The position numbers were made by a program, and so were the translations under genes. Of a DNA stretch of 64,000 nucleotides, positions 1 through 64,000 are shown piece after piece. Origin of the DNA: a virus; the IMG/VR virus record IMGVR_UViG_3300007735_000804, positions 62,001 through 126,000 of that record. The stretch is one strand, 5' to 3'. The notes beneath the pieces were generated by a model. It saw only the letters and a list, made by a program, of their open reading frames with translations, was not told the DNA's origin and made no database searches. How positions within the stretch are numbered: the stretch's first letter is position 1; each line of letters starts with the position of its first letter.

Positions 1-326
1 GTAAGAATCCTCAAAGCTTGTTTTGCCTTCTCATTACTATAACCATAATAACGCTTAACATAATCAAGGTCTTTGATTTTATCTTGTCGGAGCCAGGGAG
101 AAAATCTCTTCTTTTTCCTCAGACTATTTATAAAAAAGTCATACTGGAGTTTTTTTGGAAGAAAATGATATTGATTCATTTCATTCGCAAACAAAACGCA
201 ATCAAGATGACCTGATAGACAACGATTGATAATATAAGGAGCATATTCCTTCTCAAGTGAAGGGTCTTCATCAATCAAATGTTTCTTCGTTTGATTGATC
301 GAATTTAACCAGTCCTTCAATTCCAT
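1..326 (-). CDS. 62: Clamp loader small subunit gp62, partial (3' end beyond window)
   Basis: The reading frame opens at an ATG at 324-326 (protein begins MELKDWLNSINQ) and stays open to the window edge, so the C-terminus is missing. The visible 108 residues contain the block ANEMNQYHFLPKKLQYDFF followed by a basic stretch (LRKKKRFSPW) and an aromatic YVKRYYGYS segment. This matches my memory of cyanophage gp62, the partner of gp44 in loading the gp45 clamp at the replication fork. The start lies inside the 3' end of the upstream dam gene, overlapping it by 56 nt in another frame, which suggests translational coupling. The 45-44-62 order of T4 is kept, with dam and a small ORF inserted. The identification is by recall of the family, not by a search. 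Confidence 0.8.
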   Translation of the reverse strand, partial: MELKDWLNSINQTKKHLIDEDPSLEKEYAPYIINRCLSGHLDCVLFANEMNQYHFLPKKLQYDFFINSLRKKKRFSPWLRQDKIKDLDYVKRYYGYSNEKAKQALRIL

Positions 327-1143
327 AATTAAATAACAGTAGTTCTTTACGTTGTTTTTGCTCTCGCATATATTCACCAACCGAACGCATCGTATAAGTC
401 AAATCAAACTCTGCGGCATTCCAGTTTTTGAACCTATCCTTTACAAGTTGATCAGAATTATAACTTACCAACTGGTCCATATCATTAGAATCGCAGTCAG
501 AAGCAAACTTATCGTGATCAAATCCTTTGTGCATTGATCCCTTACGCCCATAGAGATTATCCTTAATGTCATAAGGAGGATCGAGATACATAAAAGCACC
601 TTTATTTCCATCCATCAGATAATCGTAGGAATAATTAGTTATACGCCAATGTGCAATTAATTCAGAATACGCAGGCAGTTTTTGGATCCCTCGCAAACTG
701 AAGTTGGCATTGGAGGCTTGTTCAGAAAATGAGGAGCTCTCTGTGAGACCACTGAAAGAACACTTATTGACAACATAAAAAGCCACAGCACGATCAAAAT
801 TTGACACGGTTTTGTCATTGATCCGTTCCTTCGATTGGAGAAAGAGTTCTTTCGCTTTGTCTGGGGTAATATTTGCCTGCTTTAAATCAACTAGTTCGCT
901 TTTCAAATCATACCCAAACATCTGAAGTTGTTGCCAAAAGTTTACAAGAGGTTCATACAAATCATTTACCCAAATATCTAGGCTGGGATATTTTTTGGTG
1001 ATATGAATCGCAACACTTCCTCCCCCAAGAAATGGTTCACGGAACTCATCATAATTGCGAAGATCTGGAAAATAAGGATCCATCTTGACGCAAGCACGGG
1101 ACTTACCGCCAGGGTAACGTAATGGGGTTTTAAGAGACTTCAT
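271..1143 (-). CDS. dam: DNA adenine N6-methyltransferase (Dam, D12 class)
   Basis: This 290-residue protein has the full D12-class layout. The AdoMet-binding PGGK motif is at residues 11-14 (LRYPGGKSRA). An FxGGGS glycine loop is near residues 38-43, and the catalytic DPPY motif is at 188-191. It would methylate the N6 of adenine, probably at GATC-like sites, in phage DNA during replication, giving protection from restriction or marking replicated DNA; the exact site cannot be read from sequence. It lies between gp44 and gp62 in the replication operon. Its start overlaps the preceding 69-residue ORF by 14 nt, and its 3' end contains the gp62 start. Confidence 0.93.
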   Translation of the reverse strand: MKSLKTPLRYPGGKSRACVKMDPYFPDLRNYDEFREPFLGGGSVAIHITKKYPSLDIWVNDLYEPLVNFWQQLQMFGYDLKSELVDLKQANITPDKAKELFLQSKERINDKTVSNFDRAVAFYVVNKCSFSGLTESSSFSEQASNANFSLRGIQKLPAYSELIAHWRITNYSYDYLMDGNKGAFMYLDPPYDIKDNLYGRKGSMHKGFDHDKFASDCDSNDMDQLVSYNSDQLVKDRFKNWNAAEFDLTYTMRSVGEYMREQKQRKELLLFNYGIEGLVKFDQSNEETFD

Positions 1144-1339
1144 AATCTGCTGGATGATACTTCAAATATTCTCTAAAGGTGAGTTTCATTTCTTTCTGCG
1201 TCATACCACAATGCTTTGCGGCAGCAGGTATAGTCATTTTTGCACGGAAAAGTGCTTCGTTTGCTTCTTTTACATTTTCAGGAGTTGTCTTCACGGGAAC
1301 TTCGTAAAGAGATGCCTTATCAATTTTGAGCAGACTCAT
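1130..1339 (-). CDS. Small helix-turn-helix-like protein, unknown function
   Basis: A 69-residue ORF starts at an ATGA overlap with the gp44 stop (4 nt) and overlaps dam by 14 nt, so it is tightly coupled in the clamp-loader operon. The C-terminal half (ipAAAkhCGMTQkEMkltF) reads like a compact helix-turn-helix of the sort found in small DNA-binding or homing-associated modules. The rest is charged, with no membrane segment. It occupies the place where gp62 follows gp44 in T4, but gp62 is clearly further downstream, so this is a separate gene. A regulatory or DNA-binding role is inference only. Confidence 0.7.
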   Translation of the reverse strand: MSLLKIDKASLYEVPVKTTPENVKEANEALFRAKMTIPAAAKHCGMTQKEMKLTFREYLKYHPADYEVS

Positions 1340-2286
1340 TTAAACTCACACTCCACCATAATCTCAGTCAGACAGGCAAGCATATTTATTTCTTGATCTG
1401 CTACGAACGCACTCTGATACTGATACTTAGCAAGAACAAGCACAGCAGCAGGAATACTATTGTTTTCAAGGGTGCTATAAAGAGCATCGTAAATACGGCG
1501 CAACAATAAAGTAATATCATTGTCCATATTAGCCACCACCCACTTCCGAACTTCAGGGAAGTTCTTTTCTTTAAGGTTTTGAAGAAGATCATTTACAGCA
1601 ACATCGGAGAAAGTAGCAAGAATTCCAGAATCAATTTGCCCACTTACGGAGTATCGTTGGCACTCATTGAGAACTCGCCTGAAATCGGGAAAATGTTTTG
1701 ATACCAATTCAATAAGAACTTTTTGATCATATGCAATTTTTTCATTATCTAGGATAGTTTGCAACCGTTTAAAAAAAGAACTTGCTAGTTGTGCCTTTTC
1801 TTTACCCTTTAAACTAAAATCAACAACTGCACAACGAGAATGTAATGGTTCAATTATTTTATTTTTATAATTACACGTAAAAATAAACCTACAATTGTTA
1901 TAAAACGTTTCAATATTTGCTCTTAGCAAAAGTTGAACATCATTACCTGTGTTGTCTGCCTCATCTATGATAATGATTTTATGTTTAGAGTCTGCGGTTA
2001 ATGAAACCGTTGATGCAAAGTTTTTTGCTTGATTTCTTACTGTATCAAGAAATCGACCTTCATCGGACCCATTGATTACATAATAATCTGCACCTAATTC
2101 ATTACAAAGTGCCTTTGCAATTGTAGTTTTACCAATACCAGGAGGTCCAGCAAGAAGGAGATTGGGAATCTCTCCTTTACTAACAAAATCATTAAAAGTT
2201 TTTTTAGTATCGTCTGGAAGAATACATTCGTCAATAGTTTGAGGTCTGTATTTTTCCACGAACAAGAATGAATTGTTGCTATTCAT
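1336..2286 (-). CDS. 44: Sliding clamp loader large subunit gp44
   Basis: This is a 316-residue AAA+ ATPase, close to T4 gp44 in length. Visible motifs are Walker A GPPGIGKT at residues 47-54, Walker B IIIIDEAD with D108/E109, a sensor-type TCN near 137-139, and the SRC arginine-finger motif at 150-152 typical of clamp loaders. With gp62 it hydrolyses ATP to open gp45 and place it at primer-template junctions. It is followed by the 69-residue ORF in an ATGA overlap. The GIY-YIG endonuclease gene sits directly upstream, so gp44 is probably also read from promoters beyond that insertion. Confidence 0.96.
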   Translation of the reverse strand: MNSNNSFLFVEKYRPQTIDECILPDDTKKTFNDFVSKGEIPNLLLAGPPGIGKTTIAKALCNELGADYYVINGSDEGRFLDTVRNQAKNFASTVSLTADSKHKIIIIDEADNTGNDVQLLLRANIETFYNNCRFIFTCNYKNKIIEPLHSRCAVVDFSLKGKEKAQLASSFFKRLQTILDNEKIAYDQKVLIELVSKHFPDFRRVLNECQRYSVSGQIDSGILATFSDVAVNDLLQNLKEKNFPEVRKWVVANMDNDITLLLRRIYDALYSTLENNSIPAAVLVLAKYQYQSAFVADQEINMLACLTEIMVECEFK

Positions 2287-2301
2287 ATCAAAATAAAAAG
2301 T

Positions 2302-2835
2302 TCAAAGGTAATAATAATTTGAGAATGATTTACTTCTCATTCTCCAACTCACAGTATCTTTGTGGATACCAAGCATTCTAGCACATTCTTTTACAGATTC
2401 ATAAGTCACACCATCAACTGAACACTTTTTGCTCATAGATTTTGAAAGATTTTTTTTATGTTTGTCGGTAAGAGAAATTCCTTTATTTGGATGAGTATTA
2501 TTTTTCCAATATTTTTTTTGAGACTTACGCATTTTCTCAATGGAATCTTTCGTGTGTTTTGCTCCCCATAATGAATTTAAGGAAGGATTTAACCACTCAC
2601 AATATTGTTGTTCTACTGATTTAATTTCTTCATCTTCGTGAATCCACTTAACTACTTCAATAGTAAAATTATGGTATCCATACTTTAAAAAATTTTTATA
2701 AAGTTTGGGACAATCCATCTTATTAGAAGCACACATCGTTATATGTTTAGCAAACCTAAGCATATAATTTTTTTCAGTAGAACCTATGTAGTTTTCTCCT
2801 GTTATTTTATTTCTTATTTGATAAATGCAACTCAT
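2302..2835 (-). CDS. GIY-YIG homing-type endonuclease (Seg-like)
   Basis: The 177-residue protein begins CIYQIRNKITGENYIGS, the GIY-YIG nuclease core (Y5, Y16-I17-G18), with a conserved arginine at R27 (MLRFAKH). The middle (NTHPNKGISLTDKHKKNLS) looks like the NUMOD3 DNA-binding repeat. The end (DGVTYESVKECARMLGIHKDTVSWRM) looks like a NUMOD1 helix-turn-helix. This is the architecture of free-standing phage homing endonucleases such as T4 Seg proteins. It is inserted between gp44 and a conserved unknown gene with no sign of an intron. It has its own late promoter and a hairpin over the start codon (see 2829-2883). Confidence 0.93.
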   Translation of the reverse strand: MSCIYQIRNKITGENYIGSTEKNYMLRFAKHITMCASNKMDCPKLYKNFLKYGYHNFTIEVVKWIHEDEEIKSVEQQYCEWLNPSLNSLWGAKHTKDSIEKMRKSQKKYWKNNTHPNKGISLTDKHKKNLSKSMSKKCSVDGVTYESVKECARMLGIHKDTVSWRMRSKSFSNYYYL

Positions 2836-2883
2836 TTACTAAACCTCGTAGTATAATACTATTTAGCAAATGAGTTATTTATA
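2829..2883 (-). promoter_or_regulatory. Late promoter plus start-codon hairpin of the GIY-YIG gene
   Basis: On the minus strand TATAAATA (2876-2883) overlaps the upstream stop codon. It is followed by a 15-bp inverted repeat, 5' arm 2862-2876 and 3' arm 2829-2843, perfect except for one G-U pair. The 18-nt loop holds the GAGG ribosome binding site, and the 3' arm contains the ATG at 2833-2835. A second late-like box CTAAATAGTA (2857-2866) lies across the 5' arm and loop. Read-through RNA would fold and hide the start, whereas RNA begun at the late promoter(s) would lack some or all of the 5' arm. Confidence 0.75.
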
Positions 2884-3391
2884 CCCATTCTGGTCGTCTT
2901 TCGGGCATACGAAGGTAGTTGTCCTTCACCCAAGGTTTTGAAGCAATATACCTTTTATAAGCAGTAAAGGTATCAATGCTATCGTCAAATTTCCACTTTT
3001 CAGGCATTGCCCTAGCGAATGGAGTCACTTCAGTTATCTTTCCTTTGGGGAAAAGATAATAGGCATCTACAAGAGTCTTGTAGCAAGAGTGAGTCTTATT
3101 ATAGCGTAAAGCATACTCATCACATAAGTTCATCCCCCACTTAATTAACCAATAGGCATTGTGGATACTATCCATTGCCCATTTGGTACAAGGATGATTA
3201 CGAAACGCACCCTTTTCAGTTCTGTAGGGAGTACCATCAGTTTTAGGAAGAGTGCCGTAGTTATGACCCCATTTTTCAGATGCCACAATGGAAAGCATTT
3301 GGCAGCATTCCAGGGGCATCTTGACAATGTGTTTGTCGGGCAGGCATACAGCACTTTCAGCGGGCCAAGGTGAGGTTACAAAGATGTTCAT
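2879..3391 (-). CDS. Conserved phage protein of unknown function (170 aa)
   Basis: The natural ATG is at 3389-3391, giving MNIFVTSPWPAESA; its last base is shared with the TAA of the upstream ORF (TAATG junction). The protein contains LPDKHIVKMPLECCQML early on, conserved tryptophans (KWAMDSIHNAYWLIKWG) and a C-terminal RRPEW. I recognise this as a family common in marine and freshwater phages that starts with a DKHxVKMxLExxQ motif, but I do not know a proven function. The conserved D, H, K and E residues would fit an enzyme. It lies in the replication operon between the gp45 neighbours and the inserted GIY-YIG gene. Confidence 0.85.
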   Translation of the reverse strand: MNIFVTSPWPAESAVCLPDKHIVKMPLECCQMLSIVASEKWGHNYGTLPKTDGTPYRTEKGAFRNHPCTKWAMDSIHNAYWLIKWGMNLCDEYALRYNKTHSCYKTLVDAYYLFPKGKITEVTPFARAMPEKWKFDDSIDTFTAYKRYIASKPWVKDNYLRMPERRPEWV

Positions 3392-3813
3392 TAAAAACAA
3401 TACTTCTGAAGTACATACTTAACTTTGTCTGGTTTATCTTCCATCCAATAAGCTTCGTGCTCTATTTTAACAGAAGAAGTAGATGCACTTACAGAATTTT
3501 TAACATCTTGAAGTTTATTTGCTGGAAGGTTCATATCTTTTAGAGGAATACCAAAAGGTTTATAACCATTACACATATGAGCTACGTGTGTAGCTTCGTG
3601 ATATACGGTTTCATTGGTATAATACTTTGGTTCATATCCACTCCTCTTAATATTTTTAGTGCATATTACAAATTTTTTTCCAAAATCTGCATAACCAAAA
3701 ATATCTTTATTACTCCTACAATACCCAACATTTTCTTGAACAGAATATTTTGCTTTATAAACTTGATTTAAAATGTCTTGGGCTTGAGGAGTAAGATAAA
3801 GAAGAAATTCCAT
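3391..3813 (-). CDS. Small putative zinc metallopeptidase-like protein
   Basis: The 140-residue protein starts at ATG 3811-3813, overlapping the gp45 stop (TGATG). It contains VYHEATHVAH, a HExxH zinc-binding motif at about residues 72-76. A downstream KIEHEAYWMED could supply a third ligand (E or H near 118-120). The fold resembles minimal gluzincin-like domains, but the sequence is otherwise unfamiliar. There is no signal peptide or membrane segment, so it would act in the cytoplasm. Its coupling to the sliding clamp gene is notable. Proteolytic activity is inference from the motif alone; it could be an inactive metal-binding protein. Confidence 0.8.
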   Translation of the reverse strand: MEFLLYLTPQAQDILNQVYKAKYSVQENVGYCRSNKDIFGYADFGKKFVICTKNIKRSGYEPKYYTNETVYHEATHVAHMCNGYKPFGIPLKDMNLPANKLQDVKNSVSASTSSVKIEHEAYWMEDKPDKVKYVLQKYCF

Positions 3814-4499
3814 CAACCAAAAGTGGAATCGGGTTCCAGAGCAATATAATACTTCAGGTTATACTTGGTATTCGTGAATTGTGACAGAAGTTTAGAAGAT
3901 ACCACCACATCATAAGCACCAGGAATAATCTTGATATTTTCTACCTTGAAGTTAAAAATGAATTCAGCATCGGTCTCACCAACCACAATGGCATATTCGT
4001 TAGAAGTATCATTCTTCTTATCACGAACCACCAGTTTGATTACACCATTCTCACCAACCGCAGACAGGTCAGGCAGTTGATACACTGCTGCTGCCTTTAC
4101 CAGTTTCTCCAGAGAGGTACTATCCAGTTGGAAGCAAACATCTGCTGAAGGCAGTTGAATTGCCTTATCAGGAGGAGAAATAATGACGTTAGGGTCAGCA
4201 TAGAAATACTTTACCCGACGCTTACCTTCCTTGATGCTCAAATAAGATTCTTCAGTAAAGTCAAGATCAGGATCCTGATGAAGTCCCAGACCATTCAGAA
4301 ACTGGTTCAAGTCGTAGATAGCAAAGTCACGAGGAAACTCTTCGGTGATGTCTGCTTCCGCAAGAATATTCTTTGCCACAGAAATGGTACGAAGTTGAGT
4401 ACCCTGTTTCACAAGAATTGAGTTGTTGATACCTGCAAAGTTCTTGAGAAGGGCAAGGGTGTTATCAGAGAGTTTCATAGTTTTGTTTTGAATTTTCAT
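3813..4499 (-). CDS. 45: DNA polymerase sliding clamp gp45
   Basis: The block MKLSDNTLALLKNFAGIN aligns by eye with T4 gp45 (MKLSKDTTALLKNFATIN). Further conserved parts are FAIYDLNQFL, YFYADPNVI and the C-terminal ALEPDST. The trimeric ring tethers the polymerase and, in T4, also activates late transcription with gp55 and gp33. An in-frame ATG at 4497-4499 lies 2 nt after the upstream stop, and the T4-like start MKLS is at 4476-4478. Neither has an obvious Shine-Dalgarno, so the start is uncertain by seven codons. The next gene overlaps its stop. Confidence 0.93.
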   Translation of the reverse strand: MKIQNKTMKLSDNTLALLKNFAGINNSILVKQGTQLRTISVAKNILAEADITEEFPRDFAIYDLNQFLNGLGLHQDPDLDFTEESYLSIKEGKRRVKYFYADPNVIISPPDKAIQLPSADVCFQLDSTSLEKLVKAAAVYQLPDLSAVGENGVIKLVVRDKKNDTSNEYAIVVGETDAEFIFNFKVENIKIIPGAYDVVVSSKLLSQFTNTKYNLKYYIALEPDSTFG

Positions 4500-4501
4500 A
4501 A

Positions 4502-4864
4502 TCAACGGAATTCAGTCAGACCATTATCTTTACGGGAATAGTGCCCGTCGAAGTGGAGCAGAAGCATAGCATAGTGAATGACTTTGAGGAGATCACGTTT
4601 ATTGCGTCCATCTTTATCACCATAGCGGCTACCATACTTCAAGATGTTTGCCTGACAGAAATGTGCTGCCAGATCTTTTGCTGCCATCAAATCAATCGTT
4701 TGAATATCGTCTTGATTGTGACCACAGTAGTGACTATTATAAGTTCCAGTCACATAGTCCTGAATATCTTTCAGGATTTTATCTTCGTTGTATTTCCAAA
4801 GATTGTTTTTGGTTTCGCTCATATCAATAGTAAAGGTTGGTTCAATCATAAAGGGAAGGCACAT
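4502..4864 (-). CDS. DUF3310-type protein (nucleotide-kinase-like annotation)
   Basis: The conserved core is IDLMAAKDLAAHFCQANILKYGSRYGDKDGRNKRDLLKVIHYA, seen as separate blocks HYCGHN, AHFCQANILKY and GRNKRDLLKVIHYA. This matches the DUF3310 family, widespread in tailed phages and often called a nucleotide kinase without proof. I use ATG 4862-4864 because GGGGAAGG lies 5 nt upstream. However, this ATG is in the loop of a hairpin (4853-4876), and the ATGs at 4849 or 4822 (MSETKNN) are possible true starts. The gene lies between cobS and gp45. Confidence 0.82.
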   Translation of the reverse strand: MCLPFMIEPTFTIDMSETKNNLWKYNEDKILKDIQDYVTGTYNSHYCGHNQDDIQTIDLMAAKDLAAHFCQANILKYGSRYGDKDGRNKRDLLKVIHYAMLLLHFDGHYSRKDNGLTEFR

Positions 4865-4877
4865 TTTTACCTTCCCC
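4849..4877 (-). terminator. Hairpin after cobS, possible attenuator
   Basis: On the minus strand GGGAAGG (4853-4859 as complement) pairs with CCTTCCC across a 10-nt loop, followed by TTTAT. It directly follows the cobS stop (4885-4887). The T-run is short, so it may only partly terminate, letting some transcription reach gp45. Confidence 0.5.
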
Positions 4878-4884
4878 AATTATA

Positions 4885-5997
4885 TCAGAAAGGTGCTTCG
4901 TGGTCAACTTGCTGCGTAGGAAGTTCAAAATTAACATCAATTTTATCGTAGAGTTCCAAGAAAGATTGCTTGGTCTCATCATCAAAACGATTGACGCAAA
5001 CCTGAATTGCCTTTGCCTTGTCGTTAAAAATACTGTAAGCACGAATGATATGAACCAGACGGCGGGTGCTGATGATTTCCTCAATACCACCATCATAGAA
5101 CGTTTTACGGATCACGTCCGCCCAATCAACCAACCGTTTACAGAAATCACGATCTTCCACTCCAAGGTCCAGAGCAATGCCTTCCAGAATCTTCTGCTCG
5201 GTCGCAGGGGCAGGATAGGACTGCTCAAAGGTCACAGGGAATCGTTCCAAGAAAGCTTCGTTGAGCACATTGGTGCCGATGAATCGACCATCATCAGAAC
5301 CCTTACCTTTGGTGTTGGCGGTTGCGATGACGTTAAAACCAGCAGCAGGTTTCACAAAACGACCAATCTTCTTCAGGAACACACCTTTACCTTCCAGAAT
5401 AGACTGAAGGCACAGGATCTTGTTAGAAGCAAGGTCAATCTCATCCAATAGCAGCACGGCACCACGCTCAAGTGCTTCCACCACAGGACCATTATGCCAG
5501 ACGGTTTCACCATTCACCAGACGGAATCCACCGATCAGGTCATCTTCATCAGTCTCAATCGTAATGTTCACACGAATCAGTTCACGCTTGAGTTGGGCAC
5601 ACGCTTGTTCCACCGAGAACGTTTTACCATTACCCGACAGACCCGTAATGAACGCAGGGTAAAAGATACGGGACTGAATAATCTTTTTAAGATCACCAAA
5701 GTTACCAAACTTGACGAAGGTATCATCTTTATCAGGAATAAGGTTTTGTTCGATAGTAGGAAGAGCAGCAGGTGCTTGATAAGAACGCTCAATCTCTTCA
5801 ACTCGATCTTGAGTCACTTCTAGATTCCAACGACCACGAGCAGTCTTGTATTGCTCAAGACGACGAGAAACAGTCTGATAGTTCAAACCACGAGAAGCAC
5901 AAAAACCTTTGAGATCTCCAGAGGTAATTTCAGAACCGTAGAGTTCTTGAATAGAAGCAATCAGTTGTTCGTCTTTCAAAGCAAGTTTGCGAGGCAT
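4885..5997 (-). CDS. cobS: CobS-like MoxR-family AAA+ ATPase
   Basis: This 370-residue ATPase has an N-terminal helix-turn-helix-like part (GSEITSGDLKGFCASRGLNY, about residues 21-50). Walker A GLSGNGKT is at 119-126, Walker B VLLLDEID with D184/E185, then a sensor ATANTKGKG and an arginine-finger region ISTRRLVH. Cyanophage genomes usually carry this gene as cobS, after the cobaltochelatase ATPase subunit. No CobN-type chelatase gene is in the window, so a role in cobalamin synthesis in the host is only one option. A MoxR-type chaperone role with the nearby VWA protein (6853-9000) is the alternative. It has its own TATAAT-box promoter behind a terminator. Confidence 0.9.
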   Translation of the reverse strand: MPRKLALKDEQLIASIQELYGSEITSGDLKGFCASRGLNYQTVSRRLEQYKTARGRWNLEVTQDRVEEIERSYQAPAALPTIEQNLIPDKDDTFVKFGNFGDLKKIIQSRIFYPAFITGLSGNGKTFSVEQACAQLKRELIRVNITIETDEDDLIGGFRLVNGETVWHNGPVVEALERGAVLLLDEIDLASNKILCLQSILEGKGVFLKKIGRFVKPAAGFNVIATANTKGKGSDDGRFIGTNVLNEAFLERFPVTFEQSYPAPATEQKILEGIALDLGVEDRDFCKRLVDWADVIRKTFYDGGIEEIISTRRLVHIIRAYSIFNDKAKAIQVCVNRFDDETKQSFLELYDKIDVNFELPTQQVDHEAPF

Positions 5998-6029
5998 GAT
6001 GTAGTTAGGTGATTTGTTTCAACAGACAT

Positions 6030-6035
6030 ATTATA
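6030..6035 (-). promoter_or_regulatory. TATAAT -10 box upstream of cobS
   Basis: A perfect TATAAT lies 33 nt upstream of the cobS ATG, directly after a terminator. At 17-nt spacing the -35 would be CTTGGT, not TTGACA, so it resembles a middle-type or activator-dependent promoter. Confidence 0.55.
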
Positions 6036-6040
6036 CACAC

Positions 6041-6064
6041 AAAAAGGGGGCAACCAAGTGCCCC
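6041..6064 (-). terminator. Rho-independent terminator upstream of cobS
   Basis: On the minus strand GGGGCA pairs with TGCCCC over a 6-nt loop and is followed by CTTTTTG. It would end transcripts coming from the 6095-6825 genes. Confidence 0.85.
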
Positions 6065-6087
6065 ATGTGACAGTTTGAAAATTGGTC
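6065..6087 (+). repeat. Terminator-associated 23-nt repeat, copy 1
   Basis: The 23-nt element reads ATGTGaCAGTTTG then aaaAtTGGTC on the plus strand. It matches 9056-9078 at 19 of 23 positions. Both copies sit on the upstream (transcript 5') side of a terminator on the minus strand, next to a gene end. Confidence 0.6.
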
Positions 6088-6094
6088 ACCAAAG

Positions 6095-6244
6095 TTACTT
6101 AAGTTCGTAGTCTGGATACTTTTTCCTAACCTTGTCTCTAAAACGTGCGTTAAATGAAGGTGGATTTAATTCTCTTTTTTGAGAAATAATTTTATTGCTA
6201 TGGTCAATAACCAAAAGTTTATCCATGTCATCAGTTTTTTTCAT
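6095..6244 (-). CDS. Small hydrophilic ORF, 49 aa, unknown
   Basis: An ATG at 6242-6244 opens a 49-residue ORF ending at TAA 6095-6097. It begins 8 nt after the upstream gene's stop and ends about 30 nt before a good terminator, exactly where a gene is expected. The sequence begins MKKTDDMDKLLVIDHSNK and ends KYPDYELK, soluble and basic near the end. No clear ribosome binding site is visible and I do not recognise a family, so it could be a chance ORF in a 3' untranslated region. Confidence 0.45.
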   Translation of the reverse strand: MKKTDDMDKLLVIDHSNKIISQKRELNPPSFNARFRDKVRKKYPDYELK

Positions 6245-6252
6245 TTGATTTT

Positions 6253-6825
6253 TTACTTGAATTGAAGTTTCTTTTTACCAACTTTAGTAGCACCTTCACC
6301 AGGTTTTAAGGGCGAGTTTGCATCTCTAGTTGAAAGAGTCCCCTGATCATATTTTTTCCCCAACTTAGGATCTGCGTCAGGTCTTCTAGAGGTCCCTAAC
6401 CAAGAAGCTCTAGATTTTGATCCGGGTTTTTGTTTAATAAGAACGGAATCTTGGTCTGTATTTTCAGAACCAGGTCTTTGATTTCTCTTGTGTTTAAGAC
6501 CTCCTTCTTGTCCAAGTTTTATTACTGTCTTCTTAAATCTTTTTTTACCCATTTTACCAGATTGAAGAAAACGACCAGGTTCCGTTACTTCACCATGCCC
6601 CGTTTCATGGTAAGCACCTGTCACTTTTGTTGGTCCAGGAAGTCCAGCACCACGAATATTCTTATCAAGTTGTTTAGATCTTCTTCGATTTTCGTTATTA
6701 GATAAATTTCCTCTAGCAGCAGATACAATGGCAGTTCCCCCCTTCTTTACTTGGGATACTACTCTACTCAAGGATTTTTCCTGAATATTGCAACATTCCA
6801 CCATAAATTCTCGAAAGGTCTTCAT
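6253..6825 (-). CDS. Basic late protein with MKTFREF N-terminus, likely virion or prohead associated
   Basis: The 190-residue protein is very basic and rich in G, K, R and S, with low-complexity stretches (KPGSKSRASWLG, RRPDADPKLGKKYDQ). Its start MKTFREFMVE resembles the MKxFxxF/IxE start common on cyanophage structural and scaffold-related proteins; 29231-29545 begins similarly with MKSFKQFISES. It has a late-type promoter box that shares a long motif with the 9079-9879 gene. No catalytic motif is visible. A role in the capsid or as a packaged internal protein is inference from composition and promoter class. Confidence 0.75.
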   Translation of the reverse strand: MKTFREFMVECCNIQEKSLSRVVSQVKKGGTAIVSAARGNLSNNENRRRSKQLDKNIRGAGLPGPTKVTGAYHETGHGEVTEPGRFLQSGKMGKKRFKKTVIKLGQEGGLKHKRNQRPGSENTDQDSVLIKQKPGSKSRASWLGTSRRPDADPKLGKKYDQGTLSTRDANSPLKPGEGATKVGKKKLQFK

Positions 6826-6846
6826 TTTTTATAAACACTTTTTAGG

Positions 6847-6855
6847 TATTTATTA
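6847..6855 (-). promoter_or_regulatory. Late-type promoter of the 6253-6825 gene
   Basis: The minus strand reads TAATAAATA, overlapping the stop of the CobT-like gene. It is followed by C-CTAAAAAGT-G-TTTA before the ATG, a block shared with the promoter at 9900-9907. Confidence 0.6.
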
Positions 6856-9000
6856 GGCAACGAGTTCCACAAATTCACCAAGAATTTTTTTATTCATTTT
6901 TTTAGATTTCAAACTTTTAACAAAAGCATTTTTGATTTGTGATTTGGTAGCATCTTCTGCAACTTCAAATTCAGAATCTTGAGACAAAGCAGCAGCAGAA
7001 AGACCAAAGTAAGAATGATATCCAGACTTTTTAATGGTGAATGCTTTTTCCTTTTTCCAAGCAGTCATTACTTTATCATAATCTGGACCATAATATCCAC
7101 AATAACGACGAATGAAGTTACCAGCATCACGACCTTCAAGAACACGAATACCAATGAAGTTGATATCAGCAAACTTATCACGAAGATTACGAAGCAGAAT
7201 ATCAGTGAACCCGTGCCATTCAGTATCACAAGAGTAAGTGTTACCAGTCTTACGGTCACGCAGGAAAGCATTGGGACCGATATGAGCAGTGCCCATAAAA
7301 GGTTCTTGCTCCCAATGACGCTGAACCTCACGGTGATACTTAATCATACAAGCCTCACCATCGGTCAAAACCACACACTGAACTTTCTGAAGTTTGTTCT
7401 CTTTCTGAAACTTGGGCAGAATCTGATGAAGAGAAATCAGTGCTTCATTCAGAGGAGTTCCAGATAGACTCAAACCAGTTGGAGGATTGTAAGAACATTG
7501 AGAAAAACGACTAAAAGAAGTAGCGAGACGGAAGATATTCTTCATCTGCTGATCCAAAGTCTTTCCATTTACTTTACTAGTAAGCAAGTTCATCATAGAG
7601 AACCATTCACCAACTTGGAGCAACCCATCTTTCTTTTTGTAAGCGAGTTCACGCATATTTGCTTTACCATTCTCATCGAAAGTCACCAAAGGATAATCTG
7701 TAGTAAAAGCATAAACCTCAAAAGGAATAGCAACTTTCTTGCAGAACCAAATAAGGTTAAAGAGTTGCTTGATAGTATCCAACATCACATCACCCATCGA
7801 ACCAGACCAGTCCAGAACAAACACCAGACCGTGATTCTTACCATCAGCAAGAGTAGTTATCTTACGGAACAGGTCTTCATTGTACTTATAGGTGTGAAGT
7901 TTAGTGCAGTCCAGAACACCAGTGCGAGCAGTAGAAGCACGGGAGTAAGAGTCTGCTGCCTTACGACACTCAAACTCCTTTACCAGATAGTTGACTTCTT
8001 TTTGAGCAGAACGTTTGAACTGATTGAAATCCAAGTCAACTTTACCAAAGATCAGATCTTCAGTGTAATCACGATCAATCATCCAAGCACTCCACGATTC
8101 CCGACAATGATTGTGAATCTCATCGTTAGGAACAACAATCTTTTTCAGATCAAGTTGAGGAATCTCCAAATATACATTTTCATAACCATCACTATTAACC
8201 AGTTCTTTCAGTGCCTCTTCCAGATTATCCATTGTCTTGACTTCTGGTTCTTCATCTTTCTCACCACCAACAGGAGAATCAGTTTGCTGCTGTTGAGAAG
8301 TTTCACTGGAGGGAGCACCATCAGAACCATCAGATTCAGGTTGATCGTTTTCACCTTGTTGCTGATCAGAAAAATCAGAAGCAGGTTGTTGACTTGCACC
8401 AGAATCTTGAGACTGAAGATTGTCCAGTTGAATATTAGTTTGTTCCTGTTGCTTTTGCTTACAATACTTGTACAGTACCTCAGCAGCAATCAAAACCTCA
8501 GAAAAAGTTTCAGTCTCAGCAATCTGATTGATAATCTCAGTCTCTTCACCATGCTCAATCAAAATATCGGTGAAGTTGCCGATCTTGAACCACAGGTTTG
8601 CACGGTCGGCAAGGTTCATCTCATCAATTTTTTCATCAGCAATCTGAAAGAAATCATCGTCAGCGAGTTCTTTATAACCGTTGAAGAAAGTCTTGGCAAG
8701 ACCAGGATAACGCCGCTTCATCAGTTTCTCAATGCGAGCATCTTCCACAATATTCACAAACTGCGGGGGAACCTTGACCTTCTCAGTCCAATCCTCATCA
8801 GGTGTATAGAGAGCGTGTCCGACTTCGTGCCCCACCAGCAGGTCATACACGGTGTTGCTTGCCTTCTCCCACATCGGCAGGGTAAGAACACGGGTATGAA
8901 CATTAAACTGGGCAGTCTCTACCTTCTTGTGCTCAACCACAAGGTCTTCGGTAGCAAGCAGTTTAGCAAGTTGGGACTTGATTTCGTGGCGGACGGTCAT
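6853..9000 (-). CDS. CobT-like protein: HExxH metalloprotease-like N-terminus and C-terminal VWA domain
   Basis: The 715-residue protein has three parts. The N-terminus carries VGHEVGHALY, a HExxH motif at about residues 58-62. The middle (about 190-260) is an acidic Q/S/D/E-rich linker. The C-terminal half holds a von Willebrand A domain with the MIDAS motif DWSGSMG near residue 396 and VLTDGEA further on. Linker plus VWA is the layout of CobT, partner of CobS, and the cobS-like gene is the next major AAA+ gene downstream. MoxR/VWA pairs act as metal-insertion or protein-remodelling machines. The combination with a HExxH motif suggests protease or remodelling activity (inference). An isolated TATAAT box lies upstream. 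Confidence 0.88.
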   Translation of the reverse strand: MTVRHEIKSQLAKLLATEDLVVEHKKVETAQFNVHTRVLTLPMWEKASNTVYDLLVGHEVGHALYTPDEDWTEKVKVPPQFVNIVEDARIEKLMKRRYPGLAKTFFNGYKELADDDFFQIADEKIDEMNLADRANLWFKIGNFTDILIEHGEETEIINQIAETETFSEVLIAAEVLYKYCKQKQQEQTNIQLDNLQSQDSGASQQPASDFSDQQQGENDQPESDGSDGAPSSETSQQQQTDSPVGGEKDEEPEVKTMDNLEEALKELVNSDGYENVYLEIPQLDLKKIVVPNDEIHNHCRESWSAWMIDRDYTEDLIFGKVDLDFNQFKRSAQKEVNYLVKEFECRKAADSYSRASTARTGVLDCTKLHTYKYNEDLFRKITTLADGKNHGLVFVLDWSGSMGDVMLDTIKQLFNLIWFCKKVAIPFEVYAFTTDYPLVTFDENGKANMRELAYKKKDGLLQVGEWFSMMNLLTSKVNGKTLDQQMKNIFRLATSFSRFSQCSYNPPTGLSLSGTPLNEALISLHQILPKFQKENKLQKVQCVVLTDGEACMIKYHREVQRHWEQEPFMGTAHIGPNAFLRDRKTGNTYSCDTEWHGFTDILLRNLRDKFADINFIGIRVLEGRDAGNFIRRYCGYYGPDYDKVMTAWKKEKAFTIKKSGYHSYFGLSAAALSQDSEFEVAEDATKSQIKNAFVKSLKSKKMNKKILGEFVELVA

Positions 9001-9021
9001 AGGTCTGATGCGTATGAAATC

Positions 9022-9027
9022 ATTATA
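9022..9027 (-). promoter_or_regulatory. TATAAT -10 box upstream of the CobT-like gene
   Basis: A perfect TATAAT lies between the terminator at 9029-9055 and the ATG. There is no good -35, the same arrangement as upstream of cobS, so the two genes may be co-regulated. Confidence 0.55.
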
Positions 9028-9028
9028 T

Positions 9029-9055
9029 AAAAAAAGAGGGTGGTGAAACCCTCTT
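9029..9055 (-). terminator. Rho-independent terminator after the 9079-9879 gene
   Basis: On the minus strand AAGAGGGT pairs with ACCCTCTT over a 6-nt loop, followed by a run of Ts. It separates the late gene upstream from the CobT-like gene. Confidence 0.88.
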
Positions 9056-9078
9056 ATGTGCCAGTTTGGGAAGTGGTC
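9056..9078 (+). repeat. Terminator-associated 23-nt repeat, copy 2
   Basis: The plus strand reads ATGTGcCAGTTTG then ggaAgTGGTC, 19 of 23 identical to 6065-6087. It ends just before the stop codon of the 9079-9879 gene. Confidence 0.6.
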
Positions 9079-9879
9079 TTATCTTCCCCTCAAAGAAGGT
9101 ATATCTCCCCTGTTGTCATCATATGGATTATGTTGAGATGCACCATATCTCCCAGCAGCATCGGATCTATTTCCCTGATATTCTCTTGTTCTTGCTTCTC
9201 TCTTTTCTGGAGTAGAACCCTTTATTCTTCTTTTCAATTTACCAATAGGAGTGTTTGGATTATAAGTAATGGCACCTCTAATGTCTTCAACAATATCTTG
9301 CTTCCACTCTTCACTCATATTTGCCATAATAGCAAGAGCTGCCTTATTGGTATCAGCATAACCTTCGGCAACCAGGTATTCTAACAGATAATCAAAGAGG
9401 TCAGTTTCTACTTCTTCTTTAGCGTGATACCAACCCTTTCCAGCGTCTTGTTGGGAACCACCTTTCTTCTCTGCTTCTTTAGCACGACGAACTGCCATTC
9501 CCATTTTTATGGTATTTCCATATCTACCTGCAGCAGTATGCTTCTTCTGCTGTGCTTTTACTTTTTCGTGAGGAAATGGTCTTTCTTCTTCTTGAATGTT
9601 AAATTCTTCATTTTTAGGCATTCTAGCACCAGAGTGATGTCTTTCAACACCTGCAGAATCTCTATAAGTTGATCTCTCTGGTCTTGGAGACACATAACCT
9701 ACACCAGGAACATTTCCAGTCTGCCCTCTTCTTCTAGCTTCGTTTCTCGCTTCTGCCCTTTGTGCCGCTCTCTTGCGATTTCTATCGTAAGAAGACATCG
9801 CTTCATCAAGTTGCTCTTGATTTTCATAGACCGAATTAAAAGCTTCCATTAATCCAGTGTATTCCTTTTGAATATCCAT
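9079..9879 (-). CDS. Conserved cyanophage late protein, likely head/scaffold associated
   Basis: This is a 266-residue, highly charged protein. The N-terminal third is arginine- and alanine-rich (RKRAAQRAEARNEARRRG). A central block LLEYLVAEGYADTNKAA followed by IMANMSEEWKQDI is a motif I have seen in several cyanophage late proteins of unknown role. The C-terminus is low-complexity and basic. There is no membrane segment or enzyme motif. A TATAAATA late promoter lies 20 nt upstream, and a strong terminator follows. A virion or prohead role is plausible from expression class and composition only. Confidence 0.8.
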   Translation of the reverse strand: MDIQKEYTGLMEAFNSVYENQEQLDEAMSSYDRNRKRAAQRAEARNEARRRGQTGNVPGVGYVSPRPERSTYRDSAGVERHHSGARMPKNEEFNIQEEERPFPHEKVKAQQKKHTAAGRYGNTIKMGMAVRRAKEAEKKGGSQQDAGKGWYHAKEEVETDLFDYLLEYLVAEGYADTNKAALAIMANMSEEWKQDIVEDIRGAITYNPNTPIGKLKRRIKGSTPEKREARTREYQGNRSDAAGRYGASQHNPYDDNRGDIPSLRGR

Positions 9880-9899
9880 ACAATTAAATACTTTTTAGT

Positions 9900-9907
9900 T
9901 ATTTATA
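9900..9907 (-). promoter_or_regulatory. Late promoter TATAAATA of the 9079-9879 gene
   Basis: A perfect T4-type late promoter overlaps the stop codon of the 46-residue ORF upstream. It is followed by A-CTAAAAAGT-A-TTTA, shared with 6847-6855. Confidence 0.8.
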
Positions 9908-10043
9908 AAAATGAAAAAGCGTCCCCGTGTTGGAGACGCTTCTTGAGTGCTTGGCGGCGTGCCTTTGCTTGTCGGAGTGCCTGCGGTTTCAGTTTCCGCT
10001 TCTGCTCCTTTTTGGAATGGTGGTAGCGATTGGGAACTTGCAT
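9903..10043 (-). CDS. Small very basic protein, 46 aa, unknown
   Basis: The ATG at 10041-10043 opens a 46-residue ORF whose middle is extremely basic (KKEQKRKLKPQALRQAKARR). Its composition suggests a nucleic-acid-binding peptide. The final codons are formed by a strong terminator hairpin and by the late promoter of the next gene, so coding, termination and promotion overlap here. The GC-richer codon use differs from its surroundings. A TTGACT about 60 nt upstream of the start could be part of a promoter. I am not sure of a homologous family. Confidence 0.6.
   Translation of the reverse strand: MQVPNRYHHSKKEQKRKLKPQALRQAKARRQALKKRLQHGDAFSFL
9906..9941 (-). terminator. Terminator overlapping the end of the 46-aa ORF
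   Basis: On the minus strand AAGCGTCTCC pairs with GGGGACGCTT (one G-U pair) across the loop AACAC, followed by TTTCATTTTT. The hairpin lies inside the coding sequence, ahead of the stop codon. Confidence 0.88.
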
Positions 10044-10115
10044 TAGTCTTGTGCTGATGGGGACACATTACTATCTATGTTGGTAGAAGTCAAGGAGTCC
10101 AGTTGAGAAAGTGTC

Positions 10116-11831
10116 CTATAGTTCAGTCTTATATGAGAATCCAGATTTTTTTTCAAACTTTAGTGTGCGATCAAATTTATCTTGAAGATCCGTTTTATGA
10201 GAAATTACAAAAACATTAGTGTCTTTAACAACATAACGAATAATCTTCAAAAACTCATCTGCACCAAAACCATCAAGAGAAGAGTCAAAAACTTCATCAA
10301 ACAAAAGAATATTACAATTTACAGAGTTTTTGACTCTTGCCACTTCACGCCAAGCAAACAACAAACTCAAATCAATTCTTGCTTTTTCACCTTCAGAAAA
10401 TGAAGAGTATGAAAAATCTTCGTGAATAGGAGATTTAACTCTTTCATTAAATTCAGAATCTAATTCAAAGTTAATATAAAAGTCCATCATTTGAAGGTAA
10501 CGATTCACCTGCTGATTTATGAACGGAAGATACTTCTTGATGATCTTCGTTTTAACGCCATCGTCCTTGAGTAAGGAATAGGCAAAATCGTAATAAACGA
10601 TTTCTTCTTTTTTCTTTGAGAGGTCTTCGAATGTTTTTTGGAGATTTGTTTGAAATTCTTCTAGCTTCTCATGTTCAGTATTTCTGTTTGCAAGGTTTTG
10701 GGCAATAGTTTGAATTTCGTGTTCAAGATCTCGTATTTGTCTCTGGTTGAGTCCAATCCGAGTATTGTTTTGAGAAATCTCATGGTTGAGTTTCGTAATC
10801 TCCTTAGAAAGTGCAATGAATTGACGCTCTCTCTCCTGTTCTATTTTTATAGTCTCCTCTAGGTCTTGATAACCTTTCTGGAGTTCCTTTGCTTTATTTT
10901 GAGCGTCTGTAATTCTATTTAACCGAAACTCTTCTTCAATAGTCTGGGTGCAGGTAGGGCAGACCGTATTTTCAGTAAAAAACTTATGTTCTTTAGTAAT
11001 AGCAGATACTTTCTGAGAGATTTTACCTTTAAGATTGTTAAGCTTTACTAACTTATCACCAGCACCAAGAACTTCTTCCTGCTCTTTTGTGAACTTGAAT
11101 ATTTCCTCTTCTGTCCTAGCGTTTTCAGTCATGCAATCACCAACTTCTGCATCTAACTTGGCAATCTTTTCTTGGTTGGCATTAATATTGGCATTACCAC
11201 GATTCTCAAGTTCTTCAATGAAACTCTGCTGCATCTTCATCTTATCTTTCAGAGTTTCTTTCTTCAACTCAAGAGATTTGACTTGATCTTTCTTTTCACG
11301 AATCTTGTCTTTGATAAGAGCATTCATCGCAGAAAAAATACGAATATCTAACAGATCTTCAATTACCTCACGACGATGTGAAGTAGCAAGTTGCATAAAG
11401 GGCACAAAGGTGCTGCTACCCAAAATCACAATTTGAGTAAAAGACTTGTAATTAACTTTAAGAATATTTTCTTCCAATATTTTTTGATTAGCACGATCAT
11501 CCGCTTCTTTGTGAAGTGCATTACCATTTACTTCAATATCAAAGATATTTGGTTTGATACCACGACGAACCAAATAATCACGACTATTAACAGTAAATTC
11601 AATTTCAACCAAACAGTCTTTTTCGTTTACAGTGTTGACTAATTGTGGTTTATTAATCCTACGAAAGGGTTTATTAAACAGCACAAATGTTAAAGCGTCA
11701 AGAACAGTAGACTTGCCCGCTCCATTCGTTCCAATAATCAAATTAGTATTATATTTTTCAAAGTCAATCTCCGTAAACTGATTTCCAGATGACAGAAAGT
11801 TTTTATATCTAATCTTGTGAAATACTAACAT
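10116..11831 (-). CDS. 46: Recombination endonuclease subunit gp46 (SbcC/Rad50-like)
   Basis: This 571-residue SMC-like ATPase has Walker A GTNGAGKST at residues 34-42, long coiled coils, a zinc hook CPTC at 291-294, the ABC signature FSEGEKARIDLSL and Walker B ILLFDEVFD near the end. With gp47 it forms the Mre11/Rad50-type nuclease that resects DNA ends for recombination-dependent replication and degrades host DNA. Its length is about that of T4 gp46 (560). Its start overlaps the upstream 91-residue ORF by 23 nt. Confidence 0.96.
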   Translation of the reverse strand: MLVFHKIRYKNFLSSGNQFTEIDFEKYNTNLIIGTNGAGKSTVLDALTFVLFNKPFRRINKPQLVNTVNEKDCLVEIEFTVNSRDYLVRRGIKPNIFDIEVNGNALHKEADDRANQKILEENILKVNYKSFTQIVILGSSTFVPFMQLATSHRREVIEDLLDIRIFSAMNALIKDKIREKKDQVKSLELKKETLKDKMKMQQSFIEELENRGNANINANQEKIAKLDAEVGDCMTENARTEEEIFKFTKEQEEVLGAGDKLVKLNNLKGKISQKVSAITKEHKFFTENTVCPTCTQTIEEEFRLNRITDAQNKAKELQKGYQDLEETIKIEQERERQFIALSKEITKLNHEISQNNTRIGLNQRQIRDLEHEIQTIAQNLANRNTEHEKLEEFQTNLQKTFEDLSKKKEEIVYYDFAYSLLKDDGVKTKIIKKYLPFINQQVNRYLQMMDFYINFELDSEFNERVKSPIHEDFSYSSFSEGEKARIDLSLLFAWREVARVKNSVNCNILLFDEVFDSSLDGFGADEFLKIIRYVVKDTNVFVISHKTDLQDKFDRTLKFEKKSGFSYKTEL

Positions 11832-12084
11832 TTTTTGGAGGAATAACGATATCGTCAGGGGTGATCACTGCATACTTGTAATTATACATCTTACACGTCT
11901 TTATGGCAAGGTCTTCATCAACTTCAACGACATCCATTTCGGTTTCTTCTTGATCTTCTAATTGTAAAGCATACCTAACTGCGTCGTCCTCGTCCTCAAA
12001 CAGAAATAAAACTTTTTGACCATATTGATCTTGAACTGCATAAGCACCATCGTCTTTTCTGTCTTTGAGTGTAAGGAGAAACAT
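11809..12084 (-). CDS. Conserved small cyanophage protein between gp47 and gp46 (DUF3110-like)
   Basis: This 91-residue acidic protein contains QKVLFLFEDEDDAVRYALQLE, resembling the DUF3110 domain of cyanobacteria and plastids, followed by VVEVDED and a hydrophobic-basic tail. It starts directly after the gp47 stop and overlaps the gp46 start by 23 nt, so all three are probably translated together. In cyanophages an ORF at this position is usual. Function is unknown; a role tied to the gp46/gp47 nuclease is suggested only by position. Confidence 0.8.
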   Translation of the reverse strand: MFLLTLKDRKDDGAYAVQDQYGQKVLFLFEDEDDAVRYALQLEDQEETEMDVVEVDEDLAIKTCKMYNYKYAVITPDDIVIPPKNVSISQD

Positions 12085-13122
12085 TTACTCTACTTCGCAA
12101 GCTTGCCGATAAAGATCCTGAAAAATACCTTTGATCACATTTTTGTCAAAATCAAATTCTGCTTCGTCAATATAACGATTTAGAATTGACATTGTGTTTT
12201 CTTCTTCATCAATCTCAAAGTCTTCATTTTCTTGAATATCAAAGTTCTCAACGATTTTAAGATCTTGAATTCCTACTGTATAAAGTTTATCAATGAACTT
12301 TTCAAAATCTTTTGGTTTTGATTTTTTACGAACAATCACTTTGACAATTTTATTTTCATACTCGGTTGCATCAAACAATTGATACGGAGTATCCTCATAA
12401 TAGATGTTATAGAATAATTTATAAGGATTGTTGATTGGAGTATGTTCTAATGTTTCGGTGTCAAAAATATGAAATCCACGAGTGTCATTCAAATCTGTCC
12501 AATACATTTCATAAGGATTGCCAAGATAGAAGATGCGTCCGTTATCAGAACGAGTATGGTAATGACCAGAAAATACTTTTGTGAAGTTCTTAAAAATATC
12601 TGCGTCCAGTCCATGCTCCTCCATAATCAAATTGCGATTGACACGGAACCCTTGAAGTTCTAGGTGTCCCATCGCAATCTTTGCTTTAGTTTTTTTAATT
12701 TGCTTTAAAGTTTGTTCCTGATTTTCTGGATTAATCCAAGGAATAAACATTATCTTAAGTCCACCAACTGTAACTTCTTGTGCTTCACTATAAGTTTTTA
12801 TATTTGAATAAGTCTGAAGAAGAAGACCTGGTGAATTGACACTATTAGTTGATTTGTAGTATGTGTCATGATTTCCAATAATCATATGAACATCATACTT
12901 TTTCAAATGATCAAACACAACTCGTTTTGACCATTCAAGACTTTGATAATCAATAGACTTACGACTATCAAAAGCATCACCCATATGAATGACTGCCTCT
13001 ACCCCCTGTTCTTCAAGGGTAGGAAAAAATACATTCTTGTAAAAGAGTTCAAAGTAATCGTGAAGATACTTTGATCCTTTTTTGGCACCGTAGTGGGTGT
13101 CGGTTATTAAACCAATACGCAT
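12085..13122 (-). CDS. 47: Recombination endonuclease subunit gp47 (SbcD/Mre11-like)
   Basis: The 345-residue calcineurin-like phosphoesterase shows the metal-binding motifs in order: ITDTHYG (D8, H10), HMGDAFD near 47-52, IIGNHDT near 82-88, GHLELQG and FSGHYHTRS. It is the nuclease half of the gp46/gp47 complex used in end resection. It is close in length to T4 gp47 (339). It follows the HNH endonuclease gene by 8 nt and is one base from the next ORF. Confidence 0.96.
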   Translation of the reverse strand: MRIGLITDTHYGAKKGSKYLHDYFELFYKNVFFPTLEEQGVEAVIHMGDAFDSRKSIDYQSLEWSKRVVFDHLKKYDVHMIIGNHDTYYKSTNSVNSPGLLLQTYSNIKTYSEAQEVTVGGLKIMFIPWINPENQEQTLKQIKKTKAKIAMGHLELQGFRVNRNLIMEEHGLDADIFKNFTKVFSGHYHTRSDNGRIFYLGNPYEMYWTDLNDTRGFHIFDTETLEHTPINNPYKLFYNIYYEDTPYQLFDATEYENKIVKVIVRKKSKPKDFEKFIDKLYTVGIQDLKIVENFDIQENEDFEIDEEENTMSILNRYIDEAEFDFDKNVIKGIFQDLYRQACEVE

Positions 13123-13130
13123 AATAAGTC

Positions 13131-13715
13131 TTAACTAGATTTCAAGTATAACACAGCAGACTCAAGAAAGTCAATGTTATCAAAAAACATTCCCAAACCA
13201 ATATTACAATTTTTACACAATAATCCTCTAATTTTTCCAGTTTCATGATTATGGTCTACTGCTAAACTTTTTCCAGTAGGACATTCATTATTACATATTT
13301 TACATTTTTCATTTTGCTTTTCTAACAAAAAATTATAATCTTCTAAAGTAATTCCATAATTTGTCTGTAAATAAGTATCTTTTACATTATCTTTGTTGTT
13401 ATAATAGTATTCTCTACATTTTTGTTTAGCAATATCATTTTTATATTGCTCTTGATATTTTTCAGGATTTTTTGCTCTCCACTCATCCAATTTCTTTTTC
13501 TTCTTTTCCTTTGTCCTATAAGGTTTCATCAACTCTTCATTATTGAGTTTTTCTAACCCTTTCCTTTTTAAACAAGGAGCACAACTAGAAGTAGAAACAT
13601 ACTTTTCATAACTACCACAATGTTTACAAGCAGTAGAACCGATATAAGTTTTTTTACCTTCTTTTATTGCTTGCAATCTATTTTGTCTTCCAACACCACT
13701 ATATTGATTGGTCAT
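13131..13715 (-). CDS. HNH/endonuclease VII-like homing-type nuclease
   Basis: In this 194-residue protein the C-terminal half carries the endonuclease VII-type signature CKICN, then LAVDHNHETGKIRGLLC and CKNCNIGLG: two zinc CxxC pairs flanking a DHxH core. The N-terminus has a second possible zinc finger (CKHCG with CAPC). A long basic helix (KEKKKKKLDEWRAKNPEKY) lies between. Free-standing enzymes of this type act as homing endonucleases or resolvases in phages. It is inserted between gp55 and gp47 with its own late promoter and an RBS-masking hairpin. Confidence 0.88.
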   Translation of the reverse strand: MTNQYSGVGRQNRLQAIKEGKKTYIGSTACKHCGSYEKYVSTSSCAPCLKRKGLEKLNNEELMKPYRTKEKKKKKLDEWRAKNPEKYQEQYKNDIAKQKCREYYYNNKDNVKDTYLQTNYGITLEDYNFLLEKQNEKCKICNNECPTGKSLAVDHNHETGKIRGLLCKNCNIGLGMFFDNIDFLESAVLYLKSS

Positions 13716-13759
13716 AATGCTCCGTAATGTTATTATTATTTATAACACTTTGGAGCAAT
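13716..13759 (-). promoter_or_regulatory. Late promoter inside an RBS-masking hairpin, HNH gene
   Basis: On the minus strand TTGCTCC (upstream) can pair through TGCTCC with GGAGCA just before the ATG, closing a 28-nt loop (13724-13751) that contains TATAAATA (13737-13744). The GGAG in the 3' arm is the ribosome binding site. Transcripts started from the late promoter would lack the 5' arm, leaving the site free; read-through transcripts from gp55 would hide it. Confidence 0.7.
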
Positions 13760-13760
13760 A

Positions 13761-14297
13761 TCATTTACTACTGCGATACTGAATAGCATCTTTAATGCTG
13801 TTGTATTCACTACTATGCCCAGAAAGCAAGCTGTCATCAACCATCATAACCTCATCAAACCCAGTGCGTTCGATGATTTTTGTCTTAATGTCCAACTGTT
13901 TCTTTTCCTTCTGAATCCTTCTCAAAAATGCGTAATGAATAATTTGAGTAAAATAAGCAAAAGGATTATTTGATTTTTCTGGATCAAAATTATGAATGTA
14001 CTGAACACAATTTTCAATTCCGTCAGAAATCATATCCTCACGGAACATGTAATTCACAAAGTTTGGTTTATATGATAAATGAGTCGCAATTTTTAGAAAA
14101 CATTCTCCAAGATAATTTGGAATTGGAGGTTTACCTTCCCATTGTTTTGCACGATCCTCTCTAGTTGGATTTCGTGCATTTCTCTTAAAAAAATCTGCTT
14201 CAACTTTAGAACGATAAACTATAAGTGCTTCTAGTAGTTCTTTGTTGTTTACATAATGTTCAGTTTTTTTCTTGGACATAACATTGGACTCATTCAT
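13761..14297 (-). CDS. 55: Late sigma factor gp55
   Basis: The 178-residue protein matches the short sigma-70-related late factor of T4-like phages (T4 gp55, 185 aa). Typical blocks are NYLGECFLKIATHLSYKPNFVNY, read as separate parts, then DMISDGIENCVQYIHNFDP and NPFAYFTQIIHYAFLRRI, the region-2-like core that recognises the TATAAATA box. With gp33 and the gp45 clamp it directs host RNA polymerase to late promoters, many of which are in this window. The start could be ATG 14297 or the in-frame ATG six codons on (MSKKK). A sigma-70-type promoter lies 20 nt upstream. Confidence 0.94.
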   Translation of the reverse strand: MNESNVMSKKKTEHYVNNKELLEALIVYRSKVEADFFKRNARNPTREDRAKQWEGKPPIPNYLGECFLKIATHLSYKPNFVNYMFREDMISDGIENCVQYIHNFDPEKSNNPFAYFTQIIHYAFLRRIQKEKKQLDIKTKIIERTGFDEVMMVDDSLLSGHSSEYNSIKDAIQYRSSK

Positions 14298-14311
14298 TAT
14301 AACTTTTGTTT

Positions 14312-14341
14312 ATTATAACACACTTTAAAAGGACTTGACAA
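14312..14341 (-). promoter_or_regulatory. Sigma-70-type promoter for gp55
   Basis: On the minus strand TTGTCA (14336-14341) and TATAAT (14312-14317) are 18 nt apart, 14 nt upstream of the gp55 ATG. This fits early or middle expression of the late sigma factor. Confidence 0.7.
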
Positions 14342-14390
14342 TATATCAATTTATAAGTAGACTAGGTTTGTCTCTTTTGAAGATAAGGAT

Positions 14391-14798
14391 TTAGCTTTCT
14401 TTAATACCTTTAAAGATTCTTTCAAGTTTTTTGCGAGCATCTTCAACGGAAGAAATATAACCCATCTTTGAGGATGGTTTTACCTTACCTGAAGGATTGT
14501 ATACATCAATTGAATCATCATCTTCAATATAATTATTGTAAATATTAATTAATCTTTTATCTTTAGTTTCAGTCATTGTAATAATTTTGTCAAGTTTAAT
14601 CATAAAAAAATCATCACTTGACATTTCAATCCATGGTTTAACCTTAAGATGTGTTCCATGTTGATTGGTAAATGCTTTCATAGTTACTGGATTTTGAAGA
14701 ACAATGACAGGATCGCCTTCATTTTCATCTACCATGACCAATGATAGAATCTCCTCACCAGATACTAGTTTAATAATTGCGTAGAACTCTTCTCCCAT
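14391..14798 (-). CDS. Conserved cyanophage protein with LSm-like N-terminus
   Basis: In this 135-residue acidic protein the first 50 residues (YAIIKLVSGEEILSLVMV, then VIVLQNPVTM) have the strand pattern and SGEEI/NP motifs of an Sm-like fold. The C-terminal part is charged and helical (VEDARKKLERIFKG). Cyanophages carry this gene regularly between uvsW and gp55. RNA binding is suggested by the fold resemblance only. It starts on the last base of the uvsW stop (TAATG). Confidence 0.75.
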   Translation of the reverse strand: MGEEFYAIIKLVSGEEILSLVMVDENEGDPVIVLQNPVTMKAFTNQHGTHLKVKPWIEMSSDDFFMIKLDKIITMTETKDKRLINIYNNYIEDDDSIDVYNPSGKVKPSSKMGYISSVEDARKKLERIFKGIKES

Positions 14799-16261
14799 TA
14801 GTTTTTGAGTGGTATGTTTACAATATCATAATTAAAGTTTTCTTCGTTATAAACTTTGATTCTTTCGATTAAATGATTGAGTGTATAATTCTTTCTTGAC
14901 TTATAACTGATATCATCGGCAATATCATATAGAGTTGCTTTAGTCTTATTATCGCCCTTTCTCAAGACTCTACCGATTGATTGTAGATTTCTGATTCTTG
15001 ATTTAGATGGTGAAGCAAAGATAACATTATGTAAATTTTTAATATTAATACCAGTAGAAAAAGTTCCGTAAGATGCAACAATAATTGCGTTGTTTTCTTT
15101 TTCTGTAATTTCTCTGACTTTTTCTCGGTCCTCTGTATCTACACCACCATGCACAAAGAACACATGGCGTTGTTCAACTGTGCTATTATTTATCAGTTCA
15201 TACAAAGGTTGACCGTGACCTTCGACTCTTGAAAAAAGAATCAGAGTATTACCTTTGAGGTTAAGTGCTAGATTGCGGATAAACTTATTGCGTTTCTCGT
15301 GATTGATAATATACTGAACCTCATCCTCAAAAGTCTCAAACTTATTTGGTGGGTGTTTCAATAGAAGTATATTGATATCCAACTTGGCAACATGACCCTT
15401 CTGCATCAGTTCTTCTGTTCTGATAATCTTATATGAAGGACCGAATAAACCTTCTAAAACCCACTTATGTGTCTGCGTGCCATCAAGAGTTCCTGTAAAA
15501 CCGTAACGAAATTTAGCATCAGAAAGTTTTGTCATTATAGATACTAATGACTTTGATTTAAACTGGTGTGCTTCATCTCCAACGACCACATTAAATCTTG
15601 AGAAATATTGTCGGGGAAGTTTGTAGATGGACTGCCAGGTTGTAATGATAACCTGAGAGTCTGTTTCTCTCTCTTTACCTGCGTATATTTTGTGGCAGTA
15701 TGAACCGACATCCCACCCATAATCTGCAAAGTCTTTATACATCTGTTCTACAAGCGATGTCGTTGGAACGACTATCAGAGTATTTTGTCCTTTCTCAACG
15801 TAATATCTCACAATCGAATATATCATCAACGACTTTCCAGAAGCAGTTGGAGATATCAACAACTTTCTATTGTGTTTTAAAGCGTCGTATACTCCCTCAA
15901 CTTGGTACTCACGGGGAGCGTACTTGCAAATAGAAGTCATATAATCTTTGACTCCTTCTTTTGAAACCATATCATTAGTTTCAAAAGGAAGACCATAGAA
16001 CTTATTATTAGTAAATTCGTAGGTGTATTCATGATTCTCACAGAAGCGTGTGAGTTTATCTAAAAGACCAACATAGATCTCACCCGTCTGTGTATTGAAC
16101 AATCGTATTTTTCCATCCCAGTGTCTGTTGCGAAACTGGGGCATAAACTTGGCGCCTGGTACATCAAATGTGAACTGATCCGCAAGTTCATAATAAACGT
16201 GAGGTTCTGCTTTTACCTGAAGATATACCTCATTCTTCTTCGATATAACCAAGTGTGACAT
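14798..16261 (-). CDS. uvsW: UvsW DNA/RNA helicase
   Basis: This 487-residue superfamily 2 helicase, close to T4 UvsW (503), has an N-terminal double-stranded-DNA-binding region (RNRHWDGKIRLF), Q-like APREYQ, Walker A SPTASGKS at 137-144, DEAH at 229-232, motif III TGT and motif VI QSIGRVLRKG. It unwinds R-loops and branched DNA, switching replication from origin-based to recombination-based. It lies next to uvsY, as in T4-like cyanophages. An AATAAATA sequence about 15 nt upstream could be a weak late promoter. Confidence 0.96.
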   Translation of the reverse strand: MSHLVISKKNEVYLQVKAEPHVYYELADQFTFDVPGAKFMPQFRNRHWDGKIRLFNTQTGEIYVGLLDKLTRFCENHEYTYEFTNNKFYGLPFETNDMVSKEGVKDYMTSICKYAPREYQVEGVYDALKHNRKLLISPTASGKSLMIYSIVRYYVEKGQNTLIVVPTTSLVEQMYKDFADYGWDVGSYCHKIYAGKERETDSQVIITTWQSIYKLPRQYFSRFNVVVGDEAHQFKSKSLVSIMTKLSDAKFRYGFTGTLDGTQTHKWVLEGLFGPSYKIIRTEELMQKGHVAKLDINILLLKHPPNKFETFEDEVQYIINHEKRNKFIRNLALNLKGNTLILFSRVEGHGQPLYELINNSTVEQRHVFFVHGGVDTEDREKVREITEKENNAIIVASYGTFSTGINIKNLHNVIFASPSKSRIRNLQSIGRVLRKGDNKTKATLYDIADDISYKSRKNYTLNHLIERIKVYNEENFNYDIVNIPLKN

Positions 16262-16293
16262 TCATAAAATATCAGTTATTAATATTTATTTCA

Positions 16294-16725
16294 TTAATTA
16301 AACCCCGCTTGGAAACGATGCCACTCAATTGCATTCTTAATTTGGTAAGTTCTATTTGAAATTGTTCTGATAACTTCCTCAAGAAATTTAAGCATAATAT
16401 CATAGTATCTAATCTTGAGGTCTATTTTATTCAACCTCTCATCAGCATCCATATGCCTCTGTAAGGCATCTTTATCTCTAACCTTGTATGGGAAAGGTTC
16501 TTCCTCATACACCTCTATAGGTGCCTTCCCAGTGTAGTAATTGTAGCGATCAAGTCTTACCTTACTATGCGTCTCTCTCGCTTTCTCACGTAACAAGGTA
16601 ATCGTATTGTAGATTGTATAATACTTTGCATGTAGTTGAGGAATTTTTAAAGATTCATCGTGTAAATTATCAGGATCAATGACAGAATCTCTCTGCCACA
16701 TCTCCTGAATTTCATCAAGGTTCAT
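16294..16725 (-). CDS. uvsY: UvsY recombination mediator
   Basis: This 143-residue helical protein compares with 137 in T4 UvsY. Shared features are the N-terminal LDEIQEMWQRDSVID, the central LDRYNYYTGKAP and the C-terminal RTISNRTYQIKNAIEWHRFQAG. UvsY loads UvsX recombinase onto gp32-coated single strands. The gene overlaps the end of the upstream tail-tube-like gene by 4 nt (ATGA) and precedes uvsW. Confidence 0.93.
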   Translation of the reverse strand: MNLDEIQEMWQRDSVIDPDNLHDESLKIPQLHAKYYTIYNTITLLREKARETHSKVRLDRYNYYTGKAPIEVYEEEPFPYKVRDKDALQRHMDADERLNKIDLKIRYYDIMLKFLEEVIRTISNRTYQIKNAIEWHRFQAGFN

Positions 16726-17255
16726 GGATTTGTATTGATATTGTAAATAGTATACTTGAAGGATGCGTTTGCTGTAAAGTACTGAATGTCAGTTTGTGTC
16801 GAATCAAAATCTAAAGATGATAGTGATACTGGAAATAAGTCTTTAAATTTAACTACTGATGCTGTATTGTAGTTACTATCTAAAATATAAAGACTACCAT
16901 CACTGAAAGCCTTTTTTGGATCTTGAGTTCCATCTTCATTTGTAATTAAATTTGAATATTGCTCTGTTGTTTCTGGAAATCCTAAACCACTAATCCAATT
17001 ATGGATAGACATGTAGTTTTCCATATCCTCATCTACTAAAAATCTTAAAGATAGATCCCCATATTGAATTTTGCCTCCAGGGACATCTAAATCTTTAAGA
17101 TATGTTGGTTGTTGAGTCAATGATAAAGTAATTTCTGGTATTCTTGCTGAATTGCAGAAAAAAGACACCTTTGGATCTTTAGATAAAGAAAATTTAAATC
17201 CTACAGGTGAAAGAAAATTTCTATTTTGAATTTGATTCGCAAATGCGTTTGCCAT
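16722..17255 (-). CDS. Tail-tube (gp19)-like virion protein, second copy
   Basis: The 177-residue protein contains PVGFKFSLSKDPKVSFFCNSARIPEI, in blocks, and VPGGKIQYGDLSLRFLVDEDMENY, typical of the gp19/gp54 tail-tube fold. A separate gp19 lies at 23091-23681, so this is a paralogue. In cyanophages a protein of this kind commonly sits between gp23 and uvsY. It might be a tube terminator or initiator rather than the bulk tube protein; that is inference. It has a CTAAATA late-like box after the gp23 terminator. Confidence 0.85.
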   Translation of the reverse strand: MANAFANQIQNRNFLSPVGFKFSLSKDPKVSFFCNSARIPEITLSLTQQPTYLKDLDVPGGKIQYGDLSLRFLVDEDMENYMSIHNWISGLGFPETTEQYSNLITNEDGTQDPKKAFSDGSLYILDSNYNTASVVKFKDLFPVSLSSLDFDSTQTDIQYFTANASFKYTIYNINTNP

Positions 17256-17275
17256 TATTTTTATTTTTATTTAGA

Positions 17276-17304
17276 TAAAAAAAGAGGGTCCCGAAGGACC
17301 CTCT
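17276..17304 (-). terminator. Strong terminator after gp23
   Basis: On the minus strand AGAGGGTCC and GGACCCTCT form a perfect 9-bp stem with a TTCG tetraloop and a run of seven Ts. It would end the head-gene transcript. Confidence 0.95.
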
Positions 17305-17322
17305 TGAAGAGTGAAGACTAAC

Positions 17323-18720
17323 TCACATGAGGTTAGCAACTTTAACTCTTCTATAGTATGTGTTTGCGTTAGTGGTGAGAGCACCAGCACCGACAGACAG
17401 ACCCTGTGCGAATGGGTTAGCAACCATTCCATAGCGGGTCTTAAATCCGATCTTAGGCTGGAAGGTATTCTCGCCAACGGCACGTACCATCTGTAGAGGT
17501 ACATATGGGCAATAGAAGATACCAGCGTCGTATGGGCTTGAACCTTTATAACCGACAACGTAGAACTGGTTAGCAGATACGTTTGCCGAATATGGGTCAA
17601 TGTATACGCGATACTTACCTTGGAGAACACCAGCGAAGGTGTTGCCAGTATCATCAACGTTCAGGTTAGCGTTGAGTGCAGGGGTGTAATCAAGAACACC
17701 AGCCATTGCAAGTGCCGAAGCAACGTCAGCAGAGCAAAGGATAGTGTTGCCCTTCCCTCTACGGGTTTGTTGGGCGATTGCGTTTGCATCACGCTCAATC
17801 TGGAAAATCAGACCCTTGAACTTCTCAACTGACCAACGACCGTTGGAGTCAACATCAAGGTCAAAAGTACCAGCGGTAGCGGTATTAACTTGAGCGCCGG
17901 GCTTGGCAACCTTATAGATGGTTCTAATTACCTCGCGGTTGATTTCGGCAAGAATCTCTGTTGATAGAATATTTGCTAATTCCGCTTCAGCATTTAGACC
18001 ATGAATTGCCTTGAGGTCTTGAGCAAGCTCAAGTGAGTACTCGGCTTTCAGAGCGCGTGACTTTGCAGTAACAGTAACTTTCTCGATTGAGAAGGCCATC
18101 TGGTTGAACTGCTCCGATTCGCCAAGTGATTCGGCGTCATCAGTTCTCATGCCCTGACCAACGTTGTATTGGTTAGCACCAACACCTGCGTTAGTTGATT
18201 GATCAGTTGGGCTCAGAATTGCTGGGTTGGTTCCACCTTGAGCGGTAGTACCCATACCAACAGTACCATCGGTCCAACCGTTGGTATTGTTGAATGCGCT
18301 GTCCTGACCAGAGAATGAGGAATCTACTTCATTGTAGAAGGTCTCATTTCCAGACTGGCTGGTATAACGTGAACGCATTGCGAAGATCAGTCCAGTAGGA
18401 CCATTCATTGGTTGAACACCGCACAGATCATAAGCGATCAGGTTAGGCATCGAACGACGGATCAGGGAGATCAATACGGGATCGAAACCTTGCATAGCAC
18501 CGGTGGTTTGACCACCAAGACCAGCATATGTGCCTGAAGCAGTGCTGTTAGTTGGAGATTCATAGAGGAACTCACGCTCTTCGCGGATAATTCTCTCTTG
18601 GTTTTCGAGCAGGATTGCGGTTACAGCTCTACGATGTGAATCTTTGATAGGATCAAGACCTTCGTAATCTAGGAGCGGGGACCACTTCTCCTGCAACTGC
18701 TCGGTATTGAACATTTGCAT
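17323..18720 (-). CDS. 23: Major capsid protein gp23
   Basis: The 465-residue protein starts MFNTEQLQEKWSPLLDYEG (after MQ) and contains FDPVLISLIRRSMPNLIAYDLCGVQPMNGPTGLIFAMRSRY in adjoining blocks, the signature of T4-like major capsid proteins. It ends with PFAQGLSVG and YYRRVKVANLM. The N-terminal 50-60 residues are probably removed by gp21 during maturation, as in T4. Base composition is richer in GC than the tail genes, as expected for a highly expressed gene. It is followed by a strong terminator. Confidence 0.98.
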   Translation of the reverse strand: MQMFNTEQLQEKWSPLLDYEGLDPIKDSHRRAVTAILLENQERIIREEREFLYESPTNSTASGTYAGLGGQTTGAMQGFDPVLISLIRRSMPNLIAYDLCGVQPMNGPTGLIFAMRSRYTSQSGNETFYNEVDSSFSGQDSAFNNTNGWTDGTVGMGTTAQGGTNPAILSPTDQSTNAGVGANQYNVGQGMRTDDAESLGESEQFNQMAFSIEKVTVTAKSRALKAEYSLELAQDLKAIHGLNAEAELANILSTEILAEINREVIRTIYKVAKPGAQVNTATAGTFDLDVDSNGRWSVEKFKGLIFQIERDANAIAQQTRRGKGNTILCSADVASALAMAGVLDYTPALNANLNVDDTGNTFAGVLQGKYRVYIDPYSANVSANQFYVVGYKGSSPYDAGIFYCPYVPLQMVRAVGENTFQPKIGFKTRYGMVANPFAQGLSVGAGALTTNANTYYRRVKVANLM

Positions 18721-18772
18721 TTGATTTTACCTCTTTAGAAGTGTTGTTTGTTTGAATCTAATAATTTAAAAA

Positions 18773-19963
18773 TCACTTTCTAGAAACTCTTTGAAGAGTC
18801 TGAAGATAAGCACCCATTGTGCCGCCAACTGATTGAATATTTAAATCAGTTTCCTCAGACAGATTTTCACTAGCGTTTCTTTGAGTACCAGCAGTTCTGG
18901 TTGGGAAGTATGATTCCCTCAGAGTTACCAGTTTCTCACGATAGCTCTCTTCACTATCAAACTCAACATTTTCGGCAAGAGAAGCGAGTTTGTCCTTCTG
19001 AGAAAGTGCAAGACCCTCAGTGACTTCAGCAAAGATTACATCAGCAACCGACTCTGCTAATCTTCTATTCAGAGCAACGTTTCTTTCGATTTGCTCGTTG
19101 AGTTTTTCTTCCATTTCATCAAGTTTATCTACCATACTCTCGATAACATCATATCTATCTTCAGGGATTGTTACATAATGATCTTCAAAAAGACTCTTCA
19201 TTCCTGCAAGGAATGATTCAGTCATTTCAGTCTTAAGACCGTGCTCAACTGCAAGTGCATTTTCGAAAATCCACTCGTCAGCGACATACTCAAGGTATGC
19301 ATCAACACGATCAGTTAGACCTTCTTTGATTGCTTCGATTTCTTCTACGAGTGCTTGCTCGTATGAAGATTGAAGTTGCTCTTTGATTTCAGCAACTCTT
19401 GATCTAATTGCTGCTTCAAAGATGGTGCGTGCTTTCTCTTGGAATTCTTCAGAAAGCTCCTCACCTTCTAGAAGAGCATTGACATCCTCTTCAATACTGA
19501 ATTCTTCTTCAGTTTCTACTTCTTCTTTGCACTCTTCTTCATCATCCGATGATGCCTTCATTCCTTTCTTTCCGTTCTTTCCGTTCTTTCCTTTAGGATC
19601 CATTTCATCCTCACCACCCTCGGCATATTTCTCAGCGACTACCTCTTCGTCCTCATCGAGTTCTTCCTCATCGACGAGATCCTCGTCCTCTTCGGTTTCC
19701 TCTTTAGCCACAGCCTTCATTGGTTCTGCAGCTGCTGCCTTTGCATTTACAACATTCTTGACCTGAGCAAGAGTTGCACCTGGAGTTTTTAGTGCTGCTG
19801 AACTATCATCTGGGCGATAGTTTTCTGGAGTAGGACCACCTAGATCCTCCCAACCACCAGTTTGACCAGGCGTAGCCCCGTCTAGTTTGTGCATTGGTTC
19901 GGCAGGTGCAGCCCCTTTGGTTACTACGTTTTCCATTTCTTGTAAATTTCTACCAACGGACAT
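18773..19963 (-). CDS. 22: Prohead core scaffold protein gp22
   Basis: The 396-residue, strongly acidic, helical protein sits between gp21 and gp23. It has an E/D-rich low-complexity centre (EEDEDLVDEEELDEDEEV) and a lysine/glycine patch (KGKNGKNGKKG), then long charged helices and many E-rich sites suited to gp21 cleavage. It forms the internal scaffold of the prohead and is degraded on maturation. It is longer than T4 gp22 (269). A TATAAATA promoter lies upstream. Confidence 0.93.
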   Translation of the reverse strand: MSVGRNLQEMENVVTKGAAPAEPMHKLDGATPGQTGGWEDLGGPTPENYRPDDSSAALKTPGATLAQVKNVVNAKAAAAEPMKAVAKEETEEDEDLVDEEELDEDEEVVAEKYAEGGEDEMDPKGKNGKNGKKGMKASSDDEEECKEEVETEEEFSIEEDVNALLEGEELSEEFQEKARTIFEAAIRSRVAEIKEQLQSSYEQALVEEIEAIKEGLTDRVDAYLEYVADEWIFENALAVEHGLKTEMTESFLAGMKSLFEDHYVTIPEDRYDVIESMVDKLDEMEEKLNEQIERNVALNRRLAESVADVIFAEVTEGLALSQKDKLASLAENVEFDSEESYREKLVTLRESYFPTRTAGTQRNASENLSEETDLNIQSVGGTMGAYLQTLQRVSRK

Positions 19964-19993
19964 TTTTTTAGATCTTTGTTTATAATCTATATT

Positions 19994-20001
19994 TATTTAT
20001 A
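19994..20001 (-). promoter_or_regulatory. Late promoter TATAAATA for gp22-gp23
   Basis: A perfect late promoter box lies 30 nt upstream of the gp22 ATG, just after the gp21 stop. Confidence 0.85.
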
Positions 20002-20003
20002 AA

Positions 20004-20654
20004 TTATAGATTTGAAAGAAAATCAGTGAAGAGATTAAGTTTATGCTCTTCAAGTTTTCTTTGATCTACAAGAGTGTTAATTCTTTTTTGAGTTTGTTCG
20101 ACAAGTCTTTCACGAAGAATGCCGCCTTCCCAAACCCATTCTTTACCTTCCATAATTCCCTGAACAAATGCATCGGGAGCAGAAGGATCGGCAACGATAT
20201 CAGCAGCAGTTGCTAGCATGAAATCTTCACCAACAATTTTATGACCCTCATTGGTCATCTTAAGTGAACCAACACCACGAGAAGAAACGCCTAGACAAAC
20301 ACCTTCACCAATAAGTGATTTTGCAATTTTACCCATTGGTGTTTCTAGAAGTTGTGCTTTGCCTCTAAAATTATTTCCTTCTTGTGTTAAAGAAACAATT
20401 TTATGTGAAACACGATCAAGATTGACAGTAGGTCCATCTGGGTGACCAAGTTCTCCAAGAGCACGACCTTTAACAACAAATGTCTCATTATATCTTTTTA
20501 CTTCACGTGAAAGAGTTTCCATTGGATACATTCTTCCATTACGATTACAGATATCACCCTGAAGGAAAATGCCCTCGATATACATTTTCTTTTCAGCACC
20601 CTTACCTTCGGTGATGAATTTAACTTTTGATACTTCTTCTGTGATGAGTTTCAT
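20004..20654 (-). CDS. 21: Prohead core protease gp21
   Basis: This 216-residue protease matches T4 gp21 (212). Conserved parts are YIEGIFLQGDICNRNGRMYP, in blocks, GELGHPDGP with catalytic His71, and GVSSRGVGS with the serine at 124 or 125, the His/Ser pattern of prohead serine proteases. It cleaves the scaffold and capsid proteins after a glutamate. It starts 2 nt after the preceding structural ORF. Confidence 0.96.
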   Translation of the reverse strand: MKLITEEVSKVKFITEGKGAEKKMYIEGIFLQGDICNRNGRMYPMETLSREVKRYNETFVVKGRALGELGHPDGPTVNLDRVSHKIVSLTQEGNNFRGKAQLLETPMGKIAKSLIGEGVCLGVSSRGVGSLKMTNEGHKIVGEDFMLATAADIVADPSAPDAFVQGIMEGKEWVWEGGILRERLVEQTQKRINTLVDQRKLEEHKLNLFTDFLSNL

Positions 20655-20656
20655 TG

Positions 20657-21181
20657 TTATTCTGATACTAGTTGAACGACTTCTGTAATACTTACATTAG
20701 TTGATGCTTCTCCAAGAGCAGCAACCTTTACACTTCTAGATACTGTTGCTCCAGTAGTAGTAATAATTCCAACAATTGCAGATGTATTTGCCGCAATTGT
20801 CAAAGTGGAATCCGTCAATCCAGTTACAAGTTGATGAACTGTATTAATTCCAGATGGTTGGGCATTTTCAATGGTGACATAATCACCAATTAAAAATGGA
20901 TTACCAGCATTATTTTCAAATGTAATTACTGTTGAAGTTCCTGTTGTAATACCAAGAATTTGCTGCTTTGCAATTCTTTCTTTTAAAACTTCAGTTCCAT
21001 ATGGCGGTAAATAAAATGAATTAGTTGTTACAACTGGATTTCCTCCAGTTTCCACATAAACTGCAGTAACGCCAGTAGAAACTCTGATGTAACCACTTTT
21101 TAATGCAATTGGATTACTCGTTGCCGCTGCAGAAACAGTTGGTGAAATTCTGTTAACGTTTTGTACAATTTTTATTGCCAT
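20657..21181 (-). CDS. Conserved cyanophage structural protein between gp67 and gp21
   Basis: The 174-residue beta-rich protein is high in T, S, V and G (VSTGVTAVYVETGGNP, ITFENNAGNPFLIGDYV). Such proteins occupy the gp68-like position in cyanophages and are usually listed as virion proteins. It starts on the last base of the gp67 stop (TAATG) and ends just before gp21. No enzymatic motif is seen. A capsid decoration or head surface role is plausible but unproven. Confidence 0.8.
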   Translation of the reverse strand: MAIKIVQNVNRISPTVSAAATSNPIALKSGYIRVSTGVTAVYVETGGNPVVTTNSFYLPPYGTEVLKERIAKQQILGITTGTSTVITFENNAGNPFLIGDYVTIENAQPSGINTVHQLVTGLTDSTLTIAANTSAIVGIITTTGATVSRSVKVAALGEASTNVSITEVVQLVSE

Positions 21182-21348
21182 TATTCATTATCTCCTGATG
21201 GGTCTTGATCACCGAACATCAATTCTGCAATTTCTGGACGAGCAGAGTCTACTCGTTCGGCAGCTTTAGTATATAATAATTCTTTAATTCTATCAGATAC
21301 ATCCGAAGGAGATCCGTTAGTTGCAATCAAATCGATAAGTTCTTCCAT
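21181..21348 (-). CDS. 67: Prohead core protein gp67 (55 aa)
   Basis: A 55-residue acidic ORF lies between gp20 and the next structural gene, in the exact T4 place of gp67. The sequence runs MEELIDLIATNGSPSDVSDR, then IKELLYTKAAERVDSARPEI and AELMFGDQDP, with an acidic end. In T4, gp67 is a minor scaffold protein needed for normal head shape. Two tandem TATAAATA boxes precede it, and a TAATG junction couples it to the next gene. Confidence 0.85.
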   Translation of the reverse strand: MEELIDLIATNGSPSDVSDRIKELLYTKAAERVDSARPEIAELMFGDQDPSGDNE

Positions 21349-21361
21349 AAAAATTGATTTA

Positions 21362-21381
21362 TATTTATAAGACTATTTATA
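21362..21381 (-). promoter_or_regulatory. Tandem late promoters upstream of gp67
   Basis: TATAAATA occurs twice (21374-21381 and 21362-21369). The first overlaps the gp20 stop codon. Confidence 0.8.
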
Positions 21382-23059
21382 TTTTACCGCCTTTGGGTTC
21401 CGTGGGAATTTCTGGAGCCACTGGAGGTGTAGGTTCCATTGGAACTTCTCCTAAAGCAGGTTGACCTCCCATACCTGCATCTGGTGGAAGTGGATTACCC
21501 ATTTCGTCTACAGGTGCATTGGGATCTGGTATGATTCCCTTTGAAATCTCATCTTCAATCTGGGTATCAATCTCAATGATTTCTGAATCAGTTTGACGAA
21601 GAATCTTTTTACGAACATATTCTGCAGAATAGTATTTACCAATATATGGCTCCATTTGAGTCATAAGAGATATTCTATTTGTAAGAAGTTCTGCTTCCTT
21701 AAGTTCTGCAAAATGATTGTCATAGAGGAAATCATATTGAATATGATCTTCCATCTTTTCCCAATCTTCTGGAGTTACGACATTTTTAAGAAGAAGTTGG
21801 GTGCGAAGCATATCATTAAACATTTGAGCAAAACGCTTTCTCAAACGTCCAACGAATTTTGAAAACTTAAGTTCGTCTCTTAAAATTTCCGAAGAACGAC
21901 CTAGATTGAATCCATCCCCACCACCAGCAATTCTTGATTCTGGAACTCCAAGTGCTCTATAAAGTTTTTTCTGAAAATATTCAATATCGGAGAGTTCTCC
22001 AAGATTTTGACCACCAGGAAGAGTTGTGATTTCAGTTCCTCTACCACCCTCTCTTCTTGGGAGCCAGAAGTCCTCAAGCATTGCCATATATTTGCGATCA
22101 TCACGAATTTCTCCAGTATTTGCATCGTAAACTAATTTATTACGATAACGAGACATAACTTCCTTAAGGTATTGCTCCGCCTTAACCTTTGGAAGATTAC
22201 CAACGTCAATATAGAAAATTCTTCTTTCTGGTGCGCGTGATAGTCTGTAGATTACAAGAGAGTCCTCAATCATTCTTAACTGATTGAGTGCTTTGATTGC
22301 TTTATGAAGATATGAAAGAACTGTTCCTTTATTTCTATCCACTAATCCTGAAGTGCAGTAAGTAATTGAATCTTTTGCAATTTTTAGAGATCCTTTTGAT
22401 GCTCCAGACATGGATCCCATAGGATAATTTGGTGTCGGAGAATAGATAAAATATTCTTCAATATCTGAATAACTCATTTCAGAGTTAGTCAGATTTGCGT
22501 TTGCAGTCAGTCTACTTACTACAGGATCACCATTTTTACCATTCGTCTTTTTTTCTTGACGAACGTGTTTCATCTTCATGGGATCAATATATCTTAATTC
22601 TTTGATTCCTTCTTGAGGATTTTTAATATCAATAACTTTTAAATAATAAACTCTCCCATCAACATACCAATTTCTAAAAATTTCATGACATTTCCTATCA
22701 AAGTCCATCATCTCTTTGATAGATTTAAATTCATCTCTAATTATTTCTTTCAACTTATCACTTGCATTCAGATTAGATAATTCAACTTCAACTGGTGAAT
22801 CATACAAATCGCTAACAAGAGCTTCATTAACAACATCTTCAATTGCAGAGTCACATTCTGGATGTAATGCCATCTCACGATAACGACGCATTAAATCGAA
22901 TTCAGTTCTATAGACACCTTCAATATCTACATATTGACCATAAAATCCAGATTGAATAAAATAATCAACCCCGTCCTCATCTGTTGGAGGTACGGGGGAA
23001 ACTATAGATTTAGACTTTTCTTCCTTATCATCAATCAAAAAACCAAAGAGTTTCGCCAT
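21377..23059 (-). CDS. 20: Portal vertex protein gp20
   Basis: The 560-residue portal protein matches T4 gp20 (524). Hallmarks are GFYGQYVDIEGVYRTEFDLM, the REMALHPECDSAIEDVVNEA block, APERRIFYIDVGNLPKVKAEQY and VPESRIAGG. The C-terminus adds a proline- and glycine-rich tail. Twelve copies form the ring through which gp17 pumps DNA and where the tail attaches. A CTAAATAGTA box lies upstream, overlapping the gp19 stop. Confidence 0.98.
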   Translation of the reverse strand: MAKLFGFLIDDKEEKSKSIVSPVPPTDEDGVDYFIQSGFYGQYVDIEGVYRTEFDLMRRYREMALHPECDSAIEDVVNEALVSDLYDSPVEVELSNLNASDKLKEIIRDEFKSIKEMMDFDRKCHEIFRNWYVDGRVYYLKVIDIKNPQEGIKELRYIDPMKMKHVRQEKKTNGKNGDPVVSRLTANANLTNSEMSYSDIEEYFIYSPTPNYPMGSMSGASKGSLKIAKDSITYCTSGLVDRNKGTVLSYLHKAIKALNQLRMIEDSLVIYRLSRAPERRIFYIDVGNLPKVKAEQYLKEVMSRYRNKLVYDANTGEIRDDRKYMAMLEDFWLPRREGGRGTEITTLPGGQNLGELSDIEYFQKKLYRALGVPESRIAGGGDGFNLGRSSEILRDELKFSKFVGRLRKRFAQMFNDMLRTQLLLKNVVTPEDWEKMEDHIQYDFLYDNHFAELKEAELLTNRISLMTQMEPYIGKYYSAEYVRKKILRQTDSEIIEIDTQIEDEISKGIIPDPNAPVDEMGNPLPPDAGMGGQPALGEVPMEPTPPVAPEIPTEPKGGKI

Positions 23060-23084
23060 TTTATAAACTTAACTTGTTATTATG

Positions 23085-23094
23085 TACTATTTAG
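23085..23094 (-). promoter_or_regulatory. CTAAATAGTA late-like box upstream of gp20
   Basis: The 10-mer recurs upstream of the 29547-31085 gene (31106-31115) and the GIY-YIG gene (2857-2866). It may be a variant late promoter. Confidence 0.5.
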
Positions 23095-23681
23095 TTAATG
23101 TCTTCACCACCAGCAGCGGTAGATGTTCCTTTAATTGCTTCCCACCAGTGAACTTGCATTTCAACAGTAAACTCTTGAATTGAGTCTGTTTCATAAGATA
23201 GGTTAATGCTACCAACGCTAGTTGGGAAAGTATCATAGAAATGATACGCTCTTAAGATACTACCATCACGATTAAGTTGATAGACAAATGCATCTGCTTG
23301 ATACTGTGTTGGATCAGTCGTGCCAGTATTATCTGATAGACGATTCATATAATTAGACCACTTTTCAAATGCAGAACGAATTGCAAAATCAGTATCATTG
23401 ATGACTGTGATTGTCCAGGTTTCAAAACTTCTGTCTCCAGCAAGTTTTAGAGTTCTTCCTCTAAATGCAACTTCAACTGGAGTTACATTTGATGCTGGAA
23501 GTGCAGCTGCTTTAACAAGAAATCTTGATTTATCAAGAACATTGGTATCAACATTAATTGCTGCTGGAAAAGCAAGTTCAACTTCAAATAAATTGCTTCT
23601 TGTGCCGCCACCCGACAACTTACTCTTGAAGTCTGTAATCTTCCTTAAAGGAATTGTATTAAGTTGGGTTCTGGTTGCCAT
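23091..23681 (-). CDS. 19: Tail tube protein gp19
   Basis: The 196-residue protein contains LSGGGTRSNLFEVELAFP, then FLVKAAALPASNVTPVEVAFRGRTLKLAGDR in blocks, and a WTITVINDTDF strand, the fold of the T4 inner tail tube (163 residues). The end (QVHWWEAIKGT) is typical of the cyanophage version. It polymerises inside the gp18 sheath. It sits between gp18 and gp20 as in T4. Confidence 0.95.
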   Translation of the reverse strand: MATRTQLNTIPLRKITDFKSKLSGGGTRSNLFEVELAFPAAINVDTNVLDKSRFLVKAAALPASNVTPVEVAFRGRTLKLAGDRSFETWTITVINDTDFAIRSAFEKWSNYMNRLSDNTGTTDPTQYQADAFVYQLNRDGSILRAYHFYDTFPTSVGSINLSYETDSIQEFTVEMQVHWWEAIKGTSTAAGGEDIN

Positions 23682-23703
23682 AGTTTTTAGACCTCTAGGT
23701 TAA

Positions 23704-26139
23704 TTAGAATTTTCCGATTACTTCTTCAAAAGAAACACCAGTTTTAGTGGCGACAAAAGTAAGACCAATGAAGTTAATTGATCTTGCTGGTTTGATATAA
23801 ATGTCAGCAATAAATTCATTATTATCTATCACAGCAGCAGTATTATTTGATGTGTCACAAACTACGACATAATCAAAAATACCTCTCTTTGCTTGAATGT
23901 CGCGGAGAAAAGGTTCAATTGTATTTACAAAATTTGTTCTTGTAATCTCATCATTGAATTCAAAGAGTGCATCTTTTGCTGCTCTTGAAATTGCATCTTC
24001 AAGATATACAAAGAGGCGACGAACATTAATTCTATCAAAAGCTGATGCTTTTGCTAAACCAGTTTTATCACCAAATAGAACAATTCCTGCACCAGGAGAG
24101 AAGATGACTGGATTAATTCTATTTGAATACAGTACGTCTCTTTGAGATTTTGATGGATTGTATGCAAGTTTTACTGCATTTAAAATTGCACCTCTCGTTG
24201 TTCCTGCTGGAGAATACCATGGGAAGTTATTGATATCATTACGAGCACAAAGACCTGCAATATCACCATTCAAAGGAACATATCTGAAAGTATTTGCAAA
24301 TCTGTCATACATATACTTATAACCACTATCAAATATTGCATAAGATGAAGACGTAATCGGTGAATAAAATTGTACTAGATTGTTTGTAATATCTGCAGCA
24401 GAATTAATATTTACTGCAGTTTGACTTGATGTATCTGTGAGAGCAGCACTTCTATATGGTGAGATGAATGCTAACGCATCTTTTCTCAATTCTGCAACAG
24501 AAATAAGTTTATTTGCTAATGCTTGTGCAGTTGAAATATCATAGGCAGCAGAACCCATTAATAGAAAATCTACTTTAAAGTTTTCTGTGTTCTCAAATAA
24601 ATCATATCCATCAGAAAGTTCTGATAAATCTGCAGTCAGTGATCCTGCAGTGATTTCTGCTTGACCATTATAATCTAAACCACCAGATAGGGTATTAGTA
24701 GACGCTCCAGAAGCAGCAAATGTAATTCCATTTGCTTCTTGGTTCCAGGCAACATCGGACTCTAAAGTAAATCCAGAACTGTATCCAGTAGTTACAATTC
24801 CTGTTGGTGAATTGAGTCCAAAAATATACTCAGAGTTATTAGAAAGATACTTTCTCCAATATGAAGGATTTCCTACTGAAAATTCTGCATCAGATGCTTT
24901 AGAAAGTGATAAATGTTTTTCAAGAATTGTACCAGCATTTCCAGTCACTGTACCCAGAGCATCAATAACTACAACATGAACTTCATCAAATCTTGAGTTT
25001 CTTGCTGCAGCATATGCGGAAGTGCCAGGTCTTTGTGCAATATTATTCCAAGAAATGGTTGAAGTGCTTGTAAGACCTAGTGTTTGCTGATCAAACCAAT
25101 CAAGTCTTGAAGTGTATGCTGCATTTCCATAAGATGCAGATTGTCCATTTGTGTGAATTGCAACAGAACCGGAATTGGAAAATGCCCAAACACCATTTGG
25201 TTGATAATCATATTCGGTTTCTGTTCCTGTAGCAGAAACATGACTTAAGACTTTAACATCTATTCTTTCACTTCCTATTCCAGTAATAATACCTTTTAGA
25301 TAACCATCGAGTACTGAAGTAGATCCTGTTCCTGGATTTACTCTTCCTGCAACAGATTGAGTTACTCCATAACCAACTGCAAGTGCTGCAGTTGTTGTGG
25401 TTGTTTGATATGAACCAAAAGAAAGTTCTACATTGTCAAGTGAAACAGTATTTAAAGTTGCTGGATTTACATAAACTATTCCAACACCAATAGCAGTGAC
25501 TGTTGTTCCAGATCCAATAACTCCATTAAGTATTTTTAAAGTTTGTCCTACAGCAATTCCAGTTGTTGTAATTCCTGTAATTGATGTTGTTGCAATTCCA
25601 ATATCTCCATTAGAAGCAGTTGCAACACCAACAAACGTAGTGTTTGTAACTGCAGAGGTACTTACTCCGACTAGTGTTTGATCTGCTTTAGAATCAATAA
25701 TTCCAACCTTGATTCCATTCGACCAAGATCCTGGGTTTCTTGCTGCAACTACAACACCTGCAAGAGTATTTTGATCATAACCTAGTTGATCATAATGTTC
25801 TTCACTTTTAATTTTTACCGTAGTAACTCCACCACCAACAACTGGTACAAATCCATTTTTTAATTGAGTGTCATCTGCTCTTACAACTCTGAGAGACCCG
25901 CCATATGCCAAGTATGAAGAAGCAGTCAACCAATGTTCGTAATGTTTATCTGTTGAGTATGGTTCTCCAAAATTGTTTAGTAAATCATTCTCATTTTCTA
26001 CTAAAGTTGGTGAGTCTACGGGTCCTTTAGCAAAAGGTGCTACAATTGCTCCAATTTTATTAGATGCTGGCTGTACTCTTCCAGTTGTTAAATCAATTTC
26101 CCTTACTACAATTCCAGGAGATGCTAAATTTAGCGGCAT
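23704..26139 (-). CDS. 18: Contractile tail sheath protein gp18
   Basis: The 811-residue protein is longer than T4 gp18 (659). The N-terminus has SPGIVVREIDLT and the C-terminus SINFIGLTFVATKTGVSFEEV, both usual for sheath proteins. The VNTIEPFLRDIQAKRGIFDYVVVCD block is the conserved C-terminal domain. A T/V/G-rich insertion (about residues 135-300) probably forms surface domains. It is preceded by TATAAATA and a GGAG ribosome binding site. Confidence 0.97.
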   Translation of the reverse strand: MPLNLASPGIVVREIDLTTGRVQPASNKIGAIVAPFAKGPVDSPTLVENENDLLNNFGEPYSTDKHYEHWLTASSYLAYGGSLRVVRADDTQLKNGFVPVVGGGVTTVKIKSEEHYDQLGYDQNTLAGVVVAARNPGSWSNGIKVGIIDSKADQTLVGVSTSAVTNTTFVGVATASNGDIGIATTSITGITTTGIAVGQTLKILNGVIGSGTTVTAIGVGIVYVNPATLNTVSLDNVELSFGSYQTTTTTAALAVGYGVTQSVAGRVNPGTGSTSVLDGYLKGIITGIGSERIDVKVLSHVSATGTETEYDYQPNGVWAFSNSGSVAIHTNGQSASYGNAAYTSRLDWFDQQTLGLTSTSTISWNNIAQRPGTSAYAAARNSRFDEVHVVVIDALGTVTGNAGTILEKHLSLSKASDAEFSVGNPSYWRKYLSNNSEYIFGLNSPTGIVTTGYSSGFTLESDVAWNQEANGITFAASGASTNTLSGGLDYNGQAEITAGSLTADLSELSDGYDLFENTENFKVDFLLMGSAAYDISTAQALANKLISVAELRKDALAFISPYRSAALTDTSSQTAVNINSAADITNNLVQFYSPITSSSYAIFDSGYKYMYDRFANTFRYVPLNGDIAGLCARNDINNFPWYSPAGTTRGAILNAVKLAYNPSKSQRDVLYSNRINPVIFSPGAGIVLFGDKTGLAKASAFDRINVRRLFVYLEDAISRAAKDALFEFNDEITRTNFVNTIEPFLRDIQAKRGIFDYVVVCDTSNNTAAVIDNNEFIADIYIKPARSINFIGLTFVATKTGVSFEEVIGKF

Positions 26140-26175
26140 CTTTATTCTCCGTGCTATCCAGAATTATTCTAAAAG

Positions 26176-26183
26176 TATTTATA
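26176..26183 (-). promoter_or_regulatory. Late promoter TATAAATA for gp18
   Basis: A perfect late box lies about 36 nt upstream of the gp18 ATG in the gp17-gp18 gap. Confidence 0.85.
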
Positions 26184-26199
26184 AATTCCTACCCTTTAA

Positions 26200-27897
26200 T
26201 TACCTGTAGTCCCACATATAAGATCGGTCACCATATTCATCTAAATTCCATATTTCAGTTGTCTCTAATTTATTACTGCTTGTTGCAGACATCCATCTAT
26301 CTCCGGTTTTTTCTTCAACAAATCCCTCCATTTCGTCCAATCCATCTGAAATGAACCCAAATGGTGACATATCTTGCTCAATTTGATTTTTTTGCTCCTC
26401 ATAAATTCTCTTACGAACGTCATTGTCCGTCATTTCCTTGAAGTAATCTTGGGCTACTAACCAAGAAAAAATTACCAAGCACATTGCCAAGTCATCATTA
26501 CAACCTTCTTCTGCTTCAAAGGAATTGTGTTTTTGTGCAAATGTTGTAAGTTCACTGATAATATCATAATCATTTGTAAGTAACTTATCATCTTCAAGGA
26601 GAGTTTTTAAGTTAGAACATCCTAACTTTTTCACAGCGGCAGTCATTCTCACACCTAATTGGGATTTCTTTCCACTAAAACCAGATCCTACAATTTGCCC
26701 AGCACGTCCACGCATTGCACACATAAGAACATTATCATACTCAAGATCAAAATGTAAAATATTTGCTACTTGATCTCCAATATCATTGACTTCAACTAAC
26801 AACCAAGCATCATTGTAACCTTTTGCTACTTCATATATGATACTTGGAAATAACATCGGTTTAATTTCATTATTTCGATATTTTGCTACTACTTTATATG
26901 GAAAATTAGTAATATCAAAAACAATGAATGCAGAATAATCATTACCCAAACCACGAGCAACATCAACTGTAATCAAATAGTTATTTTCTTCTTTTGGATG
27001 CTCATAAACATCAAGACCAGCATTTCTCTTGATTGGATCATCATAAACAAGATTGCGAAGTTTTGATGGGTTAATAAGAGTATTGACCGAACCTAAAAAT
27101 TCACATTCGAACTCAACTTTAAATTGTTGTTCAGATGTGTTTGCAATTGTCTGCTCCTTCCAAGCAGCGTCTCTACCAGGAACTTCAGACCAATGAACAT
27201 CGGTGGGCACATATTCGTTCTTGCCCCTTTCAGAGTCGTGCCACATACGGTAGAAGTGGTTCATACCGCGTGGTGTAGAAACGATGATTACCTTCGTGCT
27301 TTGTCCAGAAGAAATAGTAGGATAAACTGATGCAAAGAAGTCATCAGCAATGTGATTTGGAATGAACGCAAATTCGTCCAAAAAGATGACATTATAGGAT
27401 CCGCCTCGGACAGCAGATGATGAAGTAGAGTTAGATGAAATTTTGGAGCCATTTTCTAGTTCCAGAGATCCTTTGTTCCACGATATAATACCTTGTTGCA
27501 TCCACTTTGGTAAGTTCTCATAAGCAAGTTGTAATCTTCCGAGAAGATCTCTTGCTGTAGATGCTTTGTTAGCTAGAATAGCTATATTAACATTATCATT
27601 AAAAACTGCATAATGTAAAAGATATGAAACCACTGTTGTGGATTTACCCGTCTGACGGGGCATCTTACAAATATTGAATCTGTTCTTATGGAAATTATCA
27701 ATTAATTTCTCTTGAAATGGATACATCTCAAAAGGAACAAGACCGTGATCAAGAGATACGATCTTGATATAATTCCTAGCAAAATATACTGGATCTTCTT
27801 TACATTTTAAGAACTCAATAATTTGTTCTTCCGTAAATTCTATAGGTGTGTTGGCTTTTTTTAGTAACGGATTACCAAGATAAACATCATTAGACAT
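26200..27897 (-). CDS. 17: Terminase large subunit gp17
   Basis: This 565-residue packaging motor has an ATPase domain with Walker A-like RQTGKST (81-87), Walker B IFLDEFAF (D174/E175) and a coupling STPRG motif. The nuclease domain has D312 in VDVARG and a later acidic pair in GCNDDLAM. It cuts concatemers and pumps DNA through gp20. It is close in length to T4 gp17 (610). Confidence 0.98.
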   Translation of the reverse strand: MSNDVYLGNPLLKKANTPIEFTEEQIIEFLKCKEDPVYFARNYIKIVSLDHGLVPFEMYPFQEKLIDNFHKNRFNICKMPRQTGKSTTVVSYLLHYAVFNDNVNIAILANKASTARDLLGRLQLAYENLPKWMQQGIISWNKGSLELENGSKISSNSTSSSAVRGGSYNVIFLDEFAFIPNHIADDFFASVYPTISSGQSTKVIIVSTPRGMNHFYRMWHDSERGKNEYVPTDVHWSEVPGRDAAWKEQTIANTSEQQFKVEFECEFLGSVNTLINPSKLRNLVYDDPIKRNAGLDVYEHPKEENNYLITVDVARGLGNDYSAFIVFDITNFPYKVVAKYRNNEIKPMLFPSIIYEVAKGYNDAWLLVEVNDIGDQVANILHFDLEYDNVLMCAMRGRAGQIVGSGFSGKKSQLGVRMTAAVKKLGCSNLKTLLEDDKLLTNDYDIISELTTFAQKHNSFEAEEGCNDDLAMCLVIFSWLVAQDYFKEMTDNDVRKRIYEEQKNQIEQDMSPFGFISDGLDEMEGFVEEKTGDRWMSATSSNKLETTEIWNLDEYGDRSYMWDYR

Positions 27898-27904
27898 AAT
27901 TTAA

Positions 27905-29227
27905 TTACCTACTAATCTCTTCCCAGTCCATTGAAGTGTGAATGTTGGCATTTGCTAAACTAGCAGAAGCAACAACTGTTAATTCATATGGAGTTCCAGT
28001 TAATCCATTTCTTTCTAACTGGAATTTGAATAATGCTTCTTTGAGAATATCAACTGCGGTTACTGCCTGATTAGATGCACTACTATAACCCTCTGCTAAT
28101 ATTCTGCCTCCAGTCACACTTCCACCATCAATCTTATATTCAACAGCACTATCAACCCCAGCACTGACCCAAGTTCCTCCACCACTAGTATCTGCACTTG
28201 CAAGCACTCTCCAGTTATAATGAGCATTATTCGTAATACCCATAATGGAAAGAGCAGTCAAAATTACAATAGCATCTAATCTATTTGGGGATGTTTTTAG
28301 TCTTAATGAAACAACAGGATAATAAGTTCCTGCAGTTGTAAGAGTTACTGGAGATGTAATGGGAGTTCCTACACCTTGTTGTAATCCACGAAGTTCATAA
28401 CCACCTTCCGAAATCACTGTAGAACAAACTTGTTTGAGTGTGCTTGTACTTGTGGTTATTCCAGTATTTGCAATCTCATACCTCAAAGGTAAACACGCAG
28501 TTGTCATGTATGTTGACTGAATTCGGTTTGCGTGATGGAAAGAATGGCAGTGAATGAATATCCCATCAATTACAAAACCAACTCTGACAGTACCAAGACC
28601 TAACCATTCAATATCAGTCCACATAATTTGTGCTTTAGATGGGTCTAAAGTAATTCCAGAATGTCCAGTTCCATCTAATTTGTCTGCAATCCATTCTGAT
28701 TGTGGAACTCTTGTTTCTGTTTCTATAGATAAACTTCTTTCTACAAAACTGATTGAAGTGCTTCCAATTCCAGCAATCTCAAAGTAGATTCCATTATCTG
28801 CACCAAAATAACCAACTCTTTGTCTTAAATTTGCTTTTGGTGGTTCGGGAACAAATGTGTTCATTACCAGTAAAGATTTTCCTGGTTGATATGCAAAAGT
28901 CTTTGTGGTTTCTCTAATCACAGAACAACCAGCAGTGGTTCCAATACCAATGTTTATTAATCCTTGTGTGGTTACAAATCCTACAGTAGAACCAGTGCCT
29001 ACAATCAAACTCGTCCACAGATTATTGTCTCTATATCTGTGAGAACTATCAAAGAGTGTAAGGGGATTTGATACCCTAGTTCTTCCAAAAGCATCTGAAT
29101 TTATACTGACGGGAAATCTATTATATTCATCTACAATGTGTCCATCTCTAGTGGCAACACCATTAACTTCAAATAATGATCTTTCTTGGTTTAGATAATC
29201 TTGTGTTGTTATATTCCACTGAGCCAT
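27905..29227 (-). CDS. Conserved cyanophage virion protein downstream of the gp16 region
   Basis: The 440-residue beta-rich protein begins MAQWNITTQDYLNQERSLFEV, in part, and carries conserved blocks (SHRYRDNNLWTSLIVGTGS, VGYFGADNGIYFEI, RVGFVIDGIFIHCHSFHHAN). These are characteristic of a family seen between terminase subunit genes in marine T4-like phages and usually called structural. The C-terminal half is T/S-rich. It resembles receptor-binding or fibre-tip proteins in composition. The precise role is unknown. Confidence 0.8.
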   Translation of the reverse strand: MAQWNITTQDYLNQERSLFEVNGVATRDGHIVDEYNRFPVSINSDAFGRTRVSNPLTLFDSSHRYRDNNLWTSLIVGTGSTVGFVTTQGLINIGIGTTAGCSVIRETTKTFAYQPGKSLLVMNTFVPEPPKANLRQRVGYFGADNGIYFEIAGIGSTSISFVERSLSIETETRVPQSEWIADKLDGTGHSGITLDPSKAQIMWTDIEWLGLGTVRVGFVIDGIFIHCHSFHHANRIQSTYMTTACLPLRYEIANTGITTSTSTLKQVCSTVISEGGYELRGLQQGVGTPITSPVTLTTAGTYYPVVSLRLKTSPNRLDAIVILTALSIMGITNNAHYNWRVLASADTSGGGTWVSAGVDSAVEYKIDGGSVTGGRILAEGYSSASNQAVTAVDILKEALFKFQLERNGLTGTPYELTVVASASLANANIHTSMDWEEISR

Positions 29228-29230
29228 AAA

Positions 29231-29545
29231 TCAATCACTCCAAGTTAGGCTTTCTGGTCTGTATCTTTGTGCATTTTTAATTTTTAAACCATTGTTAGAT
29301 GATGGATAAACATTATGAACAATTGCTCCAGGATACTCCCCCTGAAGTTGTTCTGCTAATGCATTTTTATCTATCATCTTTCCTTCAACTTCCATACGAT
29401 ATAGTCTACCCTGCCATACTACATCTGCAAGGAAAGACTCTCCAACTGGTTGTGACTGTGATTCAGATCCATTGATATAAAGGTTTCCATTAAAGTCGCC
29501 AGCAATATTGACGCTTTCTGAAATAAACTGTTTAAAAGATTTCAT
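29231..29545 (-). CDS. Small late protein with MKSFKQFISES start
   Basis: The 104-residue protein has an N-terminus MKSFKQFISES that resembles the MKxFxxFxxE start of the 6253-6825 product. It is followed by a short beta region (DVVWQGRLYRMEVEG) and a hydrophilic end. It is tightly packed between the 27905-29227 gene and the 512-residue gene (1-3 nt gaps). The shared N-terminal motif could target proteins to the prohead or be cleaved by gp21; that is inference. Confidence 0.75.
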   Translation of the reverse strand: MKSFKQFISESVNIAGDFNGNLYINGSESQSQPVGESFLADVVWQGRLYRMEVEGKMIDKNALAEQLQGEYPGAIVHNVYPSSNNGLKIKNAQRYRPESLTWSD

Positions 29546-29546
29546 T

Positions 29547-31085
29547 TTAGTTACAGTTCCAACGACGAAGGGCTTTGTTGATTCTTGAATCTGGATCTCT
29601 TGCAGTTTTTGCTGAAGTTAGTTTATCCTTCATACCTCTCATACGACGGCAGAAGTTAGCACGACGTTTTGCTCTTTTACCTTTTGGTTTCTTTTCAGTT
29701 ACTGCTGTTTGAAGTTTTGAACCTGGGTTCTCCCGACGATATGCATCAACAGCTTTTTGACTTAATCCGTCAGTTTTATCTTTACGATTGACTGATTGCC
29801 AATCTTCAGTTAAACCCAGTTCTTCTCTCCAATTTGAGAAACCTTCTGCTTTAACACAACGATTATATTTTTTACCGAATAACTCTTGTGTTCCTGTTTT
29901 TTTATATCCCTTCCAACATTTTTTACCTGCTTCATCAAGCATAACACTTTCCGCTTTCATTTCACCACTATCGACATAATCTGCAGCGGTATCAATATAG
30001 TCTGCTGCTTTGGTAATTTTTGATTGAACCCATGCTTCAAGACCACCTTCACCTTTACCAATTTTTTTCTTCAATCTTTTTGCTGCAGAAATAATTGTAG
30101 AAATCTCTGAACGAGCCATGGAATATTCGTGATCATATGATTCTGGAAAATTACCAGGATGAACAGTTGCAATATTATACTTTAATTGATTCGTGGTAAG
30201 TGCTGATGGAATAGAAAACATATCCCAATATTTTGGTCCATACTTGCACTCATCACGAGTTTCATCCTTTTGACATTTTGGACAATATCTCATCATTTCC
30301 ATTGCCTCCGATTTTGTTCCCCAGTTTGAAGCGCCAACTTTACGGCATTTAACCAATGCTCCAGATGCATATGCACTTGGCCAAACAGAATATCTTGACT
30401 TTACTTTATGATAGCAAGCATCTTTAGTTCCGCTACCTTTTCCAGGTCTATCTTTTACTTCTTGTAAGTCTAATTCTTCTTTCATTTTTTTGGGTTTATC
30501 TGTTGGAACATAAGTCGGTCTTGCTGCACCTGTTTTTTCTTGTTGTCCAGGATCTGCTGCTTTTTTTCGTCTTGCGGCAGATCGTCTTTGTGCTGGTGTC
30601 ATACTTGCTCTTTTTTCAGAAGAAACGCATTTAGGCACACCTTCACCTGGTTCATCACTTGCACAAGTTCCACCCGTAACAACATTTACCCAACCACGCT
30701 TACCATCTTTTGATTTACTTCTATACCAATCACGAAGACCTTCTTCGGTTATATCTTTGAACTTTTTATGTTCTTTTTTAGCAGATGTTTCCATTTTTTT
30801 AAGACGGGTATAATAATCTGGAATTTCATCTAAATGTTGAAGAGCAATTTCCATCGCTAATTTATGATTTTTGGTATGTTCATGCTCAATAGGTTCGCCC
30901 ATATCAAGTTGTTTTTGAATAAATGAAACATCAAGACGATGCTTCTTTGCAATCTGTTCAACTGTCTTAAATGGTTTTAACTGTTCTTTCAACTTTTTTT
31001 TGCGACCTTGACAATGAGCTCTCTGTGAAAATCCTTTTGGATTATCACAATTAATAGATCGTTTGTATTTTTCCGACCAACTCAT
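29547..31085 (-). CDS. Mosaic Cys/Lys-rich protein of several short recurring phage modules
   Basis: The 512-residue basic protein appears to be built of separate mini-domains. These are CDNPKGFSQRAHCQGRKKK at the N-terminus; an EHEHTKNHKLAMEIALQHL helix pair; a GLRDWYRSKSKDGKRGWVNV block with CASDEPG; an ACYHKVKSRYSVWPSAYASG block; a zinc-ribbon-like YCPKCQKDETRDEC; a helical central part; CWKGYKKTG; and a basic RRANFCRRMRG tail. I know the first and third blocks from many marine phage proteins. It may be an internal or packaged DNA-associated protein; that is inference. A CTAAATAGTA box is upstream. Confidence 0.78.
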   Translation of the reverse strand: MSWSEKYKRSINCDNPKGFSQRAHCQGRKKKLKEQLKPFKTVEQIAKKHRLDVSFIQKQLDMGEPIEHEHTKNHKLAMEIALQHLDEIPDYYTRLKKMETSAKKEHKKFKDITEEGLRDWYRSKSKDGKRGWVNVVTGGTCASDEPGEGVPKCVSSEKRASMTPAQRRSAARRKKAADPGQQEKTGAARPTYVPTDKPKKMKEELDLQEVKDRPGKGSGTKDACYHKVKSRYSVWPSAYASGALVKCRKVGASNWGTKSEAMEMMRYCPKCQKDETRDECKYGPKYWDMFSIPSALTTNQLKYNIATVHPGNFPESYDHEYSMARSEISTIISAAKRLKKKIGKGEGGLEAWVQSKITKAADYIDTAADYVDSGEMKAESVMLDEAGKKCWKGYKKTGTQELFGKKYNRCVKAEGFSNWREELGLTEDWQSVNRKDKTDGLSQKAVDAYRRENPGSKLQTAVTEKKPKGKRAKRRANFCRRMRGMKDKLTSAKTARDPDSRINKALRRWNCN

Positions 31086-31097
31086 TGAAGAAATAGA

Positions 31098-31520
31098 TTA
31101 CTCTTTACTATTTAGAAAACCTTGCTTGAGTAGTTTTGAGAGTTCTGAGGTTGAACCAACAAACACGGCATTGTTAGTTACATTATTGGTTGTTTTAGTT
31201 GTTTCATCTTCAACATCTTTGAGTTTCTTTTGTAAATCTATAAGCTTGTCCGTAACATCACCTACACTTTTAATTAATTGTCCTGCAACTTCATAAGCTC
31301 TTGGAGAACCACCTTCACCCGCAAGTTCCATAATCCCATTAATTGCTTCTTGTCCTTTTTCAATTAATGAATAAAGATTTGCACGAGTATATTCGTAGTC
31401 TTTTTTAATATCATCAGACTTTAAAGGAGTAATATCCAACTCTTCTTTATCTTTTTCTACTTCGACAATTTGACTTTCAACGTTGAAAGTAGAGTCCAAT
31501 CCATCATAAGTATTTTTCAT
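31098..31520 (-). CDS. 16: Terminase small subunit gp16
   Basis: The 140-residue helical protein has DYEYTRANLYSLIEKGQEAI, GSPRAYEVAGQLIKSVGDV and TDKLIDLQKKLKD, closely paralleling T4 gp16 (164). It recognises phage DNA and regulates gp17. It lies between gp15 and the gp17 group, in conserved order. Low-complexity T/N linkers near the C-terminus are typical of the cyanophage form. Confidence 0.92.
   Translation of the reverse strand: MKNTYDGLDSTFNVESQIVEVEKDKEELDITPLKSDDIKKDYEYTRANLYSLIEKGQEAINGIMELAGEGGSPRAYEVAGQLIKSVGDVTDKLIDLQKKLKDVEDETTKTTNNVTNNAVFVGSTSELSKLLKQGFLNSKE
31106..31115 (-). promoter_or_regulatory. CTAAATAGTA late-like box upstream of the 512-aa gene
   Basis: The same 10-mer as at 23085-23094 and 2857-2866. 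It lies within the 3' end of gp16. Confidence 0.5.
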
Positions 31521-31525
31521 AAAGA

Positions 31526-32323
31526 TTAAATATCCGTTTGTTGTGTTGGACTATATTCTTTTCCGTCAAAGAACATTTCTATTGATTCTGTAAATCCGTA
31601 GTCATCATCTGGATTTGCATCAATAGGATCTGGAACTACAGTATATCTCATTTCCCTCTTTGCTGTTGTAGTATCAGTTGAACTATAAGTATCAACTTGC
31701 ACCTTACGGATAAGACCATCTGTAGATTCTGCAATAGGTCCGAACAGATAGGTTTTTGCTGTAAAATTAAAAGTATAAATCAAAATTCTCCTGGTAGAAA
31801 AATCACCCTCATAATCATCAGTGAACGATACATTATCTAAAACTACAGGAATATCTCTTTTTTCTCCAATAGAGTCTACAAGATCCACAGTAAGATTAAA
31901 TGCCGGTTGAAAATATGGCAAAATTTGCTCCACTACTTGTAAAGCATCATCATTTAATTTTGATATTAGAATTAATTGAAATCCAAGATTATATGGAACT
32001 GGTAAAAAAACTTTTTTTAGATTGATGCCATCAGAGGCTTTAAAAGTTTGAGTAATATTTGCCTTTCTTGTTGGATCATATTGAATTGAGGTCATTTCAA
32101 ATGATAACCTTGGCAAAGTCATTGCAATAGGTTTATTCAATTCTGGTTGTTGTTCAATTCTTGCTAGGAACTTTTGTACAGGTCCATATGCCAATGGAAC
32201 TTTCATTTGACTTATACTGTCACCAGAAGAATCTTTATGCCTAATATTAATATCATTAAAAAGAGTGCCGAAGGCAATAACAGTTCTTCTGATAATTTCG
32301 TGATAAAAATATGTTCCTAACAT
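31526..32323 (-). CDS. 15: Tail completion / sheath stabiliser gp15
   Basis: The 265-residue protein starts MLGTYFYHEIIRRTVIAFGT, like T4 gp15 (272), followed by VPLAYGPVQKFLARIEQQP and PRLSFEMTSIQYDPTRK. It caps the contractile tail and joins it to the head. It starts on the last base of the gp14 stop (TAATG). Confidence 0.96.
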   Translation of the reverse strand: MLGTYFYHEIIRRTVIAFGTLFNDINIRHKDSSGDSISQMKVPLAYGPVQKFLARIEQQPELNKPIAMTLPRLSFEMTSIQYDPTRKANITQTFKASDGINLKKVFLPVPYNLGFQLILISKLNDDALQVVEQILPYFQPAFNLTVDLVDSIGEKRDIPVVLDNVSFTDDYEGDFSTRRILIYTFNFTAKTYLFGPIAESTDGLIRKVQVDTYSSTDTTTAKREMRYTVVPDPIDANPDDDYGFTESIEMFFDGKEYSPTQQTDI

Positions 32324-33714
32324 TAATAGTTGCCAAATGGATTTGATTGTGAAAAATCTATAATTTGATCTGCTTCGTCTTCAATTGTTTTATTTTCACT
32401 GTATTTATCATACAAATCCCAAGTTTCATAAGATGAAACCGCATAAGATGCTGATGATGCAGATCCAACAATAAGTTCATTTGGATAGAAACCGGAAGTA
32501 GTTGTTCCTATGCCAACAAAAGAAACCTTAAGTATGTTTGTATCTTTATCCCAATATTTAACTCTTGCTTTTGTTTTAGATATTGACCCAGTTACAATTT
32601 CATTAAACAAATAAGTACCAAATCCAGAAATTACTGGAGGTGCTGCAATAGATACTGTAGGTGCAGTCGTATAACCAATGCCAGGGTTTCTAATAATTAT
32701 TGAAGTAACTGAATTTGCAGTGCTTACGACAGATTGTGCAATAGCAGTTTGACCAGCTCCAATAGATCCAACAATTGTCACTGATGGTTTAGAACCATAA
32801 CCACTTCCTCCATTTATTACTGTAAAAGATCTAACTCCAAACTGGGATGTTTCAATTGAGCATGTAGCAGCTGCACCAGATCCTCCACCTCCAGATATTG
32901 TAATTGATGGTGATACAGTATAACCAGAACCTGCATTTATTAATAAAATTTCTTTAATTGATTTTATACCTCCAAGAGATGTTGTTATCGCAACGGCAGA
33001 CGCATTTACTCCTCCAGAAGGTGCTGTAGATATTGAAACCGTTGGTGATGAAGTGTAACCTCTTCCATCATTATTAAGATAAATTTGTCTTATGTAACCT
33101 GTACCAATTATAGCAGTTGCAGATGCAGTAGAACCTGCCGATATTAAGTTTAGAGTTGTAATATAACCTTCATCCTGAACTTGTATATCTATTTCATCAA
33201 TTGAAGTATCAATAATTTCATCTTCATATTCAAATAATTCACATTTCAACTCATAAACATATAACTTTCCTAATTGATAAAAAGGTTGTTCATGCTCCAC
33301 AAATTTAACTTCAAATAATCTTTGACCTAATGGAAAATATATCAAATCCCCTTCTCTAGGTCTAGATGATAACTCTATCTCCGAATCATTTTCATCTAAA
33401 AACGGAGATATAAAATCTTCAAATCTTTCTCTGGATATGACTAAACTTATTTCATCTTTTAAACTAACGCCAAATTTTGACAAAATATCACCTTGTCCTG
33501 TATAACCTTCATAGTTATTGATATATGCCTCAATTGCATAATTATCATCAAACTTCGATGATGAAATTTCTTTAAGTATTGTTTCCTTTCTTACAAATTT
33601 TCTTGGAATGTAAATAACTTCAACACCATAAATTCTCAATTGTTCATTAATTAATTCCTGAATAAGACGTTGTTCGCTTGGCGAACCTTGTAAGAAAAAA
33701 GGATTAAGTGCCAT
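32323..33714 (-). CDS. 14: Neck protein gp14 with beta-repeat insertion
   Basis: The N-terminal 180 residues (MALNPFFLQGSPSEQRLIQE, YIPRKFVRKETILKE, GDLIYFPLGQRLFEVKFVEHE) and the C-terminus are T4 gp14-like. The 463-residue length (T4: 256) comes from about 200 residues of tandem repeats of the type GxGYTxxPxVxI, at roughly residues 200-360. The same repeat occurs in the giant tail proteins here. gp13 and gp14 seal the packaged head and attach the tail. It has TAATG junctions at both ends. Confidence 0.94.
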   Translation of the reverse strand: MALNPFFLQGSPSEQRLIQELINEQLRIYGVEVIYIPRKFVRKETILKEISSSKFDDNYAIEAYINNYEGYTGQGDILSKFGVSLKDEISLVISRERFEDFISPFLDENDSEIELSSRPREGDLIYFPLGQRLFEVKFVEHEQPFYQLGKLYVYELKCELFEYEDEIIDTSIDEIDIQVQDEGYITTLNLISAGSTASATAIIGTGYIRQIYLNNDGRGYTSSPTVSISTAPSGGVNASAVAITTSLGGIKSIKEILLINAGSGYTVSPSITISGGGGSGAAATCSIETSQFGVRSFTVINGGSGYGSKPSVTIVGSIGAGQTAIAQSVVSTANSVTSIIIRNPGIGYTTAPTVSIAAPPVISGFGTYLFNEIVTGSISKTKARVKYWDKDTNILKVSFVGIGTTTSGFYPNELIVGSASSASYAVSSYETWDLYDKYSENKTIEDEADQIIDFSQSNPFGNY

Positions 33715-34556
33715 TATCCAATAAAATCGTAAGGAGGAAGTTCATAATCCATAGACATTCTTTGTCTTATGTTTTCTAATTCTTTTTCAGCATCTTCATA
33801 AATTTCTCTTCCATTCAATTCTATACCACCTGGAAGTTTAACACCCCTAAATTTAATTAGATTTTGACCCCATTGTCTTTTCATTAGTGCGGTCAAATAT
33901 CTTTTTAAAAAACTATCGTTATATACTTTAGTAAAATCTTCTGGGTTTAAAATTCTATAACAATCAATGACAATAAATGTATCTTTCGCCTTTGTTCCCC
34001 AATCAATATCTAAATAAAGTCTATTTTGTCTTTTATTAAATCTAATTTGCTTATCTGTAGAAAGTAAAAAGTCAATATCTTCAAGATAAGTTTTAACCAT
34101 AGCATACTGTAGAAGTTCTACAGAGTTAAAATAATATAAATCATTTAAAAATAACTGATATTTAATACTAAACATTCCAGCAGAAATTGAACTAGTATCA
34201 AATTTAAAAACTTTTTCAACTCCAATTATTGAATCTGGAACTTGAATAAAATTAGAATTTTCATAAAAATTAAAAGTGGTTGTTCCAATACCACTAATAT
34301 TTGCAGAACCAGTTGTTGTTACAATTCCCACACCTGTTGTGGGAACTGCTCTTCCTCTATTCAAATCATTTTCCGTAATTTTATATTTCAAATACATTCT
34401 CTCAACACCATCAAAATGACGCTCTTGAAAATACTGAAGAGCATCATCAACTAAATCATCTATTTGATCATCATCTAAATTAATTTCTAAAACTGGAGCA
34501 CCTAATCTTCGCAAACAATAATCTATTAGTTCTTGCCTTCCTGCTGGTTTAGACAT
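33714..34556 (-). CDS. 13: Neck protein gp13
   Basis: The 280-residue protein starts MSKPAGRQELIDYCLRRLGA, then DDDQIDDLVDDALQYFQERH, and later KRQWGQNLIKFRGVKLPGG, matching T4 gp13 (309). It is a head-completion protein. It sits in the conserved 13-14-15-16 order with 1-nt stop/start overlaps on both sides. Confidence 0.96.
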   Translation of the reverse strand: MSKPAGRQELIDYCLRRLGAPVLEINLDDDQIDDLVDDALQYFQERHFDGVERMYLKYKITENDLNRGRAVPTTGVGIVTTTGSANISGIGTTTFNFYENSNFIQVPDSIIGVEKVFKFDTSSISAGMFSIKYQLFLNDLYYFNSVELLQYAMVKTYLEDIDFLLSTDKQIRFNKRQNRLYLDIDWGTKAKDTFIVIDCYRILNPEDFTKVYNDSFLKRYLTALMKRQWGQNLIKFRGVKLPGGIELNGREIYEDAEKELENIRQRMSMDYELPPYDFIG

Positions 34557-35011
34557 TAATAGATTCCTCCATCTATTACACTTGCCCAGGTAGGGATACC
34601 TGATGCATCTGTTGAAAGTATATAGTTAGTTTCGGTTATTGCTGCTGAAGTTGTTCCAGTAGAAACCAATCTATCTAAATTATCAAAATATGCCACCCCA
34701 AAAGATTGACCTGGGGGATAATAAATTGATTGATTTACAGTCAAAATGCCAGTAATATTTGCATTTCTTGCAGTAAATTCATCAAATACTAAATCATCAG
34801 AAACATATAAATCGCCATCAATGTAGACATTATTTTTAAATGTACTTACACCAACAAAGGTTGATACACCACTAACACTTAATTGCGTTACTGAAGCAAT
34901 ACCACCAATCACATTTTCTGCAACTACAGCCTGTCCACCAGCTGCTCCAGAAATACTAGCAACAACTTTTACTGCATTTTGTTGTCCAAATCTGACTTTA
35001 ATATCGGACAT
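34556..35011 (-). CDS. Small fibre-like virion protein upstream of gp13
   Basis: The 151-residue protein is V/S/T/G-rich. A short repeat SVSGVSTFVGVSTFKNNVYI then DGDLYVSDDL resembles the repeated strands found in phage fibre and whisker proteins. The position is where wac (fibritin) lies in T4. There is no clear coiled coil, so it is not an evident fibritin, but an accessory fibre role fits. Confidence 0.75.
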   Translation of the reverse strand: MSDIKVRFGQQNAVKVVASISGAAGGQAVVAENVIGGIASVTQLSVSGVSTFVGVSTFKNNVYIDGDLYVSDDLVFDEFTARNANITGILTVNQSIYYPPGQSFGVAYFDNLDRLVSTGTTSAAITETNYILSTDASGIPTWASVIDGGIY

Positions 35012-35355
35012 TATCGAGTAACTCCCTCTCTTACGAGAACCATACCCTCAATAACCCTATTCTTAATTCCATAAGCATCAATAATTACAACATCATAAAC
35101 GTATCTTCCCGGTTTTATATTTGATGTTGTTTCTGAAGTTAATACTAAACTAATTTTTCCGGAAGTAACGGGATATAAAATAGATGTAGTAAATGTTACT
35201 GCGGAAGAACTTCCTGACCATTTTCGAAGTTGAGCTTCTACCGTATACCCAGTTAAATTGAATGCTGAATTCGTATCAGTTCCTTCTAATGTAAAAGTTT
35301 GTGAAAAATCAGAACCGGCATTTATAACTAGGTTATTGACATATACGGCTGCCAT
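35011..35355 (-). CDS. Small beta-rich structural protein (114 aa)
   Basis: The 114-residue Ig-like beta pattern runs NAGSDFSQTFTLEG, NLTGYTVEAQLRKW, then ISLVLTSETTSNIKPGRYVYDVVI. It resembles the small N-terminal domains of baseplate upper proteins in other phages, and in cyanophages it is a common small virion ORF. It has a TATAAATA promoter of its own and a TAATG junction to the next gene. Function is unknown beyond probable virion location. Confidence 0.75.
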   Translation of the reverse strand: MAAVYVNNLVINAGSDFSQTFTLEGTDTNSAFNLTGYTVEAQLRKWSGSSSAVTFTTSILYPVTSGKISLVLTSETTSNIKPGRYVYDVVIIDAYGIKNRVIEGMVLVREGVTR

Positions 35356-35378
35356 CTATTTTTTTAAGATCTACTTCT

Positions 35379-35386
35379 TATTTATA
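35379..35386 (-). promoter_or_regulatory. Late promoter TATAAATA for the neck gene cluster
   Basis: A perfect late box overlaps the stop codon of the 56-residue ORF (35382-35384). It probably drives 35011-35355 and the following neck genes. Confidence 0.8.
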
Positions 35387-35552
35387 TGGGTCCAAGTGCC
35401 GCTATAACTTCTTGCTGCTTCAAATATAATTTGCAATAAAGTTTAGCAAAATTTTTCAATTCAGTTTTATTTAATTGGTCAATACATCTAACATGTTTTT
35501 CATATTCAAATAATTTATCTATTGATTCTAGACTAATGTCATTTGGATCCAT
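35382..35552 (-). CDS. Small conserved cyanophage protein, 56 aa
   Basis: A 56-residue ORF starts at ATG 35550-35552, overlapping the end of the upstream gene by 14 nt, and ends at TAA 35382-35384. The sequence is helical: SLESIDKLFEYEKHVR, then LKNFAKLYCKLYLKQQEVIA. The LKNFAKLYxKLYLKQQE part matches a small protein I recall from other cyanophages next to the large tail genes. Function is unknown; it could be a chaperone for fibre assembly. Confidence 0.75.
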   Translation of the reverse strand: MDPNDISLESIDKLFEYEKHVRCIDQLNKTELKNFAKLYCKLYLKQQEVIAALGPI

Positions 35553-35739
35553 TAATAATCTCCCTTAATAAAAATTTAATTTCATTGATATCTTTTTTTA
35601 TTTGTTCAATCTCAAGATTTTGTAACTCTCTATTATTTTTTGAATTCATATATTGAGTATACGAGTTATTATCGCAGTTTAATATTGCTCCCGTCTGTTC
35701 ATCACGATATAAATTTGGAAATCCTTTTACTGGTATCAT
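35539..35739 (-). CDS. Small conserved cyanophage protein, 66 aa
   Basis: The 66-residue protein starts MIPVKGFPNLYRDEQTGAIL, with a C-terminal coiled helix (LEIEQIKKDINEIKFLLREI). The GFPxLYRDExTGAI start is a recurring cyanophage motif. It shares its first base with the stop of the 2395-residue gene (TAATG) and overlaps the next small ORF by 14 nt. Virion or assembly role unknown. Confidence 0.78.
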   Translation of the reverse strand: MIPVKGFPNLYRDEQTGAILNCDNNSYTQYMNSKNNRELQNLEIEQIKKDINEIKFLLREIINGSK

Positions 35740-38700
35740 TATGCTAGAGCAATACTTCGAAGATCTTTAAATCTTGGAGGATATGCTTGGTTGGTTCCAG
35801 ACATTACAATTTTAATTGTGTAACCAACAAAACTTCCAAGATTTGATGCAGAAAATTCATAGTCTAAAAATTGATTTATCAAACTTGCAGGAACAAAAAC
35901 ATCAGAGAGACCACTATTTTTTGATAGATCTACTACATCTAAATAACCATCTAGATTAGTATCTAATTTTAGATTATCATAACCGGGAAATAACTCAAAG
36001 GAAGGTTCGACTTCACTGGAGTCTGGTCTAATTAAACTATATAATACTCTAAAATCAGCAGATGAATGTCTATATGCACTCACAATTACTTTCAATGAAG
36101 TTGCAGGTTGTGCTAATCTAACCGTGTTAGAAATATATATTGCGGAGTGTGGATCATTACGAATACCATTAACTCTATTATCGTTAGCATAATCTGTAAT
36201 TGGTTTATTTAATCTATTATTCAAGAATTGTGCAGAAGATTCTTTCCAGAAAATCATCGGTGATAAATTGGAATCAGTTGTCTTCAGATCAATTTTCATT
36301 GTAAATGATTTGCTTCTTAAGAACGTAGATGGATTCAAATATTGCTGTTCATTGTCATTTGAACAAACAATTCTAGTTGAACTTAATTTGTTTTCAACTC
36401 CTAATTGAACATTTTCATAACCTTGATCAATAAATGGAGTTTCATTTCCACTTACACTTTTTCCACTTACAGTCCGTATTTGACCACTTATAGACGTTGG
36501 TGATCCTGGATTGATTGTAGTTATTTGAGGAATAACGCTACTAAATTGAATATTTTGAGTTGCTCTAACTTTATTACCACCACAAGATGATTCACTATTA
36601 AATGAAAGTTGTGGATAATTTGTTGGTGTATTATCTACAGATCGATCTATTCCATTAGAAGAACGATCAAATTCAAGATAATAACTATCAATATCAATAT
36701 TAGTACTGCTTACGTTGTGTGTTTTATTTATTCTTCTCAAAGAAACGCCACCAACTTCATACTTATATACTGGTGTATTTAAGTCATGTGTAATAGATGC
36801 AGTTGAATCTATTCCTCTGGTAAGAGTTCCTAAAGTATTTGATCCAACGGTTTCGTATTTAATGATTTCATCTTCAATTTTAATATATCCAGGGTTTGTT
36901 GTTGGTGTAACTGGTTTTCCTTCAAAAGTAGTAAAATTAGATGTTGAAGCAACGCTAATAGTTGAATCCGATGTTAATAATCTGGTTGATAATGTAGTTG
37001 AAGGTACATCACTTTCTACATTTGAAATTGTAAGTTTATTTACACTAGAATACATACCATGCTCAAACTGGTCAATTTTAAAGAAATTGCCAGAGTAAAT
37101 TCCACCAACAGGTGTTGATGATGTAATTGAAGTAGTTGCTAATGGCAATAAATTTCCAGAATTATCATAATATGATAAAGTTGCAATGCCAACATTAAAT
37201 GAATTTCCTTGAACATTACTCAAATATAATGTATCAATATTATTACCAGTTCCAGTAATTGTAATACGTGCGTCACGACCACCAACAGGACTTACTGTCG
37301 AAGTTACAATCCCAACAACATCGCCTACTTTATAACCATTTCCAGGATTGACTACAGTTGGAGTTCCACTAATTATTCCATTAGATGCATTGATATTTAA
37401 TGTCAATCCACTACCACTTCCAGTAATATTATAGGTTTGAACACTACTTGTGGTAGTATAATTTGAACCACCTGTAGTAAGACCTACAGAAGTAGCGGAA
37501 CTTCCTGTTCCTACAATGTAACCATAATTATAAGAAGCAGATTGAACAGAAATTTTTCTACCAGTTGTTAGTATTCCTATAATGGAAGAATTGGTTATTG
37601 TAGTAATACCAAGGTTAATTTTTCTTGGTAAAATTGTAATTGGATTTGATTTTAAAGTTGGAACATAACTATTACTTGCATCTAAAGTTGGATTTTGGAA
37701 TAAAACTGTACCAGTTTTAGATGTGAAGTTTGCTTTATACAGTTTGAACTTTAAATCTTGATATTGATTTGCTGTCCAAATTGATCCATTTTGAGATTTA
37801 AATAGACTTCCAATTGCAAATTGTCTAGAATATCTAACCGCTTGAGAATCTGGTAGACTTGCAGTTTCTATAGTTTTTTCTCCCATCTCCGCAATCCAAA
37901 CTTCATATTGATCACTCTGAGGTGCAAGAAGAACTATCGCATATTCTAATCCCGGTGCGAGATAAATTGGGTAATCAAATGTTACTTTTGTTGCAACCGA
38001 AGCATTTGATGATACAACTATATCGCTTGGATTTAAGGTAACCGATTTTCCAATCACGGATCTAGTAGGAGTTCCCAACTCTACTGTTCTTACCTCAACT
38101 GTTAACGGTGCATTTCCGGGATCTTTATTCTTAAAGAATATATCAACTGCAGTTAAGTAAGCGCCATTAGCATCATCATTTGGTTTAAGACCATTTCCAG
38201 CTTCTGTAACACCACCAACAGAGAAAGATTGTGCCAAGGGGTCTACAAAATAAATTGTAGTTGTTGTAGATATAATATTTTGTCTTTCTTCCCAAGTTCC
38301 CTCTGCTTTATAAATTGTTTCTGCAGATGAAATTAATGTACTTCCTGCAATTGGTGTTTCATTTGTTGAACTTGATGTTAACTTATAAACTTTAGAACCA
38401 GTTGCAATTCTAACCGATGGCGGTGGTGTTGTATTAGGATCTCGTAAAAAGAATGCACCAGATAAAAATCCATTAATATCGGTAATTAACCTCAAATCTT
38501 TTACATACGAAATTGCACCACTGGTTTGTCCAACTAATTTCATGCCTCTAACTAAATAACCAGAATATAAACCCTGTGCTTCCAAACATAGAGATTGAAT
38601 ATCAATATTTAAAATTTTTGAAGATGCACTATATGAAGATGGTATATTTTCCAAAGATGAATATGGATTTGCTGTAAAAGTGATAGTTGGATTGCTATAT

Positions 38701-41700
38701 GGTCCTTCTTTATGATTTGACTGTGCTACTCTAAAACTAATTAATTTATTTCCGTCATATGAACCAACAACTGTTTCTCCAACTTGATATGCTGCAGAAG
38801 ACCCATAATTTGCCAATGAAGAATCAGTTGCTATTTCGACAAGTTTAGGAATAAAATCTACCCCACTATTGCCGTCTAAAAATTGATAAACTCTGGTTAA
38901 TGGTTTTAAATTGACCGCACTAAAACCCGTGTTTCTAGACCTCATATAGAGTTCTGTTCCACTTGAAACTAATCTATCTTCTGTAGTAGTTTGACTTTCT
39001 TGACCTACAATAGCGTATGTTCCGGTAGCATATAACCAAACCCAATTAGTTTGATTAACAAAAACGTCCTCTAAACGAATTGTTCTTACCCAACTATCAT
39101 TTGCAGGACTTAATTTAATAGTTCCACTGTATGAAATAACATGAAATGGATTTACATTCTCTACTTTTGTAGCAAAAGTTTGCTCAATCCAACCAATTGA
39201 CTCATATTTTAATGTAATTGTGTCGCCAGTTTTTTGAACATTTGCATCGTATAATGCAAAATTAGTATCTAGATCTAAATTTTGATCTGTAACATTTTCT
39301 GCGGAAACTGGTTTGAGTTTTATGCTATTTTTTGAAATTTTAGGAATCAATTCATCATTTTTAGTATCTACTTCAATGCTGGAAAATGGTACATTAATCA
39401 GATTTGAATTTTTAAAATCATCTACGAAGAAACCAGTTTTAAATCTATCAAAACCTTGTGCGTCTTGAATTTGTAATGTTTGAGTGTTGAGTTCAAGTAA
39501 AGACAGAGAAGTTACTCTTTCTAAATTTTCAACTCTATCTTCAATTTTTCCAATATCTCTCATTGTATAACGTCTATTATCTACCAGAGATATTTGAGCA
39601 TCTTTAGGATTATAAAGATATGGTGGTAAAGTAATGGTTGCGATTTCCATTACATCATCAGATTTACTAGGTGCCTTTGGATTTATTGAAGGTGTTCCCT
39701 GTAAAACTATAAAATTACCAAACTTATCTAAATAAAGTTTATCTATTCTTCCAAGATAAAAATCATATCCAACCAATGCACTTTCATTTGGAGACATTAT
39801 AATTTTCGGTTCAGAACCAAAAGATCTAGAAGAAAAGTCAAATGGTGATGAAGAAGATCCACTAAAAACAGATACCATAGGTCTAAAATCTAAAGCATCT
39901 GACGCTCTCACCGCATTTTTACCTATATTAGGAATGTCTGCAGCAAATCTTTCCTCACTATAACTATTCACTGTAAATACGTCACCAGTATCTCCAGATG
40001 GAATTGAATAATAATCAAATACAACTAAAAGTTGTCTTGAAGGTGCAGATTCTCCAGATTTTCTGACAATTTTTGAATAATCATAATATTGTTCTTTTTG
40101 ACCCTTATCTAATCTAAATTTGGTTGTAATATCTTTATATGTTCCTGGAGTAATTGAAGATATATTTGTTTTAATATTAGATTCCTCAAAAGTTACACTT
40201 TCATTAGAACTAAATCTTCCATTATTTAAATAAACAATACCTAATGCATTTGCTGATGGTTTTGTTACTATTCTTGCTACGGTATTAGTATCATTTCCTA
40301 CAATATTTTCTCCAATGATTGCATTAGTTCCAACATTGACTATAGAACTAAATGAAATTTGATCTAATACTGGAGCACTAGTTGTTAAAGATTCATATAT
40401 TGCAATAACATTAGCAACATCTGGATAATTTAAACTTATTTCTTCATCTTGAACTCTAAGACCATAAAATTGATTATAAGTAAGACCATCTCCAGTAGAA
40501 GTATTAATACCAGTTCCAGATTCAGAATTTTTAGATAAAGTTACATTGATTACTTTTGATCTATTAAATTGCTTTTCTTTACTTTGAATACCATTTTTAA
40601 CAAAAGTTGCATTAATTGCTGCAATATTTTTATTTTGAATATTTGAAAAGGTAACCTGTTCCGAATTTGCACTAATAGAAACTTTATCAGCAGTTAAACT
40701 TTCTATTGTTCCATCTGCATAAAATATGGAATATCTTTCTTCATCAAATGCTTCAAATTTTGCAGTTGTTGAATTAATTCCAAGATTGAATTTGCCAGTA
40801 TCTACCGTTAAAGTAGTTGAAGCTGAAAATGTTGTATTAGATTGGGCGGTAAATGTTATAGTTGAATTATTTAAATTTATTGCTGCAATATTTGAATTGG
40901 GGAGTTGTGCGTATAAAAATCCTTTTTGACTATTTTTAATTTTGGGTTCACCAAGAAAATAAGAACCACTAAAAGTTACTCCTGTACCAGGTAATGAACC
41001 ATCGCATACGCCAGATACACTTGAGACCGCTTCTAACGTTAATGAACTTAAATCTGGGGATATTGATACAACACGGTTATAAACTTCTGCTGTGGCGCCA
41101 GATCTACTATATCTGATGATATTATCTGTTGTAATACCAGTAAATGTTGCTGGAGATGCAATTATTGCAGTACTAATTCCTGCACTTGCTGCATATACTG
41201 TAATTGTTCCAGTTTGATTAATTCTATCTAGTTGGGTATCGGATAAAAATGCTGTAGTAAATCCGGAAATAGTTGTTGGTTGATGAACGGATTTGATATC
41301 TTCAATATCAAAAACTTTAATTGATGAGATAGTTCTTGGATATATTTCCGAGTCATTGATTAAAATTTGTTCACCAACAGAAAAACTACCAGATGTTTGT
41401 CTAATATTAACTATATTGCTGTTGGAACCGGCAGAGACTGCATAACCACTCGCTCCACTACTTTTACCTTTTATAAATGAAGTTGCTGGTAATTGAGCGG
41501 ATGATACTGATTGATTTAATATAAGTTGAGTATAAGTTTGAATATCATAAAGATATAAATCCCAGTTAGTAGATGCACCAGTATATGCAGCATCAGTTAC
41601 ATTAAAACTATAAATTCTTGCTGATCCTATTGTTGTACCAGCAGATACAGTGGTACTATTTTTTCTCTGATTTTGAAAGTATATTTCTTGTTTTTGTTTT

Positions 41701-42926
41701 GGTGTTCCACTTACATTATTAACTCTCAATAAATTACCCATTTCAAATGGAATATTTACTGAAGAAACTGATTGTTTTGTTCTTGGTTTTGCTACATCAA
41801 CAATTTCAATACCAGTTTTTTCTATATCATATCCTTTAATATATGCCTTTCCTGGGGAAAGTTTGATGCACATTAAATCATTTGATGGTGTAGAACCTTG
41901 GTCAGTTTTTTCATTACTAAAAAATAAACCATCATTTCCAAGTCTGTTATTTAATGAATTATTTAATGAAAACTCAAATTGATTAACTACATAATCACCC
42001 GATTCATCATATGTTCTTTGTGCTAGATAATCCCTAATTAAAGCATAATCTGATTTAGTTTCTACTTTTTTAATAGCGCCGTCATCAACCCTTAATAACT
42101 CTATAAAATCAGTATCATTTGTGTCTGTTAAGAGTTTTTTAGTTAAAATTAAAGAAATTTTAAATCTGTCTGCTCCAGGAGCAGCATAATTTGTAAATCC
42201 TTTAGCATTATCATATAATGTTATGTCATCTTTAGCGGTAATGATTTGTTCATCTACTCTGAGACCAACCCTATATGATGGAGTATTTGTGTAATAATCT
42301 AAAATTAAAGTTTGCTTTGCAACTTTAACAAATGTTCCTCTAACAAAATAAATGCCCTCTGCAATAGAAGCAGCTGATCCAATTGCAGTGGAGTCTGAAG
42401 GAATTGTTGTAGCAAAAGGTGTGCCAGCAGAAATTGTTCCTATTGTTTCTGATGCAATTAATGGTTCATTGTCTTGAAATGGATTAATTTCAAAATTTGA
42501 ATCTGAATCTAGGTACTTTACATAAATTGTTGGATATGTTACACCTAAACTGTCATTTGGTGTTTGAATTTTTTGTATAGTTGCAGATATACCAGATATT
42601 TGACCTGTTATTTTCTTACCTACAAAATTTTCTAGATATGATGTTATATCAACACCATATTGTTGTGATACTAATTTTACTGCATTAAATTGTGGATCAA
42701 AAGCGATATTTCCTGGAATAACTAATGATCCTTCTTTAAAAATATGACTACCAAAAGACTCTACCTGATTTTGTAGTATTGATTGAAGAGTATTTAATTC
42801 TCTTGCTTGTATAGGTCTTCCTGGATTAAAAAGAACCTTATAATAATTTTTGTCTCTCGCACCGATATTATTTTCGGCAAAATCATCAAAGTATGGACTT
42901 ACATTAAGATTAATTTTTTGAGCCAT
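35739..42926 (-). CDS. Giant tail/baseplate protein, 2395 aa (DUF4815-type N-terminus)
   Basis: The N-terminus (ISPYFDD-like NVSPYFDDF, then KNYYKVLFNPGRPIQARELNTLQSILQNQVESFGSHIF in blocks) is the DUF4815-type region of phage baseplate/fibre-anchor proteins. The rest is a long beta-rich sequence with modules of the type GSNYTTT and NPGNGYKVGD, and a RGIDSTASITHD loop that resembles repeats in the 3983-residue protein. It lies where T4 has gp9-gp12, so it probably replaces the short tail fibre and baseplate outer proteins. It ends next to two small ORFs. Confidence 0.88.
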   Translation of the reverse strand: MAQKINLNVSPYFDDFAENNIGARDKNYYKVLFNPGRPIQARELNTLQSILQNQVESFGSHIFKEGSLVIPGNIAFDPQFNAVKLVSQQYGVDITSYLENFVGKKITGQISGISATIQKIQTPNDSLGVTYPTIYVKYLDSDSNFEINPFQDNEPLIASETIGTISAGTPFATTIPSDSTAIGSAASIAEGIYFVRGTFVKVAKQTLILDYYTNTPSYRVGLRVDEQIITAKDDITLYDNAKGFTNYAAPGADRFKISLILTKKLLTDTNDTDFIELLRVDDGAIKKVETKSDYALIRDYLAQRTYDESGDYVVNQFEFSLNNSLNNRLGNDGLFFSNEKTDQGSTPSNDLMCIKLSPGKAYIKGYDIEKTGIEIVDVAKPRTKQSVSSVNIPFEMGNLLRVNNVSGTPKQKQEIYFQNQRKNSTTVSAGTTIGSARIYSFNVTDAAYTGASTNWDLYLYDIQTYTQLILNQSVSSAQLPATSFIKGKSSGASGYAVSAGSNSNIVNIRQTSGSFSVGEQILINDSEIYPRTISSIKVFDIEDIKSVHQPTTISGFTTAFLSDTQLDRINQTGTITVYAASAGISTAIIASPATFTGITTDNIIRYSRSGATAEVYNRVVSISPDLSSLTLEAVSSVSGVCDGSLPGTGVTFSGSYFLGEPKIKNSQKGFLYAQLPNSNIAAINLNNSTITFTAQSNTTFSASTTLTVDTGKFNLGINSTTAKFEAFDEERYSIFYADGTIESLTADKVSISANSEQVTFSNIQNKNIAAINATFVKNGIQSKEKQFNRSKVINVTLSKNSESGTGINTSTGDGLTYNQFYGLRVQDEEISLNYPDVANVIAIYESLTTSAPVLDQISFSSIVNVGTNAIIGENIVGNDTNTVARIVTKPSANALGIVYLNNGRFSSNESVTFEESNIKTNISSITPGTYKDITTKFRLDKGQKEQYYDYSKIVRKSGESAPSRQLLVVFDYYSIPSGDTGDVFTVNSYSEERFAADIPNIGKNAVRASDALDFRPMVSVFSGSSSSPFDFSSRSFGSEPKIIMSPNESALVGYDFYLGRIDKLYLDKFGNFIVLQGTPSINPKAPSKSDDVMEIATITLPPYLYNPKDAQISLVDNRRYTMRDIGKIEDRVENLERVTSLSLLELNTQTLQIQDAQGFDRFKTGFFVDDFKNSNLINVPFSSIEVDTKNDELIPKISKNSIKLKPVSAENVTDQNLDLDTNFALYDANVQKTGDTITLKYESIGWIEQTFATKVENVNPFHVISYSGTIKLSPANDSWVRTIRLEDVFVNQTNWVWLYATGTYAIVGQESQTTTEDRLVSSGTELYMRSRNTGFSAVNLKPLTRVYQFLDGNSGVDFIPKLVEIATDSSLANYGSSAAYQVGETVVGSYDGNKLISFRVAQSNHKEGPYSNPTITFTANPYSSLENIPSSYSASSKILNIDIQSLCLEAQGLYSGYLVRGMKLVGQTSGAISYVKDLRLITDINGFLSGAFFLRDPNTTPPPSVRIATGSKVYKLTSSSTNETPIAGSTLISSAETIYKAEGTWEERQNIISTTTTIYFVDPLAQSFSVGGVTEAGNGLKPNDDANGAYLTAVDIFFKNKDPGNAPLTVEVRTVELGTPTRSVIGKSVTLNPSDIVVSSNASVATKVTFDYPIYLAPGLEYAIVLLAPQSDQYEVWIAEMGEKTIETASLPDSQAVRYSRQFAIGSLFKSQNGSIWTANQYQDLKFKLYKANFTSKTGTVLFQNPTLDASNSYVPTLKSNPITILPRKINLGITTITNSSIIGILTTGRKISVQSASYNYGYIVGTGSSATSVGLTTGGSNYTTTSSVQTYNITGSGSGLTLNINASNGIISGTPTVVNPGNGYKVGDVVGIVTSTVSPVGGRDARITITGTGNNIDTLYLSNVQGNSFNVGIATLSYYDNSGNLLPLATTSITSSTPVGGIYSGNFFKIDQFEHGMYSSVNKLTISNVESDVPSTTLSTRLLTSDSTISVASTSNFTTFEGKPVTPTTNPGYIKIEDEIIKYETVGSNTLGTLTRGIDSTASITHDLNTPVYKYEVGGVSLRRINKTHNVSSTNIDIDSYYLEFDRSSNGIDRSVDNTPTNYPQLSFNSESSCGGNKVRATQNIQFSSVIPQITTINPGSPTSISGQIRTVSGKSVSGNETPFIDQGYENVQLGVENKLSSTRIVCSNDNEQQYLNPSTFLRSKSFTMKIDLKTTDSNLSPMIFWKESSAQFLNNRLNKPITDYANDNRVNGIRNDPHSAIYISNTVRLAQPATSLKVIVSAYRHSSADFRVLYSLIRPDSSEVEPSFELFPGYDNLKLDTNLDGYLDVVDLSKNSGLSDVFVPASLINQFLDYEFSASNLGSFVGYTIKIVMSGTNQAYPPRFKDLRSIALA

Positions 42927-42929
42927 CTT

Positions 42930-44513
42930 TTAAAATTCCAGGATAATTTTAACGTCTTCTTTTTGTCTAGAATTTCTCGTAACCGTTGGTCTATTATCGA
43001 TGTAAATTATATCACCAGACTTATTATTTATCTCAGGGTTTGCGAACCCATTTGTAAATTGCACACCAAGATTTATAATTCTATTTGAGATAGTTGTGGT
43101 TATTCCTGTAAAACCACTTATAGTTGCATTCCAACCTCCACCGTATTTTGAAACTTGAATACCACTAGTAAAATCAACTAGTCCTCCAGAAGAGCTGAAA
43201 AACGAAGAAATTCCAGAAAAATCTGTAGTATTAGTTCCGCCACCAGCACCATAATATAAAGATCTATCTCTAGAATATTTTAAAACTAAAGTTTCTGAAT
43301 CATAAGATATTACATAACCACGGGCTATTTTACCAGTTGTTGTATTAATTTGTTGGATGATGTCGCCTACAGTTGGTGTTCCGCTAGAAACAGAACTAAA
43401 TCTCATGGAATATACTCCAGAAAATTCATTTTGAGTATATACCGTTGTACTTAATCCGGTAGAATCATAAATGGTTGGGTTTTTTAAAATTCCAACTTGT
43501 GCAAATTTTGAGTCTACTGGAAAATCTTTTGTAGAATCATCAAATCTGGCATAAATTAAAACTTTATCTGCACCTAATTCTTTATATAAATTAAAACCAT
43601 GTCCCTTTGAAGGTGGTATAATAGGAATTAGTTCTGCGTAAATTCCGCTAGGACCAATTGTATTAGAACCTGTCCCCAAATCTACCAAAGCATATGTGTA
43701 TTGCTTTCCTCCAGAAGTAACAACAACATCACTAATTTTTGTTGAATTATCAATGGTTACTGAAACAGTGGCATTAGATCCATCACCAACTAAATTATAT
43801 GATTTTGTTCCAGGTGCATAACCTAAACCTTGATTTTTAATATAAACTTTTTTAATTTGATTTTGATTCAAATCTGAATTTCCATTTTCTCTAACAGCAG
43901 TAATTTGAGCATCTGTTGAACTTTCCCAATCATTAGGTAATGTGATATATTCTGTAGAATCAAATTTTATAATATCACTAGGGGAGATAGTATACAAATA
44001 TTTCCAAACATATCCATCACTGAGTTTAGATGGTTCTAAATCTGTAAATGTTGGTTCTACTACAGATGTGCTACCATTAGTGCTAATTCCAGAAGATCCA
44101 TTATCAATACAAATATAAACCCTAAAATCGGAATTCACAACATAATAATTTGCATCATATAATCTTAATGAACCAGAATTTGGTGATGGGTTAGTAACAG
44201 AATAATCTGGTCTATACATTTCATATTTTTGACCAGAAGTCCAGGTAATTTTTCTAATTACTCTTCTAATATTTGCTCCAGTAACTTTTTTACCAAATAG
44301 TATAGTAGATTCATAATGATTCAAATAATCAATATTATCAGTCGGATTTGGTGGCGTAGTATCCCAAGTACTGGATCTACCAAAACCAACAGATGATGGT
44401 GATGGATTGACCAATCCAACAAAGACATAATATGAATTTGAAGAATCATTAACAGAATCTACAAAATTAGAAGCATTAAGTATTCTAAACTGTTCTGTTA
44501 CAAGTGCAGACAT
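42930..44513 (-). CDS. 8: Baseplate wedge protein gp8
   Basis: The 527-residue protein contains SNSYYVFVGLVNPSPS, ANIRRVIRKITWTSGQKYEMY, DANYYVVNSDFRVYICIDNG and LSDGYVWKYLYTISPSD, the hallmark blocks of T4-like gp8 (334 residues in T4). The extra length includes a GLGYAPGT-type repeat. It forms part of the baseplate wedge with gp6 and gp7. It has its own TATAAATA promoter 20 nt upstream. Confidence 0.92.
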   Translation of the reverse strand: MSALVTEQFRILNASNFVDSVNDSSNSYYVFVGLVNPSPSSVGFGRSSTWDTTPPNPTDNIDYLNHYESTILFGKKVTGANIRRVIRKITWTSGQKYEMYRPDYSVTNPSPNSGSLRLYDANYYVVNSDFRVYICIDNGSSGISTNGSTSVVEPTFTDLEPSKLSDGYVWKYLYTISPSDIIKFDSTEYITLPNDWESSTDAQITAVRENGNSDLNQNQIKKVYIKNQGLGYAPGTKSYNLVGDGSNATVSVTIDNSTKISDVVVTSGGKQYTYALVDLGTGSNTIGPSGIYAELIPIIPPSKGHGFNLYKELGADKVLIYARFDDSTKDFPVDSKFAQVGILKNPTIYDSTGLSTTVYTQNEFSGVYSMRFSSVSSGTPTVGDIIQQINTTTGKIARGYVISYDSETLVLKYSRDRSLYYGAGGGTNTTDFSGISSFFSSSGGLVDFTSGIQVSKYGGGWNATISGFTGITTTISNRIINLGVQFTNGFANPEINNKSGDIIYIDNRPTVTRNSRQKEDVKIILEF

Positions 44514-44532
44514 TTGAATATTGTTTTTTCTA

Positions 44533-44540
44533 TATTTATA
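44533..44540 (-). promoter_or_regulatory. Late promoter TATAAATA for gp8
   Basis: A perfect late box lies in the 32-nt gap between the 3983-residue gene and gp8. Confidence 0.85.
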
Positions 44541-44545
44541 CTTGG

Positions 44546-47500
44546 TTAGAGAATCTTTTTAATCGGTCCAATATTTCGTAAACCATAACCCCTTCTCTGA
44601 ATTGTTGGAAATGTGGTTAACCCCGAATTAATTCTAAATCCAGACACTCCTATTGAAATGGGTGATGATGACCTAGAGAACCCTGTAAATTTACCCCAAG
44701 AAAAATTTCCTACGTTTGATCCAGTTGTTGCAAGACCAACCACAGAAGTTGAAGATCTTACGTTACATGTAATTATTCCTAAGGAGGGGTTAATTCCACT
44801 TATTTGATAGATGTTATCCAAACATGTAGTTCCCACTCCCACCACATTGGAATCTTCATTTCCTATAGATGTAACGCCTTGACCAACTTTTGTATTGAAA
44901 ATATAAATTGGGTCACCTACGGAAAGACCGTTAACTGTGGAAAGTTTAAAATTAATTGCTAAATTTGTTCCAATTCCAACTGTTGTTCCAATACCAAGAA
45001 TATTTCCAGATTCTCCAGTAACATTAGTTACTTGAGATATAATTTCATATGTTACATCTGGTAGAGGGACGATTACTTGTGGAGGTCTTGATCTTGTGTA
45101 ACCAGCTCCAGGATTCGTAATTGTGGTTGTAGATAATGATCCATTTACTATAGAAATAGATGCGGTTGCTGTTGTTCCAATAGAAACTGATAGTGTCGTG
45201 CCAAATCCAACAATAGATGTGGGTGGCGAAGAAATTTTTACAACTACAGAAGAACCAGTATATCCACTACCAGCATTATTAATTGATAATGATTGAATTG
45301 TTCCTGCAGAAGAAACTATTGCAGTTACAGCAGCTGATACTGGATCTGCAATACCGGAAATAATTAGTGCATCAAATTCTGTTGGCGTTATCGCTTCATA
45401 ATTGAAAAAGTTTGCATCATCTACAAAGATCTCAGAGCTGCTTGTAGTTATTGTTTTAATAATTTTTGCAGTTGGATAAATCTGAGGTTCTATAGAATCT
45501 CTTGCTTTTGAAATTAATTCTCCATCTACAATTTTATCTACTTTTTGTTTAGACCAATAAACTGGTTTACGATTTGTTCCATCTACTCCTTGAAGAGTAT
45601 ATAGATTTGTTGTCAATGTATCTGATGTAGAAATGCCAGATACTATTCTGGTATTTTGTGTTGTTGTAACCCCTAAATTGCTATTATTACTAAAGACTTG
45701 GAGGTCATCTCCAGGTTTAATAGTTTCAAATACATCAACAGATTGACTATCATCAGAACTTCCTCTGTAAAAATAAATATCGACTTTATCTTCTGCTTTA
45801 GGTGCTTCTGTAAATGTAAATGATGTTCCACCAGTAAATTGATATGCAATACCAGATTGTTGAAGAATTCCATTAACAAATATAATAAGCAATTGATTGA
45901 AATCAATAAATTGCGAATCAGGCTCTGTTGAACTTGCTTCAAAACTTAATAATTGAGAATTATAATATAATGGGAACCTAGTTCTTATTCCATTTTGAAG
46001 ATTTTTAATTGAATCAATATAATCCAATTCCCCAAATTGCCAAGCCGAAAACGAATCACTAAAAGTTTCTAGAATTGTTAGTTGAAACTCTGATATTGGA
46101 CTATTTAAATTGTAATCTGTTACAAGACCTACAACTTTAACCACATCGCCACGTTTAAAATTATAACCATTTCTAACAACTTCAAAATTAGTTATTTGGA
46201 ATAAAGTTGATCCTATTCCAGCTACAGAACTTACTCCAACATCAACATTTACTAATAAACCAGTTCCACAATCTGTAGTTGCACCTATCCCTAGTCTAGA
46301 AACTCCAATGACGGATAGATTAGAATAAGTTGGTGGTGATATATTAATCGTCGGTCTATTGTATCCAGTTCCACCATTAACTATTGTAAATGACAATGTG
46401 CCACCAGCACCAACAGACGCTGTGATTGTTGCTGGAGTTCCAGTATGTGTAGAATCTGTTACTGCTATTGATACTGGACTTCTATATCCAGAACCCCAAT
46501 TCAAGTTTCCAGTAGTTCCAATTCCAATTGAAGTTATTGACCCACCAACACCAATTATTGCGGTTACGGATGCACCAACCAATGGCGCGTAACCTAATCC
46601 TGGTGTTGAACCTAAAGATACAATAATACCACCTCTAGGAAGTTGATTCATATTTAGATCAGATTGTGAAATCACTATTGATCCATTTGCAGATGTAATT
46701 CCAGAAAATACTATACTACTAATACCAGCAGCAGAATTCTCTATAATTTCAAAATTATTACTTGGGTTATTTTGAGTTGATGGTGTTTGATATATTCCAT
46801 TTATTAAAACTATTCCATTACCACCACTGGTTCCCAAACCAACTGTATTTGCACCACCAACAGTTAAATTATAAGTTTGACCTATTCCGGTAAATCTTTC
46901 TGATATATTGTCATAAACAATATTGGAAGTATAGTCTTTTTTCAAAAATACTCTTCCATTAAAATACGATCTCGCCTCTGGAAGTTCATCAAAATTTTCT
47001 AATATTTGATCATCTAAACTCCCTTTTGGTGCTTGAGTAAAATAAATATTACTCTTTGCAATATTAAATGAACCTCTGTAAATAGATGCGATTCCGGAAT
47101 TAGTATGGGTAGATATTGAAGAACCTAAAAATCCTCTTTGAACACTTATTAGGGGAAATGTTCCGGCAAAAGATATTGGACCAGAATAAGTTGTACCAAA
47201 ACCCACATTAACAATATTCATATATTCATCGTCAATTTTCATTACATCTCCAATTGCAATAGAAGATATCCCACTCAATCCAAAAGTTGTAGATGCAGTT
47301 CCAATTTGACCACCATTATTCACAGTATAATTTAATAGTGAATATGCTATTGGTGATTGGATTACGTTATCAACTGAAATAATTGTTTTTTCGTTCTTTT
47401 TAACCATTTCAAGTTCATGAGCATTACCAGATCCTGCAGAAGTAAAGGTAACATATATTCCAGTAGTTGCATATTCTTTTCGTGTTGCTAATTTAAATTT

Positions 47501-50500
47501 ATCGTTACTTATTTTTATGGCATATAAAGTTTGTGGTAGTGTATTAGTTACAACTCCAACATGATTTAATGTTGATCCAATTCCAACAGAACTTGCGGCG
47601 ATACCAATAAAAGATGAATTTGGTCTATAAATCAATTCTTCTCCAGTGCTAAAGAAATGGTTTTCAATATTGAATTCTCCACTTGAGAAATTAACAATAG
47701 AACTATTTGAAGGGTCAAATGTCTTCATGAAAATAGGAGTTCCTTGGAATGTTAATTCAAAATCAAGTTTATTAATATCATTATCATTAATACTAATATA
47801 TTTTTTAACCCCTACCGATTCTAAAATATTAGAATACTCCAATGATGGTGCAACATTATAGTAATCATTATCTTTAAAGAAACTTTCATTGAAACTTAAA
47901 ATTTCAAAAGTACCAGTTATTGATGAATCTGGATAAAATTTAAGTGATGCCGTAGATCCTACCAATTCTCCACCAAATGTTCCTATACCAGATGTACTAC
48001 CTATTGATAAGAATGGATATTGTGTAGTATATGTATTTGAATTATCTGCAATAAGCATTACTTGATGAAGTGCGCTTGTCTGACCTGTACCGACTCTTAT
48101 TGTTGATTTAACTGATGTAAATTTAGAAATGTCAAAAGATATAATTGTAGATGCAGAAGATACTACTGAATATAAAGAATCATATTTTACAGTATTTTCA
48201 TACCCATCAAGTTGACCAAGTTGTTTAAATCTATATGTTCCTATACCAATTGCAGTTGTTCCAAATCCTACTGTTTTAGATCTTATTGTTACTGGATTAC
48301 TAGATGTATTAGTATAGTCGAAAGTTAACACCCCACCAGTTATTGAAGCACCAAATGAACCTATAAAATTAGAACTAGAACCGTTTTCAGTATCAAAATA
48401 AAATTCCGAGATATTTGTATCGGTGCCATTATGATCTACAAAAACTTCGGCATAGTTTATTTCATTAGTTATATTATCAATTAAATTAATTTCAGCATAT
48501 ACTGACTTTAACTTTGATATTTGAGATTGTAAAATAATTGAGGTTGATGCTGAAGAAACGGTTGATGTTACTCCTGATATATTAATAAATCCTATTGAAG
48601 TAGTACCAATACCCGTAGCATAATTTAAAAAAGTAGTATTTAAATACTTAATATTATATGAAGTTGTATAAGGATCTATTGGTTCAAATTTTAAATGAAA
48701 ATCTCCAGAACTAGTAACATCAACATCCGCATAGATATTGCCAATTGTATTAGATGTATATCCAATTTCTGTTGAAAACCCAGAATTGATACTGCCTTTC
48801 TCCAATGTAAAAATATCAGAATCATTATTTAAAACTATTATTTCATTAAATTGGATTTGAGAATAATCTTTACTTATTATTTGTACTAGATATTTGTTAT
48901 ATTTTCTTGATGGTATGATATCTGCAATTTTAGATGATGTATTGAGATCAGAACGTTGAAGTGATGATGAAAATTCTGAACTAATATCATCAATTTCAAG
49001 AACTCTATTAGTTTTACACTCAATATAATCTGCTAATCTTTTATTTTTAAATTTCAAAGATCTGGAACTATTGTCAAGAATATTAGTATCTAGAACTAAA
49101 TCAAAATTACTAATTGTATCTATTCTATTTTCATTTGTAATATTATAGAAAGAATATGTATAATCTTCAACCGTTGTTGTACTTACTCCAACACTTTCTA
49201 AAATCTGAGTATCCGAAAAATTCTTAAGTCCAACTGGATGAAGTAATCCATTTACAGAACTAACTATTTCTGACCATTCTTGGTTACTCTTTACACTATA
49301 AGAGAGATTTTGATAGTAATCATTATCAGGTATAACTTGACTATCATCATTTAATTTGCCAATATTATCTGACCATCCGATTTTTTGAGTAGAAGCATAC
49401 CCGACTGAAAAATAACCAGAAGATTTTTTGATAGTATTAATAGTCGCTAAAGATCCAGACTCCGTTCCTCTAATTATTTGATTTGATTGTAAATCATAAG
49501 TTCCTATTATTTTAAGATAGTTCTCATTTGAACTTACAATTTTCAAATCTACCGTTTCAAAACCAATTTGTGTTTTGACTTCTAAAACTTCACCAGCAAG
49601 AAAATATGAAAAATTTTGTATAACATCAAATTTTGGATAATTATTATAATTAATAATGACTCCATAAGAATTATCTGTGCTTTTTGCTATTCCTGGATTT
49701 GTTGTAAGACCCGCAAGACTAAATTCTAATATTCTAGGAAGGTTTGTTCCCGCGTTGCTATAGTTTGATACATTGAAAAATCGATACCCATAATTTTCAG
49801 AGTTAAATCCATCTCCTGCCGTTCCCTCTTTTTGAAGTCCCTCTACAAAAATACGGTCTCCTATGGCAAATGGTTCAAATGAAAAACCAGATAGTGGTGT
49901 TACCAAAGTGCATGTTATGATTCCGGAAGAGGAAGATTGTATGGTTTGAATACCAACTCCATTATTATTATTAATTGATCGTATTGTAACTGTATTTTCT
50001 GGAAGACCTACAGGATCGACTTCTAGTGTCACTGATTGTATTGAGTTACCAGAAAGGTTTGCAATCAATAATCCAGAATTTATTTTTTCACCTGTATCAG
50101 AATCTACTATAACTAAATCTGGAGCAAAAGTATAATTTTTTCCACCATCTGGGATTGAAATATTACTAATAGTATTGGAATTTTCAATTGTTGCAAATTG
50201 TGGTATTAAAGCTTCTGGTTTGAGAGTTTTATCTGAAGAATATTCAAATCCCTCATTGATAATTCTAATCTCTTTGATTTTTCCAATATCATTTGATTTT
50301 GGTATAATATAAGCACCCGAACCAAAAGTTGAATCTATCCCTTCAAAAACTGGTAAACTTCTAAAATTATTGCCCGGCGAAGTTGATCTAACCTTGGATA
50401 CCCCACCAGAAGTATTTGTAGATGAAGTTGTATACTTTAATATATTACACTCAGTTTGATTATAAAGATTTTTTTCTGGCGATTTAGACAATGATATATT

Positions 50501-53500
50501 GAATGTTGTTGTGCCAACACCAGAAACATTGTATATTCCTTGATAGTTACTATCAAGGAATGATATTTGGCAATAATTAACAACTTCACTATCTGCTGTA
50601 CTTATATAACCAGATTTCTCTAAAGCATAGAATAATTGGGGAGGAAACTCATCATTATAATTTAATGTCAGTGATGCATTTGTTGACACACCAACTGTTC
50701 CGACTCCACTTATTGAAAATACTGAAGTAGAACCAGTAGAAATAAATTCATCATTGAAAGTTTGGTCGTAGAAAATTTTAAATTTATAACCAGATAAAGA
50801 AGAACTTGATAAATCAAATACTAAATTGTTATTTTTTATTAATGAAATTGGTGGATTGACCAAAGAAATAGTTTGAGAAGAACCCCCAGTATCGGCAATA
50901 CTTACAGTGGTTGGTGGTAAAGTCCTTACACAATCTATATAAGTTTCTGATAATTTAATATTATTAGCGTCAATTTTATAAACATAATAAAATCCTGTAG
51001 ACAATCCAGATGCAACTCTATTTGCAGTATAGATAATTTTATCTCCAGTATTGAGATTATGTAGAGGTATATTAATATTTCCCGTTACCGTATTAATACC
51101 TGTGGAATTAAAACCAACTGGATTTACTAAAATATATCCTGTAGAAGTATCTCTTGAAACTCTGATGGCAGTTGAAGTTCCAATACCCACTGAAAGGTTT
51201 GGTTTAACTAGAAGATTAATTAGATCTCCAGAAACAAGATTATGTGATGTAGATACTGAAACTTGGGTCGTAATTTTTTCAATATCACCCTTTACTTGGG
51301 CAAAGTCTGACTCAAATGAATATTGATAATTATCAGAACCATTGGATATAAAGAATAGACCTCGTGTAGATGTTGTCAACCCGATCTGAGTAACAATGCC
51401 AATATAATCTACAGATTTTTTGATGATATATACTGTTTGACTATCGCCACTAAATGGCAAATTAAATGGTGTACTTCCCGAAGTATTGGCAACTGAAATT
51501 TGATTAGAACTTCCTAATTTTCTAAAGGTAACTTTCTGATTTGTTTTAAATGGATGATTTGGAAGATAAATTGATTGTGTTGGAATCGAAATTGTATTAT
51601 TTGTTTGAATACCAATATTATTAGTAACTGCAATTCCAATACCCACTGTTGTACCAACTCCAACAGATTGAGTTGGATTAAAATAAACAGAATCATTAAT
51701 ATACGAATCAAAATAATCTACAGATTTATTAATAGTAAAAGTATCTGGAACAAAATAAACTGGTGTTGTTTGAGTATGGGCAGTGCCAGTTGTTTCCCTA
51801 ATAACTCTAACAATATTTTGAATTGGAAAAATATTTAAGACTGATAATGTTTCAGATTCAATTGCAATACTGCTACCAATTGAAATATTTTCTGGAATAT
51901 TGGATATGTATATATCAGTTACAATTCCAGATGCAGTATATGCTGGTATGTCTTTAATTAAAGTTGATGTATATGACGTAACTCCAATTTGATGGAATCC
52001 ATTTAATTCGGAGATAGAAGTACTGAATCCAGAAATATTCACATAATCCAAATTTTCTAAACTATGTCTTGGGAAAACTTTTACTTCAATTTGATTTCCA
52101 TTTTTCCAAGTAAAAATAGCATCATCATATGAAGTTATGGAAGTTTGTAAATCTACAATTTCTTTTCCTTCAATCTCAGATACTTGTGCAATTATTCCAC
52201 CACCTCCTGTACCATTCTCATCAAATTGAAGTTTATCACCAACTTTATATCCATCGCCAGAATTGATAATCTCAAAATCATCAATTGAACCAGAAGTAAC
52301 CGATTCAATATTCGTAATTTGATTTATAACTTCGTTTGATTCTATAATAAAGTCATTACCAGCATAAGAATCATTAACCTTATAAGGAAATGTATTGCGA
52401 ATTAAATTTGAATTATTAAAATCAAATGATTGATCTAATAATTTATTATCTGATATAAATTTTGATCTATATCTATTTCCGATGAAATACGGGAATTGTC
52501 CAACTATATTATTATTTGAATCAATTGTTGAAGTTGCAAAATATGCATAAATTCCATTTGGAAATTCTGGTGTAACACAAAATCTACCATTACATTCATC
52601 AAGATCTCCAGAATTTGTAAACTCATAATCATCAATAAAAAATCCATAAGGAAACCCTGATGGTCTATCATTTATTTTGGTTGGTTTTAATGTATAACCA
52701 GAAGTTAATTTCTTAATAGATAGAGTATTTTTTGGATCTGAATATCCATATGAACCATAAATTGGATTTCCGTCATATGCCCAACCTATAATTGGTGAGT
52801 GCTGAGACCCATTATCTGGATATTCTATTTGACCAATATATCGTTTGAATTCTGATTGAAGTATCTGCGAATATCCACAAACGGCATATTGTAAATTGTT
52901 ATATGACGATAATATAATTTCATTCGTTGCTGTTGTTCCTGCACTAACATTGTTATATAAAACATTATTATTGATATCTAAAGATCTTACTTCTGAATCA
53001 AAAATCGCATTTTTTCCAGCAGGAATAACAGTTATTGTTGTGTTAGATGTTGAATAACCTGCACCAGGATTTACAATAATTAAATTTGTGATTTTGTTAT
53101 CATATATCACTGGTCTTAAAACTGCACCAGTTCCTACACCAGATACTTGAATATCTGGTGTTGAATAGTATTCACTTCCACTATATTGAATAGAGACATC
53201 TACTATTCTTCCATTAGAAATGACTGGACTAAATTGTGCATTTTTACCATTTTTGACTGTTATTGTAGGTTTTTTATGATAATTTAAAGTTGTTGACCCA
53301 TACCCAGAACCATTATTATAAACATAAATTTCCGATATTTTTCCTCTCACAATTGGGGTAACATTTATTACTCCTCTAGATTGCGTGGTTCCTAATCCTA
53401 CCGAAGTATATTGGACATTAAGAGAAATTTTTGGATAATTAAAAATATGATAACCACTACCAGTTGATCCTAAACCAACATTTTTTCTTCTCTCATAATT

Positions 53501-56497
53501 TGTTCTTATTGTTCCCCCTATACCCGCATCAGATAATTTAAATTTATCACTATCTATTTTAAGAATATAATATTGTTTAGATGTTGATAGACCAGAAATT
53601 GTTCTATCTGTGCTCGAATATGTTACTAACTCACCATCATTAAATCCATGATTTGTGTATGATATAGTTGATGTTCTTGTAGATATGCCAGATGGTAAAA
53701 CTCTGAGTTTTCTATTTGTATATCCAGACCCCCCATTTATTATTTTAATTTCTGATAAAACATTTTTTGCATCCGTAGCAAATTTTTGAATGCCTGAAGT
53801 TCCTATAGTAGTAAATCCAACTGTATTGATACCTAATGTATAATCAGATAAAGATTCATGAAGTTGTATAGTTGTATCGCTTATGTACTTAACATAATAT
53901 GTTGATTCTTCTTCTAAAGTGTTTCCACTATCAATATTTAAACCCTGATACGACCCAACTCCTAAAGATGAATTGCCATTTGGTCTATAGATAATTTGTT
54001 GTCCATTAATTAAATAGTGATCAGTTAAAAATGTAATTGTTTCATTTGTAATATCAACTCCACCACCATTTATAGATTGTCTAGCATCAAATTCAATTTC
54101 TCTTCTTTTTCTTTGGATAACAGGCTCAAATACTGCCCCAGAACCATTGCCGCCAGTAAGAGCGATTGAAACCAAAACATCGATGTCAAATTCTTGGGGG
54201 TCAACATAGACTTTTTTCAAACTTCCTGTGACTACTGGTTCTAATAATGCACTTCCAGAAGATACTGATAAAAGTGGTGGATTAATTACATCGTAATCAG
54301 AACCTCCATTTAAAACATTTACCGCATCTAATGGTCCATAATAAATTCTATTATTTGACTTGTAACTGAAAATCTCAACCCCATTAATTAACATTCCAAT
54401 TGAACCTGCCTTCGTCAGATCCGATTGTCCATCACCAATATTAACTGATAGGGGAAACTTTTTAAGTATTTTTTGAGGAGATAAAATATTTTCTTTTTGT
54501 GTGTATAAAGTAAAATTGTGAGTTCCAGATGTAAATTTTCCGAAAGACAGGTAATCTGATGTTCCTATAAGATTTTGTGAAGCATATAATCTAATTTGAA
54601 GATTGCCTGGAAGAACTTCAACATAATATTGACCTTCCGTTAAACCAAAAATTGCAGATCCTGATGGTTTATAATAAACTTCATTTCCTGTTATAAATGA
54701 TACTTGACTTGAAAAAGTAACTAGTGAATATAAACTGGTTAAGGAATTTAAATTATCAACTCCAGATGCATTGTATGAAAAAATTGATTGATTTATTTGA
54801 TATGATGGTAAAGAATTAGATGCAACGTACATGTATTCATTGTTTTCACTATAAACATTTTGAATATCCGCAGTTATTGAGTTAAATTCTAATGGAACCG
54901 ATGAACTATTTGATTTTTTAATTCTTCTTCTAATGTCATAATTTCCTGGAGAAAGATTAAAACTTCCTAATGTAGTAATTTGTTTTCCAGAAATTTGAGT
55001 TATTTTTAAATTAGAAAATAATATATCTTGAGAATCTCTTGATAAAATGTCAATATAATCATCGACCTTTAAATTAGATTTATCAACATCACTCTTCAAT
55101 GTAAATTGAGATATACTTAGATTTGGTATAAATGTATCAATTTGAAATCTTGAACTAGTATTGTAAATCCAACTATTTGCAAAAATTTCTTTACGTGATT
55201 GATTATTATCTGGGTTTTCAATAACCTCACCAATATTTTTAACAGCAATTTGATCCCCAACAAAAGCTGGAGCATTTGCAGAAATTGGTTGATAACCAGA
55301 TAAAACACCAGTGATTCTTAATTCAACTTTTTTAGTTACATCACCACCCTCATATCCATAATATATTTCATCCGAACGAACTGTCGATGCAGTTGCAATA
55401 CCTACAGTGATACCAGAGCAATTAAAGAATTGGTTAATACTTTTACTTGTATATGTAATTATATTTTCATTTGCATAAATTGTTCCCGATTCTGGAAAAC
55501 CAATTGTAGAGTCTACGGAAATAATAGAACTTCCTGCGCTTACATACTCTAAATTTTTACTGCTTCCGGTAATTCCAAAAGAACCTGTGATAGTTGGAAA
55601 CGCATCATCATAACCAATAAAAAGTAAAAGTTTATAATATGTCTTACCTTTTCTTCTAATTATTTCTACTTCTGATATTGATGCAGATGTTGTAATATCA
55701 TTACTTTTAAATAATGATTGCCCCTCTAGTTTGAGTGGATCTCCAGAAATAACATCAGCAACAACAACTGCTCTTCTTACATAAGTTGCTGATGATGGTT
55801 TAGCAAGAAATTGCTCTAAATCAATTATTTGTGGAGTTTCACCATATAAAACATTGAAAAGAATGCGAAATGATTCGTCAGTTCCTTTGCTTTCATAAAG
55901 AGTTCTAGATTCTTTAATAAAATTGCCTACATTCAAATTAGATACAAAATTTTTATTTTCTAATTCTGGCGCTAAAGTATATTTAATTTTTTTATAAAAT
56001 TCCTGTAAAAATAAAGAACTCAAATTTTGAACAGTAGATAAACCAACATGTTCAGAAGAACTAGAAGATGAAAATACCAATTCTTCAGAGTTTAGATCTG
56101 AATGATAACTTGTAATTCCAGAAAAACCGCGAATACAACCAGTAAATGTATTAGTGGTCAATCCAGTATATGTGATAATCTCATCATTAATTTTAAACAA
56201 GCCATAATTTTGAGGAAACCCCTTTGTTGTTGAAACTTGAATTGTAGTCGCTGTAGAAGAAATGCCAGAAGATAACGTAGTGAACCCTACTACAACTTCT
56301 GGAGTCAAATTGTCTATAGTCAAATATTGATCTAAATTTTCTACAATATCAGTTGCGCCACCCTGATATTCTTGAGAAATGTAGTATTGCCTCAAAAAAT
56401 CTACAACTTTTGGACTTTCATCCAAAATAAATTCGGGGAGTTGACTATCAATTATTTGTTGTATTTTTACCCTAGATTCAAAACCAGTCTGTATCAT
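44546..56497 (-). CDS. Giant baseplate wedge-region protein, 3983 aa, at the gp7 position, with a YHYH domain
   Basis: The largest gene of the window lies between gp6 and gp8, where T4 has gp7 (1032 aa). The N-terminus (ESPKVVDFLRQYYISQEYQGG, in blocks) and LFLQEFYKKIKYTLAPELE are conserved among cyanophages. Repeats of the form GxGYTxxPxVxI recur along the chain. At about residues 1225-1340 a YHYH-type domain is visible: HSPIIGWAYDGNPIYGSYGY, then LDECNGRF and PNGIYAYF. Its function in a virion is not known to me; it could bind carbohydrate or metal. No frame break is visible in 12 kb. It probably fuses gp7-like assembly parts with host-facing domains. Confidence 0.85.
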   Translation of the reverse strand: MIQTGFESRVKIQQIIDSQLPEFILDESPKVVDFLRQYYISQEYQGGATDIVENLDQYLTIDNLTPEVVVGFTTLSSGISSTATTIQVSTTKGFPQNYGLFKINDEIITYTGLTTNTFTGCIRGFSGITSYHSDLNSEELVFSSSSSSEHVGLSTVQNLSSLFLQEFYKKIKYTLAPELENKNFVSNLNVGNFIKESRTLYESKGTDESFRILFNVLYGETPQIIDLEQFLAKPSSATYVRRAVVVADVISGDPLKLEGQSLFKSNDITTSASISEVEIIRRKGKTYYKLLLFIGYDDAFPTITGSFGITGSSKNLEYVSAGSSIISVDSTIGFPESGTIYANENIITYTSKSINQFFNCSGITVGIATASTVRSDEIYYGYEGGDVTKKVELRITGVLSGYQPISANAPAFVGDQIAVKNIGEVIENPDNNQSRKEIFANSWIYNTSSRFQIDTFIPNLSISQFTLKSDVDKSNLKVDDYIDILSRDSQDILFSNLKITQISGKQITTLGSFNLSPGNYDIRRRIKKSNSSSVPLEFNSITADIQNVYSENNEYMYVASNSLPSYQINQSIFSYNASGVDNLNSLTSLYSLVTFSSQVSFITGNEVYYKPSGSAIFGLTEGQYYVEVLPGNLQIRLYASQNLIGTSDYLSFGKFTSGTHNFTLYTQKENILSPQKILKKFPLSVNIGDGQSDLTKAGSIGMLINGVEIFSYKSNNRIYYGPLDAVNVLNGGSDYDVINPPLLSVSSGSALLEPVVTGSLKKVYVDPQEFDIDVLVSIALTGGNGSGAVFEPVIQRKRREIEFDARQSINGGGVDITNETITFLTDHYLINGQQIIYRPNGNSSLGVGSYQGLNIDSGNTLEEESTYYVKYISDTTIQLHESLSDYTLGINTVGFTTIGTSGIQKFATDAKNVLSEIKIINGGSGYTNRKLRVLPSGISTRTSTISYTNHGFNDGELVTYSSTDRTISGLSTSKQYYILKIDSDKFKLSDAGIGGTIRTNYERRKNVGLGSTGSGYHIFNYPKISLNVQYTSVGLGTTQSRGVINVTPIVRGKISEIYVYNNGSGYGSTTLNYHKKPTITVKNGKNAQFSPVISNGRIVDVSIQYSGSEYYSTPDIQVSGVGTGAVLRPVIYDNKITNLIIVNPGAGYSTSNTTITVIPAGKNAIFDSEVRSLDINNNVLYNNVSAGTTATNEIILSSYNNLQYAVCGYSQILQSEFKRYIGQIEYPDNGSQHSPIIGWAYDGNPIYGSYGYSDPKNTLSIKKLTSGYTLKPTKINDRPSGFPYGFFIDDYEFTNSGDLDECNGRFCVTPEFPNGIYAYFATSTIDSNNNIVGQFPYFIGNRYRSKFISDNKLLDQSFDFNNSNLIRNTFPYKVNDSYAGNDFIIESNEVINQITNIESVTSGSIDDFEIINSGDGYKVGDKLQFDENGTGGGGIIAQVSEIEGKEIVDLQTSITSYDDAIFTWKNGNQIEVKVFPRHSLENLDYVNISGFSTSISELNGFHQIGVTSYTSTLIKDIPAYTASGIVTDIYISNIPENISIGSSIAIESETLSVLNIFPIQNIVRVIRETTGTAHTQTTPVYFVPDTFTINKSVDYFDSYINDSVYFNPTQSVGVGTTVGIGIAVTNNIGIQTNNTISIPTQSIYLPNHPFKTNQKVTFRKLGSSNQISVANTSGSTPFNLPFSGDSQTVYIIKKSVDYIGIVTQIGLTTSTRGLFFISNGSDNYQYSFESDFAQVKGDIEKITTQVSVSTSHNLVSGDLINLLVKPNLSVGIGTSTAIRVSRDTSTGYILVNPVGFNSTGINTVTGNINIPLHNLNTGDKIIYTANRVASGLSTGFYYVYKIDANNIKLSETYIDCVRTLPPTTVSIADTGGSSQTISLVNPPISLIKNNNLVFDLSSSSLSGYKFKIFYDQTFNDEFISTGSTSVFSISGVGTVGVSTNASLTLNYNDEFPPQLFYALEKSGYISTADSEVVNYCQISFLDSNYQGIYNVSGVGTTTFNISLSKSPEKNLYNQTECNILKYTTSSTNTSGGVSKVRSTSPGNNFRSLPVFEGIDSTFGSGAYIIPKSNDIGKIKEIRIINEGFEYSSDKTLKPEALIPQFATIENSNTISNISIPDGGKNYTFAPDLVIVDSDTGEKINSGLLIANLSGNSIQSVTLEVDPVGLPENTVTIRSINNNNGVGIQTIQSSSSGIITCTLVTPLSGFSFEPFAIGDRIFVEGLQKEGTAGDGFNSENYGYRFFNVSNYSNAGTNLPRILEFSLAGLTTNPGIAKSTDNSYGVIINYNNYPKFDVIQNFSYFLAGEVLEVKTQIGFETVDLKIVSSNENYLKIIGTYDLQSNQIIRGTESGSLATINTIKKSSGYFSVGYASTQKIGWSDNIGKLNDDSQVIPDNDYYQNLSYSVKSNQEWSEIVSSVNGLLHPVGLKNFSDTQILESVGVSTTTVEDYTYSFYNITNENRIDTISNFDLVLDTNILDNSSRSLKFKNKRLADYIECKTNRVLEIDDISSEFSSSLQRSDLNTSSKIADIIPSRKYNKYLVQIISKDYSQIQFNEIIVLNNDSDIFTLEKGSINSGFSTEIGYTSNTIGNIYADVDVTSSGDFHLKFEPIDPYTTSYNIKYLNTTFLNYATGIGTTSIGFINISGVTSTVSSASTSIILQSQISKLKSVYAEINLIDNITNEINYAEVFVDHNGTDTNISEFYFDTENGSSSNFIGSFGASITGGVLTFDYTNTSSNPVTIRSKTVGFGTTAIGIGTYRFKQLGQLDGYENTVKYDSLYSVVSSASTIISFDISKFTSVKSTIRVGTGQTSALHQVMLIADNSNTYTTQYPFLSIGSTSGIGTFGGELVGSTASLKFYPDSSITGTFEILSFNESFFKDNDYYNVAPSLEYSNILESVGVKKYISINDNDINKLDFELTFQGTPIFMKTFDPSNSSIVNFSSGEFNIENHFFSTGEELIYRPNSSFIGIAASSVGIGSTLNHVGVVTNTLPQTLYAIKISNDKFKLATRKEYATTGIYVTFTSAGSGNAHELEMVKKNEKTIISVDNVIQSPIAYSLLNYTVNNGGQIGTASTTFGLSGISSIAIGDVMKIDDEYMNIVNVGFGTTYSGPISFAGTFPLISVQRGFLGSSISTHTNSGIASIYRGSFNIAKSNIYFTQAPKGSLDDQILENFDELPEARSYFNGRVFLKKDYTSNIVYDNISERFTGIGQTYNLTVGGANTVGLGTSGGNGIVLINGIYQTPSTQNNPSNNFEIIENSAAGISSIVFSGITSANGSIVISQSDLNMNQLPRGGIIVSLGSTPGLGYAPLVGASVTAIIGVGGSITSIGIGTTGNLNWGSGYRSPVSIAVTDSTHTGTPATITASVGAGGTLSFTIVNGGTGYNRPTINISPPTYSNLSVIGVSRLGIGATTDCGTGLLVNVDVGVSSVAGIGSTLFQITNFEVVRNGYNFKRGDVVKVVGLVTDYNLNSPISEFQLTILETFSDSFSAWQFGELDYIDSIKNLQNGIRTRFPLYYNSQLLSFEASSTEPDSQFIDFNQLLIIFVNGILQQSGIAYQFTGGTSFTFTEAPKAEDKVDIYFYRGSSDDSQSVDVFETIKPGDDLQVFSNNSNLGVTTTQNTRIVSGISTSDTLTTNLYTLQGVDGTNRKPVYWSKQKVDKIVDGELISKARDSIEPQIYPTAKIIKTITTSSSEIFVDDANFFNYEAITPTEFDALIISGIADPVSAAVTAIVSSAGTIQSLSINNAGSGYTGSSVVVKISSPPTSIVGFGTTLSVSIGTTATASISIVNGSLSTTTITNPGAGYTRSRPPQVIVPLPDVTYEIISQVTNVTGESGNILGIGTTVGIGTNLAINFKLSTVNGLSVGDPIYIFNTKVGQGVTSIGNEDSNVVGVGTTCLDNIYQISGINPSLGIITCNVRSSTSVVGLATTGSNVGNFSWGKFTGFSRSSSPISIGVSGFRINSGLTTFPTIQRRGYGLRNIGPIKKIL

Positions 56498-56498
56498 A

Positions 56499-58445
56499 TT
56501 ATGACCTCGTTAATTCCCCGTTCGAATAGCTTGATCTGTAATAATCTTTGGTAGAAAAAACTACCCCCGATACATCATCACCAGAAGCGATGACATCTTT
56601 AATCATATTTATTTTGCTTTTTGAAATGCTAAAAGAAAGATATAAATCTTTAAGACCAACAACATCATTTGACTCAGGAAAAGCTTGTATTTCAATAATA
56701 TTTTGCTCTAATTCCGTAGATGTGACTGTAATTGCCCCCAACATAATTTCGCCAGTTTCATAATTTACTGTTCCTGCAGATTGAACTACCACTGGAGTTT
56801 TAAGAGTTTCTGTAGAACCGACACTTACTAAAACTGGTATTTGTTTTACGATAGAAATTGTTCCTTTTCCTGTTAAAGAACCATCAGAATTTTTTTCTGG
56901 GATATCAGTAAAATAAACCATATCAGTTTCACCAAAAATATTAAATCCTGTAGATTTGATATTTTTTCCACTTGGATTGATATGAAATTTATTCCCAAAA
57001 CAAATTTCATATTGTGTTGGTGAATTGATATTTGCCTTCAAATCTCTTCGTATTTTGATTTTTGTAATATTAGATGTAATTGCTTTATCTGTATTATCAA
57101 TTACTTGCAACACTTTACTGTATTTGAATCTACCACCAAAAGAATTCAAATCTGTAGATTGTGAATAGGAATTTAAAGATTTGATAATACTAGTTTTTAA
57201 ATCTTCTACACTGCTGGTTTGAGAATAATTATAGTAAATTGAAGAATCAATTTCAACATAAAGTATTTTTAAATCTTGAATTTGTACATTAATGCCAGTT
57301 ACACTATATTGTTTTAATCTATTTTTAATTTGTTGTTTATCAAAATCAGAAACAAACGTACCATTTTTAGGTTTGATGCTAATAATGACCTTGCCAAATT
57401 GAGGTGGTGTAAGTTCTTCGCCACCAACCACTGATATCGATTCTGTATTTGGGTATATTTTTGATTTAATTACCGATTCATAATCTCTAGCAGTTACTGC
57501 TCTATATTGAGAAGCGTACAATCTTGGTGCAAAATTGCGAACTGAATCTACACTTTCAATGTCAGATCCATTTTGCGAACTCTGAAGAGTAGTTATAGTT
57601 ACTGGATTTGAGGTATTAAGTATCTCAATGGATTCATTTTCGTTTTTAAAAGACCCTGCAAAAGTGAAAGAACTTGCTCCATTACCCTCTTTACCTTCTG
57701 TTATAATATAAGTTACTGTAACAATTGAATTGTTTTCAAGTTTTTTGCCAAATCTTCCGTCACCAAAAAGAAGTTCATATTTTTCATCTTTAATTTCTTG
57801 AATTAAATAAGTTTTTGATGTTGAATCAATTTCAAAAATATTATCGACTAAAGTGTATGGTTGACCTAAACCTGTATCACTGATCCCCTTAACATAAACA
57901 CGAATCGTTGAAGTATCAATAAAAGAGTTATCTAAAATAAATTTTTGATTTAATGAACCATCAACTATAAATTGCTTCCTTAAAAACGTTCCTTGTTTGA
58001 TAGTAAGGTTGCTAAATGTTGCTATTCCATTCTTTACGGTTGCTGTTGTATTATCTGGAATAGAAAAAATATATGAGCTACCACTTGCAGACCCAGTGCA
58101 AACTAGTCCTGCTTGTAGAGTTAATGTTGATGTTGAACTAGTTGGTTGTGCTGTAAAAGAAACAACAGCACTTGCTGCAGTTCTAGATTTTGGAACATAA
58201 CCAATATTTCTTGCTAATGAAACAACATTTTCTCTTAAAGTTGCAGAATCCAAAAAAGATTCATTTACAACCATGTTTGAATTGAATGCTGTAATATATG
58301 TGTTATATGCGAGAGTATCAATTAAAACAGAGAAATTAGACCCCTCAAAGTCAAAATCCGTAAATGTAGAATTCGCACGAATATAGTCTTTAATTGAGGT
58401 TTTTATTTGATCAAAATCTAAATTAGAAAACTTAGTGAAAGGCAT
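56499..58445 (-). CDS. 6: Baseplate wedge protein gp6
   Basis: The 648-residue protein matches T4 gp6 (660), with an LDFDQIKTSIKDYIRAN start, the FEGSNFSVLIDTLAYNTYITAFNSNMVVNESFL region (in blocks) and SLARNIGYVPKSRTAA, followed by the baseplate-J-like LLFGDGRFGKKLENNSIV. It forms the iris-like wedge ring. It starts 1 nt from the gp25 stop and ends 1 nt before the giant gene. Confidence 0.96.
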   Translation of the reverse strand: MPFTKFSNLDFDQIKTSIKDYIRANSTFTDFDFEGSNFSVLIDTLAYNTYITAFNSNMVVNESFLDSATLRENVVSLARNIGYVPKSRTAASAVVSFTAQPTSSTSTLTLQAGLVCTGSASGSSYIFSIPDNTTATVKNGIATFSNLTIKQGTFLRKQFIVDGSLNQKFILDNSFIDTSTIRVYVKGISDTGLGQPYTLVDNIFEIDSTSKTYLIQEIKDEKYELLFGDGRFGKKLENNSIVTVTYIITEGKEGNGASSFTFAGSFKNENESIEILNTSNPVTITTLQSSQNGSDIESVDSVRNFAPRLYASQYRAVTARDYESVIKSKIYPNTESISVVGGEELTPPQFGKVIISIKPKNGTFVSDFDKQQIKNRLKQYSVTGINVQIQDLKILYVEIDSSIYYNYSQTSSVEDLKTSIIKSLNSYSQSTDLNSFGGRFKYSKVLQVIDNTDKAITSNITKIKIRRDLKANINSPTQYEICFGNKFHINPSGKNIKSTGFNIFGETDMVYFTDIPEKNSDGSLTGKGTISIVKQIPVLVSVGSTETLKTPVVVQSAGTVNYETGEIMLGAITVTSTELEQNIIEIQAFPESNDVVGLKDLYLSFSISKSKINMIKDVIASGDDVSGVVFSTKDYYRSSYSNGELTRS

Positions 58446-58446
58446 T

Positions 58447-58848
58447 TTATCTGGTTGCCTCTAATATGAAGGAAAATTGTTGTGTTGGAATTTCTTGTCC
58501 AATAATATTAAAAATTACTGTAATCTCAAACTCATTTGTATCAAAACGAGGATCTACCTGTACATTAACATTATTTACTCTAGGTTCATAATTTGAGATT
58601 GCATTTAATATCTGATCATTAATGATCGCGGCTGTACCAGAATCAACAAATTCAAAAAGACTTGAGCGTACATTAGAACCAAGGGATGAATTAAAAAAAC
58701 GCTCATTTGGGATTGTTTCAATCAAATTACGAATAGAGCGAATGATTGCTCTTTCATTTGTGAGAATCGGTAGATCCTTAGTCACTGGATGTGGATCAAA
58801 GGATAAACTAATATCTTTAAACGATCTAGATACCCTAGTTATTGACAT
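58447..58848 (-). CDS. 25: Baseplate wedge protein gp25 (lysozyme-like family)
   Basis: The 133-residue protein matches T4 gp25 (132), with DISLSFDPHPVTKDLPILTN, AIIRSIRNLIETIPNERFF and SLFEFVDSGTAA. In T4 it connects the baseplate inner wedge to the sheath. A CATAAATA box lies 22 nt upstream, inside the end of the preceding ORF. Confidence 0.95.
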   Translation of the reverse strand: MSITRVSRSFKDISLSFDPHPVTKDLPILTNERAIIRSIRNLIETIPNERFFNSSLGSNVRSSLFEFVDSGTAAIINDQILNAISNYEPRVNNVNVQVDPRFDTNEFEITVIFNIIGQEIPTQQFSFILEATR

Positions 58849-58868
58849 TGAACATATAATTTCTTTAC

Positions 58869-59120
58869 TTATTTATGTTCATTCCAAGAAGATCCATATG
58901 ATGGTTCAGTACCATAACTCCAATCATCATAATCTTCATCGTTTCTAATTTTTTCATGTAATTCAAGTTGTTTTTGAAAGTTATGTTTTGGTGCCAAATC
59001 GTTCATAACCTCTTGAATAACTCTTTTCTGTGGGTTTGAATGATAATCTGTGATCAATTCCTTTGTTCCCCACATTTCATACATGTAATTTTTGTTTCTA
59101 TCCACTGGTAAATTAGACAT
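58869..59120 (-). CDS. Small conserved cyanophage ORF, 83 aa
   Basis: The 83-residue acidic, aromatic-rich protein contains YMYEMWGTKELITDYHSNP and a C-terminus full of D, Y, S and W. It has a good AGGAG ribosome binding site immediately after an 8-bp hairpin (59129-59149). Similar small ORFs occur near speD or the baseplate genes in cyanophages. Function is unknown. Confidence 0.75.
   Translation of the reverse strand: MSNLPVDRNKNYMYEMWGTKELITDYHSNPQKRVIQEVMNDLAPKHNFQKQLELHEKIRNDEDYDDWSYGTEPSYGSSWNEHK
58870..58877 (-). promoter_or_regulatory. Late-like promoter CATAAATA for gp25
   Basis: One base differs from TATAAATA. It is located 22 nt upstream of the gp25 ATG. Confidence 0.6.
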
Positions 59121-59128
59121 TTTAGCTC

Positions 59129-59149
59129 CTGTTTTAATGAATAAAACAG
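59129..59149 (-). promoter_or_regulatory. Hairpin just upstream of the RBS of the 83-aa ORF
   Basis: CTGTTTTA and TAAAACAG form a perfect 8-bp stem over a 5-nt loop. The last AG is part of the AGGAG ribosome binding site, so folding could reduce translation. Confidence 0.55.
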
Positions 59150-59154
59150 AACTT

Positions 59155-59179
59155 TTATAAAGGAGGTTGCTATCTCCTT
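59155..59179 (-). terminator. Hairpin after speD, possible terminator
   Basis: AAGGAG pairs with CTCCTT across an 8-nt loop, then TTTATAAAA; the T-run is short. Confidence 0.5.
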
Positions 59180-59187
59180 ATTTCTAT

Positions 59188-59529
59188 TTAACGTTCTAAT
59201 TCACGAATGGAATAATTATCCGAATTTAAATATTTTAAGAGTTCTAAGGCAATTAATTTTGGATTTCCTTCACCACAAGTGTAAACATCAACCGCTAAAC
59301 ACCCCATTTCTGGCCAAGTATGGCAAGAAACATGACTTTCTGCAAGTGCAACGACTACTGTACACCCCTGTGGGTCAAAATTATGTGAAAAAACGTTCAA
59401 AATTGTCATTTTTGCCCGCTCTATACCTTTGGTTATGGCATTTTGAAGCGATTCCAAGTCATTAATCGCTTCAAAATCAACATCATACACCTCTAGGAGC
59501 AGGTGTTTGCCCATTGAAAAATGTTTCAA
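59188..59529 (-). CDS. speD: S-adenosylmethionine decarboxylase proenzyme
   Basis: The 113-residue protein has the class 1B AdoMetDC signature AESHVSCHTWPE. The E64-S65 bond is the self-cleavage site that yields the pyruvoyl cofactor. H70 and the cysteine in MGCLAVDVYTCG are the usual processing and proton-donor residues. It makes decarboxylated AdoMet for spermidine synthesis, a metabolic gene common in cyanophages. The KHFSMGKHLLLEV start fits family members, so the likely start is TTG at 59527-59529; the ATG five codons later is the alternative. An AATAAATA box lies upstream, after a strong terminator. Confidence 0.92.
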   Translation of the reverse strand: MKHFSMGKHLLLEVYDVDFEAINDLESLQNAITKGIERAKMTILNVFSHNFDPQGCTVVVALAESHVSCHTWPEMGCLAVDVYTCGEGNPKLIALELLKYLNSDNYSIRELER

Positions 59530-59550
59530 CTCAAACTTTATGAAAAAATC

Positions 59551-59558
59551 TATTTATT
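59551..59558 (-). promoter_or_regulatory. Possible late promoter AATAAATA for speD
   Basis: One mismatch from TATAAATA, between the terminator and the speD start. Confidence 0.5.
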
Positions 59559-59561
59559 TGT

Positions 59562-59595
59562 AAAAAAATACGCCTAAATTTGAATTTAGACGCAT
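59562..59595 (-). terminator. Long-stem terminator between the 51-aa ORF and speD
   Basis: On the minus strand ATGCGTCTAAATT pairs with AATTTAGGCGTAT (13 bp with G-U pairs) across a 2-nt loop and is followed by seven Ts. Confidence 0.88.
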
Positions 59596-59631
59596 ATCTT
59601 TATTGAAATTTATATTTACGTCCTGTTGCCA

Positions 59632-59787
59632 TCAACCTTTGCCTTGCCCTCTATATCTTTTACGAGCTCCGTTACGAGAAGAAGCAGCGTACTTGGTCCC
59701 CATACCATCTCCTTGACGAGATTTCTTCGGAGGACCGGGTACATAAGAACTATTTTTATTCAATCCACCTTTTGCTTTTGCAGCCAT
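59632..59787 (-). CDS. Conserved small basic cyanophage protein, 51 aa
   Basis: The 51-residue ORF starts MAAKAKGGLNKNSSYVPGPP, continues KKSRQGDGMG, and ends NGARKRYRGQGKG. It is G/K/R/S-rich, and I recall near-identical small proteins from many cyanophages. It overlaps the end of the upstream gene by 28 nt and is followed by a long-stem terminator. The composition suggests RNA or DNA binding, but its function is unknown. Confidence 0.85.
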   Translation of the reverse strand: MAAKAKGGLNKNSSYVPGPPKKSRQGDGMGTKYAASSRNGARKRYRGQGKG

Positions 59788-59954
59788 TGTTTATCCTCCA
59801 TTAAAATTTCAGTTTCAAGATCTTCAGGTCTTGGAGAACCTGTCTGATAATATTCAATCGACAGATCCTCCATAACATTGAAATATTCTTCTTCTGTGAG
59901 AGAAGTATAAATTCTTCTTCCTTTACAAAGAATATTGTACTTTTCTGCCATCAT
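59760..59954 (-). CDS. Small conserved cyanophage protein, about 64 aa
   Basis: The true start is probably ATG 59952-59954 or the next codon (MAEKYNILCKGRRIYTSL), 1 nt after the stop of the glycosyltransferase-like gene. The core LTEEEYFNVMEDLSIEYYQT followed by GSPRPEDLETEI is a pattern I recall from other cyanophages. It is acidic and soluble. Function is unknown. The longer upstream frame overlaps the previous gene and is unlikely to be used. Confidence 0.8.
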   Translation of the reverse strand: MMAEKYNILCKGRRIYTSLTEEEYFNVMEDLSIEYYQTGSPRPEDLETEILMEDKQWLQKQKVD

Positions 59955-59955
59955 A

Positions 59956-60714
59956 TCAAATAATTCTTGTCTTCTCGTGACCAACGCGAATGCGAGGATC
60001 ACACCAAATATCAAATCCCGCTTCTTTTGCGTCTAGGCAGAATGATACATCTTCTCCACACATATCTTGAACTTCACCCGATTCAAAGACTTGCATCTTT
60101 GGAGCAAACCAGGGATACTTCATTTCAGAGTGTTCAAAGACGCCATTCTTAATCAGAAGCCAACCAAAACCAGTATAATCGACTGTAAATGGTTTACGAC
60201 GCTTTGAGATACTCTCAACAGTTTCATGATTCATCACTCCACCATTGTTACGGAAATCATCTTCTTCAAGCCAATGTGCAACTGATGTTGTATGACCATC
60301 TTCGGTAGCATACCAACCAGCAGCAATATCTTTGTCCATCAGAACTAATTGCCAAAAATTATTTGAATTGAAAACAATATCAGAATCAATCCAAAGTTGC
60401 CAATCGTATTTGAGTTTTCCATCCCAGGGAATTTGATTCGGTCCACGCAGAACATTCGCTCCTAAACATTTGCATCTTGCAAAGTTTACCATTGATGAAT
60501 AGTCTTGCGAGATTTGAATACTTGCACCCGATTGTACAAGGTCGAAACAGAGCTGTACAAAGTTCTTTAAGTAAGTATAAGAAACTCCTCTTCCAGGAAG
60601 ACAAAAGACAATAGACTTGCCCCTTACCATTTCTCTTGCTAGATCATAATCCCATTCTTGTTGTTGCTGTGAGGCAATGGGCGCCTTTGCTTTTACTGTA
60701 AATCCTTTAGCCAT
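59956..60714 (-). CDS. Glycosyltransferase-like protein (GT-A-type)
   Basis: The 252-residue protein has SIVFCLPGRGVSYTYLKNFV near the start and a DxD-type metal/nucleotide-sugar motif in WIDSDIVF. Other conserved parts are ARCKCLGANV, VDYTGFGWLLIKNGVFE and GEDVSFCLDAKEAGFDIWCDP, the acceptor-side layout of GT2-like enzymes. It may modify phage DNA, proteins or host surface sugars; the substrate cannot be told. It has a perfect sigma-70 promoter upstream, so it is probably early. Confidence 0.82.
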   Translation of the reverse strand: MAKGFTVKAKAPIASQQQQEWDYDLAREMVRGKSIVFCLPGRGVSYTYLKNFVQLCFDLVQSGASIQISQDYSSMVNFARCKCLGANVLRGPNQIPWDGKLKYDWQLWIDSDIVFNSNNFWQLVLMDKDIAAGWYATEDGHTTSVAHWLEEDDFRNNGGVMNHETVESISKRRKPFTVDYTGFGWLLIKNGVFEHSEMKYPWFAPKMQVFESGEVQDMCGEDVSFCLDAKEAGFDIWCDPRIRVGHEKTRII

Positions 60715-60737
60715 AATAGAAAGTAGTTACTTCAGTA

Positions 60738-60766
60738 TCATACAATATTATGTATAGTTTGTCAAT
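60738..60766 (-). promoter_or_regulatory. Sigma-70 early promoter for the glycosyltransferase-like gene
   Basis: TTGACA (60761-60766), exactly 17 nt, then TATGAT (60738-60743). The -35 covers the stop codon of the upstream small gene. Confidence 0.85.
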
Positions 60767-60933
60767 CAGACTCAGTGAGAATTAATTCATCTCCATCAAC
60801 TGAAAGTTTGATTCTTGTATCTTCATACCATTCGAGTTCATTCACAATCTGTTCAGGTATTACAATAAAGTATTGTCCAGTAATTGGATCGACTTCTACG
60901 ACCTCAAAAATATCTCCGGAATTTTTTTTCATT
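60763..60933 (-). CDS. AbrB/MazE-like small protein, 56 aa
   Basis: The 56-residue ORF starts MKKNSGDIFEVVEVDPITGQ, continues YFIVIPEQIVNELEWYEDTR, and ends with KLSVDGDELILTES. The pattern of a swapped-hairpin AbrB-type DNA-binding fold (IPEQIVNELEWxxxTxIKLSVDGDELIL) is clear. Small AbrB-like proteins are usual in cyanophages. It could regulate early transcription or act as an antitoxin-like protein. Its start codon lies in a hairpin arm (60932-60969). Confidence 0.8.
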
Positions 60934-60969
60934 CTGCGTCTTATTTTTTTCTTTTATATATGGCAGAAT
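60932..60969 (-). promoter_or_regulatory. Hairpin over the start codon of the AbrB-like gene
   Basis: ATTCTGC (60963-60969) and GCAGAAT (60932-60938) on the minus strand form a perfect 7-bp stem with a 24-nt loop that includes TATATAAA. The start codon overlaps the 3' arm. Confidence 0.5.
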
Positions 60970-61122
60970 TTTTTATAATGCGTGAAATAAATTGATCGTC
61001 TCCGTAACACTTTGTAGGTTAGGGTAGTGTTGCGTTTTTATATCACGCCGCCGCACGGGGACGGGGGCGGACGGGGGCGACTGTCGATCACGCACGAACG
61101 ACTGCCCCCCCTCACGAACGGG
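60970..61122. other. Intergenic region at the GC boundary
   Basis: No gene is supported here. It holds nested inverted repeats (GCGTGA 60980-60985 with TCACGC 61043-61048; AACACT 61006-61011 with AGTGTT 61026-61031). A shift from AT-rich to GC-rich sequence comes near 61040. A GC-rich stretch 61050-61122 contains GGGGGC/GCCCCC complementarity after the last early gene, which could act as a terminator. Confidence 0.5.
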
Positions 61123-61332
61123 TCACCGCAGGGCAGGCGACCCGCTGCGGATGTGGCGGTTGGCATGACCAGCGGAGACAGCGGGGCGCCATGCGGTGCC
61201 ACTGCCACCGACGCGGTTAGCGGTTGCCTCCCCCTTACGGGGTCCACGGCGGGGCAGGCGGGTCAGTTTGAGAGCACCCGACGCGATGGCAGCGTTCAGT
61301 TCGGCAGCGGTCATGGTGGGGAGGGTGTTCAT
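61123..61332 (-). CDS. Small early ORF, 69 aa, unknown
   Basis: The start at ATG 61330-61332 (MNTLPTMTAAELNAAIASGA) follows a good promoter by 24 nt; an alternative ATG six codons on is possible. The N-terminus reads like a short helical domain (MTAAELNAAIASGALKL). The rest is basic and low-complexity (LPRRGPRKGEATANRVGG). This could be a nucleic-acid-binding early protein. No family is recognised. Confidence 0.6.
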   Translation of the reverse strand: MNTLPTMTAAELNAAIASGALKLTRLPRRGPRKGEATANRVGGSGTAWRPAVSAGHANRHIRSGSPALR

Positions 61333-61356
61333 CGGGTTGGGGTGTGAACTGAGAGA

Positions 61357-61385
61357 ATTGTACAGGGTCGGCGGTGGGGGGTCAA
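61357..61385 (-). promoter_or_regulatory. Early promoter, TTGACC-17-TACAAT
   Basis: TTGACC (61380-61385), 17 nt, TACAAT (61357-61362), ahead of the 69-residue ORF. Confidence 0.8.
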
Positions 61386-61558
61386 CCCCACTGTGCCTGC
61401 CGAACGTCGTTACGGAAGGCGTCCTCAAACTGGGCGGACCAGATGGTGGCGGGGTGACCAGCGGGGTCGGTCAGGCGGTTGAAGTTGGTGCCGTCGTTGC
61501 GGTAGGCGACCCACACGGTTTCGCGGGTGCTGAGGCGGGTGGCGGGAGAGAAGCGCAT
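61382..61558 (-). CDS. Small early ORF, 58 aa, unknown
   Basis: The start at ATG 61556-61558 gives MRFSPATRLSTRETVWVAYR, then NDGTNFNRLTDPAGHPATIW and a C-terminal AQFEDAFRNDVRQAQW. It reads as a compact beta-then-helix protein. An extended -10 box (TGCTACAAT) lies 26 nt upstream. Its end overlaps the -35 of the next promoter. No family is recognised. Confidence 0.65.
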   Translation of the reverse strand: MRFSPATRLSTRETVWVAYRNDGTNFNRLTDPAGHPATIWSAQFEDAFRNDVRQAQWG

Positions 61559-61584
61559 CGGGTTCGGGGTGTGAACTTGAGAGA

Positions 61585-61593
61585 ATTGTAGCA
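61585..61593 (-). promoter_or_regulatory. Extended -10 promoter TGCTACAAT
   Basis: TGC-TACAAT ahead of the 58-residue ORF; there is no good -35 at 17 nt. Confidence 0.6.
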
Positions 61594-61603
61594 CGGGATG
61601 GGG

Positions 61604-61777
61604 TCACATCCCCAGCGCCTCCTTCAGAGCGTTGTATGCTGCCAGGTAGTAGTCAGCGTCGCTGTCGTTGCCCTTCAGACGCTCATCACAGGCAAGGCAC
61701 AGGACAGCGGTGCGGATGGTGCTCCAGCGTGCCTCAGGGAGGGTGACGGTGGTCAGGGTCTCGGGCATCCAGGTCAT
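61604..61777 (-). CDS. Small early ORF, 57 aa, cyanophage-type
   Basis: The 57-residue protein starts MTWMPETLTTVTLPEARWST and continues IRTAVLCLACDERLKGNDSD with ADYYLAAYNALKEALG. The AVLCLAxDERLKG and YYLAAYNxL parts are a pattern I recall from small cyanophage early genes. It is probably helical. It has a good promoter with TTCGAC-17-TACAAT upstream. Function is unknown. Confidence 0.7.
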   Translation of the reverse strand: MTWMPETLTTVTLPEARWSTIRTAVLCLACDERLKGNDSDADYYLAAYNALKEALGM

Positions 61778-61799
61778 GGGGTCCGTTGCGGTTGAGAGT

Positions 61800-61828
61800 A
61801 TTGTAGCAGATCACCGGTGCTTGTCGAA
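61800..61828 (-). promoter_or_regulatory. Early promoter, TTCGAC-17-TACAAT with extended -10
   Basis: -35 TTCGAC (61823-61828), 17 nt, TACAAT (61800-61805), preceded by TGC. Confidence 0.78.
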
Positions 61829-62023
61829 TCCCCGTGCCATGCCATCCAGGAATGCCTGACCGATGCGCTGCCAGAACGTGGGGTCGGTGATCAGTTCGGC
61901 AACGGCACGGGTCACATCCTGAGGGGTCACCTTTGCCAGCTGCGCCCGCTCTTCAGGGGTGAGCTTGGCGACCTCAGCATCCCAGACGTTTGCCAATTCG
62001 GTTTCAAGGTTGAAGCGGGTCAT
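61811..62023 (-). CDS. Small early ORF, 70 aa, conserved cyanophage type
   Basis: The 70-residue helical protein runs MTRFNLETELANVWDAEVAK, then LTPEERAQLAKVTPQDVTRA and AELITDPTFWQRIGQAFLDG. It closely resembles small early proteins I recall from other cyanophages (NLETELxNxWDEEV, ELITDPTFW). It may be a host-takeover protein; this is inference. It follows promoter module copy 1 (62024-62063). Confidence 0.78.
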   Translation of the reverse strand: MTRFNLETELANVWDAEVAKLTPEERAQLAKVTPQDVTRAVAELITDPTFWQRIGQAFLDGMARGFDKHR

Positions 62024-62063
62024 GGGGTCGTCCGTGGTTGACTGAATCAGTATAAGGGGTCAG
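62024..62063 (-). repeat. Promoter module copy 1 (TATACT box)
   Basis: This 40-nt block between a start codon and a TATACT -10 (62049-62054) is identical at 36 of 40 positions to 63061-63100. Confidence 0.85.
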
Positions 62064-62093
62064 GTGGGGGGTTGGTGTCCCCCGTGTGCCAGA

Positions 62094-62261
62094 TCAGCGA
62101 CCGTCTGTGTAGTCTCCGATGATGATGCCAGTTGCGGCATCGCGGACCTGAGCGTACCCGTACTCCTCAGAGAGGTCCAGGCAGAGCAACCAGGCACGGT
62201 CCTCATCGGTGGTGGTGTTCTCCCAGGGAGCGGAGGGGCAGATCACGTTGAGGCGGGTCAT
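62094..62261 (-). CDS. Small early ORF, 55 aa, unknown
   Basis: The start at ATG 62259-62261 gives MTRLNVICPSAPWENTTTDE, then DRAWLLCLDLSEEYGYAQVR and a TGIIIGDYTDGR end. Acidic, beta-rich. The upstream extension from 62312 would run through the promoter, so it is not used. A TTGACC-16-TACAAT promoter lies 24 nt upstream. No family is recognised. Confidence 0.65.
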   Translation of the reverse strand: MTRLNVICPSAPWENTTTDEDRAWLLCLDLSEEYGYAQVRDAATGIIIGDYTDGR

Positions 62262-62284
62262 GGTTGGTTGATTGAACTGAGAGT

Positions 62285-62312
62285 ATTGTAGCAGGTCGGG
62301 GGGAGGGGTCAA
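62285..62312 (-). promoter_or_regulatory. Early promoter, TTGACC-16-TACAAT with extended -10
   Basis: -35 TTGACC (62307-62312), 16 nt, TACAAT (62285-62290), preceded by TGC; the -35 overlaps the stop of the upstream gene. Confidence 0.8.
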
Positions 62313-62485
62313 CCCTCCCCATCCTCTGGGGTCAGCGCCCAGACCACGCTCTCCAGAGGGGCAGCGTAGAAGTACTCCTCCCCGTTCTGGGTGACGCGCC
62401 AGACCTGGCAGGTGGCGTTGGGCTCACGGGTGATACGCTCCACCCCGTAGGGTTGCAGCATCATGATGGCTTCGGAGATCAGCAT
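62309..62485 (-). CDS. Small early ORF, 58 aa, unknown
   Basis: The start at ATG 62483-62485 gives MLISEAIMMLQPYGVERITR, then CQVWRVTQNGEEYFYAAPLE and an acidic end. It reads as helix followed by beta strands, possibly a small RNA- or DNA-mimic type protein, but no family is recognised. A TATACT -10 box lies 24 nt upstream. Confidence 0.65.
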   Translation of the reverse strand: MLISEAIMMLQPYGVERITREPNATCQVWRVTQNGEEYFYAAPLESVVWALTPEDGEG

Positions 62486-62508
62486 GGGTCGTTTGCTTTG
62501 GTTCCCAT

Positions 62509-62514
62509 AGTATA
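62509..62514 (-). promoter_or_regulatory. TATACT -10 box of the 58-aa ORF
   Basis: A TATACT box lies 24 nt before the start; no clear -35. Confidence 0.5.
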
Positions 62515-62555
62515 GAGGCAAAAGGGAGGGGGTGTGCCCCTCCGTTGTGCCATTA

Positions 62556-62684
62556 TCAGAATTGGACCTCCTGCAGGGTCGGTTGGGGGGCAGCGTCCTC
62601 AGCGGTGAGGGTCTCCAGGATCTGCAGGATCTGCTCTCCGTTGCGACCTTGACGGAGCAGGGAGAGGGCAAGGTTCAGGGTCAT
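62556..62684 (-). CDS. Small early ORF, 42 aa, conserved cyanophage type
   Basis: The 42-residue helical peptide reads MTLNLALSLLRQGRNGEQIL then QILETLTAEDAAP. The MTLNLAxSLLxxGxxGxxIL pattern is one I recall from several cyanophage early regions. The longer frame starting at 62813 covers the upstream gene and promoter and is not used. It follows the 46-residue ORF by 35 nt. Function is unknown. Confidence 0.7.
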   Translation of the reverse strand: MTLNLALSLLRQGRNGEQILQILETLTAEDAAPQPTLQEVQF

Positions 62685-62719
62685 GGTATGATGTCGGGTT
62701 GGTTGGTAAGGGTCAGGGG

Positions 62720-62860
62720 TCAGGGTGCCAGGTGGGCAGGCGACCCACAGGAGCGGTAGAAGGCGACCATGCGCTCCGCCTCCTCCAGGGTGCGGAACCA
62801 TTGCGACCGCCACTCACAGGCATTGTAGGGGGTTTGGTAGCGAACTTCGTAGCGGATCAT
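62720..62860 (-). CDS. Small early ORF, 46 aa, cyanophage type
   Basis: The ORF from ATG 62858-62860 to TGA 62720-62722 reads MIRYEVRYQTPYNACEWRSQ then WFRTLEEAERMVAFYRSCGS. The YEVRYxTPY start and TLEEAERMVAFY helix resemble small proteins known from cyanophage early regions. An extended -10 (TGCTACAAT at 62885-62893) lies upstream. Function is unknown. Confidence 0.7.
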   Translation of the reverse strand: MIRYEVRYQTPYNACEWRSQWFRTLEEAERMVAFYRSCGSPAHLAP

Positions 62861-62884
62861 GGCGGGTCGGTTGGTTGCTTTGGT

Positions 62885-62893
62885 ATTGTAGCA
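62885..62893 (-). promoter_or_regulatory. Extended -10 promoter TGCTACAAT
   Basis: TGC-TACAAT 25 nt upstream of the 46-residue ORF; no good -35. Confidence 0.6.
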
Positions 62894-62895
62894 GG

Positions 62896-63060
62896 TCAGG
62901 CAGCGATCAGCAGGTCGTCCTCCCAGCAGATGCGATCAGAGAACAGCAGGTCCGCGATTGCCTCCAGGTCCTGGCGGTCCTGATCTGCCTTCAGGATGGC
63001 AGCACGGCACTGGGCGGCAACTTCTTCCAGGGTGTACAGGGCGTTGCAGTTGTAGCGCAT
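62896..63060 (-). CDS. Small early ORF, 54 aa
   Basis: The ORF from ATG 63058-63060 to TGA 62896-62898 reads MRYNCNALYTLEEVAAQCRA, then AILKADQDRQDLEAIADLLF and SDRICWEDDLLIAA. Acidic, mostly helical. It follows promoter module copy 2 (63061-63100). I see no known domain; two cysteines near the start may bind metal. Function is unknown. Confidence 0.7.
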   Translation of the reverse strand: MRYNCNALYTLEEVAAQCRAAILKADQDRQDLEAIADLLFSDRICWEDDLLIAA

Positions 63061-63100
63061 GAGGTCGTCCGTGGTTGACTTGTTCAGTATAAGGGGTCAG
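63061..63100 (-). repeat. Promoter module copy 2 (TATACT box)
   Basis: 36 of 40 positions match 62024-62063; the TATACT -10 box is at 63086-63091. Confidence 0.85.
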
Positions 63101-63213
63101 CGGGCAATCAGGTCGCCTGCAGTGTACAGTGCCTGGGCTGTCACATTACGGATGGGGCGAATCGGTTCCCATAGCAGGCAGAGCAGCACAGCAACAGCAG
63201 CAACGCGGAGCAT
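63097..63213 (-). CDS. Small membrane-segment peptide, 38 aa, cyanophage type
   Basis: The ORF from ATG 63211-63213 reads MLRVAAVAVLLCLLWEPIRP and ends with ALYTAGDLIAR. The first 15 residues form a hydrophobic segment (VAAVAVLLCLLW) likely to insert in a membrane. The LLCLLWEPxRP motif matches a small peptide I recall from other cyanophage genomes. Function is unknown; it could affect the host inner or thylakoid membrane. Confidence 0.7.
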   Translation of the reverse strand: MLRVAAVAVLLCLLWEPIRPIRNVTAQALYTAGDLIAR

Positions 63214-63260
63214 GGTAGCACGGTGGAAGTCAGCAGAGCGGGAGCAGGTTAGGGATCGCA

Positions 63261-63602
63261 TCATGCAAACACAAATCCATCGGAAAATTCGTATTCGTTG
63301 AACACAGGAGAAGTTCCTGCCTGTCCGACAAACTTATGAACAAACCACTTAAAGTTGCGCTGAAATACACATTCGCCCTTGATTCCAAACTCCTGAAGTA
63401 AAGCATTCAGGCGCGATTTGGTGGTCTTAGTTTGATACCCACCATCAAAGATTTCAAGGGAGGTATCATCAATCTTTGCAATCAGATTGCTGTGAAGGTA
63501 TACAAAACTCACACCTTCAATGGTGATAACTTCGGTATTGTCACACTTCCAATCGCGGTTATCACGAATGGCAGCGCACATTTCAGATTCGATCTTACGC
63601 AT
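63261..63602 (-). CDS. Conserved cyanophage early protein, 113 aa (MRKIE family)
   Basis: The start at ATG 63600-63602 (MRKIESEMCAAIRDNRDWKC) is preferred over the upstream in-frame start because cyanophage relatives begin at MRKIE. Conserved parts are VSFVYLHSNLIAKI, DGGYQTKTTKSRLNALLQEF and VFQRNFKWFV. The family is common in cyanophage early regions; function is unknown. Composition is intermediate between the GC-rich island and the rest. It has a possible CATACT box upstream. Confidence 0.82.
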   Translation of the reverse strand: MRKIESEMCAAIRDNRDWKCDNTEVITIEGVSFVYLHSNLIAKIDDTSLEIFDGGYQTKTTKSRLNALLQEFGIKGECVFQRNFKWFVHKFVGQAGTSPVFNEYEFSDGFVFA

Positions 63603-63661
63603 GAGGCGTCTCTCAGTGACAAACGTAGTATGGCATGGATCAGGGGTCAGCACAAGGGGGT

Positions 63662-63687
63662 GTGTGCCACCTGTTCAACTGGCACAC
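63662..63687. repeat. Inverted repeat at a gene end
   Basis: GTGTGCCA and TGGCACAC are perfect 8-bp arms around a 10-nt loop, overlapping the stop of the last gene. There is no T-run. It shares the TGTGCCA / CAGTT core with the repeats at 6065 and 9056. Confidence 0.65.
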
Positions 63688-64000
63688 TTAAACCGTTGGT
63701 TGTTGAAGTTAGCGTTAGAAAAGACCTCACGATTCACCAGTTTGAACATACCAAACTCATTGGTCATGACATAACCCTCAGCATCAATTCTGTTGCCGTA
63801 GAGGTATGCTGCAGGACCATTGTTGCGGCAGAGGTATAAGCAATCATCCTTGATTGACTTCACCAATGCCCACAAACGCAGCAGGTTAGCATCACAATCA
63901 AAGTCGTCTGGGTTGATCTCTTCCCCAGCACGAATGCAGGCATTGATCTGTTGTTTGATCTTTGCCGCCTCTTTTACACTCACAAACTCACAGAGAGTTG
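63675..64000 (-). CDS. Conserved cyanophage early protein, partial (5' end beyond window)
   Basis: The frame stays open to the window edge, upstream of the possible GTG start at 63981-63983 (VSVKEAAKIKQQINACIRAG), so the start probably lies outside. The protein has LLRLWALVKSIKDDCLYLCR, then NNGPAAYLYGNRIDAEGYVM and FGMFKLVNREVF, and stops at 63675-63677 inside an inverted repeat. I recall such proteins from cyanophage early regions; function is unknown. Confidence 0.75.
   Translation of the reverse strand, partial: TLCEFVSVKEAAKIKQQINACIRAGEEINPDDFDCDANLLRLWALVKSIKDDCLYLCRNNGPAAYLYGNRIDAEGYVMTNEFGMFKLVNREVFSNANFNNQRFKCAS

Follow-up and report, generated by a model that had tools for sequence, protein, structure and literature searches.

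A cyanophage GIY-YIG nuclease gene with a predicted T4 I-TevI-type early-off/late-on switch at the edge of its mobile cassette

A gene for a free-standing GIY-YIG homing-type endonuclease (177 aa; 2302..2835, minus strand) is preceded by a hairpin that pairs its start codon and that is itself crossed by a late-promoter box. The gene lies in the 64,000-nucleotide stretch of DNA analysed here (the window), part of a 213-kb virus record with a T4-like cyanophage gene set. The best reading, which we regard as probable, is that the nuclease cassette carries its own early-off/late-on switch of the T4 I-TevI type, because the start site is closed in long RNA, a late box is present, the cost of opening drops in the predicted late RNA and the leader is kept with the gene. 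The sequence elements, thermodynamics, motif enrichment, conservation and cassette boundary are observed directly; from them we infer the two transcripts, the late timing and the actual difference in translation. Early or middle RNA from the upstream replication genes would read through and carry both hairpin arms, so that the start codon would be paired and little nuclease made. RNA polymerase carrying the late factors of the phage would later initiate at CTAAATA inside the hairpin, at the late stage of infection, giving an RNA that begins near 2854, lacks the 5' arm and would present a usable start site.

The gene had been called a GIY-YIG homing endonuclease from the sequence, and the domain matches agree. 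Pfam identifies a GIY-YIG domain (2.7e-9) and a C-terminal I-TevI-type DNA-binding domain (PF20987, I-TevI_DNA-bd, 3.8e-7, residues 130-176), and the PHROG 'homing endonuclease' matches at 1.6e-20. I-TevI is the only PDB match and a weak one (E about 0.03, single-sequence search); a PDB profile search with the alignment of relatives gave nothing at E < 0.01, weaker than the single-sequence I-TevI matches. Residues Y5, Y16, R27, H31 and E75 are invariant in 20 relatives, the GIY-YIG catalytic Tyr, Arg and Glu thus being conserved. We regard the gene as free-standing because an RNA family search revealed no group I intron or other known RNA family near the nuclease gene or its hairpin. The enzyme is presumably active in homing.

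The nearest cultured relatives of the virus are Synechococcus phages, e.g. S-SRM01, whose host is Synechococcus KCZYC6, and the genome of our virus encodes gp55 and gp33 (tblastn). On the minus strand the gene order is gp45, a small ORF, a Pyr_excise (denV-like) gene, the nuclease gene, gp44, a short ORF and a Dam-type methylase gene. The upstream neighbour is the denV-like gene (2879..3400, Pfam 2.2e-16), read-through RNA from which would include the nuclease hairpin; the downstream neighbour is the gp44-like clamp-loader gene (1336..2286, Pfam Gp44_lid 3.7e-18). A sigma-70-like promoter (TTGACC-17-TATAAT with TG, 4907-4879, minus strand) lies 2 kb upstream on the same strand as the nuclease. 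It matches at 11 of 12 positions and is the best of 15 in the region, where promoter-like hits are no commoner than in shuffles; it is a candidate source of an early read-through RNA spanning gp45, orf141, the denV-like gene, the nuclease gene and gp44. The small ORF between gp45 and the denV-like gene (3391-3816, minus strand) has a HEATH metallopeptidase-like motif and belongs to a PHROG of unknown function. The nuclease gene has a terminator-like stem (2321-2344, minus strand), GAGAATGA...TCATTCTC followed by AAATTATTATT, at its 3' end, immediately ahead of gp44.

The original prediction described a 15-bp inverted repeat with one G-U pair that encloses GAGG and has the ATG in its 3' arm, and all of these elements were found at the coordinates given, on the minus strand. 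The 5' arm (2862..2876) and the 3' arm (2829..2843) are 15 nt each and form 14 Watson-Crick pairs and one G-U pair around an 18-nt loop. The 3' arm holds the ATG (2835-2833) and codon 2. The GAGG Shine-Dalgarno (2844..2847, 8 nt before the ATG) sits in the loop, and ribosomes may therefore still dock. The repeat by itself is unremarkable, since about eight inverted repeats as good occur in the 64-kb window. Its effect on the start region is distinctive. Opening positions -13 to +13 costs 17.8 kcal/mol, compared with 6.9 ± 2.0 when the 43-nt leader is dinucleotide-shuffled (0 of 2000 shuffles as high); the whole region has an MFE z of -2.67, reached by none of 200 shuffles, and the start-site closure ranks fifth among 244 ORFs of the 213-kb genome. 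According to these folding models, the start codon is closed far above chance in the long RNA. Covariation gives the stem no support: among 21 distinct, modestly diverged leaders no pair has changed on both sides, and stem variation in the relatives is mostly to G-U or single mismatches, with one to three mismatches in several lineages. A role of the hairpin as a terminator was considered and rejected, as a scan for terminators did not list it and the stem is not followed by a T-run.

A de novo count of upstream words over all ORFs, made with no prior motif, was topped by ATAAATA and CTAAATA. ATAAATA occurs no more than 80 nt before the start of 31 genes (2.9 expected) and CTAAATA before 11 (1.4 expected); the GTAAATA, TTAAATA and TAAATT forms are not enriched before genes of this genome. 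The late promoter reported for cyanophages is NATAAATA, and g55, g33 and g45 occur in all cyanomyoviruses (PMC2984593). Enrichment, the presence of gp55 and gp33 and conservation of the box in relatives support the assignment of [A/C]TAAATA as the putative late promoter of this phage. The box expected to cross the 5' arm is present: CTAAATAGTA (2866-2857, minus strand), which includes CTAAATA (2860..2866), crosses the end of the arm. It occurs three times in the 213 kb, and every copy is just upstream of a gene. Late boxes in the genome usually stand about 18-28 nt from the start codon, and that of the nuclease stands at 24 nt.

T4 late promoters initiate about six bases past the box. We therefore place the 5' end near 2854, downstream of the entire 5' arm, leaving a 19-nt leader. 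Initiation at this predicted 5' end would remove one hairpin arm; the assignment of the box as a late promoter has de novo enrichment, its position, gp55/gp33 and its conservation in its favour. Opening the start site would cost about 15-18 kcal/mol in read-through RNA and 5.5 kcal/mol in the predicted late RNA. The drop of 12.3 kcal/mol is the largest among the 38 late-promoter genes of the genome, in a ranking that was inspected after the fact. The predicted late leader still folds a small hairpin over the AUG (-5 kcal/mol).

Close relatives in IMG/VR number 46. The leader could be aligned in 45, and in all 45 CTAAATA is intact and ends 24 nt from the start; the other relative (L013) has an unrelated, non-alignable upstream sequence. 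When 23 distinct leaders were folded (that of the window and 22 representing the 45 relatives), the stem paired the start region in all but L046, and the predicted gain in opening was only 1-2 kcal/mol in L045 and L046. A total of 38 viral contig stretches carry the 22-base core of the leader. With three exceptions these are contigs of the relatives, and in the exceptions the core sits within 100 bases of a contig end. The gene downstream of the nuclease is gp44 wherever the locus covers that side, and the leader is retained behind differing upstream sequences (L001, L002-4, L030/L032, L038). None of 80 loci with a close denV-like gene has the cassette. In 78 of these the junction is HEG-free with gp44 near by (some hold other inserts between) and the leader is absent; the remaining two are a locus cut off just inside gp44 and L176, which has a different, inverted GIY-YIG gene. 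The nuclease is thus mobile, with occupied sites 5' of gp44 in the IMG/VR relatives versus 78 empty sites. Comparison of occupied with empty sites (e.g. L001/L131, L038/L049 and L099) locates the left boundary of the cassette in the first bases of the 5' arm, and consequently the hairpin and promoter travel with the nuclease gene.

The cassette also supplies the last codons (NSFTK-stop or a variant) of an interrupted small upstream ORF (window 2859-2879, L001, L003, L038), the stop of such ORFs being the TAG or TAA inside the late box. The gp44 genes beside the nuclease (window 1336-2286, L001-L046) form two classes, one with about 87-97% and the other with about 55-63% identity to that of the window, while the nuclease is 81-88% identical throughout. 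This combination suggests exchange between phages. Other nuclease genes occupy the same place 5' of gp44. Three loci (L123:2020-2533, L156:1560-2080, L159:2250-2765) have an unrelated HNH-like gene with a 10-12 bp inverted repeat, the right arm of which runs into TATAAATA; the loop is inverted in L123 relative to L156, and L159 has a compensatory change. The different GIY-YIG gene of L176 (2230-2860) lies in reverse orientation. The GTTGAAAAGTATCGCCC in its leader is close to the VEKYRP codons of gp44 and is possibly a homing-site-like operator near its late box.

A further box, noted originally as overlapping the previous stop, is indeed there: TATAAATA (2883-2876, minus strand) covers the TAA at 2881-2879 of the upstream gene. 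It had led to the suggestion of a switch in two steps, in which TATAAATA would give an intermediate RNA with a shortened stem and CTAAATA an RNA that is fully open. TATAAATA matches the late promoter perfectly and is carried by 12 genes versus 0.75 expected, and RNA predicted to start at 2870 has an opening cost of 7.7 kcal/mol, between 16 and 5.5. We nevertheless consider two steps improbable, and this part of the original prediction did not hold up, because the box is found in only 2 of 22 aligned leaders (the window and L046) and is formed at the insertion junction, where host ...GTATAAAT joins the first A of the cassette (host Val codon, stop and A). Leaders that lack it carry TGTAAATA, TTTAAATA, TCTAAATT or unrelated sequence, and such forms show no enrichment upstream of genes in this genome. 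Empty sites include ...GGGTATAAATTATG, so TATAAAT can be there before insertion, and the box is completed by the first A of the cassette. In addition, the box is 40 nt from the ATG, against 18-28 nt for most late boxes, and its predicted RNA keeps a 9-10 bp stem. TATAAATA may fire in the window phage; its conservation pattern argues that it would stand outside the design of the switch.

Three other explanations of the leader have to be weighed against an early-off/late-on switch. Ribosomes finishing the upstream gene might melt the hairpin, which would then enforce translational coupling and not timing. The upstream stop is 2 nt before the 5' arm in the window, and in L001, L003 and L038 the upstream frame runs on into the cassette as far as the TAG or TAA within CTAAATA[G/A]. 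The same geometry raises a doubt about the switch itself: a ribosome terminating at 2879, the upstream stop, would sit over some of the 5' arm, and melting of the hairpin by ribosomes of the upstream gene is possible. Coupling would, however, make a conserved late promoter inside the arm needless, and the leader is retained behind different upstream genes; we think it unlikely as the main function. It is also quite unlikely, in our estimate, that the gene is no more than a late gene, with a pairing that is incidental and held in place by what the promoter and coding sequence require. The strong box, the lack of covariation in the nuclease stem and the many cyanophage nuclease genes with a late box and no hairpin (in S-SRM01, 11 of 15 have the box and few a large drop) would suit such an account. 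It does not explain why none of 2000 shuffles confined to the flank before CTAAATA closes the start region as tightly, why the outer 5' arm, neither promoter nor coding, is conserved across insertion contexts, or why, of the Ser codons compared at position 2, the AGT of the nuclease closes the start most tightly.

Finally, the repeat could act in the DNA as an operator through which the nuclease, or some other protein bound there, represses the promoter, as in I-TevI autorepression. The repeat does bracket the promoter, and I-TevI and probably I-TevII and I-TevIII bind operators over their own promoters (PMC2988022). When the leader was compared with the empty gp44 junction, which need not be the true cleavage site, no 20-nt similarity beyond that of shuffles was found, and we judge an operator to be very improbable.

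The early-off/late-on reading has well-described precedents. In T4 an I-TevI-type switch is closed in read-through RNA and opened by late initiation (PMC2988022; PMC3014915), and T4 I-TevI, T4 segB and Aeh1 mobE are precedents for hairpin/late-promoter control of homing endonucleases (PMC2988022). Like I-TevI of the T4 td intron, the window gene encodes a GIY-YIG nuclease with an I-TevI-type DNA-binding domain, its hairpin would close the start region in read-through RNA and the predicted late RNA loses the 5' arm. Unlike I-TevI, it is free-standing between two genes and not intronic, it has the start codon and not the Shine-Dalgarno in the stem, its box is CTAAATA and no operator-like site was found at the insertion junction. 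With segB and mobE, which belong to other nuclease families or phages, it shares a free-standing homing-type gene with a start-site hairpin and a (here putative) late promoter; in contrast to both, the 5' arm of its hairpin marks the edge of a mobile cassette that lies beside gp44 in many cyanophages. T4 genes e and 49 likewise have closed early RNA and a late promoter that removes one arm, although they are not homing-type, and their hosts and sequences are unrelated to ours; gene 49 encodes endonuclease VII, the type to which a second nuclease gene of the window also belongs (see below). F-CphI of cyanophage S-PM2 is also a free-standing cyanophage homing endonuclease, with an EndoVII motif resembling that second nuclease; it is of a different catalytic family from the GIY-YIG gene, and its paper reports no hairpin. 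Among the titles returned by a literature search, none describes a hairpin/late-promoter switch on a cyanophage homing endonuclease.

Control of the T4 I-TevI type is thus predicted in a new phage group. On the sequence evidence, there are two putative twists to the known switches: it is the start codon that is paired shut, and the switch forms the border of a mobile cassette. If the reading is true, promoter and translational lock move together with the gene, which would explain how it can land in an early replication operon without early expression. Of the free-standing T4-type homing genes, by comparison, some 50% seem to lack a promoter of their own and to be served by phage promoters upstream (PMC2988022).

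The next two late-promoter genes by drop in opening cost also encode nucleases. Third in the genome is an EndoVII-motif gene (13131..13715, minus strand, Pfam Endonuclease_7 8.3e-24) directly downstream of gp55. It has the same layout as the GIY-YIG gene: its hairpin leader (13716..13757) has arms at 13746-13757 and 13718-13729, TATAAATA between them (13737-13744) and GGAG in the 3' arm. Here compensatory changes are seen in 5 of 13 pairs, with a covariation score that 0 of 500 shuffles attain; the presence of such a covarying leader in this genome suggests that cyanophages are under selection to make nucleases only late. The other is a SegE-type GIY-YIG gene outside the window (L088:1209-1658 = G000:41209-41658), which has a late box and a TAGCTC/GAGCTA-type start-site hairpin. 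Among distinct SegE leaders, 55 of 56 have the late box, mostly 21-26 nt upstream, and the TAGCTC/GAGCTA-type stem is common. We see an even chance that cyanophage nuclease genes of unrelated families (I-TevI-like GIY-YIG, SegE-like GIY-YIG and EndoVII-type) repeatedly have a late promoter within or abutting a start-site hairpin, and that in the gp44-linked cassette the entire switch forms the leading edge, bringing early-off/late-on control to each insertion.

In S-SRM01 a late box precedes 11 of 15 annotated nuclease genes versus 50 of 295 other ORFs (p = 5.5e-6). A general rule that nuclease genes have larger hairpin drops was rejected, as the drops of the S-SRM01 nucleases are not larger than those of other late-promoter genes (p = 0.48). 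The three largest drops in this phage, again in a ranking inspected after the fact, belong to a GIY-YIG-like ORF, gp253 and gp207. In gp207 (L330:26129-26582) overlapping ATAAATA boxes occupy the loop of a long perfect hairpin whose 3' arm holds the ATG, and gp253 (L331:12185-12826) has TATAAATA just before a hairpin that abuts the ATG. With the same layout in gp207 and a related one in gp253 of a cultured phage, the idea of a switch is testable in the laboratory. The first ~74 residues of the EndoVII-motif protein are common to many viral ORFs in which the match ends there (L280-L326), a pattern that looks like the joining of a DNA-binding module, together with its leader, to other domains. 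The SegE-type gene is labelled 'NAD synthetase' in many public records.

Follow-up and report, generated by a model that had tools for sequence, protein, structure and literature searches.

A late-promoter box within a ribosome-binding-site hairpin between gp55 and an inserted Endonuclease VII-type gene of T4-like cyanophages: a probable timing switch

The window analysed here is a stretch of 64,000 nucleotides taken from the 213-kb contig of an uncultured T4-like cyanophage. In the gap between a gene for a gp55-like late sigma factor and the nuclease gene that follows it, the window holds a hairpin and a late-promoter box. All elements lie on the minus strand and are listed below from upstream to downstream.

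14312..14341, minus strand: predicted early (sigma-70-type) promoter TTGTCA-18-TATAAT before gp55, from a consensus match
13761..14297, minus strand: gp55-like late sigma factor gene, the upstream neighbour (Sigma70_r2 domain; 80% identity to S-SKS1 gp55), with its stop codon at 13763-13761
13757-13752, minus strand: 5' arm of the outer stem, TGCTCC, from pairing and fold; covaries with the 3' arm
13749-13742, minus strand: 5' arm of the inner stem, AGUGUUAU, from the fold
13744-13737, minus strand: late-promoter box TATAAATA at the hairpin tip, from a motif match
13733-13726, minus strand: 3' arm of the inner stem, AUAACAUU, from the fold
13732-13730, minus strand: predicted late 5' end, some 6 nt downstream of the box, placed by T4 late promoter geometry
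13723-13718, minus strand: 3' arm of the outer stem, GGAGCA, which includes the GGAG ribosome binding site (RBS) at 13723-13720, from pairing, fold and start-site accessibility
13131..13715, minus strand: nuclease of 194 amino acids with a C-terminal Endonuclease VII domain (PF02945), from the Pfam match (E 8e-24), structure-sequence similarity and relatives
13145..13174, minus strand: sigma-70-like promoter TTGACT-18-TATACT ahead of gp47, within the 3' end of the nuclease gene, from a consensus match and remnants in relatives
12085..13122, minus strand: gp47-like recombination nuclease subunit, the downstream neighbour (Metallophos domain; gp47 position in annotated relatives)

Residues 116-192 of the nuclease match the PF02945 profile with 83.8 bits against a curated cut-off of 23.6, which places the protein in the Endonuclease VII family. 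A match to T4 gp49 covers residues 129-177 and, among solved structures, Hpy99I and T4 Endonuclease VII are close to it in sequence. Its N-terminal Cys-rich domain is shared with HNH variants found among the relatives. A second Endonuclease VII gene is present in the same record (C1:7667-7903) and carries GGAACTC..GAGTTCC and a T run directly 5' of its own TATAAATA; at that gene, a terminator-like stem before the late box may take the place of the hairpin.

The pairing of TGCTCC with GGAGCA around a 28-nt interval, with GGAG inside the 3' arm and a perfect late box between the arms, had been predicted from the letters of the window and is confirmed at the coordinates given above. The original prediction had also called the stem short and its strength uncertain, a view that has to be revised, as the 28-nt interval adds a second stem and the whole element consists of 6 bp, a 2x2 internal loop and 8 bp closed by an apical loop of 8 nt. 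This 14-bp hairpin has a minimum free energy of -15.8 kcal/mol (z -5.78), was equalled in stability by none of 200 dinucleotide shuffles and persists in longer folded segments (z -3.5). In the computed fold the GGAG is buried within it. The 4 nt between GGAG and the nuclease ATG at 13715 are a short spacing, which counts against a switch. A search of Rfam gave no credible match to the element, only a sub-threshold miRNA match.

The box at the hairpin tip agrees with NATAAATA, which has been reported as a late promoter motif in cyanophage S-PM2 (PMC2984593). Ten copies of TATAAATA occur in the window against 7.3 expected, which is no excess over chance; the 213-kb record has 18 copies, every one of them on the minus strand, which is also the strand of the long window ORFs, and several of those in the window are located 20-45 nt upstream of start codons, as late promoters should be. 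A transcript starting at the predicted position, around 13731, would be devoid of the 5' arm.

Relatives of the nuclease are encoded on 70 viral contigs, and among named phages no close DNA relative spanning the region was found. A total of 52 distinct leaders was chosen by start-codon context and the presence of an ATA(A/C)ATA box, so that relatives lacking the box fall outside this set. Of the 52, 49 have z < -2 (median z -6.1), in line with the expectation that related phages with the insert carry complementary arms; in L019 and L049 the box stands without a hairpin, and folds are weak in L015, L016 and L044. The leaders are of three types: TGCTCCATAGTG..CACTATGGAGCA; TGCTCCGTAATG..CATTACGGAGCA, whose loop is longer; and TTTCTAACTCC..GGAGTTAGAAA. 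The box stays in the loop despite a variation of 8 to 20 nt in the spacing between the arms, and nearly all 52 leaders show a Shine-Dalgarno (SD)-like sequence in the 3' arm, near the ATG. In four further sequences (L001, L052-L054) the palindrome is kept while loop and box are lost (TTTCTAACTCGAGTTAGAAA; GTGCTCCGTAATGCTATAGCATTACGGAGCA), possibly through deletion or assembly error. Box and hairpin are both absent at the nuclease of the more distant ACG-2014f isolate Syn7803C19 and of RHph_I1_18. At the same site the isolate S-SRM01 combines a nuclease with an AT-rich hairpin that bears TATAAATA (z -2.0), a layout that makes the idea of a switch testable in culture.

Covariation was assessed on a manual alignment of 36 distinct arm sets, anchored at the CC/GG pair, and both-sided change was found at nine of the 14 pairs. 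Cells changed on both sides numbered 59 against 29.0 in shuffles, a count reached by none of 500 shuffles, in a control that ignores the relatedness of the sequences; in the slid-register control, which takes relatedness in, 89.9% of cells are paired in the true register and 31-46% in the slid ones. The number of further pair types in the 36 arm sets is not in excess over shuffles. The covariation picture was unchanged in a first set of 23 sequences aligned with MAFFT.

The computed probability that the GGAG of the window gene is unpaired rises from 0.002 in read-through RNA to 0.88 in late RNA, modelled from six bases past the box with its 5' end placed by T4 geometry; averaged over the 52 leaders the values are 0.07 and 0.49, a contrast that is partly built in, because trimming the 5' flank makes any start site cheaper to open. 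These models, in which RBS and AUG region would be paired as in a T4-type switch, support together with the covariation and the conservation of the box in the loop the earlier proposal of an RBS that is masked in read-through RNA and of a late RNA devoid of the 5' arm. In this genome 46 NATAAATA sites precede possible starts, and among the 14 listed in full one other RBS region is similarly masked. It lies near position 162231 of the genome (G000:C1), where a hairpin that holds CATAAATA adjoins the start of an ORF of 156 aa, and it is 0.21 unpaired against 0.20 at the nuclease.

The promoter before gp55 agrees with the consensus at 11 of 12 positions and has TG ahead of the second hexamer. Terminator-like matches with large stems on the same strand are located at 17305, upstream, and at 9944, after gp46; the others are weak stems of five pairs at 14477, which precedes the gp55 promoter, and at 12552. 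An RNA reading through the hairpin is thus likely, given the early-type promoter before gp55 and the weakness of the terminator-like sites ahead of the end of gp46.

Taken together, we consider it highly probable that the gp55-nuclease gap serves as a timing switch, in which a translation lock on early RNA is bypassed by late RNA. Early RNA started before gp55 would run through to gp47 and gp46 and carry the whole hairpin, in which the GGAG and the region beside the AUG would be paired, so that the nuclease would remain untranslated while gp47 and gp46 downstream would still be translated. Once gp55 is made, late transcription would begin inside the hairpin at TATAAATA and the resulting RNA, without the 5' arm, would allow translation of the nuclease. 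A hairpin may have been preferred here to a terminator, since the latter would deprive gp47 and gp46 of transcription as well. Such a switch would extend a classic T4 timing device, on strong comparative evidence, to T4-like viruses of the cyanophage type, and suggests how a nuclease gene inserted into an early operon may be accommodated there with no terminator.

The inverted repeat might instead work as DNA, either as an operator through which the nuclease represses its own gene or as a cruciform substrate, the RNA hairpin being a by-product. The repeat overlaps the promoter, and Endonuclease VII cuts branched DNA. Furthermore, I-TevI acts as a repressor of its own late promoter by way of a site similar to its homing site (PMC2988022). 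Mispairs do not discriminate either, as G.U is not clearly above A.C (49 to 37, hand sum over pair positions -6 to 7) and the pattern does not favour RNA over DNA. Nevertheless, a rigid two-part operator would poorly tolerate an arm spacing that varies from 8 to 20 nt, the SD-like sequence sits in the 3' arm near the ATG of nearly all leaders, the same hairpin is carried by HNH variants and not by Endonuclease VII genes alone, and a resemblance between arm and gp47 target failed its test; we therefore regard this explanation as unlikely.

The resemblance in question concerned the 3' arm and the T-H-Y-G-A codons near the gp47 start, the one candidate target for an operator of the I-TevI kind. 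At the junction the best match reached 9.44 of 13 against 7.96 in controls. The candidate was dropped when matches to a leader's own gp47 stood at 7.66 of 13 against 7.96 for shuffled pairs (p 0.99; 29 of the 52 leaders could be paired) and when stronger matches were found elsewhere in the genome, so that the site is not special genome-wide and no operator resembling its target was recognized.

It is very improbable that the nuclease gene is a plain late gene in which the function resides in TATAAATA and the hairpin serves, for example, RNA protection or processing with no effect on translation: other late boxes of the genome are without such hairpins, but this reading is opposed by the covariation and by the placement of the SD-like sequence within the arm throughout the 52 leaders. 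A chance inverted repeat in AT-rich DNA, to which the apparent shortness of the stem and the chance-level count of the box had lent some colour, is already refuted by the stability relative to shuffles and by conservation with compensatory change, and its probability is negligible.

The cyanophage switch proposed here would act in the manner of regulators that have been described in phage T4. The logic of an RBS hairpin combined with a late promoter has been described for I-TevI, I-TevII, I-TevIII, segB and Aeh1 mobE (PMC2988022), and masking of the RBS or AUG for T4 e, soc, 49 and I-TevI (PMC3014915). T4 gene 49, which encodes Endonuclease VII, is alike in nuclease family and in its RNA-masked initiation region (PMC3014915), but it lies at a different locus, whereas the cyanophage gene sits between gp55 and gp47 and has a Cys-rich N-terminal domain. 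In I-TevI, I-TevII and I-TevIII an RBS hairpin likewise forms on upstream RNA and is escaped by RNA from a late or middle promoter (PMC2988022), although these enzymes are intron-encoded and I-TevI and I-TevII belong to the GIY-YIG family. Aeh1 mobE, an HNH nuclease gene, and T4 segB are free-standing genes with an RBS hairpin and a late promoter (PMC2988022), from nuclease families and insertion sites other than those seen here. The lysozyme gene e and soc are also masked at the initiation region on long RNA, and late promoters (TATAAATA) of e yield RNA without the 5' strand (PMC3014915); they differ in not being nucleases. The original comparison, the same logic as I-TevI in an unrelated nuclease family, holds against I-TevI but not more widely, since T4 gene 49 is itself Endonuclease VII and I-TevIII and Aeh1 mobE are HNH enzymes. 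Within the limits of our literature searches, no report of such hairpins in cyanophages was found.

The nuclease insert is found at the junction of gp55 and gp47 on every listed contig that bears both flanks, while most of the gp55 relatives listed have gp47 directly after gp55; it is absent in S-SKS1, P-SSM2 and S-SCSM2R. The ACG-2014f isolates Syn7803C19 and US26 differ in that the nuclease gene at this place in Syn7803C19, an HNH gene, is present in one and absent in the other. This presence and absence at a single site is what would be expected of a free-standing homing endonuclease. Behind the leaders, a shared N-terminal domain is joined to an Endonuclease VII domain or to HNH domains (four HNH examples, two of which score under Pfam's own cut-off), so that the nuclease domain varies behind a hairpin, a promoter and a protein N-terminus that remain similar. 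It is conceivable, and we propose it tentatively, that a portable regulatory unit, made up of hairpin, late promoter and N-terminal domain, is maintained at gp55|gp47 in T4-like cyanophages while catalytic domains (Endonuclease VII and HNH types) are exchanged behind it, and that the nuclease 3' end provides a gp47 promoter able to outlast the nuclease.

Three contigs without the nuclease (L111, L113 and L130) have a short remnant of its 3' end with an element of the TTGACT-18-TATACT type before gp47. At the same junction L123 has a different insert, with TATAAATA within a hairpin (2935-2992; z -1.8). A second insertion site with Endonuclease VII relatives lies between DUF3110 and gp46 (L043, about 3930-3977; L050, about 5720-5770; L099, about 4218-4262), where unrelated hairpin arms surround an ATAAATA box and single folds have z -1.4 to -1.9.

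Two other starts in the window have a similar appearance. The AUG of a GIY-YIG nuclease gene (2302-2835, minus strand) lies within a strong hairpin at 2815-2890 (z -4.86), with TATAAATA just upstream, so placed that a late transcript would be missing part of the 5' arm. At 19960-20030, TATAAATA lies within an inverted repeat before a 396-aa ORF that starts at 19963.
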